A stretch of DNA of 64,000 bases from Adineta ricciae (lineage: Eukaryota > Rotifera > Eurotatoria > Adinetida > Adinetidae), in the NCBI GenBank assembly GCA_905250025.1, contig CAJNOJ010000381.1, positions 1 to 64,000 of the forward strand, given 5' to 3'. This document shows, in pieces, positions 1-64,000 of this stretch (positions are counted from its first letter, which is position 1; each line of letters begins with the position of its first letter). The notes beneath the pieces were generated by a model. The model was given only the letters and a program-made list of their open reading frames with translations, was not told where the DNA came from and ran no database searches. Position numbers and translations under genes: made by a program.

Positions 1-11
1 TACGACTTTTT

Positions 12-108
12 CGTCGCAACTGCGCGCAGTTGCGACGCAATTTTTCGCAATTACGGGTCACAGTGCGATCGCAGTTGCGGCGCAACTGCGTCGCAATCAG
101 ACCGCAAT
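12..108. repeat. GC-rich palindromic repeat cluster
   Basis: A 26-bp perfect palindrome spans 12-37, centred on TGCGCGCA. A related imperfect palindrome at about 70-92 has arms CGCAGTTGCG and CGCAACTGCG around one central base. The unit TTGCG/CGCAA recurs throughout. This is far more GC- and CpG-rich than the AT-rich surroundings. It may be the edge of a foldback or satellite-like repeat cut by the window start. Function is unknown. Confidence 0.6.
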
Positions 109-425
109 AGCAAACATGGGTAGGAATATCAGTCGGATTGAGAGCTAAGAAAATACTTGGCAGGTCTCCATTGAAAATTAATGCATGCCGTTATGAATAT
201 GCAAGTTTTAATCTGAATAAGAAGAATAGTTTTGATGTAAGTTAAATAAAAGAATTATTTATCTTCGGAGTAACTGTTTACATAAAGTCATTATCATCAA
301 TCATCTTCAATGTTATTCTTTTCTTCGCGTCTTTATAATATAAACTTTTCAAGAACACGATGATCAGTTGTATTCTTGTCGAACACGAATAGATACATTG
401 AAGCGATTTGAGAAGAAAATACGAA

Positions 426-1254
426 ATGCTTTTTAGTTTGGTTTTACTGTTTCAATTGATAATGTTCTGCTCAAGTACAGAAGAAGATCTGTGGTGTTAT
501 TTTCGTGTACAGAATTCCGATGGCAGTCAGTCATGGTGCTTAGACGAAGATTGTTACAAATATTTAGATGTCGTTTCCATTGATGATAATCATTGTGAAA
601 CAAACTTTTTATCCCTTCGATTCTCATCTTATTCAACATACTTCACATTTCTTCGTTCCACTTCCACAAAAAAGTCACTCTCATCATATTTTTCTCGAAA
701 GCAAACTAATGCAGAACGTCTTCTTCAAATTGAATTTCTATCTTCATTAAAAGACGATCAAATATTCCACCTTAACGAACTCAAACTTTTGAGTAATTCC
801 ACGCCGTCAAATATCGATACGTATGAATTAGTTTTTCCAGGCAATCTTATTGAAAATGACTCACCAATGATTTTCGACGAACAAATTTTTCTCAGTGAAC
901 AACAACAATACATCGATACAATACGACTGATATTCAATTGTTCGGCGAATGAAAGAGTCGAATGGGAATTAGTGAAAAGTATACAATCGGTGTCATATTC
1001 ACCATGTCCACAGCAAATCCGATTAAAACAAGAAAATAATCACGACCAAATCTATGTTATTATTCTCGTAAGTTTTCTTTTCGAAAATGAAACCAGCGTC
1101 ATATGCGTCTCTTTTGTTTCAGACGAGTTGTATCGCATTTTTCTCTGTTATCATCATTGGTATAATCGGTTTGATTTTATTTCATACTTTCTATGTAAAA
1201 AATAACCAACGACTGATCTCTGTGAGTTCAATTTCACTAATCGAACGGTTCTAA
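426..1254 (+). CDS. single-pass membrane protein, rotifer-type unknown family (copy A)
   Basis: Two exons, 426-1067 and 1123-1254, with a 55-nt phase-0 GT-AG intron, give 257 aa. The ATG at 426 opens directly into a signal peptide (MLFSLVLLFQLIMFCSS). The ectodomain carries several Cys and the motif DCYKYLD. The second exon encodes one hydrophobic membrane helix (about residues 219-236) and a short basic tail. Ignoring the intron would miss the membrane helix. The gene at 1440-2317 on the opposite strand shares the ECHKYLD-type motif, the FVSLxFSSxxTY-type segment, the intron position and the membrane-helix exon, so the two are paralogs. I do not recognise the family. It is probably a cell-surface protein. 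Confidence 0.75.
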
Positions 1255-1439
1255 TTAAAAATTTATTAAAATCTTTGTTCAAATAAAGAATTGTCGTCGA
1301 AATGAATCTCTTCATAAATGTTGTTCGGTTTCTTTGTAGAGAGATTCTTTATGGGGTGATGGTAAGCGGGAGACTTGGTACGGACGGACTCGTCCATGAT
1401 AGGTGCTTCTACAAAAGATAAACTTTAGTCGAAAACTTT

Positions 1440-2317
1440 TCAATCACGAGAAAAATTTCTGAAAAAGTCTTCATACCGATTGGTTGAATCAATATGTTGT
1501 GATATTGAGGAAAGTGTCCCATCAGTTTGTGAGCTTCCCTTACGATGTAAATGCCGATAAACTAAAATGGAGAGAATAATTGTGATCGATAGTATTCCTA
1601 AAGGTATTAAAATCTAAATAAAATGGCAAAATAGCGAAGGTTTTATGAGGAGAAATGTGTCATTACAAGAATAATGAAATAAATGGATTCGGAAGTCTTC
1701 TGTGTTGTTGAAGTTGACGACGAGAGAAGATTTGATGTTATTGTTGTTACCAATTTCGGACGTTGTGGAGCGAATACAGATGGAGAAGTAATAAGTACAG
1801 GACATGGTTTTCCGTCATATGGAATAAATGAGTTACAATACAGTTGAATTTTGATGATAAACCACTGAGGATCGTCGGGATCGTAATGAATAAACCGTTG
1901 AAGAAAAAGTTCGTTTGGGAGGTTTCGCATATAGATTTGGTAGGAATCGATATGATTTCCTAATCGATTCAGATGATTTTCCTCGGTCGGTCGATCATCG
2001 ATATGAATTTGATTTAGATAGATTCTCAGTAAACGTGTTTGTTGAGATTTTTTCGGGAATAGAACCGATAATTGCCATCGAGTTTGATCGAGAAATGCTT
2101 GATAAGTTTGAAACGATGAAAATGCAAGAGAAACGAAATTCGCTTTACACGTATTCGGCTTGACAGTTAATGACAATGGATCAAGATATTTGTGACACTC
2201 GTTACTTAAACATAAATCACTTGTTGAATCCGCATTTTTTATTATATAATTACATAAATGACCGAAACAATTTGTGAAATTGAATGTGAAGAATATGGAA
2301 AGAATAAACCATTTCAT
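1440..2317 (-). CDS. single-pass membrane protein, paralog of the 426-1254 gene (copy B)
   Basis: Exons 2317-1667 and 1613-1440 flank a 53-nt phase-0 intron (1614-1666) and give 274 aa. The ATG at 2317 starts a signal peptide (MKWFILSIFFTFNFTNC). The ectodomain has ECHKYLD and six or more Cys, plus a Ser/Thr-rich juxtamembrane stretch. Exon 2 encodes a membrane helix (ILIPLGILSITIILSIL) and a Ser-rich cytoplasmic tail. The intron interrupts the two paralogs at the equivalent place, just after an IIL sequence. The genes converge, with stop codons 186 nt apart, which implies an inverted duplication. Function unknown. Confidence 0.75.
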
Positions 2318-2594
2318 TGTAAAAAATGCAAAAATAACTTTCGATTCGTTTTCTGCCCACAAATAACTATTCGTTTAACATTCCGAACACATTCTTTTCG
2401 GTCTCCGTCACTCAATTCGTCATTTTGTCGTATGAAATCGAACTAGAAATGAACAAGTTCAAAGACAAAAGATAAACTTTCCTTTGTGTACACGAATGTG
2501 TGAATAGGAAACGATTGATCGATTGCGATAGGGTTGATTTCTAATGAATATATATCTATTGGTTCGATGTGTATACATGAAAGTATGCAGATAA

Positions 2595-2622
2595 GGAGAG
2601 AGAGAGAGAGAGAAGAGAAGAA
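2595..2622. repeat. (GA)n microsatellite
   Basis: A purine-only run of GA dinucleotides lies between copy B's 5' flank and the LIM gene. It could be promoter-associated, but nothing shows that. Confidence 0.8.
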
Positions 2623-2708
2623 AGAATAACATGACGTCAGATGAGTGGATATTCTTTTCAAACATTCGCTGTGTTTATTTCGCTTTTCTTACTCAATGGA
2701 AGGAGAAT

Positions 2709-3746
2709 ATGTTTCGAACATCAGACTTGAATTGCAGCCAAGGTTTGTTTTCTTTTTACCATGAAAAAAAAATGAAAGAACATTGCTTTCGTTCGAATGA
2801 TATTCTAGATCTCGTCGCGGGTATCGTCGTTTGTTCGGAATACGAGAAAATCCTTATTTTAATGAAGATTTATTTGATCAAGAACAATTTACTCGACAAT
2901 TTCTTAGCGAATACAATCGAAAAGTTCTCCGACGAGGACAACACGTAACAAATTTCCTAATCTGACCTCCAACTTCCGTCGCTTTCTCTTCAGGTCAAAT
3001 GCAATAACTTAATTATCGCTGTTAAACAAATCATCAGTAATCATTTCTAGAAAATCTCAAAATGAAACTTCTCTTTTTTCTTCAGATGCTCCAAAGGCGT
3101 TTGAAGGCAATACTGAAGTTGAATATCGATTGAAAGGTCTTCCATTGAAGTGAGTCATTGTCTCGTTAAATGCAAGGTTTAACCTTTGACTTCATATAGA
3201 AATAGGCAAGAGCGTTCAACTGATGAAGAAAAAGGCGCATCAAATGAATCATTTCTGGCTGACAGAAATGAAATAGCTGTTGGCGATGATACAGACAACG
3301 AAGTTTCTTCGTAAGCCTCTAAATTTACCTTAACAGTGGAGACAAGTTCGTTTCCTTCAGATGCTATTGTTCTGATTGTCGAAAGAGTTTAACAAATGGT
3401 GATTATCTAATTAAAACAACGAACTGGAGTCGACCAATTCTTTGTCTATCTTGTTATGAAGATCATTACACTGAGAAATGCGTTCGATGTTTCAAAGCAA
3501 TAACCTTTGATCGTAAGCGAGCAATCTTCCTTTTTCGAATTTGATTCGCTGATTTTTCTAGCGAATTCGATCAAATCAGATGGCTTAGTTCGTGTTCACT
3601 ACGTTGAAGCTCATGGTTCTTATTGGCATTCGGAATGTTGCGTGTGTGCCGTTTGTTTGAAGTCATTGATTGGAGAGAAATTCTATCAAGATCAATATTG
3701 CAATCAACTATTTTGTCTTGAACATATTCCTCTTCAATATCTTTAA
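2709..3746 (+). CDS. half-LIM plus LIM domain protein (FHL-like arrangement)
   Basis: The last three coding exons join cleanly. Exons begin near 3201, 3361 and 3562, with introns of about 50 nt ending in TATAG, TTCAG and TCTAG. They encode a zinc-binding half-LIM (CYCSDC then CLSC) followed by a full LIM (CVRC, WHSEC, CAVC, CLEH) and stop at 3746. A leading half-LIM before a full LIM is the arrangement of FHL proteins, though only one and a half modules are present here. An acidic linker (TDEEKGASNES) precedes them. LIM modules mediate protein-protein contacts in cytoskeleton and nucleus. The 5' exons (about 2709-2945 and 3085-3150) are uncertain because more than one frame and acceptor is possible, and the start is a guess. 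Confidence 0.6.
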
Positions 3747-4029
3747 AAGAAAAAAAAAACATATCTTTTTTTTTCTATGGAAATAAAACGACCGTTTAAC
3801 GTTGGTGTGCAGAAAGAAGAAAGAGAAGCGAATATTTATAGAAGAATAATTGCATTATATCTTTATATGAGGTTCTTTTGTCTAAATCAGCATTTGATCT
3901 GGTAAACAGGAAGTCCGTTCGTAAAACAAGTAAAACATTGTTAGACTTTTAACGAGAGCAGATGTAAACTAAACGAGATATGTAATCCATTGAATTCAAC
4001 GTTCTTTTTGTTCGGCTTTAACACGATCG

Positions 4030-4263
4030 ATGGCTGCTCCATTCAACACTCCGATAACGACGTTAGTTCTCTTAATTATCTTCTTATCAATTTTGGAAAT
4101 CTGTTCAAGTCGTTTCGTTTGGGATTTTGGTTCATATTGTTTGAATAAATGTGCCAAAGCAAGACATAAATCAACACCCGTGAGTGTTTGTTCATGCCAA
4201 TGGATCTCGTCGAATTATCGGCGATCATTATTAAATACAACTCTGAACACATATTCCAACTAA
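4030..4263 (+). CDS. secreted four-cysteine mini-protein A
   Basis: 77 aa, single exon. A hydrophobic signal peptide (about residues 8-27) is followed by a short mature chain with SRFVWDFGSYC and the pattern C-x3-C-x12-C-x-C, then SSNYRRSLL. The RR could be a prohormone convertase site, so a secreted peptide precursor is possible; that is inference. The gene at 4653-4907 has the same Cys spacing and conserved blocks (WDFGSYCL, PVSVCSCQWISSN). I do not recognise the family, and similarity between the copies is the main evidence that this is a gene. Confidence 0.65.
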   Translation: MAAPFNTPITTLVLLIIFLSILEICSSRFVWDFGSYCLNKCAKARHKSTPVSVCSCQWISSNYRRSLLNTTLNTYSN

Positions 4264-4652
4264 ATGTATCCAACTTTGAATTGAAATAAAAGAAGGGGTC
4301 TTCGGAATCCTAGACGAACAGCGTTTGCTGGTTTGTGAATGCCCGAGGAACGCGTTGGTGGTGTTAACGTTTCCAAACGAGTGCTCTTATTAGTTTTCTC
4401 ATCGTCATGCTTTTCTCTAATTGGTATGAGACGGAAACATCTCTCTTTTCATTTTTTGACGAATATTTTACCAGATACAAAGAGATTTAATTGAAAATGA
4501 ACACCACTAGCGTCATACTGTCATTGACGTGAATCTTTTTATTAGGAGAAAAAAAAACGAGAGAAGTTTTTTAATGATCATTTGAAAAAAAAATGATGCA
4601 CCAGTCACGTCTATTTTCTTTTTTTTTAATATATATTTTAGAAAAAAATTCA

Positions 4653-4907
4653 ATGGGTTATTTTTCTCAATCGCCATCGAAACAAGTGATTTTCGTTCTA
4701 ATAATCTTGCTTTCCCTGTATCAAATATGTGAAAGTCGTTTCGCTTGGGATTTTGGTTCGTATTGTTTAAGTTATTGTGCCAAAATGAAGTATCGAACAA
4801 GTCCTGTGAGTGTTTGTTCGTGTCAATGGATTTCATCGAATCATCGACGAGGATTATTTGACAAGTTTTTGTTGAAGAATAATAACGATTTTTTTCGAAT
4901 TAAATAA
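4653..4907 (+). CDS. secreted four-cysteine mini-protein B
   Basis: 84 aa from the ATG at 4653. The reading frame extends upstream but that part lacks the signal-peptide character. A signal peptide (VIFVLIILLSLYQICES) is followed by SRFAWDFGSYC, C-x3-C-x12-C-x-C and SSNHRRGLF, matching the gene 390 bp upstream. The tails diverge. Signal sequence and C-terminus vary while the Cys core is constant, which suggests selection on the mature core. A polyA-type AATAAA follows at about 4920. Function unknown. Confidence 0.65.
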   Translation: MGYFSQSPSKQVIFVLIILLSLYQICESRFAWDFGSYCLSYCAKMKYRTSPVSVCSCQWISSNHRRGLFDKFLLKNNNDFFRIK

Positions 4908-4924
4908 CTTTTTATTCCAAATAA

Positions 4925-7180
4925 AAAACAAGTTCAAGTTTCGATCGAAACCTATTTAAAAGAAGAAAAGTGTCCTTTTTTTTTAACTTAAATACCGATT
5001 AAATTTTAATAAAATCTGTGCGTTTGAGCGAAAAGAACTTTCTTTTCACTGGAACAGGCTAATCTGCTATAATTGATGATTATTTAATTAACTATCAGCG
5101 ATAGCGCTGATGCTATGCTCGTATTTAATATAAAGCATGAAGTTCATAGTTAGAAAAAATTTTCTTCGACTATCAGCACAGATCTTTATAACAAAAACTC
5201 TTCATCCGCAGTATTCTCTAGTTAGGCGATGTTTTTTTCCGAAGGTGTTTGAGGGACAGCGTAGATAGCAAACATGAACTACATATATCATACCGATTAG
5301 TAAATGTACTGTTGTGTGTGATGACTAAATAATCACGATACAAAGTTTGGGTGGAGAATCATATAATTTAATAAATACGATTGTCTTCTACGACTATTTT
5401 TATGTGTTTCCTTGATTATTTTCCAGTTCGTTACTTATCTATTTTTATCACAAAACGTATTCATTCAGTAAGTAATGTAAATTTGTATGTAGGTTCTGGC
5501 TTGATTATATAGTATATTTCCTGTTCTTATGGTATCTCATATCCAACTCATCAGCGTTTACATACTTATCTTCAAGAATAAAATTGAATGAGCAGTAAAA
5601 AAAACAATCGTCTTCTATGTTTGGCTATAGTTGCACCAACAAGTTAATCTGGTCTATATTCTATTGTGTGAATCGCTTTAGTGTAACACCATCAATAAAT
5701 CAAATCTACAATCAGATTTCGGTTATTCAAGGGATTCTTCTCCCTCAGAAATCGATTCCGTGAACAGTGCAACGGAAATTTATGAAACTTTCAGTAGACA
5801 GAAAACTTGATACGAAAAGAATTTGATAAAATTTTCATTCAATCAATTATTACAGATAAAAAGTTATTCGCCAAATACTCACAGAAACAGAACTTTCCGC
5901 TTGTAACATTTTCGGAACCGTCGGTAGCACCGAGAATAGTAAACTTTCTTTTTTAAATGAAGAAGAAACTTCGTAGACCTGTTTTCGTCTTCAATGAAAA
6001 TCTCATTGAATGAATCAGGCCAATGGATAACGGTTGAGCTCTCCATTGATCAAATTATTTAAAACGTAGTGAGTCGTTTCTTAAAAATATCCTTGTCAGT
6101 TCGAGGAACATGAAGAAGGATGGTTCGTACTGAATCGAATTTCCTTTCATATTCGCAATGATCGGCACCAAAGCCTTCTGCATCGACACATGTGTACTAT
6201 GGACTATTTAAATCAGGTGAAACACGCCGATCACGATTATCATATTTTGTGTCTGTGATAAAGCATCGTAAGCCGATTTCACACAAAGGACAAATACATA
6301 TCGGGTGGATGCCCATATATCTCAAATCGGATGAACGTGCGCAGTGAACAATCCCGTTGAAATATTACAAGACTGATCCAATCATTTCGAATTACATCGA
6401 CTGATAGTTTTCTCTTAATCAATGTTGTTTAGAACAACCTTTGCCATCAAAAACAGTCGGTAGGATAGGGATTGCTAAATCAAAGCAACGATCGGAAATC
6501 ATCAACTTCCACGGTAATCTAATCGATTTTTCTCAAACATATCAATATGGATTGCAAAAATTCTTCTTCCGTACGATAAGTTACATCTCGATTTATAATT
6601 TCTAATGAATAAATGTGTTAATTTGATATGGAAACGAACGGTTCTTTCATGATTATCATCGATTAGTTGAATGATAATTTCAGCAATAGAAATTCCCGAT
6701 GCATATCCCTGTTTCATCAATTGCATCGAGACAATCGATATGACCATCATTTGCGCGTACAGATCTTCAATTGTTACGTTCCTCTGCAAAAGTTTTGAAA
6801 AAGTCAACTTCGGTGTATGATCACAAGGTTTCACATGACACTTTGCTCACAGTCCATTTATACAAAAGCCTATTGATTTAAAGATGTCATCCAATTCTTC
6901 ACCGAGTAAATAAATTTGAAAACAATCCTAGTACAATGCATATCTGTCGTTGCATCTTGATAATAAAAGTGAACGCGAGTGTGCATGTGGTGAAGTGCAT
7001 ATATTTATTCATATAGCTGTACGTATACGCCCTCTAGTATGCATATGTTGACTTGGCTATTTAAATGATGTTTTTTTGTTGTTATATCTCGCCTTTAACT
7101 AATAAAAAATCCACATAGTTACTGTAGTAAAACTGAATTAAAAGTAAAGAGCAATCGTTTTCTGTATTGCTATGGTCCAT
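4925..7180. other. intergenic, partly duplicated flank
   Basis: No convincing gene. From about 5990 to 7180 the sequence is recognisably related to about 12090-13080: the same order of ATTGAATGAATCAG, GATAACGG and a run including CGAGTGTG...TATTTAT. Those two segments are the downstream flanks of the two GH31 genes. The 110-codon minus-strand frame at 6502-6834 is not conserved in the other copy, so I do not call it a gene. Confidence 0.55.
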
Positions 7181-7182
7181 CA

Positions 7183-10497
<3,315 letters not shown>

Positions 10498-11016
10498 GAA
10501 AATCATGAGAATCACTACTGATCAACACAAAACAACCACGTAGAGTAAGAGGTGTGATAAACAGATGCACAAAGTATGATTTGTTAAATTGAAAATGTGG
10601 CTGCATCTTTCGCACGACTTCACGCTTCGTAGGATTACCATATTACGCAAGAAATAGATAGGAAGAAAACTAATTCAACATAACAAGACTCGTGATCAGC
10701 TTTCCCTACATTCATGCCTTCTTCTGTTTGCATGTTGAAAAAAAGGCACTATCAAAAATAATTGGTTTCTCTGATTGGAATAACATGGACGAACACAGAG
10801 ATCGTCGAAGAAAGGAATAATATTGCTTCTTCACGGTTCAAGTTTATTAGTCATAATAGGTTTGAATAGCTCGGCTATTGATCTCTCTCGACGTTTAAAA
10901 CAGACGCACTTATACACGCACGTATATACATATATATCCAAACATATACGAACACATTCGTCGACTGGTATTTGTGTTCGTTTGAAGATCGTCCTTAGCC
11001 ACTGCCAAACTTACTA

Positions 11017-11884
11017 ATGACGACAAGAGAAAAATACGAACTTCTATTTAATCCATCACAGAACAGTGATGAGAATAAACTTAAGGTAAGAACTGACATT
11101 GGTTTTCGTCATTCCGCAATACGTTTTATTTAGATATTAACTGAATTAATTGGCGGCGAATGCAAGCAATCGGAAAAGATCGAATATTTATCTTATCGTG
11201 CTAAACTCTTTTCTGGTCGATTTCAATGGGAAGGTAGGTCACATAATTTGGAATCATTGAATTAAACCACATGACTTTGTTCCAGATGTATTGAACGACA
11301 TAAGCGCGATTGAAACAATGAATGGCAACAAACTAAATAGAAGTTTACGTGGATTGAAGATGTAAGTATTCCGATTGCTGTTCGTTCATTGTTAGTTTTC
11401 GTTTTGATTTTACAGACATGCCGAAATACAAATGGATTTACGAAAAGTTCGTGAGAAAATTGGAAATGCTCTAGCCAGTGGTGGTAATCCATTCGTTTCA
11501 TATATTTTACGTTATTGAATATTCTGTTTGTTTTTAGTTGAACAAAACAAACAGTTTCATGTTTTGATGGAGCATTTGAGCGAAGATGAAATCGTGAACA
11601 TCATCCACGGTATGCATCGATGTGGAAATTTTACTCTTCATGAGATAAACAAATTCATTTTTAGATTCAAAGAAAAATCCAACCAATTCGAAAAGGTTAA
11701 GAAACTAACAAGTATCGGCATTTCGATTGATATATCTACCGTGTGCAAATACAGAACAATGCTCTCATTTCCTGTCACTGTCAACAAACTGCTCCAAAAT
11801 TCATATGTTCTTCGATTCATTCGATATACTGTGATTACGTATATCGATAGATATGCCACATTATATCAATTGATTTTGCTTTAG
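11017..11884 (+). CDS. small unrecognised intracellular protein
   Basis: Frames and splice sites connect exons 11017-11085, 11134-11233, 11286-11363, 11417-11483 and one starting at 11538. The protein begins MTTREKYELLFN and is charged and helical, with no signal peptide or membrane segment. The 3' end is ambiguous. Splicing a 58-nt intron from about 11610 to 11664 gives a short polar tail ending near 11708. Reading through gives a longer, more hydrophobic tail ending at 11884. It lies between the two GH31 copies on the opposite strand and I saw no second copy. Family unknown. Confidence 0.5.
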
Positions 11885-11889
11885 CGTCT

Positions 11890-13080
11890 TTTTTGTTTAA
11901 CTTACATGATGATTTTTGTTCAAATAAATACTTTTCATCAGAATTGAACAGTTTCTAACTCAACGAAGGAAACGATAAGCAATTGGGTGTATATTCGATT
12001 GAATACTTCGCTCAAGATGTGAACAGAGATCGGATATGAGTTAATTTGTCTGGTCAACCTCACTTCTTCGAACATTTCGTTTTAAGTGGTGAGAAGATTA
12101 TGGTTCTTGTCGAAATCTTCAATAAAAATCGCATTGAATGAATCAGATCAATAGATAACGGCTGGGCTCATCATTGATTAAGCCGTTTTCTAATTATATC
12201 TTTCTCAGTTCGAAGAAAATGGCCGAATTTCTCTTCTTATTAGGAACGATTGCCATCAAAGCCTTTCGCATCGATAGATGTGCACGATTGTGACGATCGG
12301 AAACCATCGATTTACAATCTCGGACGAATGGATGATTCGTTCACTTTGATATAGGCAAATACATGTCATTACTGAGTCAGATTTATTCATCTAAGGGTGT
12401 AGAAAAAGTCCATGATGGCATGAAATCTTTTCATCAAATAAAAGTTCTTTTGAAATGATTTTCTCAGTGGGTATTTTCGATAAGTAATATGTGCATGAAT
12501 GGTTGTTCCAGCAATAGAAATCTCCATTGTATACTCTTATTTCATCAATCATATCGAGACAATCGATATGTTCATCAATTATTTTCTCACTGGGTAAACG
12601 TACGAATCGAAACACGTTGACGTCCATCGCAGTTTCGCTTTGTCCAGCAATTGACTTTGATAATAGCTGAAGACTAACCAAATGATGCTAGAAGAACGCA
12701 TTTCAATGCTGACCAACAGCCAAACAGCAGAGAATCATCATGGTTCGAAAATAGTTTTTCTACAAATCGATTCCATCGCTTGGTGCAAATCAAGAATACA
12801 GATCCTCACTGTGGTTACATTCTTTCTGGTAAATAAATTTAAAAATAATCATAGTACAATGTATATCTATCGTTGTTACTTGATAATGAAAGTGAAGGCG
12901 AGTGTGTATGTGTTGAAAACCATACTTTTATTTATAGCTACATGTATACACCCCTCGCCCACACTCACTCTCCTGTATGTAGATGCTGACGTGACTATTG
13001 AAATGGGTTTTTATTGCGGTTATACTTCGCTTTGAACTAATAATGAATCAACATAGTTATTTTCTGTACTAAAATGGCCG
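11890..13080. repeat. diverged duplicate of the 5990-7180 flank
   Basis: Segments are collinear with about 5990-7180, such as the ATTGAATGAATCAGA...GATAACGGCTGGGCTC stretch at about 12134. Substitutions and indels are many, in contrast to the identical core of the neighbouring GH31 genes. No gene is called. The minus-strand frame at 12391-12681 differs from its counterpart at 6502-6834 and looks like chance. Confidence 0.55.
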
Positions 13081-13085
13081 TATCA

Positions 13086-16494
<3,409 letters not shown>

Positions 16495-16748
16495 GGAAGT
16501 CGAGATGATCTGCAGAAGAAATTTCTCGTGAAAGTCTCCTTTGATCAACAAAAAAACAACCACCGCCTAGAATAAAAGGTGTGATAAGCAAATGCGCAAA
16601 GTGTAAGATAACCGACGAACTCTTTATTCACATATCTTTATGAAGAAAAACTTAAGAAAAAAAGCAACGAAGTAGGTTGTATGGTGAAAAGGTAATACGT
16701 AGACAGAAGATATACGTTAAACGTTTGCGAGACACTCTCAATAGAATT

Positions 16749-18269
16749 TCATTGAGAATCGTAAGATGGTGGTGGTGGTGATTTTTCATCAGGTGATCTC
16801 ACTGAGTGTGGTCTACGTGTTCTCCATTCGATTACAGCTTGTTGTACTATTTGATTCGCGTGCAGTTCCATTAATAGGAATAAATCAAATTCAGGATGTT
16901 CCTGATGACTGACGTAATCATACAATTCTTTGATATAAGTTTCGAGGGCTTGTCGATGCTGTTCGTGAATTTGATTGCCTATGTGAAATAGAGAGTGATG
17001 ACTGGAGGGAAACGTCGGTACGGTGCATCGTTTTTGCAGCTGATGATAAAGTTGCTTGAATTCATCGAATGTATGTGAGACTGAACATTGACCATTTTGT
17101 CCAGGGATAATTTGTTGGATATTTAAACGAATTTGAAAACGATTATGACCACGCTCATGATGAAACGATGGAATATCAATATCGTTTTGCAGGCGAGTAC
17201 GGAATTTAAGTGGAGATTTGAAATCGGGAGAAGTTAATTTTTGATGACACTGATTCGTTGTGAACATTCCGGGAGAAGAATACGGTTGTCGGTAGTCGAA
17301 ACCAACACTTTGCAACAACTGCGACGGCAAGTCTCTAAGTCTCCCTTGAAAAAAAAACGAACAAAGTCATCGTCATTCAAATTTGGAGTGTCACTGTATG
17401 AATCAATACCAAATCTTTGGTGTACTGAAGTAAATGGATCCAAACATCTGAACACGCCGCCTGATATGGCTGCAATCTGACCCATAAATTCTCTTGGTTT
17501 TGGATCATCATCTGTATGTCCCATGATAAAAACAGCTGTATGTATAACGCATGGATTTCGTCGCTGACATAGCCATACTTTTAGATCAAGTAAAATCGTT
17601 CTTGTATCCATTGATGGTTCAGCATCGGAAAATAAATAAATTGTATTTGCTTCTTCATCTCTGAGTGCCTGTTTCAATGCATCGTACGTATTCGTTTGTC
17701 CATGCGCATCCAAATGATCGAAATAATGCTCTGCTTGTTTTAGATGAGAGGACGTCGCTGATGTCAGTCCATGTTTCCAACTGTGAACATGTGTACCAAA
17801 ATGGATGGTATTGAATCTGAATTGAGCTAATATACGGTGATGAAGAATTTTATGCAGATCGTGAACAATAAATTCCAGACGATTAAAATATTGTCGGCAG
17901 CCCGTTTGAAATTCAGTACTCATCGAACCACTTGTATCAATGAGAAAAATCATTCGAGAACTAGTCACCGGCCCGTAAATATGGGATTGGCCACGGACTT
18001 CTGCCAGAATTTGGTCAACTTGTGGAAATAAATAGGATGGCAACAGGCTTCTCAATTGAAAGCGATTCACTGGATCTAGTAGTTCCTCGTCGATGACTTG
18101 CAAAGCATCCAGACATTGTTGGTGCACTGAAATCATTTGCAACAAAACCAAATAAATGATTATCAAACAGATGAAGAGCAAGTACGAGTTCGGTGCCAGA
18201 GAAATAGGACGCTAACGTGATGACCTGTTCACCGCTGAAAGCTCGCGGACAAATTCTCAATCGATTCAT
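16749..18269 (-). CDS. VWA domain + PX domain protein
   Basis: The 5' part encodes a von Willebrand A domain with a perfect MIDAS DxSxS (FLIDTSGSMS) and downstream TNTYDAL and LFSDAEPS. A 50-nt phase-1 intron (donor GTGACA in the FGIDSY codons, acceptor TTTTTTTTCAAG) joins it to a PX domain (FDEFKQLYHQLQKR, then LETYIKELYDYV) with a proline-rich PPPPSYDSQ end. PX domains bind phosphoinositides and VWA with MIDAS binds metal-dependent ligands, so an endosomal or membrane-peripheral adaptor is likely. Without the intron the two parts would be called separate genes. The N-terminus is uncertain: MNRLRICPRAFS at 18269 reaches the VWA frame only through an intron starting at an internal GT, and no choice is clearly best. 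Confidence 0.7.
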
Positions 18270-18289
18270 TTGCCGTGGTGAACGAACAC

Positions 18290-20200
18290 CGTGTATGGGA
18301 ACCTCATGATGTTTCTCTCATGCTTTTGAATGAACAAGATGAAGACCATGGCGACCCATACCAAATTGTTTTTACTACTGTAACAAACTACAACACGATC
18401 GTTATTTCAAACGTTGACTCTACACGTGTGAAGCGACGCGACTTTCTTTCTTCTTTTTTTTGTAAACGTCATGGAAGAGAGCGAAGAAGGAGGCGTCAAG
18501 CGCAACGCATCTTTTGTTCAGTAGTTATGCAATTTTAAACACCGGTTCATTGCACGATGAACGAGTTCTTTAAAAAAACGATAGGATCATGTACAGATGA
18601 ATAAAATCGTTTTTGTCATTGCATTATTTGTGTTTCTAACAGTTACCTTTCTGCCTGATATACTTTTTTCTGACATTCTGGAGGTGAAATATAAAAGTGC
18701 AAGCGCATGGTTTCACGAATGAAGAAAGAAAAAGAAAGGAAAATTCTTTTTTTTTATTTCTCGCGTTCGATTTGAGTCGCTGCCAATGGTTTCTAATTGT
18801 AAGAAAAGCAGTGTCTTTCAATAAATTGTTATTATATTTCTACTACCGTGCAAAGAATTCTCATCGGACTTTGTTGCCATACGAGCCGGAAATGTTCAAT
18901 GGTATAACTAAATCGAAAGAAATTAGATCGACGCAAAAGTAAAGTCCTGGGATGTTCATTGGATTCACTTAATCAACTGATCAGACATTAGAATATTCAG
19001 TATGATATGGTTGTTCGACACTTGACAGGAAGAACAATACGAATAGCAGCTGAAAAATATTTGTGTACGAATCTTTGCAGTATCGATAGCTTGTAAATTT
19101 TCATACAGATATTCCAATGCAAAAGAAATGAGTGGTGTGAAGAACGTTATGTGTTTTCTAGATACACATGTTAGCTTTGAAGAAACAAGACAAATCATTG
19201 CAATTGAAAGAGTAGGATGAACTGATTTATAGTATCTCCTCTCAAATTCAGAGTTTTGTCATTTTTGAAAATACAAGACACTAGCAGCTGGGCGAGGCGA
19301 ATGTAACACTAAAGAACGTCAGAAAGATCAGTCGCAGACGTTCGAATCAGTAATGATAAATTGGAGTTTTTATTGAACATGGACTTTAACCAAGGCCACT
19401 CTTTTTTCAGGCCGAAAATAGATCAGCATGCAGTTTGAGAAAAAAGAAAAATCAGTATTTTTCTCTTGAATGCTCTTATTGGTATGAAATTCAAAATGAA
19501 ACGATCATCGTAAGGCCATCATTCACAATGAAAAATGGTAATTGATATATTGGCCAAATAGAAGTAATTTCTTTTCAGGGACGATTATTATTACGAATAC
19601 AGGTTAGCCGGTTTTTTGGACGATCGATGAGAATACATACAATTATGGTAATAACCGGTAGATCCGAAAAGGTGGTTTTCTTCAAAACCAATAGCTGTAG
19701 TTATTGCGATGAATGATACTTAATTTAGTCAGCAGCGCGATTATTTATATATCCGGGACATTTTCTCGGTATCAATCGTAATCGATGCTTTGACAACAAT
19801 GGATATCGATTTATTTTACTCTAGATTGGCAATATTCATTTGTAAAAGTGAATGATTTCTTTTTTATATTCAAAATTTCCGTTTTAAATCGACGTCAATA
19901 ACTGAAATCAGTAGCGCACATTTTTAGTAACGATGACTAAATTCTTGTGAATTTTAGAATTGATCACATTTAGTCCATTCGATGACAATTTACATACGCC
20001 TATTCATGATTGTTATTCGCCTTAGTTCAATAGAGAAATCTTTTTAAAAGAAGTCTATTGAGAAATATTTTTTTATATCTTATTTCATTGTTGTCTTGTT
20101 CAGTCATTATAAATAAATTGCTTTCAGAAAAATTCAATAAAAGTTTTTTGTCTGAATGTTTTCAGAATATTTCATTTTCTTCTTTGAAGAAAGTAATCCA
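18290..20200. other. intergenic, nothing recognised
   Basis: About 1.9 kb with no frame showing coding character and no tRNA-like cloverleaf that I could see. It contains short homopolymer runs only. It separates two minus-strand genes, so promoter elements of the VWA-PX gene should lie in its left end. Confidence 0.5.
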
Positions 20201-20214
20201 ACTTTCATATTTTT

Positions 20215-22284
20215 TTATCCGTACAATTCAGAACTGCTCAGAGGGCAACACCATCCAGCAACTATCAATACTTTTCCATTGACTAGTATCGATGCTGTAT
20301 GAGCAACTCGAGCGTTATGTACATTTCCGGTCATTGTCCATTTACCGGTTAATGGATCGTACAATTCAGCAGTCCCGCCATTGTCTCCACTAGCGACTAA
20401 TACCTTTCCATTGAATAATACCGATGATGTATGTTCATTGCGTGCAAAATGCATGTTTCCAGTCACTGTCCAAATCCCATTTGTTGGATCATATAATTCA
20501 GAACTGTTCAAAGGGGATCCACCAGACACTAATACTGCTCCATTTGATAATACCGATGCCGTATATCGAAAGCGTGGAAAATTCATGCTTCCAGTCATAG
20601 TCCAATTACCTGTTGATGGATCGTACAATTCAGTGCTAGTGAGAGCACTGCCGTTGTTTCCACCAGCGACCAACACCATCCCATTGGATAAGACCGATGC
20701 TGTATGATATCTTCGTGCGAAATTCATATTTCCAGTCATTGTCCAATTACCTGTTGATGGGTCATACAATTCAGCACTTGCTAGATAACAACATCCACCA
20801 GTGACTAAGACTTTTCCATTTGATAATACTGATGCTGTGTGATCTGATCGTCCGACGCTCATATTTCCAGTCATTGTCCAATTACCTATTGATGGGTCAT
20901 ACAATTCAGCACTTTTCGAAGAGGATCCACCAGCCGCCAACACTGCTCCATTTGATAGTAATGATGATGTAACCCTACATCGTACAACATGCATACTTCC
21001 AGTCATTGTCCAACTGCCAGTTAATGGATCATACAGCTCAGCACTGTTGGAATTACATCCACCAACGACTAACACTTTTCCATTTGATAGTACCGATGCT
21101 GAATGACCATATCGTCCGATATTCATCGTTCCAGTCATTGTCCACTCTAAACAAGACAAAGAAAAAGTAAAAATTAAACGTTTTCTCTTCTTCCCTTGTG
21201 CGATAACTTTCAAATGAACACCAAATGAAAAACAAATTTTGATTTATTTTTAACTTACGTCCTGAGTAGATGATCAAATCAAATTTCTGAATTCGATTAT
21301 TTTGCTGATCAACAACAAAAAGATTTCCAAAAGAGTCAAAGCGTAGACTCGATGGATATTGTAATTGATTTGAATTTGCGCCTTGTGATTGATAACATCC
21401 CAATAGACAACGAAAACCATTGGAATTTTGACCAATAATTCGATGGTTATTCGAATCAGCGATAAATAAATAACTTTGATAATCTAACGCGATCCCGCTT
21501 GGACAATTGAGCTCAAATGTGAAATTTGAAGATCCATTTCCAACTAAAGTTACTCCGATCAGCCTTCTATACTTGAATAATTGAATACGATGGTTTCCAC
21601 AATCTGCGACAAATAAATCTTGATTGACTTCGTCAAGAAAAATTCCTTTCGGATTTTGAAGTGTTGCTGGTGTTGAACCAGGACTTCCTGTTCCGGCAAC
21701 TGTTTCCAAATAATTCCAATCGTCAGTCAATGATTTCGAAATAATCTGATGTTGTTCTGATAATGAACAATAAAGAGTTTGATTTTCACTCACAAAAATG
21801 TCAAAACACTGTTGACAAAGATTCATACGTGAAATGGAAATCAAATTCGTTGAGTTCGATTTGATTTTACTCACGGAACTAACTGATGAATAAAATGTGT
21901 CGACGTAAATATCATCTTGTATTGTGACAAATAAGCTTGATGAATTTGTTAGATTAGCAGAAATATATTTGATTGAATTGAAGTTTCCTTGAAGGAAAAC
22001 GAGAATTTGTCCATTGATTTGACTTGGAATGTAAACCGTGTTATTCTGATTGATAAATAAATCAAATGGATTTGGTCCAATCAGAGTTTCATTAGCAATT
22101 GTTATACCATTGGGATTCCATCCAGCATCAGAGGGAAGTATCGGTCGGTTATATGAATAACCTAAATTTAAAAAAGTATTTCTTTTTCATTCAATTTTTA
22201 TTGTGATTATTAAGGAAATCTACCTGAAATTTGTGTAGTGGAGAATAAAAAGGTTAAGAAAAACAACTTTTCGTCGAGGAACAT
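20215..22284 (-). CDS. secreted NHL-repeat + seven kelch-like repeat protein
   Basis: Exons 22284-22224, 22161-21259 and 21146-20215 (introns 62 and 112 nt, both phase 1) give 631 aa. Residues 1-20 are a signal peptide. NHL-type propeller repeats follow (GIFLDEVNQDLFVADCGNHRIQLF-type, then GIALDYQSYLFIADSNNHRI and LRFDSFGNLFVVDQQNNRIQKF). Then come seven kelch-like repeats of about 44 residues, each with WTMTGxM...SVLSNGKVLVxGG...ELYDPxTG. Both halves are beta-propeller builders, so one extracellular protein would have two propellers, probably for binding. The final repeat is truncated at SSSELYG, which may close the ring with the first strand. The ligand cannot be inferred. Confidence 0.82.
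20230..21145. repeat. kelch-repeat coding array (seven units of about 130 bp)
   Basis: Each unit contains the complement of TGGACAATGACTGGAA and of GAATTGTA(C/T)GA(T/C)CC. High nucleotide similarity among units makes this array prone to unequal exchange. Confidence 0.75.
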
Positions 22285-22289
22285 TACGA

Positions 22290-23460
22290 ATGAATGAAAG
22301 ATTTCGTTAGTTTCAAGCAGATTTTTACAGAAGATAGTTGTTTACTGCGGAGCAAAAAATTATCAAATAAAGAACAGATGACCTCTCCGGAAAAGAATTA
22401 GAATACATGAAATGATTCGTATTTAGCAAAAAAAAGTATTTTTACCTTGATAAACACAACAAAATCATTGCCGATCAAAAATCTCTCTTCTTTTCTTCAG
22501 TGAGTCTGTTTTTCCGTTTCAGAGAAGAATATGACAATTGAAATATTAACTTGTAATTGCCCAATAAACAAGTCATGTTGTCAGGTTTCTTTCTTTTGAT
22601 AAACATTGTAAAACATGAACGTAAGGAAGTCATTATGTCAAATATTTACACCTCACTCAAATCATTTCATTCTAATGCTCGTAGGTACTGTTTCCATAGA
22701 AACACAATCGACAAGTAAGATTCGTCAGCATATATTGTGAGTATCAGCCAAATTAATAAACTCTTAGAAATATCGAAATGCAAGTGTCACTTTCTCCCCT
22801 GGAAACAGACAAATTGATTCTTGTGTTGACAGTACTAATATGATCAACTTCTTTACACATTACGTATGATTACGTCGAAAAACAGCTGCGTTGAGATGGT
22901 ATAGGAGAAATATGCACTCAAACTGATATGTTGATGTAATTAGATAAATCCACGATTTAAATCTTCTGAGAATAACTCAGTAGCAATGAGCAGAAAATAA
23001 GAATGAGATTTTATAATGATGTACTTATATGTCTCACGTTCAAATAGGCATACGTTCACATATTTGGTGTCCTTTTCTTTCTTTCTTTCTAAGTCATATA
23101 GAAATGCAGAATTTGTGATCAAACGCCAATTCTTGTTCAAAGTTGAGTGTGAGTTTACGAGGTGTATTGTCACGCTAAGTTTAAACGATGAGCGTATGAA
23201 TATCGATCATTTTAAACTATTTGCTATCTTTAGGCATACGAATGCCGAATCATCATGACGATTTGTTTTCAAAAGAAGTTTTATATAATGTTTCGATTGT
23301 TCTGTGCACTGCCTGAGACAATACTCATATTATAGCGCATTTACGATGAAAACAATGCTTTTATTGATTCTCTGTTTGAGAGATGTTTATTCATAAATTT
23401 TAATCTTATTGTTATATTTTTGTCTATAGGTGTATGATGAATTTTGAAAACAATACCATC
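22290..23460. other. intergenic, nothing recognised
   Basis: 5' flank of the NHL-kelch gene and 3' flank of the coiled-coil gene. Short frames on both strands (22940-23258) look like chance. Confidence 0.5.
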
Positions 23461-23462
23461 GA

Positions 23463-25422
23463 TTATGCTTTTGAGAACTCGTATGTGATCCAAAGTTTTT
23501 GAACACATTCTGGTACATAATTACATTGCCGGATTTGTTCGTTAGTGTATTGATCATCTATATGAATTGCCTTCGTAACACGCATAAACGTTGCATAGGA
23601 CGGTCTTCTCGCAGGTGGATCTTGTAGACAGGTATAAAACTTAGATTTGGCTCGTTCGGCAGCTTCTTGATATTCTTTCAAATCGCTATTGTACGAAAAA
23701 GATTGTATGTGTACACTGTACGTAGTCGATAAGGGTGAGCAATCGATGGGTTCAGTTGGCGCATACGGATCTCTTGTTTCATCTTCCTCTAAAAAGAAAT
23801 ATTAACGTTATCTACTGGTAACACTTTTTTTATGCAGCTGTTTGTCAAAAGTTAATATCACTTTTTAGAATAAAAGTAGACAATTACGACTGCAATGAAT
23901 TTCTGTTTAGGTTCTTATTCTTATTACCTGACATATTCGATACAGAATCTGTAATCGTAGAGCTGGAAGATTCTTCATAAACTGCACTTAAGTCACATTT
24001 GTCTTCTAAAACAAAAAAAAACAATACAAGAATGAAACACTTTTTTCATTATATATGATCACGATCATGATTACCTTCTTCGTCGCTTGAATCTAGTCCG
24101 GTATTCATCGGCATTTGAGGTAATTTATCGGACAGTTGTTTTAGATTTGTGTTGATTTGACTCGTAGTCTCTTGAGAAATTTCAAATCCCAACGGTCTCA
24201 TGACACTATTGTTGAGCATTTCATGATAGACACTATTGAGAGGTTCAATGACCGTTTCGAAATNTTTTCATTATATATGATCACGATCATGATTACCTTC
24301 TTCGTCGCTTGAATCTAGTCCGGTATTCATCGGCATTTGAGGTAATTTATCGGACAGTTGTTTTAGATTTGTGTTGATTTGACTCGTAGTCTCTTGAGAA
24401 ATTTCAAATCCCAACGGTCTCATGACACTATTGTTGAGCATTTCATGATAGACACTATTGAGAGGTTCAATGACCGTTTCGAAATCTATCAACTGAACGA
24501 TTGCATCACGAAGTACAGTGGATGAGCCGAGTATGTGCTTGAGATGCAGTTCAACACTTCTCAATTGCTTCTCCATTGATGCTATCAAGGATTGTTCGGC
24601 TCGTTGTTCATTTAGACTAGATATAGTCGCCTGCAATTTAGCATTGGCGTCGTTGAGTTCTGCTTGAACTCTTTGATAATGCGCTTGTTGATTGTTCAAG
24701 TTCTGCTGATGTTGATGAAGACGCTCATGTGCTTGCTGCAGATTGTGGTGTACCGATGCTCGTCTTTCCTTAGCATTGTCGATACCACCTGAATTAATCA
24801 CACTACACAATGGTTTACCGATTACATTACGGAAGATTCGAACTGGATTCAGTTCTCGAAGGAGACCGCCGAGAAAACGCTTCCTACGTCGTCCCATATG
24901 GCATATGCGAGCTTGTCTAACCTCTTCCTCGGCATCTATGACTGCTTGATTGGCTAAACTTAACGAATTTTGACTGTGATGTATCTCTGTTTGAACCACA
25001 TTGATTTGATGTTGTGCAGAATGAATATTATGATTTGCTCGATGAATAGCTTCTTGAGTGTTGCGTATTTGTTCTTCTTGATTCGATACGGAAAGAACCA
25101 ACTGACTGATCTGTTCAGCGGCAGCAGTACGCAACTTTTCAATGGCTTGAGTAGCTGCATGTAATTGACTATGAACATTCTTCGCGGCGTACATGAGCGA
25201 ATGAACCAACTCTTGGATACTTGTTTGATCACTTTCGACATCAGCTGCCAGTAGCTTTGCTACAATCTGTTCGTTCAATGTGGTGTACGCTGTACGATAC
25301 GGAGGTACAACTGATTCTACCAATTGCTGTTTGATAGAAGAGGATGCCATAGATTGTTTAGTTTGAAGATAACAAAAGAAGAGAAGCAGATTGATTATAA
25401 TCGTTGACGCCATTTGATTCAT
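23463..25422 (-). CDS. secreted coiled-coil protein 1
   Basis: The ATG at 25422 (or 25413) opens a signal peptide (MASTIIINLLLFFCYL). Then come long Gln/His-rich heptad helices, a basic RRRKRF motif followed by a hydrophobic LGGLLRELNPVRIF stretch, and a second long helical region. After SSDEEG, two further exons join in frame (about 24026-23945, then about 23790-23463), ending EFSKA. The C-terminal part contains Cys, KSKFYTC and NYVPECV. RRRKRF resembles a furin-type site just before the hydrophobic stretch. A scaffold join at 24264 with a 221-nt duplicated overlap lies at the exon end; removing it leaves a normal gene. It neighbours another secreted coiled-coil gene. Family not recognised, and a membrane-active or scaffold role is only a guess. 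Confidence 0.65.
24043..24485. other. scaffold join (n at 24264) with duplicated 221-nt contig ends
   Basis: Bases 24043-24263 and 24265-24485 are the same 221-nt sequence separated by a single n. This is an unmerged contig overlap, not biology. Confidence 0.9.
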
Positions 25423-25449
25423 CGCTTTTCTGTTTGCAATGTCGTATCA

Positions 25450-25960
25450 GTGAAATTATTTCATTTATATATTTTTGTTGCAAAGGAAGAGAGTTGAATT
25501 ACATTCAAAAGAAGATAGGAAGTGATGACTGTGGCTTATCTAACAAAGATTGTATTACACTCCTCGGATATATTTCTCTAACTATTACGCATATGTTTTA
25601 TGGAGTCAAAAGTCTAAAGAATATATTCATGTAAGGGATCATTTCAATGTTGGCGAGATGACCAATCTGCTTGGTGAACTTGATATCCTGGCCGAAAATT
25701 TAAACAATCGCAGAGCAAGTGTGATGCATTTTTTGCTTGACCTTTGAATTAATATAGTAGAGAAAAGCTAAATAGGAAGCCTTTTTTTTTAAATCATGAA
25801 TGAGGAAAGAGGGCTTTATTTGAAATTAAATTTCATAAGTAGAAGCGTTAGTAGGTTCATTTAATGCTTGAAAAGCAAAAGAAAAAATATAGGTAAGTGA
25901 CAAACAGTGTGGTACAGAGAAAGAAAATAACGCGCCGATGGCCAGTGTAGTTCATAGCTA
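25450..25960. other. intergenic between the two coiled-coil genes
   Basis: Holds the 5' flank of coiled-coil gene 1 and the 3' flank of gene 2. Nothing recognised. Confidence 0.5.
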
Positions 25961-25963
25961 CGA

Positions 25964-28428
25964 TCATTTATCACCCCACACAGTATCGTCATCTTCCACA
26001 GGATTCTTCGCCACAGTAGTATCCTTACCTGAAGGGGCTTCTTGACTGATTATGCGTCTTGCCTCATCGATTGTTTGTTGGGCATTAATGTTTGGTCCAC
26101 CCAAATGATTGATGAGCGTCGTCAGTTCTGTATTTCGTTTATTGAATTCTTGGTTGAATGTTTCCTTGCGCTCGCGGATGAGAGCATTTATTTGATCCAG
26201 AGTCTCATTTGTTTGACTTTGGAGACGTTGCACTAACATAATGCGTTCCTCGGTACTTCGAGCATTAAGCATACCTGAAAGTCCTTCGAGGCGACGCATC
26301 AAATGTTTACTTGATACTTCGTAATAGGTTTTTGACATAACATAGAGAACATATGCTTCACGATGAATACCAAAAGTATCCTCTTTGAGTACATCGATCA
26401 AATCCATTCGTAAGGCGTGTTCTAGTTCTTGACCTTCACCTGCCACTTGGAGAAATCGTCTCAACGGACCTTTAATCATATCAGTGATATAAATGGACAT
26501 TTTCGTAAAGAAATGTACGAATTTTTTCCATTGTTCATCGATTCGACTGAGCAATTTAAATGCTTCATTTAACATGGCGATGATCTCTTTATAATGCATA
26601 GTTGTCAGATCGAGTGACACCATTCTCGCTTGTGTTTTGTGCAGATGGTCGAGCAATTTCATGTACTCAGCGGCCTGTTCATCTTGACGACGGCGCAATT
26701 CTGTCATGGTACTTTGCGCTATTTGTGCTTTGAAAATTTCATTTTGAGACGAGTCGCTTGCACCATTACCATTTCCAACAGTGGAGAGACTTTGCGATGC
26801 CATTCTGGGATCCGAAAACTGATTCGCAGCCTGAAACGTTGTAGATTGTTGAACGAGTGTAGTCAATTCATCTTCTAGCTCTGTGTTAGTCTCATTATTG
26901 GAATTGGCTAGTTTAGCATTAACAACTGCTTGTTTTGCAACTTGTTCACTACGACTGATTAGTTCAAGTACCCGCGACTTCGCCGAATTATCTGGTAAAT
27001 CCGCTATGAACTCGCGAAACATTTTAAATGCGGTACCGTAACTTTCTAATTGTTTAATGTTTGAATTGTTTTTGAAGAAGGAATTTTTGAACCGTGTTAA
27101 TGTATTGGAAAATTTGTCAGCCATGGCAAGCGTTTCACTTAGACCAAACGAAAGTGGTGTTTGGCCTCCATTATTTCCTACGAATCCTGCAGCGCCACCA
27201 GCCGAAGAACCCGATGATCTTCTTCCTGTGAAACCACTCAACATGAAAGCAGCGGATTCGGCGGCTAAATTTACGGTTTTGAGCATGCCACCAACGAAAT
27301 CCCGTAGTATAGCTTTGTATCCCGTCGGTATATCATTCAAGGCTTTGTAATAGACTGATTCAGCTCTATTCGCTGCNGGTGTTTGGCCTCCATTATTTCC
27401 TACGAATCCTGCAGCGCCACCAGCCGAAGAACCCGATGATCTTCTTCCTGTGAAACCACTCAACATGAAAGCAGCGGATTCGGCGGCTAAATTTACGGTT
27501 TTGAGCATGCCACCAACGAAATCCCGTAGTATAGCTTTGTATCCCGTCGGTATATCATTCAAGGCTTTGTAATAGACTGATTCAGCTCTATTCGCTGCTT
27601 CAGTCGCTTGTTTATGATATTCAGCGCGTATTTTCTCTTGTTTCTCCAGGCCTTCCTTCTGCACGCGCAGTACTTGCATTTCTCTTTCATTTTGTTCCAC
27701 GTGTTGTTTATGATTGCTTTCTGTTTCTGCTGTGGACTGAATCACTTCTGCAAGAAGGTCCATTACTCGCTCGAATTCTCTCCTTGTCTTGTTTGTTTCT
27801 GCGACACATTCATTGCCGGTATCTTCAATATTTTTCAAGACCCTGGGTAATAAACGAGCTAAAGTAGGTTGTGGATATTTTCCAGCAAGAAGTTTCAGTG
27901 CAGTTCTGATATGCTTTGGTATTTGAAGCATTCTCAGCTGGATCACGTGCATCGTTGAATCACCGCTCAGAAATGCTTTGTAGCTTTCTGCAATACAAAG
28001 AGAACCGTGTACATTAAAACTCGTCACGAATTGAGCTTCGTGTTTTACCATGTGACACTTGTAAAAGTGTGGCTCGAAACGAATCCGGACGTTGAATATA
28101 AGTAAATGTACGATTTGGTGAAAATGCACGAAGAGATACTTCCTTTGTGCTCGAAACAATAAGTAACTGTGCTAATAACTGTATTGTCATAGGTGCAACG
28201 AGCATTGATTCTTCCCAACTACTGTCAACTTCTATTCTTTCCATTAAAGCGTTGAGAATCGGCTTTTTCAATGTTGAATCAAGATCTTTTTAAAAAATAA
28301 GTCGAATATCGATGTTAACCCATGTGCAGAGATTGATGCTTACCTTTTGTTTCTCGAACGCTACGTGTATGAGAATACACATATCCTATGTTCAAAAGAA
28401 AGACTATTCCAATAAAAGTACTGGACAT
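25964..28428 (-). CDS. secreted coiled-coil protein 2
   Basis: Exons 28428-28344, 28285-28049 and 27987-25964 (all phase 1) are consistent in frame. Exon 1 is a signal peptide (MSSTFIGIVFLLNIGYVYS). The body is mostly amphipathic helix. A central hydrophobic and Gly/Ala-rich stretch (ESAAFMLSGFTG, then SSGSSAGGAAGFVG) lies between two long coiled-coil halves, and the C-terminus is acidic (VEDDDTVWGDK). The reading frame crosses the n at 27377, where 221 nt are duplicated. 221 plus n equals 74 codons, so the frame survives but about 74 residues are artefactual. A helix-hydrophobic hairpin-helix layout occurs in several helical membrane-inserting families, but I cannot assign one. A second copy, cut at its 3' end, is at 36259-37305. 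Confidence 0.65.
27156..27598. other. scaffold join (n at 27377) with duplicated 221-nt contig ends
   Basis: 27156-27376 and 27378-27598 are the same 221-nt sequence around a single n. The contig starting at 27378 begins with the same GGTGTTTGGCC as the contig starting at 36259. Confidence 0.9.
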
Positions 28429-28439
28429 GATCTAGTGCG

Positions 28440-29879
28440 CAGAAATAATCTTTTTTTTATGTGCTTCTGTCTCGTCGACGTATCCATGATATTTATAAAT
28501 ATTAGTGCTTCATAATACATAGAATAAATGGGAATTCCCATCTCATGTTCTGTATGAAATATTGTTATTCTGGGATAAATGATATTCTTATCTACTGTGA
28601 CGAAAGAAACGCAAAAGAAGAGTATGCAACAACTGTCATTTAGGCTATATGTACAATAATATTGTATGGGAAAGAAAACCATGTACTGGGTACAAAAAAG
28701 AATGAATTATTACGAAGCTAATTTCATCTTAATGTTGATAGTCGGGATAATGCAACAGGAAAAGTGTTTCTCCACCGGCAGAACGATACTCTCTTATCAT
28801 TCCCATTCACTAGTTCGATATAATTCTAATGTATCTTAAGTAAAGACAAAGTTTTCAGATTGGCAAATCGAAGAATGGAGAATTACTTGAAACACCGTCG
28901 AGACGTGTTCCTTGCATTGAAATCGCTCCTGAAACAATCAACACATTGTTAAATGGATATAAAAAAACAAACTATCTTAAATGAGTAATATCTTAACTTT
29001 TTATAACATGACGAAAAATAATTTCATTGACGTTGTTTCAAATTTGGATATGAAATATTCTCTAATGTTTCAATTAAATTAACATACTGAATAGATCCGC
29101 ATAGGGTGTGAGGAATGTTATCGAAACGTACCATGGAGAAAGTAATCTAATGTGTAAGGTACATCTGTTGGAAATATGCTGCAAGTTTAACTTTATAGTG
29201 ACTGGATATTGTTCGTAGTGCGTGGCATAATATAAAATAAAAATGACGAATAATAGACTCATATATACTAATGGATAATAATCAGAAGATAAGACAAGTG
29301 ACTTTAAATGGTTGTTACCGATTTTGGTTACAGAGAAAAACAGTTTTAGTGTAGGTTCAAATTTGTTTAGGATGAATAATTCGCCTAGTGAGTCTGTATG
29401 TTGAAGTGACGTTTTCATTTCGCGAATGGTAATGAAAATGAACAGTACTATATGAAACAATCTAAGAATGGAAAAGATCAAATAGATCGCAGATTAAGCA
29501 CGAAGTTAAGCGCGACGGTTCATCGTTTTTCATAGCAACGCGTACGAACTGTACCGTTTCTCCGTTTGATGACTGTTTGTCATTTGACGTTTTTCTTTCT
29601 CGGAGTAAGATAAAAGTTTTTTTCTATTCCTCAAGTAAATAACAAAAACAGTGAATGAATAATGTTTTTTCATTTTTCTTTGACGCCTTATGCGCTTTTT
29701 TCTTCAAAGCGAACGATTAAAGGTGAGTATTTATTATGAATACCGTGGCGTTGATTGTCTTGCACCACAATGATTAAAATATGCCGCCGACATAAATTTT
29801 GATCGATTAGTGAGAATACTGTACGTCGTTTGCTATTTATTTTAGTGTAGTTGAAACAGAACAATTCAATTTTGACATC
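28440..29879. other. block-1 spacer; possible small membrane protein on minus strand
   Basis: The minus-strand frame at 29074-29481 has a counterpart at 38089-38403 and predicts two hydrophobic helices (ILRLFHIVLFIFITI and LLFVIFILYYAT). It lacks an ATG at its 5' end. Replacements between copies are frequent and non-conservative (S/F, M/T, E/K), so constraint is weak. It may be one exon of an unresolved gene. Nothing else recognised. Confidence 0.35.
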
Positions 29880-32189
<2,310 letters not shown>

Positions 32190-32455
32190 ATCAAGATAAT
32201 AAAAAATGCATTAGAACAATTCTTTGCATATCAATAGAATATTCGATTTGTTAACTGACATCCGTTTCTACATGAAAGCATGATACATCGATTAGTAAAG
32301 ATTTATTTAAAAGTTTCTTGAGTTATAAGGAAAAGATAGAATTATTTGATGATGTTGCAACAGCTAGAATATATGAATTTTCTTCTAAAAATAAGCATTC
32401 CAATTTCTTCATCTTCCTTAGGTCTTTCACAAGTATGGTACTTCGCCAATCATCA

Positions 32456-33805
32456 TTATAAAATAGTGCATGACCATGCGTCTGATAATCTAATTGGTGG
32501 CATTCTATGTTCCAAAGTTAGGAGCGGTTTTAAAGTATCGTATGAACGACGAATTGCCTCGATACCAGCTTCATTACACGTTTCTGCACGTGGAAAGCCT
32601 ACATAAACTACAGAACTGTATAGTACGCTTGTTTCAATCACCTTTCTTTCAGTGCAAATTAGGCCAAGTTTTCTTATCGCTTGCTCTCGTAATTCGCTCT
32701 GTAAAGCATCGTTCGTATTTTCTGCTTTCGTAAAGACAAAAAGAAACCGGCCAGGGTGCGAACGATAATTCAACCAGTCTAAAACTCGCTTGACATTCGT
32801 TTCAACAGCAGATATAATTCGATCAGTTGATAGTACGACAATAACAGCATGAAGTATTTTAAAATTGCGACTCACTCGACCTTTAATAAGATGAAAAATC
32901 TCATCATCAGTAAATCGCGTATCACACAGGCCGATTGTGTCAATGACTAAAACAGTTCGGCGATTTTTAACAACAGTCCTATTGTTCTGATCTTTGTTAT
33001 CAGGAGAGACTGATGTAATATCACCTTGTCCACGTATGAACACGATTTCTGGTGTTACACCTATATGACTAATTCTTGATTCACAAATTACTTGATTGAA
33101 AATCACGTTAATTAAATGACTTTTACCAGCACCGGTAGGACCTATGATTAACACGTTATATGTTGGTTCATCAGCATCAAGATAATAATCAACTTGTGTT
33201 GGAACATAATACGGCTGTAAAAATGAGTAAATTTGATCTCCACTTGCATTTACTTTATTATTCAAAGCTCGAATTCGAATATCAACAGGAAATGTATTCA
33301 CCAGTCGTTTTTGATCGCTCATCATGTAATCACGAAAGATGTTCATTAACAACCCGCCACTTTCCATCTGACTACTTGTCCATCTTCCGTACAAAACATA
33401 ATTCGCAACATGTTCGCAATTACGAAGACATAACGAATAATTTGATAAGCCAACAATCTGATCCATTCGTCGTCGCATGATTTCATCAATTAAACATTCC
33501 GATCGTTGAATTTTTTCATATTCATGACGACATAATGTATTGATATTAACCAAAGCACTATAAATGCTGAGATTCGCTGAGCCAAATTCAATAAAATACG
33601 TTCCATCGCTAACGAACCAATGGTGAAAGCTGACGCCACAATGAGTGCTCAAAGTTCTTCCAAGCCATGCATATTTTCCTACTGCAAAGCACCCTGGTGT
33701 AGCTAAGGTTTTTCGACTAGCCTCTCGAGCATTTTCATCGTAGTGTAACGTATGCCATATCCATGTTTTCTTTTCAGCTTCCAAAAATGAAACTGAGCCT
33801 CCCAT
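32456..33805 (-). CDS. LRAT-like domain + AIG1/GIMAP-type GTPase, lipidation motifs at both ends (copy 1)
   Basis: 449 aa, single exon from the ATG at 33805; the frame extends upstream through what looks like a TTTTCAG acceptor. The N-terminus MGGSVS fits an N-myristoylation signal (Gly2, Ser6). Residues 35-142 carry LRAT/NlpC-P60-type landmarks: HHW (61-63), EFG and NCEHVANYVLYG (129-140), giving catalytic His and Cys. The P-loop GPTGAGKS (222-229), DTIGLCDT (289-296) and TKAE (359-362) mark a P-loop GTPase most like the AIG1/GIMAP group. The last four residues CTIL form a CaaX box, with Leu favouring geranylgeranylation. Family knowledge: LRAT-like enzymes act on lipids as thiol acyltransferases or phospholipases, and GIMAPs act on membranes in immune cells. 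I infer a membrane-bound lipid-acting GTPase. Confidence 0.75.
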   Translation of the reverse strand: MGGSVSFLEAEKKTWIWHTLHYDENAREASRKTLATPGCFAVGKYAWLGRTLSTHCGVSFHHWFVSDGTYFIEFGSANLSIYSALVNINTLCRHEYEKIQRSECLIDEIMRRRMDQIVGLSNYSLCLRNCEHVANYVLYGRWTSSQMESGGLLMNIFRDYMMSDQKRLVNTFPVDIRIRALNNKVNASGDQIYSFLQPYYVPTQVDYYLDADEPTYNVLIIGPTGAGKSHLINVIFNQVICESRISHIGVTPEIVFIRGQGDITSVSPDNKDQNNRTVVKNRRTVLVIDTIGLCDTRFTDDEIFHLIKGRVSRNFKILHAVIVVLSTDRIISAVETNVKRVLDWLNYRSHPGRFLFVFTKAENTNDALQSELREQAIRKLGLICTERKVIETSVLYSSVVYVGFPRAETCNEAGIEAIRRSYDTLKPLLTLEHRMPPIRLSDAWSCTIL

Positions 33806-33984
33806 AGTCACTTGGTACAATCTGAAAACATGCATATGTTTGTCAACGGTGGAAAAGAGTATCTGCACTAGAAAATCAAGGAAGTTTTTGGATAGCTTAT
33901 GTCATCGAGTGCGTGAGTAGTGTTCTAACCCCGTTACACCCGGTAATCATCCAAAACCAGATAATTCACTACGTTGCCATATGC

Positions 33985-34830
33985 AGTTGAATCGGTGTAT
34001 CCAACTCTATACCTAAATAGAAGTGCATCCAGGAAAACTGAGGAATGTGAGTGGATTTGGTGTATCTGTCACAGTTACCATGAGACTTTAGTTAAGTTTG
34101 GAATGCGGGAAAAAAATTAAGGACAAAAATAAGAAGAATAAAAATATCTGTTTTTCTTTCTCTACGCCTTCTATATCCCCGAAATGAAAAAGTCTGTAGA
34201 TCGAAAAATAAAGTCGTCTTTTTTTCTAATTTTTCAACGCTCGGCTGTTCGAAAACAGTTTATTGGTTTAACGCAAGTAAAACTATTTGCTTTTCTCTCT
34301 CTACAACTCCTATATCCCCGAAATGAAAAAGTCTATCGATCGAAAAATAAAATCGTCTTTTTTTCTGATTTGGCAAAGTCTCGCATGTCCTGCTACTCGA
34401 ATAAAATCATATATGTAAAAAAATTCATCGTTTTTTTTCTCTGCATAAAATTTCAATGTCCTGTATACCCTCGCATTGAAAAAAATCAGAGTCAGCATAA
34501 CCAATGGTAATAAAACAAAATTTTTCTTTATTATTTTCAATCTTTCGCCGAAACAGCAACATATGATCAATTGTAAAAACTTTTCTTTTCTATTTTATTG
34601 AATTCTCAATGATCTTTCGGAATTTCGAAATATTTTCGTACACAATTATAGATTCTATTTTTTTCTCTTTAAAACATGAAAAAAATATTGACTTAGATAT
34701 TATTTTGATACTCACGTAGAATCCAATCCTAACTAAATTCTTTAACCAACTGCGACATATCTAGCTCTATACCCAAGTCAGTGTGTGTCGGGAAGCTGAG
34801 GAACGTCAGCGGATTTGGCGTATCCAGCTA
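33985..34830. mobile_element. block-1-specific insertion with direct terminal repeats (candidate)
   Basis: About 70-bp imperfect direct repeats lie at about 33995-34070 and 34757-34833. Both run CTCTATACC...CTGAGGAA(T/C)GT(G/C)AG(T/C)GGATTTGG(T/C)GTATC. They flank about 690 bp that has no counterpart at the matching place in the second block (about 42830-43130). Inside is a further direct repeat (TATATCCCCGAAATGAAAAAG at about 34171 and 34311). No coding capacity. Could be a non-autonomous element, with LTR-like repeats unproven. Confidence 0.45.
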
Positions 34831-34839
34831 TCACCCTCA

Positions 34840-35800
34840 CCCTTAAGATGCAACAATTGATGGAGGTATTTATGCTGCAAAAGTAATCTTTTTATACAAC
34901 AACTTTTTTTTACCACTAAAAACGAAAATTTTTCTCCAATACGTCACATGACGCACGACATCTAGTAATCATGACTCAGTAGATGTGCTTTTTCCATGTA
35001 TTATTTATGTGAATCATGGCTAAATGAGTACAGCAAAGCTATCGTTTCATATGGTGGATAATAACTTTTGAAACTATCCTTTTGTTCGGTTAAAGATTTA
35101 TACTTGAATTGTTTACAAAATAGATGCATTATTCGATGCAAGTCTACTCATTTCATTATATTTCCTTCATTCCATGTATGCATTTTTACTCCACCGTCCT
35201 TTTATCATGAGTAATAGTTTGCCTGTATTGGCAAGACGAAAAATAATGTTATGATTCATTATCTCGCTTAATACATAAGGATAAAAATGCTGTCTTATCT
35301 CACGCACAGTTATGTTGGAAATTTTATACAAAGTGAACAATGTCAGAACGATACCAAATGAGCCAACAAGTAAAACGTGGTTGATCGCAAAAACGCCCAG
35401 ATTTTATTAATAAAGATGTCATAGTGGAAAACGAACTGACCAGAAAGAAAAAGCTACATTCTTCAGTTTTTAATAAATCTCTTGTTTTCGCTGAACTTTA
35501 TCGAATTGTGTCAAGAAAGTTTCCTGCGTATTTTTAATTGATAAGTAGTATTTATGAATTACAGTTGCAGAGAAAGCTTCGAAGAATCCATTCGATAGAA
35601 AAATCAAAACAACAACAAAGATAACCTTGTGAAAAGTATTGGACGAAAACAAAATAATGACACATCGCAATAATGTTTACGCTTCGACTGTAGAAAGTAA
35701 CGCTTGATTTCACATTAGTCAACGGAAATCTTTTTTTTTATACACTCGCAATGGGAATATATCTTCATTTGTTGATGATTTTCAACTTTTGAGAGGTGTA
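34840..35800. other. block-1 spacer with a short conserved minus-strand frame
   Basis: The 66-codon minus-strand frame at 35470-35670 is almost identical to 43713-43913 (two replacements). It has a hydrophobic segment (VIFVVVLIFLSNGFFEA) followed by a polar tail. It has no in-frame ATG and may be an exon or chance. The rest is non-coding, and collinear with 43130-44040. Confidence 0.35.
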
Positions 35801-35802
35801 AT

Positions 35803-36257
35803 ATGTCTTGGAAAGAGAAACTACGTCGTTCATCAACAGAAAAATCCTCGCCACCATCATCGTCAATTAGAAAAGGAGGTAACGAACTTTCGAATACATT
35901 CGTTCCCAACGAAATCCAAGAGAACAATATTTCAATCCCATCATCAGCCTCGACAGCTCATCCACTACAACCAGTTGCTTCCTTCTCCGCCTTAGGTACT
36001 TCCGCTCAACAATGGGCATATCAGCGAGGTGCCCAATCAGCACTTGCGATTACAGATCAAATTGAAGCTGATATACGAGAGGCTAGAAATATCATCGCTA
36101 ATTATTCTATCGAACCCTTAGAATTTTTGCATCTCGGTAAGTCAATCAAACATAATCGTCTCATGAGACTATTCAAACAAGAATTTTAGTTGATCGTTGG
36201 ATTCAGCAACTTCTGAACGAATTTCTACAACTACGCGAGCATTTCAAACATCAATTG
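35803..36257 (+). pseudogene. 5' fragment of dynamin-like GTPase, cut by the scaffold join
   Basis: Exon 1 (35803-36136) and the first 68 nt of exon 2 (36190-36257) match the complete gene at 44048-46624, with the same intron position and a similar length. The gene then stops at the n at 36258 and is followed by unrelated minus-strand sequence. The GTPase domain is not present. Its missing 3' half could be the fragment at 61256-62471, but the middle of about 900 nt is absent from the window. The break may be purely an assembly effect. Confidence 0.7.
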
Positions 36258-36258
36258 N
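36258..36258. other. scaffold join (single n)
   Basis: Joins a truncated dynamin-like gene to a truncated coiled-coil gene on the opposite strand. The right-hand contig begins at the same base of the coiled-coil gene as the contig after 27377, which is a repeat-induced graph break. Confidence 0.85.
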
Positions 36259-37305
36259 GGTGTTTGGCCTCCATTATTTCCTACGAATCCTGCAGCGCCA
36301 CCAGCCGAAGAACCCGATGATCTTCTTCCTGTGAAACCACTCAACATGAAAGCAGCGGATTCGGCGGCTAAATTTACGGCTTTGAGCATGCCACCAACGA
36401 AATCCCGTAGTATAGCTTTGTATCCCGTCGGTATATCATTCAAGGCTTTGTAATAGACTGATTCAGCTCTATTCGCTGCCTCAGTCGCTTGTTTATGATA
36501 TTCAGCGCGTATTTTCTCTTGTTTCTCTAGGCCTTCCTTCTGCTCGCGCAGTACTTGCATTTCTCTTTCATTTTGTTCCACGTGTTGTATATGATTGCTT
36601 TCTGTTTCCGCTGTGGACTGAATCACTTCTGCAAGAAGGTCCATTACTCGCTCGAATTCTCTCCTTGTCTTGTTTGTTTCTGCGACACATTCATTACCGG
36701 TATCTTCAATATTTTTCAAGACTCGGGGTAATAAACGAGCTATAGTACGTTGTGGAAATTTTCCAGCAAGAAGTTTCAGTGCAGTTCTGATATGCTTTGG
36801 TATTTGAATCATTCTCAGCTGGATCATGTGCATCGTTGAATCACCGCTCAAAAATGCTTTGTAGCCTTCTGCAATACAAAGAGAACCGTATGCATTAAAA
36901 CTCGTCACAAATTGAGCTTCGTGTTTTACCATGTGACAATTGTAAAAGTGTGGCTCGAAACGAATCCGGGCGTTGAATATAAGTAAATGTACGATTTGGT
37001 GAAAATGCACGAAGAGATACTTCCTTTGTGCTAGAAACAATAAGTAACTGTGCTAATAACTGTATTGTCATAGGTGCAACGAGCATTGATTCTTCCCAAC
37101 TAGTGTCAACTTCAATTCTTTCCATTAAAGCGTTGAGAATCGGCTTTTTCAATGTTGAATCAAGATCTTTAAAAAAAGTCGAATATCGATGTTAACCCAT
37201 GTGTAGAGATTGATGCTTACCTTTTGTTTCTCGAACGCTAGGTGTATGAGAATACACATATCCCATGTTCAAAAGAAAGACTATTCCAATAAAAATACTG
37301 GACAT
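36259..37305 (-). CDS. secreted coiled-coil protein 2, second copy (3' end missing)
   Basis: The ATG at 37305 starts the same signal peptide exon (MSSIFIGIVFLLNMGY), followed by the same second and third exons as 28428-25964. Identity is high, with scattered replacements (for example V to A in the hydrophobic region and KQH to IQH in the coiled coil). It ends at the n at 36258 within the Gly/Ala-rich region, so the C-terminal half is not represented. Partial because of the assembly break rather than a visible mutation. Confidence 0.7.
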
Positions 37306-37309
37306 GATT

Positions 37310-38804
37310 CAGTGCGCAGAAATAATTTTTTTTGTAAGTGTTTCTGTCTCGTTGACATATCCGTGATATTTATACATATCAGAACTTCATACATAGAATG
37401 GATGGGAATTCCCATCTTATGTTCTGTATGAAATATTGTTATTCTGGGATAAATGATATTCTTATCTACTGTGACGAAAGAAACAGAAAAGAAAAGTATA
37501 CAACAACTGTCATTTAGGCTATATGTACGATAATATTGTATGGGAAAGAAAATCATGTACCCAGCACAAAAACGAATGAATTATTACGAAGCTAATTTCA
37601 TCTTAATGTTGATAGTCGGGATAATACAACGAGAAAAAGTGTTTCTCCACCGGGAGAACGATACTCTCTTATCATCCTCATTCACTAGTTCGATATAATT
37701 CTAATGTATCTTAAGTAAAGACAAAGTTTTTATGTTGGCAAATTGAAGAATGAAGAATCACTTGAAACACCGCCGAGACATGTTCCTTGCATTGAAAAAG
37801 CCACTGAAGCAATCGCCACATTGTTAAATGAATGTAAAAAAACAAACTATCGTAAATGAGTAATATCTTTTTCCAAATGACAGCCACCAATGAATTGATC
37901 GCGTCTACATTCTTCGAAACCAATAGTTATTCGACATTTGATGAACTTTTTATAACATGTCGAAAAATAATTTCATTGACATTGTTTCGAATTTCGATTA
38001 AATTAACATACTGAACAGATTCGCATAGAATATGAGAAATTTTATCGAAACATACCATGGAGAAGGTTATCGATTGTGTAAGGTACATCTATTGGAAATA
38101 TTTTGAAAGTTTAGCGTTACTGCCTGGATATTGTTTGTAATACGTGGCATAATATAAAATAAAAATAACGAATAATAGATTCGTATATACTAATGGATAA
38201 TAATCAAAAGATAAGACAAGTGACCTTAAATAGTTGTTACCGATTTTGGTTATAGAAAAAAGCAATTTTAGTGTAGGTTCAACTTTGTTCAGGATGAATA
38301 ATTCGCCTAGTGAGTCTGTTCGTTGAAGTAAAGTTTTCATTTCGCGAATGGTAATGAAGATGAATAGTACTATATGAAACAATCTAAGAATGGAAAAGAT
38401 CAAATAGATCGCGGATTAAACACGAAGTTAAGAGCGACGGTTCATCGTTTTTCATAGCAACGCGTACGAACTGTACCGTTTCTCCGTTTGATGACTGTTT
38501 GTCATTTGACGTTTTTCTTTTTCGAAGTAAGATAAAAGTTTTTTTTTTCTATTCCTCGAGTAAATAATAAAAACAGTGAATGAATAATGTTTTTTCATTT
38601 TTCTTTGACGCCTCATGCGCTTTTTTCTTCAAAGCGAACGATTAAAGGTGAGTATTTATTATGAATACCGTGGCGTTGATTGTCTTGCACCACAATGATT
38701 AAAATATACTGCCGACATAAATTTTGATCGATCAATGAGAAAACCGTACGACGTTGTCTATTTATTTTAGTGTAGTTGAAACAGAACAATTCAATTTCGA
38801 CATC
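37310..38804. other. block-2 spacer, collinear with 28440-29879
   Basis: Same order of sequence as block 1 with substitutions and small indels. An extra stretch of about 70 nt at 37869-37945 is absent from block 1, and some block-1 segments are missing. The 38089-38403 minus-strand frame corresponds to 29074-29481. No confident gene. Confidence 0.45.
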
Positions 38805-41114
<2,310 letters not shown>

Positions 41115-41381
41115 ATCAAGATAATAAAAAATGCATTAGAACAATTCTTTGCATATCAATAGAGTATTCGACTTGTCAACTGACATCCGTTTCTACATGA
41201 AAGCATGATACATCGATTAGTAAAGATTTATTCAAAAGTTTCTTGAGTTAAAAGGAAGATATACAATTATTTAATGATGTTGCAGAAACTAAAACATACG
41301 AATTCTTTTCTAAAAAATAAATATTCCAATTTCTTCATCTTCACTAGTTCTTTCATAAGTATGGCACTTCGTTAATCACCA

Positions 41382-42731
41382 TTATAAAATAGTGCATGAC
41401 CATGCGTCTGTTAATTTGATTGGTGGCGTTCTATGTTCCAAAGTTAGGAGCGGTTTTAAAGTTTCGTATGAACGACGAATTGCCTCGATACCAGCTTCAT
41501 TACATGTTTCTGCACGTGGAAAGCCTACATAAACTACGGAACTGTACGGCATGCTTGTTTCAATCACCTTTCTTTCGGTGCAAATTAGGCCAAGTTTTCT
41601 TATCGCTTGCTGTCGTAACTCACTTTGTAGGGCAGCATCCGTGTTTTCTGCTTTTGTAAAGACAAAAAGAAATCGACCAGGGTGCGAACGATAATTCAGC
41701 CAGTCTAAAACGCGTCTGACATTTGTTTCAACAGCGGATATGATTCGATCAGTTGATAGTACGACAATAACAGCATGAATTATTTTAAAATTGCGACTTA
41801 CTCGACCTTTAATAAGATGAAAAATCTCATCATCAGTAAATCGCGTATCACACAGGCCGATTGTGTCAATGACTAAAACAGTTCGACGGGTTTTAACAAC
41901 AGTCCTATTGTTCTGATCTTTGTTATCAGGAGAGACTGATGTGATATCACCTTGTCCGCGTATGAACACGATTTCTGGTGTTACACCTATATGACTAATT
42001 CTTGATTCACAAATTACTTGATTGAAAATCACGTTGATTAAATGACTTTTTCCAGCACCGGTAGGACCTATGATTAACACATTATACGTTGGTTCATCAG
42101 CATCAAGATAATAATCAACTTGTTTTGGAACATAGTACGGCTGTAAAAATGAGTAAATGTGCTCTCCACTTGCATTCACTTTATTAGTCAAAGCTCGAAT
42201 TCGAACATCGACAGGAAATGTATTCACCAGTCGTATCTGATCGCTCATCATGTAATCACGAAAGGCGCTCATTAACAACCCGCCACTTTCCATCTGACTA
42301 CTTGTCCATCTTCCATACAAAACATAATTGGCAACATGTTCGCAATTACGAAGACATAACGAATAATTTGATAAACCAACAATCTGATCCATTCGTCGTC
42401 GCATGTTTTCATCGATTAAACATTCCGATCGTTGAATTTTCTCATATTCATGTCGAGATAATGTATTGATATTAACCAAAGCACTGTAAATATTTAGATT
42501 CGCTGAGCCAAATTCAATAAAATATGTTCCATCGCTAACGAACCAATGCTGGAAGCTGACGCCACAATGAGTGCTTGAAGTTCTCCCAAGCCATGCATAT
42601 TTTCCTACTGCAAAGCATCCCGATGTAGCTAAGGTTTTTCGACTAGCCTCTCGAGCATTTTCATCGTAGTGTAGCGTATGCCATATCCATGTTTTCTTTT
42701 CAGCTTCCAAGAACGAAATTGAGCCTCCCAT
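41382..42731 (-). CDS. LRAT-like domain + AIG1/GIMAP-type GTPase (copy 2)
   Basis: 449 aa, same length as copy 1. It keeps MGGSIS at the start, the HW and NCEHVANYVLYG landmarks, GPTGAGKS, DTIGLCDT, TKAE and the CTIL terminus. One difference is QHW for HHW; the His preceding Trp, the likely catalytic one, is kept. All functional motifs, including both lipidation signals, are conserved, which argues they matter. It is convergent with the ZZ gene, the same arrangement as in block 1. Confidence 0.75.
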   Translation of the reverse strand: MGGSISFLEAEKKTWIWHTLHYDENAREASRKTLATSGCFAVGKYAWLGRTSSTHCGVSFQHWFVSDGTYFIEFGSANLNIYSALVNINTLSRHEYEKIQRSECLIDENMRRRMDQIVGLSNYSLCLRNCEHVANYVLYGRWTSSQMESGGLLMSAFRDYMMSDQIRLVNTFPVDVRIRALTNKVNASGEHIYSFLQPYYVPKQVDYYLDADEPTYNVLIIGPTGAGKSHLINVIFNQVICESRISHIGVTPEIVFIRGQGDITSVSPDNKDQNNRTVVKTRRTVLVIDTIGLCDTRFTDDEIFHLIKGRVSRNFKIIHAVIVVLSTDRIISAVETNVRRVLDWLNYRSHPGRFLFVFTKAENTDAALQSELRQQAIRKLGLICTERKVIETSMPYSSVVYVGFPRAETCNEAGIEAIRRSYETLKPLLTLEHRTPPIKLTDAWSCTIL

Positions 42732-42749
42732 GATCACTTGGTACAATCT

Positions 42750-44040
42750 GAAAACATGTATATGTTTGCCAACGGTGGGAAAAAAGTATCTGCACTAGAA
42801 AATCAAGTAAGTTTTTGGATAGCTTTTGCCATCGGGTGCGTTGTTGTTGAAATTAGTCAACGAATTACGTGTGATTGATGAGTAATCGGATACAACATGT
42901 ATATTTTGCGATGTTTCGAAACATTTTAAGGATTTATTTCAAGATGTTTTCAATAAAGATTCATGGTATAAGAGATGCAACATGAGAGGATTCAAGGTCA
43001 ACCATTTAATCCTTGAAGGTATTCAAAACATCGAAACGTATGTATCTAATAATTAATTACTCACCAACTACATATAATTCGGCTACTTAGACAAAGTAAT
43101 CTTTCAATAGCCCTTATATGCAACAATAGATGCAGGTATTTATTGACGGAAAAGTCACCATTTTTGTACGACAGCGTTCGTTTATCACTAAAACAAAAAA
43201 AATTTCCAACACGTCATACGGCTGATGACATGTAGTAATTATGACTCAGTAACTGTGTTTTTTCCATGTATTATTTATGTAATCATGGCCCATCATCAAT
43301 ATATGAGTAAACGAAAATTATCATTTCATATGATAGATAATAACTTTTGAAACTATCCTTTTGTTCTGTTAAAGATTCATACTTGAATTGCTTGCAAAAT
43401 GAAAGTATTATTCGATGCAAGGCTACTCATTTCATCATATGTCCTTCACTCCATGTATGCATTTTTACTCCACCGTCCTTTTATCATGAGTAATAGTCTG
43501 CCTGTATTGACACGACGAAAGATAAAGCTATGATTCATTATCTCAGGCACAGTTATATTGGAAGTTGTATACAAAGTGAATAATGTCAGAACGATACCAA
43601 CTGAGCCAACAAGTAAAACGTGGTTGATCGCAAAAACTCACTGATTTTGTTAATAAAGATGTCATGGTGGAAAACAAACTGACCAGGAAGAAAAAGCTGC
43701 GTTCTTCAGTTTTTAATAAATCTCTTGTTTTCGTTGAACTTTATCGAATTGTGCCAAGAAATTTTCCTGTGTATTTTTAATTGATAAGTAGTATTTATGA
43801 ATTACAGTTGCAGAGAAAGCTTCGAAGAATCCATTCGATAGAAAAATCAAAACAACAACAAAAATAACCTTGTGAAAAGTATTGGACGAAAACAAAATAA
43901 TGACACATCGCAATAATGTTTACGCTTCGACTGTAGAAAGTAACGCTCGATTTCACATTAGTCTACGGAAATTTTTTTTTTGTCATACACTCGCAATGGG
44001 AATGTATCTACATTTGTTGATGATTTTCAACTTCTGAGAG
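42750..44040. other. block-2 spacer
   Basis: Lacks the roughly 750-bp insertion of block 1 and instead has about 250 nt of unrelated AT-rich sequence at 42840-43100. From about 43130 it is collinear with block 1 and includes the 66-codon frame at 43713-43913. No confident gene. Confidence 0.45.
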
Positions 44041-44047
44041 GTGCAAT

Positions 44048-46624
44048 ATGTCTTGGAAAGAGAAGTTACGTCGTTCATCAACAGAAAAATCTTCGCCACC
44101 ATCATCGTCAATTAGAAAAGGAGGTATCGAGCTTTCGAATTCATTCGTTCCCAACGAAATCCAAGAGAACACTATTTCAACCCCATCGTCAACCTCGACA
44201 GTTCATCCACTACAACCAGTTGCTTCTTTCTCCGCCTTAGGTACCTCTGCTCAACAGTGGGCATATCAGAGAGGTGCCCAATCAGCACTAGCAACTACAG
44301 ATCAAATTGAAGCTGATATACGAGAGGCTAGAAATATCATCGCTAATTATTCTATCGAATCCTTAGAACTCTTGCATCTCGGTAAGTCGATCAAAGATAA
44401 TCGTCTCCTGCGATCGTATTCAAACGATACTTTTTAGTTGATCGTTGGATTCAGCAACTTCTGAACGAATTTCTACAACAACGCGAACATTTCAAACATC
44501 AATTGATGGAAATATGGGCGAAAGAAGATCTGACAAGTACTCAATACGATGACAACGAACGACTACGAAAAGTTTACACGGCATTAATTCAATTAGAAAA
44601 GGCTCGTGATGGTATTCTCTCACGCGACTCTTTCGACGAATTATACAATTTTCTCGGCAAAATCAATGACAATAACTTCTCCGAAATGAAAGAAAAGTTC
44701 AATTCAGTGCTTGAACATTATCTCAATATTCTACACCATTTGAGCATCATAGACAAAGAACTGAAGTTCGGTAATTATGATAATCATGTGTTCGATATCA
44801 AAGATAAATTATTAAGACTAAAAAAGCGATTCGACAAAGAATATCATACGATTTGCATTGTCGGATTAGAAAAGGCAGGCAAATCGACATTTATCAATGC
44901 ACTGCTTGGTCATGAGCTTCTTCCAACAGCGAGCGAACGTTGTACGCAGATCCGTACTGTTATTAAGCCATTTCTTCAAACCAATGATGCTCAACTATGC
45001 GCAAAGATTCACTTTTATGACGATAATCATTTCCGTGTGCTTTTCGAGAAAATGGCCAAGAAAAGCAATGAAACCGAACAGCAGTTTCTTCATCGTAAAG
45101 ACGAAGTTTTACGGAAAAGAGAAAGTTTAAAAACGAAATTTCCCGAAGAAAATCTGTGTATCGATGCGCACAATGAACGTGCGTCGTTCATCAAACAACT
45201 AAATGATTACATTACCGGAGAAGTGTATGTGAACATTGTTAAAGAAGTGGAGATTTATACAAGTAAACTTCCAGGTATGGATGATTGATTCAAAAGAAAA
45301 CAAGATTGTTTATTACCTATTTTTAGGAAAGAACTATGAACTTCTCGATGTCCCAGGCTTTGATTCACCTATCAAAGAACATCGTGATGCTGCTATTGAA
45401 GCGATTCGATCCGCTGATACATTTCTTTTTCTTACCAGTGGCCAACAACCAAGCTTAACAGGCCCACAAATTAATCTTCTTCAAGAAATTCAGCAGAATC
45501 ATCTCGAAGCCATGCAACGTGCTTTCGGAATCATCACCAAACTTGATCTTTGCCAAACAGCAGCCATGTATCAAGAGCACTATGAGAAAACATTTGCCGA
45601 ACTCATAGAAAAGCGCTTCAAACCAGATCGTATCTACGCAACTTGTTCGCGACTTGAAATTTCCAACGACAACTCCGAAGAATTTCACGTCATCTCTCGG
45701 AAACTGCAAAGCTTTGGTGATAATTTAACTGGTGGGTTCCAGCGATGTCGAGATAGTTTAAATAAATTCATCGAATGGGATCTACCGAAAACACATTTAA
45801 AGCAACTGATTGATGTGGGCAAAATGAAACTGCTCCAGCTAATTCACGAGCGTATCGAAAAAATCAAAGACAAACGAATTTTGCCAGAAAATCTGACAAG
45901 CATCTCAATCGAGGAGTACATTACGCAAAAAACAATGAAAGATTGGGATAAAACTTATTATAATGATTTCTTTCAACCAATTTTCGATCACGCGAATTAT
46001 TGGCATACGATGATTGTGACGAAAGAACGCGCGATATTTATTGAAGATGTTAAACAGAAGTTTCGTGAAACATTTCATGATGTGACAAAGGAATTTATGC
46101 AGCAAAAGTTTCCTATTGAACAATTAGCCTGTGAACAATACACAGCATCAAAATTACAGTTGAACATTCATCCTATTGATAATCAAATTCGAGAAAAATT
46201 AACTTTCGATTTGGAAAATCATATGGACACAACGGCGAAAATTCTCGCCGAATATTTATATTATAAATACATTTGCGAATTAGAAAATATTCTCAATAAG
46301 ATATCATCACCCACACAAGATCTATATCGAACGAAGTTAACATTAGAAAAATGCATTTATCAAGTTCATGCATTGGTTCTGAGAGTCTGTCGACCAGTCA
46401 TTACTGCAACTTTACGATATTCATATTTAGATCTGTCTGCGAAACAAGACGCAATTAATGAATTGATTTACATTGCGCCGACTGTTGCTTTCAACATAGC
46501 CAATATTCCAGATTCGGACGACAACGGTGATTTGCTTGGAACACAAATACTTGCGTCAGCAGAATCGTTAGCTGATAGAAGTGAAATGACCACATCGATT
46601 ATCAGGACACTTTTTAAGAAGTAA
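44048..46624 (+). CDS. dynamin-like GTPase
   Basis: Exons 44048-44381, 44438-45274 and 45327-46624 (introns 56 and 52 nt, phase 1) give 822 aa. A Ser-rich N-terminus and a helical region (about 112-250) precede the G domain. That domain has G1 GLEKAGKS (254-261), a plausible G2 Thr in the following helix, G3 DVPG (398-401) and G4 TKLD (461-464). A long helical C-terminal region without PH or proline-rich domain follows. This fits the wider dynamin superfamily, closer to bacterial dynamin-like or stress/immune GTPases than to classical dynamin. Such proteins remodel or tubulate membranes. It sits between the LRAT-GTPase and the ART-TPR gene. The second 5' copy is at 35803 and a 3' copy at 61256. 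Confidence 0.78.
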
Positions 46625-46695
46625 CGAGATATGGTTTCTCAGGTGACTTATACGCGTACAGTCATGTTTTTTGTAGTTTAAAAGATAAATACTTC

Positions 46696-49392
46696 ATGTT
46701 GAATTATATTTTTGTGACTAATGTTCGTCGAAATCTTCACTCTGTCAGTATGTATTTCAGATTTATTGTACCTATGTCGCAAATAATAACACCAAAGAAA
46801 GAAAATGAACATGATTTTCTTGTCGTGTGGTTACACGATGCAATGGACAACGATAATGAAGACTATCAAAACACACTTACACAACTTCGATGCATTACCA
46901 CCGAAATCCATTCGTTCATCGATAGTGATCAGTGCATAGAATTCATTCTTGATGATACTGCTGACACGAAAGTATATCTGATCGTTTCCGTACAATCTGT
47001 TCAGCATTTTGTACCATGCATTCATGATATCTCACAAATCGAATCGATCTTCATCTTGTGCAACACTCATAGTCATAGTCCAGATGAACAATGGATGAAC
47101 AAATGGTTCAAAGTAAAAGGTGTCTACACAGATATCGTAGATATTTGTCGACAAATAGTGCATCAGTATGAATACTGCACCATGTCTCTGAGTTTTGTTT
47201 CTCCTACTAGAGGATTAGATCAGTTAGATCCATCATTTATGTACACACAAATCATCAAAGAAATACTTCTCACCATCAAATTTGAGGATAAACACATCAA
47301 GGAATTCGTTAATTATTATTGTGATGCATTTGTAAATAACGAAACCGATCGGAATAAGGTGAAACAATTGGAAAAGAAATACCATCAGGAGTCGCCGATT
47401 TGGTGGTATACAACCGAGAGATTTCTATATGGAATGCTGAATCGTGCATTACGAGTGATGGACGGTGAAGTGATCACGTTGATGGGTTTTTTCATCAATG
47501 ATCTTCATCGACACATTGATCAATTACACAAAAAACAATTTGACAATGGTTCTACCGTTGAAAACTTCACAGTTTGTCGTGGTCAAGGTTTGACAAAGAG
47601 AGATTTTGATGAATTGGTGAAGTCAAAGGGCGGACTGATGTCATTCAATAATTTCTTGTCTACTAGTAGAAACATTGATGTCTCTTTACTTTTCGCTTCA
47701 GCGAATGGAATGAACGAGAACATCGTAAGCGTTCTTTTCGTCATGGAAATCGATCCTCAACGGTCGACGGTAGTGTTTGCTTCGATTCGAGACATCAGTC
47801 AGTTTCCACAGGAAGATGAAATACTCTTTTCCATGCACAGCATCTTTCGTATACACGATATCAAGCCAATGGAAGGGAATACAAAAGTGCATCAAGTGGA
47901 TTTGTCATTGACGAGCGACAATGATGAGGAATTGTGTACACTTACCGAACAAGTTCGTGAAGAAAGCTTCCCAAATGCAGAAGGCTGGTTCAGACTGGGC
48001 TTAGTACTAGCTCAAATGAAACAGTGTAATACAGCTGAGCGCATATACCGGGCTCTAGCTGATCAAAATCCTGAACTTGAACATGAGGCATTCATTAACA
48101 ACCAACTCGGCTTGATAAAACACAATCAAGGACAGTATGAGCAGGCACTTGTAGTTTTTCAGAAATCTTTGAATATGTTACAAAGACTATTTCCTCACAA
48201 TCATTCTAATATCGCTTCATCTTACAACAACATTGCTTTAGTCTATGCTGACATGGGAGATTATCCAAAAGCACTTTCGGCATTTGAAAAAATTCTTAAA
48301 ATTCAACTACAATCACTTCCTCCTGACCATCTTGACATTGCTACCTTCCACAACAATATTGGTACTATGTGTAAAAACATGAGTAATTATCCCAAAGCCT
48401 TTTCATCACATCAGCAAGCTCTCCATATTCGACAACAATCGCTTCCTCCCAATCATCCGGACATAGCTGATTCGTACAATAACATTGGTAACGTGTATGC
48501 CGCTATAGGTGATTATCTAAAAGCACTTTCATCATACCGGCAAGCTCTTGAAATTTACCAACAATCACAACTTCCCAATCATCCGGACATTGCTAAATCG
48601 TATAATAACATTGGCAGTATATATAAAAATATGGGAGTTTACAATAAAGCACTTGAATCACATGAAGAAGCGCTCAAAATCCGACAGAAATCCCTGCCTT
48701 CCAATCATCTTGATATTGCCACATCGTATAACAACATTGGCAATGTATATATAGACATAGGCGATTATCCGAAAGCTCTCTCATCACATCAAAAAGCGCT
48801 GACTATTTGCAAACAATCACTTCCTTCTAATCATCCTTATATCTCTGATTCATACGATAGCATCGGTAATATATATTCTAATATGGGTGATTATCCAGAA
48901 GCACTCTCATCATATAAACAAGCGCTTGAAATCCAACAGAAATCACTTTCTTTGGACCATCCTCATATTTCCGCATCGTACAACAACATTGGTAATGCAT
49001 ATAAAGACATGGGCGACTATCCAAAAGCCATCTTATTCCATGAACAAGCTCTTAAACTTCGACAGCAATCACTTTCCCCCAATCATTCTGACATCGCTGA
49101 TTCGTACAATAACATTGCAGTAGTGTACTCTGCTTTGGGTGATTATTCAAAAGCACTTGAATTATTTAAAAAATCCCTCAAAATCTGTCAACAATCACTC
49201 CCTTCCAATCATCTGGATACTGCTTCGTCCTACAACAATGTCGGTGCTGTGTATTTCGACATGGGTGACTATTCGAATGCCTATTTACATTATATGAGGG
49301 CCCTTCAAATTGGTCAGACAGCACTACCACCAACGCATCCTCATCTACAAATATACATAAGAAACGTCGACGAAGCAAGAAACAGATTGTGA
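46696..49392 (+). CDS. R-S-E ADP-ribosyltransferase with ten TPRs
   Basis: Up to 898 aa. The ATG at 46774 (MSQIITPKKENEHD) is an alternative start and the upstream 26 residues may be intronic (TATTTCAG just before). An N-terminal domain of about 150 residues precedes the ART fold: catalytic Arg295 (VCRGQGL), SFNNFLSTS (316-324) and ExE (EDE, 373-375) complete the R-S-E triad of arginine-type mono-ADP-ribosyltransferases. Ten 42-residue kinesin-light-chain-like TPRs follow, each SYNNIGxxYxxMGDYxKAL...HPDIA. ART-TPR proteins are strongly expanded in rotifers. The substrate is unknown. TPRs probably recruit partners. No signal peptide, so it is presumably cytosolic. Confidence 0.85.
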   Translation: MLNYIFVTNVRRNLHSVSMYFRFIVPMSQIITPKKENEHDFLVVWLHDAMDNDNEDYQNTLTQLRCITTEIHSFIDSDQCIEFILDDTADTKVYLIVSVQSVQHFVPCIHDISQIESIFILCNTHSHSPDEQWMNKWFKVKGVYTDIVDICRQIVHQYEYCTMSLSFVSPTRGLDQLDPSFMYTQIIKEILLTIKFEDKHIKEFVNYYCDAFVNNETDRNKVKQLEKKYHQESPIWWYTTERFLYGMLNRALRVMDGEVITLMGFFINDLHRHIDQLHKKQFDNGSTVENFTVCRGQGLTKRDFDELVKSKGGLMSFNNFLSTSRNIDVSLLFASANGMNENIVSVLFVMEIDPQRSTVVFASIRDISQFPQEDEILFSMHSIFRIHDIKPMEGNTKVHQVDLSLTSDNDEELCTLTEQVREESFPNAEGWFRLGLVLAQMKQCNTAERIYRALADQNPELEHEAFINNQLGLIKHNQGQYEQALVVFQKSLNMLQRLFPHNHSNIASSYNNIALVYADMGDYPKALSAFEKILKIQLQSLPPDHLDIATFHNNIGTMCKNMSNYPKAFSSHQQALHIRQQSLPPNHPDIADSYNNIGNVYAAIGDYLKALSSYRQALEIYQQSQLPNHPDIAKSYNNIGSIYKNMGVYNKALESHEEALKIRQKSLPSNHLDIATSYNNIGNVYIDIGDYPKALSSHQKALTICKQSLPSNHPYISDSYDSIGNIYSNMGDYPEALSSYKQALEIQQKSLSLDHPHISASYNNIGNAYKDMGDYPKAILFHEQALKLRQQSLSPNHSDIADSYNNIAVVYSALGDYSKALELFKKSLKICQQSLPSNHLDTASSYNNVGAVYFDMGDYSNAYLHYMRALQIGQTALPPTHPHLQIYIRNVDEARNRL
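48090..49353. repeat. 126-bp tandem coding repeat array (ten TPR units)
   Basis: Ten consecutive 126-bp units encode the TPRs, with recurring TACAA(C/T)AACATTGG and CAATCACTTCC. All units have equal length, so copy number can change without breaking the frame. Confidence 0.8.
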
Positions 49393-50320
49393 TTTGTGTT
49401 CGGCTTCTTCTATGAAGAATAGAATGGCATAGTGTTTCGATGGAAGCAGTAGTAAATTCAGTTGAAGTGAAGGTTGGGACGACTTTATCAACGATTGGCA
49501 GTACAGTAGATATTGACTTTTGACGAAATATCGTTTTTATAGGAATGAGCTTCTGTTCGTGAATTTTACAATAAATCGTAATGCTTGATTTTTTCAGATA
49601 TATCAGTACTACTATGTTTGATACACGTACGTGCTGATGAATATAACTACTCTAATTCTTTATATTGCGTAGATATGTCAGTTAGATTGGAACGCACACT
49701 GAAACGAATCGACTCCTGAAAGTCGTATCATGCTCAAAGGCATCCTATGTACTCTTATATTCACAGGAATCCGGCAAAACTCGACAGGTTACTGTTCGGT
49801 CATCTAGAGATTCTGATTTATTCCGATGTCAGAATTCGTTGGTTAGAATTATGGCGAATTTTCTCGAGGTTCTGTTTGGAATTATGCAGGACTCACCTCG
49901 GAGTAGCATCAAGGGCGGATTCCAGGAGCTAAGCTCTCAGATTTTTTCAAAATTCTCAATAAAAGTTTATGATTTTCTCACAAATAAACAGGATTTCAAG
50001 GACTGAGGCCCCCTAAACCGAAAATCTTGGCGTCGCCTTCAGACTCACCGGATCCAATGTACTAATTTTGACTTCGAATAGATGAGTTGTCAATGTATCG
50101 AATTAAAACTATATCCAAGTCCTAGTATATATGAAACTTCTTGTACTCGGTTTTCTATTTTATGTTCGAACTCGAACTAAATATTTAGCAGAAAAATTTT
50201 TCTTTTTATTCTATCGTTTTATTAAATATTACATCAAGTATGACTTCGTCCAATATAAAAAAAAAAGTTTCATGAATAGCTATACGCTTGTTCACTGAAT
50301 GAACTTGTCCTTCTGTTGAT
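49393..50320. other. intergenic, nothing recognised
   Basis: 3' flanks of the ART-TPR and SDR genes. The segment 49770-49950 is somewhat GC-richer, with GGAATCCGGC and CGGAGTAGC, and may be a degraded repeat. I cannot name it. Confidence 0.4.
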
Positions 50321-50323
50321 CGC

Positions 50324-51997
50324 TTAAGTTACCAAGTAACCACCATCAATGGGTAAACAAGCACCAGTGATCATTGAACTCTTATCAGAGAGCAGAAAGA
50401 TTATTGGTTCAACCACTTCATGTATTTCTAGAAATCATCAAATATTTGCATAAATATATATGATACACAACGCTGCTTTCAGTTTTTACTCCCCCGGACC
50501 GTCTTTTTACATTTGTTACTATAATCTGTGTTCTTTTTCTTTCTCTACATGTTGTATTCTATTCTTCATTAATATGTCTTATCAAAAGTGGTGTTCTTAT
50601 CGTTTATACACTGTCGAAGCTATACCTTTGATCGACACTGTTTTTCTTTTTCTATTTTTTTGCCGTCTCTATACTAAAAGAAGAATGTCACACACAAATG
50701 TATTTTGCATTACCTGCAAATCGACCCAAAGGTGTTTTAGCAAGTAATGGTGCCGATTGTTGCTGATTTTCCCATCCAGCTAGTAGATGTATAATTAGAA
50801 GGATTCAAATTTAAGGATAAACATATTTATACCTGCTTTGCCCATATCAGTGAGTACGACTGTTGGTTGAACGCTATTCACTCGAATCTATGTATAAGCC
50901 AACTTACAGAAATAAACTATTCTTTCATCTTTTTGCATACTTGATATGGACCAAGTTCACCCGCCATATTACGTGTAAATGCATCCATGCAAGCTTTTGT
51001 TCCAGAATATATCATGAACTTTTTGGCAGCAATCTCGGAAGCGATACTGGACACATTGACTACACTACCAGGCATACTGCGACTTATTAAATCTTTAGTT
51101 ATTTCCTATAAATTACAAATGTATCGAAATACAAGCAACTGTTTGAACATGAAAACACTATTTGAAAGGTGATATCTTTTTCGAAGCAAGTGCATTTTGG
51201 TTAAATAATCTAAGGAGTTCTTATTTGATAGCAAATTCAAGAAAACTAATTGAATTAATTGTCATTTGTTCGTTTCTAGTTTACCTGAGTCATACTGATG
51301 ACTGAACGCACATTTGTTTGAAATGATCTACAAATACGATACTTATGATCGACTAATAATTCACTATCAATAATACAAACTCGTCAAAATCTTCTCGCTT
51401 AATATTAAGAAAATCATTGAGCATCAATATTCCGGCGTTGTTCACCAAGAGTTGGATAGGTAAATAAGGTTTAATTGCAGTTTTAGTTGCAGTCCAATTT
51501 TTAACATCCACTGCTACAGGAACAATGTTTTGGTGCTAGAAACATAAAAGTAAATATTATTTTCCAAACAAAGATATAATAGATGCCGTTTTACTTCTTT
51601 GGCTAGATCTATAAGATAGTCTTCTGTTCTACCGATGGCAATAACGCGACAGCCTAGTTGAGCAAGACGAACTGCGATAGCTCGTCCAATACCTATCAAT
51701 GATAAAATCCTGTGTTTATGGTTCGTCAGATTACTCAGTGTTACCTCTTCCTGCTCCTGTAACACAAGCCGTTTTATTTTCAAAGAAGTTACGCTCATCC
51801 AGGTTCGAATGGCTATCAAGATGCTCGTCAGTTACTGTTTTCGACGATGTCACGGTGGGCGTTAATTCACGCTTGGATGAAGTTACAGTTTTGGATGAAC
51901 TTTTGACAAATAGGTTTGTTGAAACTGGGTGATGATTCGCTTGACTATTGCTACGATGTTGTGAGTCGTTTGCCGATTGTATCAAACTTGGAAACAT
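50324..51997 (-). CDS. short-chain dehydrogenase/reductase, L-xylulose reductase/carbonyl reductase-like
   Basis: About eight exons join in frame from 51997 to the stop at 50324. A Ser/Thr-rich extension of about 75 residues precedes the NAD(P) site TGAGRGIG (split by an intron at 51745). Then come IAIGRTEDYL, NNAGIL, the catalytic VSS and YSGTK pair, [43 protein letters not shown] and the terminal PIDGG. The order and wording of the last motifs match DCXR-type SDRs closely. Family activity: NADPH-dependent reduction of L-xylulose, diacetyl and other carbonyls. One intron is about 170 nt and another about 250 nt; the rest are near 50. It lies beside the methyltransferase and the CDPS-P450 gene, where a reductase or dehydrogenase tailoring role is possible. 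Confidence 0.82.
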
Positions 51998-52343
51998 GGT
52001 CTAAAATATCAATGGAACTAAACCAATTGTTGATCTCGTATATATATATATACGTTACAAATTTCCAGCAAGAATTCTTCTGGAAGAAAAGAAAACTTTT
52101 TTTCCCTTTTCTACTCTTATCGAAAAAGATTATTAATCTGATGGTGTCATGTATTATTAATGCGCAGCACGAATTTAAAAGCAAATAGGCAACTCGGAAG
52201 TGGATGAGTCAAACTTGTCTTAAGTATTATATACAGACATGTATGTTGGAAAAAACATTTATTAACTGTGCTATATCCACTTTTATAAAACCTCATATTC
52301 ATTTCACATACACGCATTTTTTGACGAATCGTTCAATCAATTC

Positions 52344-53203
52344 ATGGCGCAATACGACAATTGTGCTGCTGATTACGTCTTGGCAAAGAAAGACAGCTTT
52401 CGTGTCGACGTTGAATATTTCACATTTCTTCATCGTATGCTTTTACCAGTTTTTCAGCAACAAAATGCCAATGTGCAACAAGATCAATTGCTAGCTGGAA
52501 AACGTGTTCTTGATCTTGCCTGTGGTGATGGCCATTATACACGTAAGTGCGAATTAAACAAAGTTGAAAGGTATATGAATAATTCAAATCTCGTTCTGCT
52601 TTAGGCAAATTAAAAGAACATCTCGGTGCGTCCGAAGTTGTTGGTGTTGATATTAGTCAAGCTATGATTGATATTGCACGGGCTAAAGAACAAGCTCAAC
52701 CGCTTGGAATTATTTATGAAGTAGCTGATGTTCAATCGCTTTCTTCACCAGCAGTTAAATATGATGTAATTACAGCTTTTTATTTACTGAATTTTGCTCG
52801 AACAAATGAAGAGCTAAAACGAATGGTGACTGCCACCAGCAACAATTTGGCTGATGGACAAACATTCTTTGCTATTATAACGAATGTTTGTGGTGATGAA
52901 AGTACATACAACAATGAAAAACATCGCAAATATGCATTCATGCGTGAAGCTAAGCTGAAAAATGGCTTCCTTTCCGATGGTGATGAAGTGAAATACACAC
53001 ATTTCAATGATAGAGATAAAACTTCATTTTCATATATAACTTATTATCTTTCGCCAAAAACATATGAACAAGTGTTTAAAGAAGCTGGCTTCAAGACATT
53101 TCAGTGGGTGCCATTTGAAAGTGATCCTAAAGTTGAAGATCGAGCCTTCTACGATGATTTTGTTCAATATGCACCAGCGATTGGAATCATCGCATCAAAA
53201 TAA
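52344..53203 (+). CDS. class I SAM-dependent methyltransferase
   Basis: Exons 52344-52542 and 52605-53203 (62-nt phase-1 intron) give 265 aa. It shows motif I VLDLACGDGHYTR, the acidic post-I VVGVDIS, motif II-like VADVQSL and YDVITAFYLLNFA, and a C-terminal substrate-binding part. The N-terminus YDNCAADYVLAKKDSFR is typical of small-molecule methyltransferases that I associate with bacterial and fungal secondary-metabolite clusters. No signal peptide. It is transcribed divergently from the SDR, whose ATGs lie 347 nt apart, so a shared promoter region is possible. Substrate unknown. Confidence 0.82.
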
Positions 53204-53209
53204 CTAAAC

Positions 53210-53780
53210 TTATACATAAAATAATCAATTTTAAACACGAATAAACTGATTGTTTCTCTCGATATTTGTTTTTGTTTTAAAAATATCTCAAGAAAATATG
53301 TACTCAATAAATTCTAAACGAATAAAATAATACAATACATTCAAGTTGAACAATGCCCATTGTATAGATTACTTTACTTCCGTCCTTGAGAACAAATGTA
53401 ACTATGCAGTTTTGTAAGAAAATCGTTTTAAACGTGAGAGTAGTTCAAAGTAACTATTTTCCGTTTCTAAGTAAACTCAACAAACTACAGGCACCTTGTA
53501 TCAATATTTACGTCAAACTATTCTCTTTTTTTTACATATCTTGCTGCATGGCAGTATTGACACGAAGATAACGATAAGATGTTCTAAAACTGGATATCGA
53601 CACATGTTATATTGCAAAAAAAATCTTAAGTCACGAGAAAACGTTTTAGGAAGTAAAGTATGATTTATTTTGTAATTTTATGTTAAAGAGTACGTGAAAA
53701 GCGCTGTGGGTATGCGCCTATATGTTCTTGTATTTTATTTCTTTTATAGTCAAAATAAAGAAGAAAGTAAAAAGCTTTTT
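53210..53780. other. intergenic, nothing recognised
   Basis: AT-rich 3' flanks with several AATAAA-type signals (about 53241, 53307, 53755). Confidence 0.5.
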
Positions 53781-53781
53781 T

Positions 53782-54526
53782 TTATGTTGATTGCTTGGCT
53801 AAATATTCTTTAGCACGTTGCCCTACAAATTGTCGGCCAGGATTGTTCTCTTCTCCATTGCTATTAATCCATTCGTCAGGCTTGAATAAATCAAAAAGAC
53901 CAACACGAATAAGAACAGGCACACATCGTTCAAGTTCAATTCGAGCTTCATCATCTTTTTTGTTTTCTCCCTTATTGAATCGTTCAATATTTTTTAGCAT
54001 TGCAGCAACAGTACCCGATTGCACTGAGCTACCGTCTTTTAGTTGAATAGCAGGTAACGAAGCGCCATCGGCAACATTCAAAATACGACAATAGGTCGCT
54101 GCTACATTATCATTTGCAGTTGAATCATCTATGAAAGAAAGTCAAGAATAGTTTTCGTCAGCAATCATATAATATTTATGAGAATAATCGTTCATACAGA
54201 ATCCGACAAATGTTATAAGTGCTTAAGGCTATAATAGAATACAGCTGAAAGCGATATTCATAAAATTTGTAGTAGCTGACTTGAATTTTACTTATGCAAT
54301 CCAACACATATGCGTGGTCAACAATTCTATAGGATTATGTAAGATGATCGGTAGCGGGATCCAACGAGATCGAGAGTGTCGATACATCTTTAGTAATCGG
54401 ATTCCTTATCGGATTTGTGGAACTGAGTTTCTAGATAGCAAATCTTTTCTTACCAGAATTACTTGGAGTACTCTGTAGATTATTATTCATCGTTGTATCT
54501 TCGGAATTGTTCGTTATGTGAGCCAT
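53782..54526 (-). CDS. 139-aa conserved-looking protein, function unknown
   Basis: Exons 54526-54454 and 54128-53782 with a 325-nt intron (phase 1). After a polar N-terminus (MAHITNNSEDTT) comes a compact domain with LPAIQLKDG, VQSGTVAAMLKNIERFNKGE, VPVLIRVGLFDLFKPDEW and NPGRQFVGQRAKEYL. I have the impression that small proteins of this type occur in bacteria and fungi, but cannot name the family or confirm it. No catalytic motif or membrane segment. The intron is long for this window. It sits between the methyltransferase and the CDPS-P450 gene, so it may be part of the same acquired locus. Confidence 0.65.
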
Positions 54527-54954
54527 GATAATTTGTTTGTTAATGTGAATACTGAATTTTTCACAATGTCTTTATGGTTGCAGTTTAAATTGGCATTTTC
54601 CAAGCAAGACAACCATGGTGGGCGTAATGGTGCCTATTCTTCTGCAAATAGTCAATGAGTAATTATATATTATATCTCACTTCCAATGAATAATTCGCCT
54701 ACTTTTATAAAAAGGACAAAAACAAAAATGACCTACTTCCGCATCAGAAAAATGACCTTACTCATTCTTATTACGTCTTCATGTCAGCTTTTACCCACAA
54801 CTCTTATTTGCTAACAATGACGTAAAAGACTTTGGAAATTTTTTTCCTACTTCAAAGATGAAACATACTTGGAAACTTTAATCGTCGTACTATGCCAAAA
54901 AACTATAAATTAGTTTTCGTTTGCAAGTTTTTTCGTTTAAAAGAGTCTTTTAAC

Positions 54955-57646
54955 ATGTCTGAATCCGATTATCAAGAAATTCCCAATCGTCCGTGGCAAA
55001 AATCGACACTTATCGAGCAAAACAATAAGAACGATCATGTAATTATTACAATCAGTCCGTCTCAATTCCGTTCACTATTATCATCACCTAATGCTAGTAT
55101 GGCTTTGGCTCGTCACATTGTCAGTTATGTTCTTCATCAAATCTCCGTATCAGATATTATTATTCTCATTGCTGATGAAATTCAAAAATACAATGTTGCA
55201 GTATTTGAACATAAAAATGCACAAAGTTCTCTTAAAACAGCCAAAGCACAAGGGGAAAAAATATCTAGTTTATTTTCCCGAGTACGTGCTGACCTATCAC
55301 TGGATGATTCTCAAAAAATAAAAATCATACACTGGGAAGATATGGTTTCATCAAGTAATTACGATGCACGTGTTCAACATATCCGTCAATATATCGACAA
55401 TAATCAATCCCAATGCATTCCATTGATTGACGTGGTAAAATACATATGATTTAGTTCGATCTAGATACGATTTTATATCATCATTATTTTTAGGTGTGTA
55501 ATGAATACGCTCGAGCACGTAATCCGAACAAGAACCTCAAGCAGAAAAATCTTTTTTTCTTGCGTGAGTATGTAATGCATGAATTACCTGCATTACTCGA
55601 TGGAATTGAATATGGAGGAAATACATACAAATTTATGCTTCATCCAGTGTTGAAAACGAACAGTTACAACGGATATGATCAGCGTGAAGCAATGGTCAAT
55701 TTACTTAACTATATGCGAGAATATTATTTACCGTCAACTGAAAATCCAACTTTGATTTGCCATATCTTTGACATCGAGTTTTCAAATGCATTGATTGCTA
55801 CCAATGACGAATCACAAACTGATCCATCAGATTCTTCAACAACAACTCAATCTGATTTAGATTGTGAGCGACCAGAAACATCGAACACATCGATCCAAAA
55901 CATCGACATCATTTCTGGTCATCTATGGTTAACCTTAATTATGCTGGTAAATGATTGCTTTTCATATTAATTCTCATTTCTTGTTTTCTATCGATTTAGT
56001 TAGCAATATTATTTATTAATCGCTTCTGGTTACCCATATTTTGCGTCAGTGTGGCTACCTGTAGTCTGTTATATCTTTATATGTTATTAATACAACAAAT
56101 ATCAAAACGTGGGCAATGGCTGTCAACTTCAACTGAGCAATCGATTTTGGGTACCGACTATTGTTCATTTTTTGGAGATTTACCGGCTATTCAAGAGTGT
56201 CAAAATGGCTATTTTTTATACAATTTGCGAATTGAGTTAGGCCGTCCCCGTGCATATCGAATTTGGATGGGCCCAGAACCGGCTTTGATGTTAGCTCATC
56301 CTCAATCGGTTAAAGACTTCTGGGAACAACATAAAGAGAAAGAAGTTGAACGCGATGTTCATCTTGGCTGGCCATTAGAAATGCTTATGAGTCATGGTGT
56401 AGGATTTCGTTCCATGGATGATCGAAGTCGAATTACAAAATATTTTCACAACTGTTTTGGATCGAGTCAAGTTCGATGCTTTGATAAACACTTAGAAACA
56501 ACAATTATGAATTGGTTTCATCAATCTAATGATTTGACTTCTTTAAATTATAAAGACATCAAATATTTAGCACATGATGCAGGTGTACATCTATTTCTCG
56601 GCCCAATTGGCTTTGATCATTTAAATGAACTACACTCGTTAGTTGATCAACTTGGAGAATTAATGACAGAAGCGTTTGATGCTCGATGGACTAATTTACC
56701 TGTTATTGGCTATTATTTCTTACCAAGATCTTATAAATTAAGAAAACGTATTCGTCGATTTAATCAACAAATTCGAAATGTTCTTTTGAAGGTAAGATCA
56801 GTTTGAGTATACAGAGAAAAAACAGAAATTTCGTCTCATGAATCATAAAACAAATGTATCTTTTTTCTTTTCCATTAGATTATCAATGCTTATCGTCTAA
56901 CTCCTGATAACGACGACGAAAACGAAAATATTTCTCTTTTAGCACGTTTTGCACGAGATGCTAATCCTTCAATTACATTTGATGAGTTAACTGACACAAT
57001 TGTAGAAGGTTTATTGGCACCAAACGACGGTACTGCTGGAACATTTATGTATACATTATTACTACTGGCAATGAATCCACATATTCAAAATAACGCCAGA
57101 GAAATGCTTCAAAATGCGCAAGGTAAATATTTGTTCATACGATAGCGTCAATATAATACATTTTTATTTGTTATAGATCTCACATTAAAATCTATCGAAA
57201 ATTTCAAATATTTGGATCAAATTCTAAATGAATGTCAACGTTTATTTCCTATTTTTATGTTTAATGTGCCTGAATTTGCAAGTCAAGAAATGACAGTCAG
57301 TGGTGTACGTATACCAAAAAATACTATGGTCATGTTAGATGTGATGTCATTGAATCGTAACGAGGAGACATGGGGACCAGATCCATTAAGTTTTCGTCCG
57401 GAGCGTTTCGATCCACCCGTTTCACCGATGACAATCAAATCTTATCATGGATTTGGTAATGGTCACTTTCGACGATGTCTTGGCCAATACATGATTAAGA
57501 GTTTACATAAACTCTTTCTTGTCCATCTTTTAACTCGAAAACAAGTACAACTACATACCAATATTGCAAGTATCAACGAAATCGAGAGATTTCGTTTGCC
57601 ATTTATTTACATCCCTAATCAATCAGTGAAACTTCTACAACTATAA
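54955..57646 (+). CDS. cyclodipeptide synthase-like domain fused through a membrane segment to cytochrome P450
   Basis: Exons 54955-55434, 55494-55946, 56000-56791, 56879-57122 and 57177-57646 join in frame into 812 aa (an ATG at 54892 would add 21). N-terminal half: ISPSQF (Ser36), SDIIILIADEIQKYN, and REYVMHELPALL, with Tyr186 and Glu190 at Y-x3-E spacing. Then His210-Pro211 lies 20 residues on, where XYP-type cyclodipeptide synthases have Tyr-Pro. These enzymes use two aminoacyl-tRNAs to make a diketopiperazine. Residues about 303-345 are hydrophobic (LWLTLIML then LAILFINRFWLPIF). The P450 part has an atypical I-helix (APNDGTAGT, 622-630), ExxR (675-678), FRPERF and the haem loop FGNGHFRRCLG with Cys757. 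That loop has one residue more than the canonical FxxGxRxCxG. No stop or start separates the halves. Confidence 0.72.
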
Positions 57647-57649
57647 TCA

Positions 57650-58555
57650 ACATAAGGGACATCTGTGAAACTTTTTGTTTTAATCTCGAAACTGCAAGTC
57701 GAGAAAATTATATATATATATGAATAAATAAATGAAATAATCAATTCAAAATACGAGCGATTATATAAACAAAATTGATATCTTTCGCAGAGAAAAGATT
57801 GACAAAGCCTTGAATTCACAGATAACATTTGCACACAGTATAGTTATCCAGATTTATATATCAGTAATGCATATGATTAATGAAATTTGCTCTTTTTTAA
57901 AGATGCTGGAGACTTGGACCTCGCGGGAAAATCGATGACAGTATGAACTAGCTGTAATCCATAGAACTTTTCAAGAAAAATCTATGTGCTCTAGCTAGCC
58001 GGAAAAACTCCATTAAATCACTAATCATTATGGACGAAGTAAACATCATCTTGTATATGAGCTTTTTAATTTCGTCACATAGGATTTATTTTTCTTAAAA
58101 ATCACATTCGTCAACACATTCTATAATAATTATACAAATTTAAGTTCAATCCTTTCATCCATTGCTGTGTTTCTTTTAACACTGTTTGAACTAGATTATA
58201 CTTAGACGACTGAAAAAATATTGACTGTGTATAATGAGAGAATAGAGCAACAAGGAGAAATTTGTGACATTCAAGCATCAAACGGTTTTTTCCTGTTTTT
58301 TTAGTCAACAGAAGGTGAAACTTTATTTGACTGAAAAGTAATGATTCACAGCTCCTATTATGGTAATCTTAATATTTTGAAACAAAAATCGAATACAATC
58401 ATTATAAATTAGTCATTGTTGGAAAAAACCAAACGGTACTCGTATAGTTCCGCGTATACATATGCATACATTTCTGAAATGTATTTATAAAAGGCATAAT
58501 CTCATTTTTTGCGTATCAAGTCACTTCCTTTTTGCATTCATCATCCACTGAAAAC
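57650..58555. other. intergenic, nothing recognised
   Basis: Contains a short (TA)n run near 57710 and AATAAATAAATG. No frame with coding character. Confidence 0.5.
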
Positions 58556-58561
58556 GATCAA

Positions 58562-59482
58562 ATGGAATCTCGAGCACATAACTATGCAATTAAATCTTCT
58601 CCAACAGCAAACGATCATACAAGTACAAAAAGATGTACAACCGGTATGCTTATCTTTGTTGGAATTTGTTTACTGCTTATTATTCTTGGACTTGGACTTG
58701 GACTCGGCCTTCGATTAGGTCTTAGATCGTCAAGTTCTATATCAACTTGTGACACTGCTACTGCTAAGTGTGGGTGTCCATCAATTTCGCCAAATATCAC
58801 CTCTCGCATTGTTAACGGAAATATCGCTACATCGAACAGTTGGCCATGGATGGTAGCGATTTATATGAGTAACGGCAGACTTTGTGGCGGTACACTCGTG
58901 ACATACGAACATGTTCTTACAGCAGCACACTGTGTAAGTGATGTAACAAGTATTGATGTTGTTGTTTACGCAGGCATTCAAAAGCTGTCAGAACGGTTCA
59001 ACGGACAAGTACGGAATGTTTCTGTCATAACCGTCCATTCAGAATATTCTGATACTAACAAGACGAATGATTTGGCTATACTTAAGTTATCTTCGCCAAT
59101 TATTCCAAGTGCAACAACAAGTCTATGCTGTTTACCTACAATGAGTTCCAAACCTTCAATAGGAGACACGGCTATTTATATCGGTTGGGGTAGAACATCA
59201 CCTTCTTCGGGCTTTTCTGATGAACTTCGACAATCAGTCACACGCGTAGTTGATTCGTCACTCTGTTATTATGCTCCGATAACAGATAACCAAATATGTA
59301 CTGGAAATACTACTAGTATCGCATGTTACGGCGAAAGTGGTAGTCCATTGATGATAAATATCAACAATGCATGGGCATGTGTTGGAGTAGTAAACATGGG
59401 ATTGTTAACTTGTGATTCTTATGTAGTTTTCACTCGAGTAGCTCATTATACTTCGTTTATTTCAAATGCCACATCTACATAG
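58562..59482 (+). CDS. membrane-anchored trypsin-like serine protease (S1) with altered GDSGGP
   Basis: 306 aa from the ATG at 58562; the frame upstream has no ATG. A cytoplasmic tail of about 35 residues and a strongly hydrophobic helix (FVGICLLLIILGLGLGLGL) make it type II. The stem has a CGCPSIS motif and the activation site SRIVNG. The S1 domain follows, with TAAHC (His), TNDLAIL (Asp) and the Ser region ACYGESGSPL. The usual GDSGGP is GESGSP: the Asp that normally pairs with the new N-terminus is Glu and one Gly is Ser, while the catalytic Ser is kept. It may be active with altered zymogen control or be weakly active. Single exon, unlike most genes here. Confidence 0.82.
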   Translation: MESRAHNYAIKSSPTANDHTSTKRCTTGMLIFVGICLLLIILGLGLGLGLRLGLRSSSSISTCDTATAKCGCPSISPNITSRIVNGNIATSNSWPWMVAIYMSNGRLCGGTLVTYEHVLTAAHCVSDVTSIDVVVYAGIQKLSERFNGQVRNVSVITVHSEYSDTNKTNDLAILKLSSPIIPSATTSLCCLPTMSSKPSIGDTAIYIGWGRTSPSSGFSDELRQSVTRVVDSSLCYYAPITDNQICTGNTTSIACYGESGSPLMININNAWACVGVVNMGLLTCDSYVVFTRVAHYTSFISNATST

Positions 59483-59489
59483 TACATCA

Positions 59490-60190
59490 ATCAACGACTC
59501 TTCTCCCGTCTAAAAATAAACTAGCAAAGAGCTCAAAAGACATTTGTCTTTCTAAACTATACATATTTCTTGTGCGAATGTTGCTTTCATAAATAAAAAC
59601 ATAATAAAAGGTATTAGCTAATCTTGAAAATGTGAGTGACGATACTTTACACTTGACTAAAGAAAACTCTCGTCCCTATTGTCACTGAATAGAAACAAAT
59701 AAGAACTTACTATATAACAAATGTTTCTTATCCATCATTTTGATTAAGTACGGAGTTATTTTAGCGCCTGTTTCCAATATTTTCAGGATTTATTCGCTCG
59801 AATATGCGTTTCATCTCGACTCTCTCTACATGGTTCCAAGTAGAACTCAATGTGCTCTATAGATTTCAATCATAAATATTCTTGACCTCACCCTCAAGAT
59901 GACCGTGGTTTCGCAGAATAATTGAATATACAATGATAGAAAAATTAAACAAGGGTGTAGGTGAGAATATATCTCTTGTCTTGTCGTCAATCTCACATCG
60001 AAAATACGGTGCTAGCTTTTCTAAATTAATACAATAAGCTTTCAAAACTAGGTTGTAGTTGTGAATATTTTTTCTTTCCATACAGTCTGAAAGTTCTTTT
60101 ATTATCATCATACAAATAAATAACAGTAAAAGAGGAATGTAAAATATGCTATATTTTAAAAAATTATCAATTAATCCGAGTCGGACATTA
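59490..60190. other. intergenic, nothing recognised
   Basis: 3' flank of the protease gene. The frame at 59866-60111 on the minus strand looks like chance. Confidence 0.5.
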
Positions 60191-60194
60191 CGGA

Positions 60195-60340
60195 GATCGT
60201 AAACGGCGAAATCACGATCGGATACGAATATCGGGTTACGCTGAAATCAGTACTAGAACACAACCGTATATTGACGCTCATCAATCTAAAATAGCCGTAT
60301 ATCGTGACAAATTCGACCGTTAACATCGCCGTTTATGATC
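60195..60340. mobile_element. short CpG-rich inverted-repeat element (candidate MITE)
   Basis: GATCGTAAACGGCGA at 60195 is matched in inverse orientation by TCGCCGTTTATGATC ending at 60340 (one mismatch). About 115 bp lie between them. Composition is more CpG-rich than the flanks. Too short to code. Target-site duplication not evident. Confidence 0.45.
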
Positions 60341-60410
60341 TTATCACAACCTGACTAAAAGGACTTCATAGGATTGCACAAGAATATTATTAAGATTTCA
60401 TAGAATTTCT

Positions 60411-60537
60411 CTAGGACTACATTATGATTCCACTAAAGCTAAAGAATAGACTAGGACTACATTATGATTCCACTAAAGCTAAAGAATAGACTAGGACTAC
60501 ATTATGATTCCACTAAAGCTAAAGAATAGACTAGGAC
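60411..60537. repeat. 40-bp tandem repeat, three perfect copies
   Basis: Units 60411-60450, 60451-60490 and 60491-60530 start CTAGGACTACATTATGATTC and are identical. A 7-nt partial fourth unit follows. A minisatellite, probably variable in copy number. Confidence 0.9.
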
Positions 60538-60539
60538 AC

Positions 60540-61254
60540 ATACTAGGAGAAACACAAAGTAGGCATCTTTATAAAGCAAAAACGGAACTCATTTATTTAT
60601 TCTTTTTTTTGTTCGCTTATGATACCAGTAGAGAATTTTTCGAATGTTCTATTCGTCGACAAACTCTATGCGTCGTCGTCTGAAAATGTCTGTAGAGTAA
60701 AGCAACAGAAGTTTGTTTTTACCAACTGGAAGAATTTTATGTACGTTAATAGAATAGAGATACTGGTCCCCATCATATTGTATGAGTAAAGAATTGATCA
60801 TGTTCGTCGCAAGTGATTCACTTATTCGTCAATTGAATGATTATCATATATGGACATCTTGAGCGACGACAGCAACAAGTAGTATAAAGCAATGTTCTGA
60901 AGCCTATGTGTGCCCAGTTGTGTAATAAGTGATAGCCCCATGAGTGATCATATGAGGGTGAAGATAAACATAAATTTTGACATTATCTTCAAATACTCAT
61001 GAAAAAATAGAAAACATCATGAAGGTACTTATCTTTTACATCGTTTTTAACCGTAGAAAGATTGTGATAGAAATCTTCTCCTTTATTAAAATATATTTAA
61101 GAAAAAAGCTCTTGTTAATATGATAAAATGACAATTAAAGTGAACATGGCGTGAATAAATATAACACAAATGTCATGTAAAATGTTGAATCATTTATCTA
61201 AAACCCATGCTTCTTGGTTTACCATCGACGGAAAGACATCGACCAGTGTTTCTA
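60540..61254. other. intergenic up to scaffold join
   Basis: Nothing recognised. It ends at the single n at 61255, so adjacency to the following gene fragment is unproven. Confidence 0.5.
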
Positions 61255-61255
61255 N
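61255..61255. other. scaffold join (single n)
   Basis: The sequence changes abruptly from unrelated DNA to the middle of a dynamin-like exon. No duplicated overlap is visible here. Confidence 0.85.
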
Positions 61256-62471
61256 ACCCGCTGATACGTTTCCTTTTCTAACTAGTGGTCAACAACCAAG
61301 CTTAACAGGCCCACAAATCAATCTTCTTCAAGAAATTCAGCAGAATCATCTCGATGCCATGCAACGTGCTTTTGGAGTCATCACCAAACTTGACCTTTGC
61401 CAAACAGCAGCCATTTATCAGGAACATTATGAGAAAACATTTGCCGAACTCATAGAAAAGCGCTTCAAACCAGATCGTATCTACGCAACTTGTTCGCGAC
61501 TTGAAATTCCCAACGACAATACCGAAGAATTTCACGTCATTTCTCGAAAACTGCAAAGCTTCGGTGATAATTTAACTCATGGGTTCCAGCGATGTCGAGA
61601 TAGTTTAAATAAATTCATCGAATGGGATCTACCGAAAACACATTTAAAGCAACTAATTGATGTGGGCAAAATAAAACTGATCCAGCTAATTCATGAGCGT
61701 ATCGAAAAAATCAAAGACAAACGAATTTTGCCAGAAAATCTGACAAGCATCTCAATCGAGGAGTACATTACGCAAAAAACAATGAAAGATTGGGATAAAA
61801 CTTATTACAAGGATTACTTTCAACCGATTTTCGATCACGCGAATTACTGGCATACGATGATTGTCACGAAAGAACGCGCGATATTCATTGAAGATGTCAA
61901 ACAGAAGTTTCGTGAAACATTTTATGACGTGACAAAGGAATTCATGCAGCAAAAGTTTCCTATTGAACAATTAGCTTGTGAACAATACACAGCATCAAAA
62001 TTGCAATTGAACATTCATCCTATTGATAATCAAATTCGTGAAAAATTAACTTTCGATTTGGAAAATCATATGGACACAACGGCGAAAATTCTCGCCGAAT
62101 ATTTATATTATAAATACATTTGTGAATTAGAAAATATTCTCAATAAAATATCATCACCCACACAAGATCTATATCGGACGAAATTAACATTAGAAAAATG
62201 CGTTTATCAAGTTCATGCATTGATTCTGAGAGTCTGTCGACCAGTCATTACTGCAACTTTACGATATTCATATTTAGATCTGTCTGCGAAACAAGACGCG
62301 ATCAACGAATTGATTTACATTGCACCGACTGTTGCTTTTAACATAGCGAATATTCCAGATTCGGACGACAACGATGACTTGCTTGGAACACAAATACTTG
62401 CATCAGTAGAATCATTAGCTGATAGAAGTGAAATGACCACGTCGATTATCAGGACACTTTTTAAGAAGTAG
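61256..62471 (+). pseudogene. 3' fragment of dynamin-like GTPase (third locus)
   Basis: Matches the complete gene at 44048-46624 from about residue 420 (ADTF...SGQQPSLTGPQ) to the stop. The frame is fully open and changes are few and scattered (for example E to D, M to I, N to K). G4 TKLD is present, but G1 and G3 lie beyond the join. Homology continues about 105 nt past the stop and then ends near 62578, before the place where the ART-TPR gene would begin. Truncation is at the n, so it may be a real complete gene cut by assembly. Confidence 0.7.
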
Positions 62472-62597
62472 CGAGATGTGTTTTCCCAGGTGACTTATAC
62501 GAGCGCACTCATGTTTTTGTAGTTCAAAAGATAAATATTTCATGTAGAATTATATTTTTGTGACTAATATTCGTTGAGTAGTGTAGAAATCGTTAAC

Positions 62598-63325
62598 TCG
62601 ATTCGAGTATTAAACATCTTCTTCGAGTTTTAAACATCTTCTTCGAGTTTTAAACTTCTGAAATCTAGAACTCGAAACTTCGAGTTTGAAGTTATAAGTT
62701 CGTTAAGGTTACATTTGAAATCTCTGCAGGCAGATGGTGCTGCAGGATGGTTTGGTGGCGGATGAGCGAGAGATTTCGTGTTGTTTCTGCGTGCTGTAGA
62801 CTACACTACGCTCTGTGCCATCGTCGCTTAGTTTTGTAGCTTAGAATACCCTTTCGTACGTCGCACTTTTTTGTATTTCCTGGAGCGCAATGCCGTATGC
62901 GCTCGGCTTGCTCTGTAGTCTATAGTACTTCGTCGCCCTGTCACTCGGCTGCGTCGCCGGGAATGTTCTCCGCTCACTGTTACGTGTACGCTGGAACACC
63001 CTCACATACCCTCGCACACCCACACCGTCACCCACCCTCACCCACACTTTTCGATATACTCCAGAACACCCTCCGCTACACCATCACCCACCCACACCCA
63101 CCCTCACCCTCACTTTGCGATATACTCGACAACACCCTCCCCTACACCATCACCCACCGTCACCCTCACCCTATTCCACAACCCAAAAGCAATGCACGAG
63201 CATCAATCAATCAAAATTTTAAAAGTTTAAAACTCGAACAGTTGAAAACTCGAAGCTTCGAGTTCTAGATTTATAAGTTTAAAAGTTTAAAACTCGAAGT
63301 TGAAAGTTTAATACTCGAACTTTGC
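62598..63325. mobile_element. foldback element with long inverted arms
   Basis: The left arm (about 62598-62700) is built of TTCGAGTTTTAAAC units ending in ATCTAGAACTCGAA. The right arm (about 63218-63325) carries the reverse complements GTTTAAAACTCGAA and TTCGAGTTCTAGAT. Imperfect arms of about 85-100 bp enclose about 520 bp of GC-richer sequence without a convincing gene. No target-site duplication identified. Confidence 0.6.
62990..63180. repeat. C-rich CACCCTCACCCA-type low-complexity tract
   Basis: Strand-asymmetric tract of CACCCT, CACCCA and CACACC units in three degenerate blocks. Each block is followed by a related sequence (TTTTCGATATACTCCAGAACACC, TTTGCGATATACTCGACAACACC), giving a period of about 65 bp. 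It contains CCCACA, which would fit a degenerate rotifer telomere-like motif, but the match is short. Confidence 0.55.
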
Positions 63326-63360
63326 TTTCGAGTTATACATGTATGAAAGTTTGGTGACCG

Positions 63361-63732
63361 TAAACCCCTCCCCGTAATAGAAGCCCCCGGGGGCCTCTAA
63401 TTTGGCTAGCGTAAAAAGTTTTTCAAGGGGGGCTTCTAATATGTCCCATGATTTTTTGAAAATTTTAGGTACCTAAGTTTTCAGGGGTTTTGACAGATTT
63501 GTATGTGATCATAAGCTTTTTGGGGGTTATTACTACTTCTTTACCTCAAAATCTACTGTTTCCTCAAATTTTACGATGATAAAGAAATGAAAATCCTGAA
63601 AAGCTTTGTAAAAAGTTTTGAAAAAAATAGGGGGGCTTCTATTAGGCAAATGCCTTGTTCAGCTCTGAGGGGGCTTCTAATATGAGGGGGTCTTTTAATA
63701 GGGGAGGGGCTTCTATTACAGGGAGGGGTTTA
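63361..63732. mobile_element. MITE with about 30-bp terminal inverted repeats
   Basis: The left end TAAACCCCTCCCCGTAATAG (continuing AAGCCCC) is mirrored at the right end by the reverse complement of GGGGCTTCTATTACAGGG followed by AGGGGTTTA, with one mismatch in about 27. Internal GGGGCTTCTAATATG-type motifs repeat several times in both orientations. 372 bp, non-coding. Terminal TA on both sides would fit TA-target families, but this cannot be settled here. Confidence 0.75.
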
Positions 63733-63839
63733 GCTATTATACAGACCGAATGCGCAGTGAACAGACAAGTATTCTTTTTTTTTAACGTATAGATATAGAT
63801 AGATAATGTTCTTTCTAGTAGAGAAAATACAAACAAAAG

Positions 63840-64000
63840 TTAGAGTTTCTCTTTTACCCGTTCAATATTTCTTGTATAGTCTTCTATACTAGGGCCATTT
63901 GTAGGTAAAGACTCTTGTAGATTTTGCATGGCACATTCATAAGATGAATAAGCTTTTGAGTATTTTTCCATTTCTTCATATAAATAGCCTATGATGTGGT
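63840..64000 (-). CDS. C-terminal end of another TPR protein (runs off the window)
   Basis: Minus-strand frame open from the window edge to a stop at 63840. It encodes one kinesin-light-chain-type TPR end (IGYLYEEMEKYSKAYSSYECAM) and a final helix NIERVKEKL. Layout matches the C-terminus of the ART-TPR gene at 46696 (TPR, then a short helix with RNVDEARNRL). It may be another ART-TPR paralog, but only about 53 codons are visible. Confidence 0.6.
   Translation of the reverse strand, partial: HIIGYLYEEMEKYSKAYSSYECAMQNLQESLPTNGPSIEDYTRNIERVKEKL

What the first reader, a model, noticed from the sequence alone, without database searches (positions are those of the whole stretch)
54955..57646. 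In-frame fusion of a cyclodipeptide synthase-like domain to a cytochrome P450 in an animal gene
Five exons with phase-matched GT-AG introns give one 812-aa chain: CDPS-like (Ser36, Tyr186, Glu190 at characteristic spacing), a hydrophobic anchor, then P450 (ExxR, PERF, haem Cys). Separate CDPS and P450 genes sit together in bacterial diketopiperazine clusters (family knowledge). A single fused, membrane-tethered protein coupling cyclodipeptide formation to oxidation is, to my knowledge, not described for animals. The usual Tyr before Pro in the XYP motif is His here.
Basis: partly seen in the sequence, partly recalled or inferred. Interest (0 to 1): 0.92.

Follow-up and report, generated by a model that had tools for sequence, protein, structure and literature searches.

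The report
Rotifer cyclodipeptide-synthase–P450 fusion gene
A bdelloid rotifer carries a gene, predicted from its sequence to make one protein, that joins a tRNA-using dipeptide-making enzyme to a membrane-bound cytochrome P450; if it works as it looks, it is an unrecognised way for an animal to make and oxidise small peptide compounds, but no activity has been measured.

The parts
54955..55434 (+). Exon 1 (aa 1-160): N-terminal part of the CDPS domain with the likely catalytic Ser34 (55054-55056)
   Evidence: S34 invariant in 4 of 4 aligned Adineta CDPSs
55435..55493 (+). Intron 1 (59 bp, phase 0)
   Evidence: matching position (after aa 156) in the C223 copy
55494..55946 (+). Exon 2 (aa 161-311): rest of CDPS with Tyr186, Glu190, His210-Pro211; weakly conserved linker about aa 263-298; start of the membrane segment
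55947..55999 (+). Intron 2 (53 bp, phase 0), the junction between the CDPS half and the P450 half; retention would stop the chain after 318 aa
   Evidence: matching position (after aa 309) in the C223 copy
56000..56791 (+). Exon 3 (aa 312-575): rest of the membrane segment and first part of the P450
56792..56878 (+). Intron 3 (87 bp, phase 0)
56879..57122 (+). Exon 4 (aa 576-656): P450 I-helix, APNDGTAGT (622-630), Gly626 where BM3 has Thr
57123..57176 (+). Intron 4 (54 bp, phase 1)
57177..57646 (+). Exon 5 (aa 657-812 and stop): ExxR (675-678), PERF (731-734), haem-ligand Cys757 (57476-57478)
55908..56092 (+). Membrane segment, aa 299-342 (interrupted by intron 2): two 19-residue hydrophobic stretches; modelled as one long helix 301-348

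Best explanation
One ER-membrane enzyme with two catalytic domains. The N-terminal CDPS domain takes two aminoacyl-tRNAs in the cytosol: Ser34 holds the first aminoacyl group, Tyr186 and Glu190 position it, the second tRNA-borne amino acid attacks, and the ring closes to a cyclodipeptide. The linker and membrane segment hold the P450 beside it, where host NADPH-P450 reductase can feed it electrons, and the P450 oxidises the cyclodipeptide. The I-helix lacks the usual alcohol residue, so the reaction may be coupling, desaturation or a substrate-assisted oxidation rather than plain hydroxylation. The product is probably a defensive or signalling diketopiperazine. Shown: reading frame, domains, motifs, predicted folds, recurrence of the fused frame, purifying selection. 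Inferred: transcript, activity, substrate, product, topology, role.
Against: No activity, transcript or metabolite evidence. Pfam CDPS was under its cut-off in all 11 relatives scanned: listed for 6 of 11 (best 23.0 of 27 bits, P0034) and not listed for 5, which are exon-1 fragments. The motif Tyr is His; [quoted passage not shown] coli were unsuccessful. The model shows one long membrane helix; a single crossing would put the two domains on opposite sides, which does not fit a cytosolic CDPS and a cytosol-facing P450. Locus C43 keeps the pair as two adjacent open frames, so fusion is not needed in every copy. The linker is weakly constrained (dN 0.75, dS 1.5, 36 codons).
Confidence: 0.62

Rival explanations
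1. The CDPS half is a degenerate or repurposed aminoacyl-tRNA-binding module (no cyclodipeptide made) that only regulates or localises the P450; the working enzyme is the P450 alone.
For: The CDPS is divergent (Pfam 12.2 bits), His replaces the motif Tyr, and close P450 relatives appear in the database without a CDPS in the record (P0004, P0006-P0015; tree), as do P450-like pieces without a CDPS match in the same genome (C288, C237, C90).
Against: Ser34, Tyr186, Glu190 and His-Pro are invariant in 4 of 4 aligned copies down to 30% identity; CDPS dN/dS is as low as that of the P450; FoCDPS, named a cyclodipeptide synthase by its depositors, also has His-Pro.
Confidence: 0.2
2. The two halves are separate genes in a short operon (bdelloids trans-splice leaders, recalled) and the 812-aa chain is a gene-prediction artefact.
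For: At C43 the CDPS frame (354 aa, TGA at L026:4924) and the P450 frame (ATG at L026:5060) are separate, 133 nt apart, with a T-rich acceptor-like TTTTTAG ending at 5054 just before the ATG. In the window and in A. vaga P0003 a Met stands at the same place near the end of the anchor (Met339 in the window), so a separate P450 start is conceivable there. No RNA evidence could be checked here.
Against: In the window and in C223 the frame is open through the linker into intron 2, phase 0, at matching places; 49 codons without stop have P about 0.025 per copy by base composition, and A. vaga P0003 and A. steineri P0005 also read through. That Met is not in C223, whose only Met in the first 60 residues of exon 3 is Met312, and a start at Met339 would lose the anchor.
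Confidence: 0.1
3. Both halves are active but not coupled: the CDPS product leaves and the P450 acts on other substrates; the fusion gives only co-expression and membrane placement.
For: Linker long and weakly conserved; relative placement of the domains not resolved (pTM 0.64).
Against: Bacterial CDPS-associated P450s act on the cyclodipeptide (passages); the two halves stand together in 3 of 3 CDPS loci found in this genome.
Confidence: 0.08

Closest known systems
CDPS 71 of Streptomyces roseochromogenes (NYH; N-terminal CDPS of about 240 aa, C-terminal P450 of 410 aa; PMC5816076, sections 10 and 14 read)
   Same: Same order: CDPS first, P450 second, one chain; isolated CDPS half makes mainly cWY
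   Different: Bacterial, NYH type; no membrane anchor is mentioned in those sections. The rotifer one has motif Gln-His-Pro and an anchored P450 in an animal; the two were not compared by sequence here
FoCDPS (PDB 31ee, 31eg; source organism not shown by the tool, 'Fo' perhaps Fusarium oxysporum)
   Same: Closest solved relative by sequence (2.8e-7; profile 1.4e-16); shares the His-Pro; Tyr and Glu of the helix align
   Different: The deposited chain is 271 aa, with no room for a P450
Animal CDPSs of sea anemones, corals and marine worms (PMC5816076; PMC2922099 passages)
   Same: CDPS in an animal
   Different: NYH type in PMC5816076; those known in 2010 were stand-alone
Two-gene bacterial CDPS + P450 systems: Rv2275/CYP121 and YvmC/CypX (passages)
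   Same: CDPS product oxidised by a dedicated P450
   Different: Separate proteins; bacterial P450s are free in the cytosol
P450s P0006-P0015 without a CDPS in the record (1 of 10 carries an organism name: P0010, Rotaria sp. Silwood2)
   Same: 38-44% identical P450s with the same lengthened haem motif and no I-helix Thr or Ser
   Different: No CDPS domain in the record; their neighbouring DNA was not seen

Membership tests
Cyclodipeptide synthase (CDPS) | Class-I aaRS-like Rossmann CDPS fold | tested here: met
Cyclodipeptide synthase (CDPS) | Sequence homology to CDPSs | tested here: met
   phmmer and hmmsearch against PDB sequences
Cyclodipeptide synthase (CDPS) | Pfam PF16715 gathering score | tested here: not met
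   12.2 of 27 bits; best relative 23.0 (P0034). A detection threshold, not a biochemical criterion, so it does not by itself exclude membership
Cyclodipeptide synthase (CDPS) | Catalytic Ser after strand 1 (AlbC Ser37, number recalled) | tested here: met
   Ser34 after strand 29-33, invariant in 4 of 4
Cyclodipeptide synthase (CDPS) | Helix Tyr and Glu four residues apart (AlbC Tyr178, Glu182, numbers recalled) | tested here: met
   Tyr186, Glu190, invariant in 4 of 4; aligned to Tyr and Glu of FoCDPS
XYP subfamily of CDPS | X40-Tyr202-Pro203 (AlbC numbering, recalled) | tested here: not met
   Gln37, His210, Pro211: Pro fits, Tyr is His, as in FoCDPS. Described here as non-NYH and FoCDPS-like, not as a canonical XYP enzyme
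Cyclodipeptide synthase (CDPS) | Makes a cyclodipeptide from aminoacyl-tRNAs | not testable with these tools
   Needs an enzyme assay
Cytochrome P450 | P450 fold, ExxR, haem Cys | tested here: met
Cytochrome P450 | FxxGxRxCxG haem signature and I-helix acid-alcohol pair (usual signatures, recalled; BM3 alignment) | tested here: not met
   One extra residue (FGNGHFRRCLG); Gly626 where BM3 has Thr; 0 of the 15 proteins P0001-P0015 have Thr or Ser there. P450s lacking this Thr are known (recalled), so membership stands
CDPS-P450 fusion (as Streptomyces CDPS 71) | Both domains on one chain, CDPS first | tested here: met
   On the level of the reading frame; the transcript itself was not tested

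The most novel reading that the evidence does not exclude
Bdelloid rotifers evolved their own membrane-tethered assembly enzyme that diverts aminoacyl-tRNAs into an oxidised cyclodipeptide. It was fused before the Adineta-Rotaria split from a neighbouring CDPS/P450 gene pair of the kind still seen at C43, with a fungal-type CDPS acquired by gene transfer, and its P450 performs a non-hydroxylating reaction. It would be a second peptide-making chemical system in these animals beside the NRPS/PKS clusters, overlooked because Pfam's CDPS model does not reach it.
Probability: 0.35. Interest if true: 0.82.

Novelty: new variant of a known kind. Interest (0 to 1): 0.64.

Why it matters
In the CDPS overview read here, animal CDPSs are NYH-type (cnidarians, worms) and eukaryotic XYP ones are fungal. 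A rotifer CDPS of another type, fused to a membrane P450 and retained through an old duplication, would add an animal phylum and an architecture. It bears on how bdelloids resist pathogens: the 2024 screen of A. ricciae and A. vaga for peptide-making genes looked for adenylation, carrier and condensation domains (PMC11258130, passages), which a CDPS lacks. That paper's main text never uses 'cyclodipeptide', 'diketopiperazine' or 'CDPS'. Both proposed steps sit in one open reading frame, so the idea can be tested by expressing one gene.

Tried and rejected
Pfam family search of the own genome (PF16715) found nothing, nor did its 14 control genomes: uninformative. Two scans of bacterial/archaeal genomes with CDPS alignments A1 and A4 found no relative (37 and 48 pattern matches, none confirmed): they use two short patterns each and do not exclude bacterial donors. 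A protein search drawing words only from residues 1-262 returned only P0001 and P0002 and missed P0005, so it does not show that fusions are absent elsewhere. The origin of the P450 was not resolved: outgroup branches were long (6 of the 18 weaker hits P0016-P0033 were used). The CDPS tree of 14 rows left out P0044. That the CDPS is of fungal type rests on the name FoCDPS and was not tested by a tree. Substrate pockets were not mapped, since identity to AlbC is 11%. A hairpin membrane topology (both domains cytosolic) is suggested by two hydrophobic stretches, but the model gives one helix; left open. A gene cluster around the fusion was considered: methyltransferase, DUF7709 and trypsin genes also accompany C223, but this looks like a duplicated chromosome block, and the 9,901 bases of L026 at C43 gave no match to them (E 1e-5). 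A telomeric position was not shown: no TGTGGG or CCCACA (bdelloid telomere unit, recalled) in the last 9,965 bases of the contig. The AlphaFold model from 17 rows had a poor P450 part (mean pLDDT 55.7); the one from 38 rows was good (86.9). Hits P0018, P0024, P0027, P0029, P0030 and P0032 were not put into that 38-row alignment.

Full report
Observation. The window lies on contig C381 of an assembly of 130,461,839 bases in 1,033 contigs, the contig being 86,764 bases long. A search of 5.77 billion proteins returned an identical 812-aa protein from Adineta ricciae, named 'unnamed protein product' and 'Cytochrome P450', on a contig of that same length, so the animal is a bdelloid rotifer. The exon model was rebuilt: exons 54955-55434, 55494-55946, 56000-56791, 56879-57122, 57177-57646, introns of 59, 53, 87 and 54 bp, all GT-AG, phases 0, 0, 0, 1. 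Each intron, if retained, soon stops the frame. The frame is also open upstream of the given ATG and holds another ATG, so the exact start is not certain.

Is the fusion real? The same genome has two more CDPS+P450 loci. C223 encodes an 812-aa protein, 58% identical, with its four introns at matching places and phases. It sits in a duplicated block that also keeps a methyltransferase (74%), a DUF7709 gene (68%) and a trypsin gene (71%). Per-domain dN and dS between the two are 0.29 and 2.4 (CDPS), 0.27 and 2.0 (P450), 0.75 and 1.5 (linker, 36 codons), and 0.46 with saturated dS (membrane segment). A. steineri has a predicted 842-aa fused protein aligned over 99%. In A. vaga two neighbouring database numbers, B3G4M5 (CDPS exon 1) and B3G4M4 (CDPS end, anchor, P450), look like one gene split in annotation; both group with the C223 copy (95/95 and 99/98). 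Rotaria sordida P0004, a P450-only record, falls inside the fused clade (96/92), which suggests that the fusion is older than the Adineta-Rotaria split; its upstream DNA was not seen. Nine further records, P0035-P0043 (one of them named, the A. vaga one), match exon 1 and lose the match at the intron-1 place.

Against. C43 has an open CDPS frame of 354 aa and an open P450 frame of 549 aa, 133 nt apart. A T-rich acceptor-like site stands just before the P450 ATG. Of 15 in-frame GT-AG joins listed there none looked convincing to me, but C223 itself uses GTT donors, so a join from GTTTAA at 4905 cannot be excluded. I read C43 as a tandem, probably unfused pair, perhaps the older state. In the window and A. 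vaga a shared Met near the end of the anchor could in principle start a separate P450; C223 lacks it. No RNA could be examined.

Mechanism. CDPSs use aminoacyl-tRNAs (PMC5816076, start of abstract, and passages). Bacterial CDPS-associated P450s hydroxylate, aromatise, couple or dimerise the product (PMC7954767, passages). The simplest reading is a two-step enzyme on the ER: make a cyclodipeptide, oxidise it next door. Because aminoacyl-tRNA is cytosolic and ER P450s face the cytosol (established knowledge), the anchor should not cross the membrane just once. Two hydrophobic stretches are compatible with a hairpin, but the model shows one helix.

What is known. CDPS 71 of Streptomyces roseochromogenes (NYH) is fused to a P450 in the same order, and its isolated CDPS half makes mainly cWY (PMC5816076, sections 10 and 14 read). 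There, eukaryotic XYP CDPSs came from fungi and animal ones were NYH; [quoted passage not shown] coli were unsuccessful. A 2022 review lists Ascomycota, Annelida, Ciliophora and Cnidaria as eukaryotic phyla with CDPSs (PMC11610984, passages). Searches of the held library: 'cyclodipeptide' with 'bdelloid' 0 papers; 'cyclodipeptide synthase' with 'rotifer' 1, by its title an antibiotic-resistance review; with 'metazoa' 4, none about animal CDPSs by title; at least three of 'cyclodipeptide synthase', 'multidomain', 'fused' and 'P450 domain' 13 papers, seen as a listing, of which I read PMC5816076 and PMC2922099 in part. Subscription journals are mostly missing from that library. The bdelloid pathogen-response paper (PMC11258130, passages) has no occurrence of 'cyclodipeptide', 'diketopiperazine' or 'CDPS' in its main text. 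It does mention an upregulated P450 gene beside a PKS-NRPS cluster; whether that is related to this gene was not checked, and its supplements were not available.

Verdict. A conserved, predicted CDPS-P450 fusion gene in an animal: new variant of a known kind. Function is likely but unproven.

Noticed in passing
L026:3862-6709 (G000:C43): CDPS and P450 as two adjacent open frames 133 nt apart, probably unfused; ABC transporter pieces on the other strand upstream (L038:2954-4833; Pfam ABC_tran 1e-17, ABC_membrane 1e-30).
   Followed up: partly
window 52266-53203 +: Methyltransferase gene (Methyltransf_25 E 1e-11) upstream of the fusion, kept beside the C223 copy too (74%); possible tailoring enzyme or mere neighbour.
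   Followed up: partly
window 53785-54138 -: Gene with DUF7709 (E 5e-31), also kept beside C223 (68%).
   Followed up: no
window 58562-59482 +: Trypsin gene (E 2.5e-47); its C223 counterpart lies on the other side of the fusion and on the other strand.
   Followed up: no
window 46618-49389 +: TPR-repeat protein with an ADP-ribosyltransferase exoenzyme-like stretch (PF03496, E 3.4e-7); 34%-identical relatives stand beside P450-like fragments at C288 and C237 (L028, L029).
   Followed up: no
L028, L029, L030 (G000 C288, C237, C90): P450-like pieces of the same family, 42-59% identical to the window protein piece by piece, with no CDPS match; perhaps decayed copies or genes split by introns.
   Followed up: partly
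window 8819-10521 and 14816-16566: Open frames repeated 5,997 bases apart on the minus strand; two pairs agree in the 60 residues printed, so probably a recent duplication.
   Followed up: no
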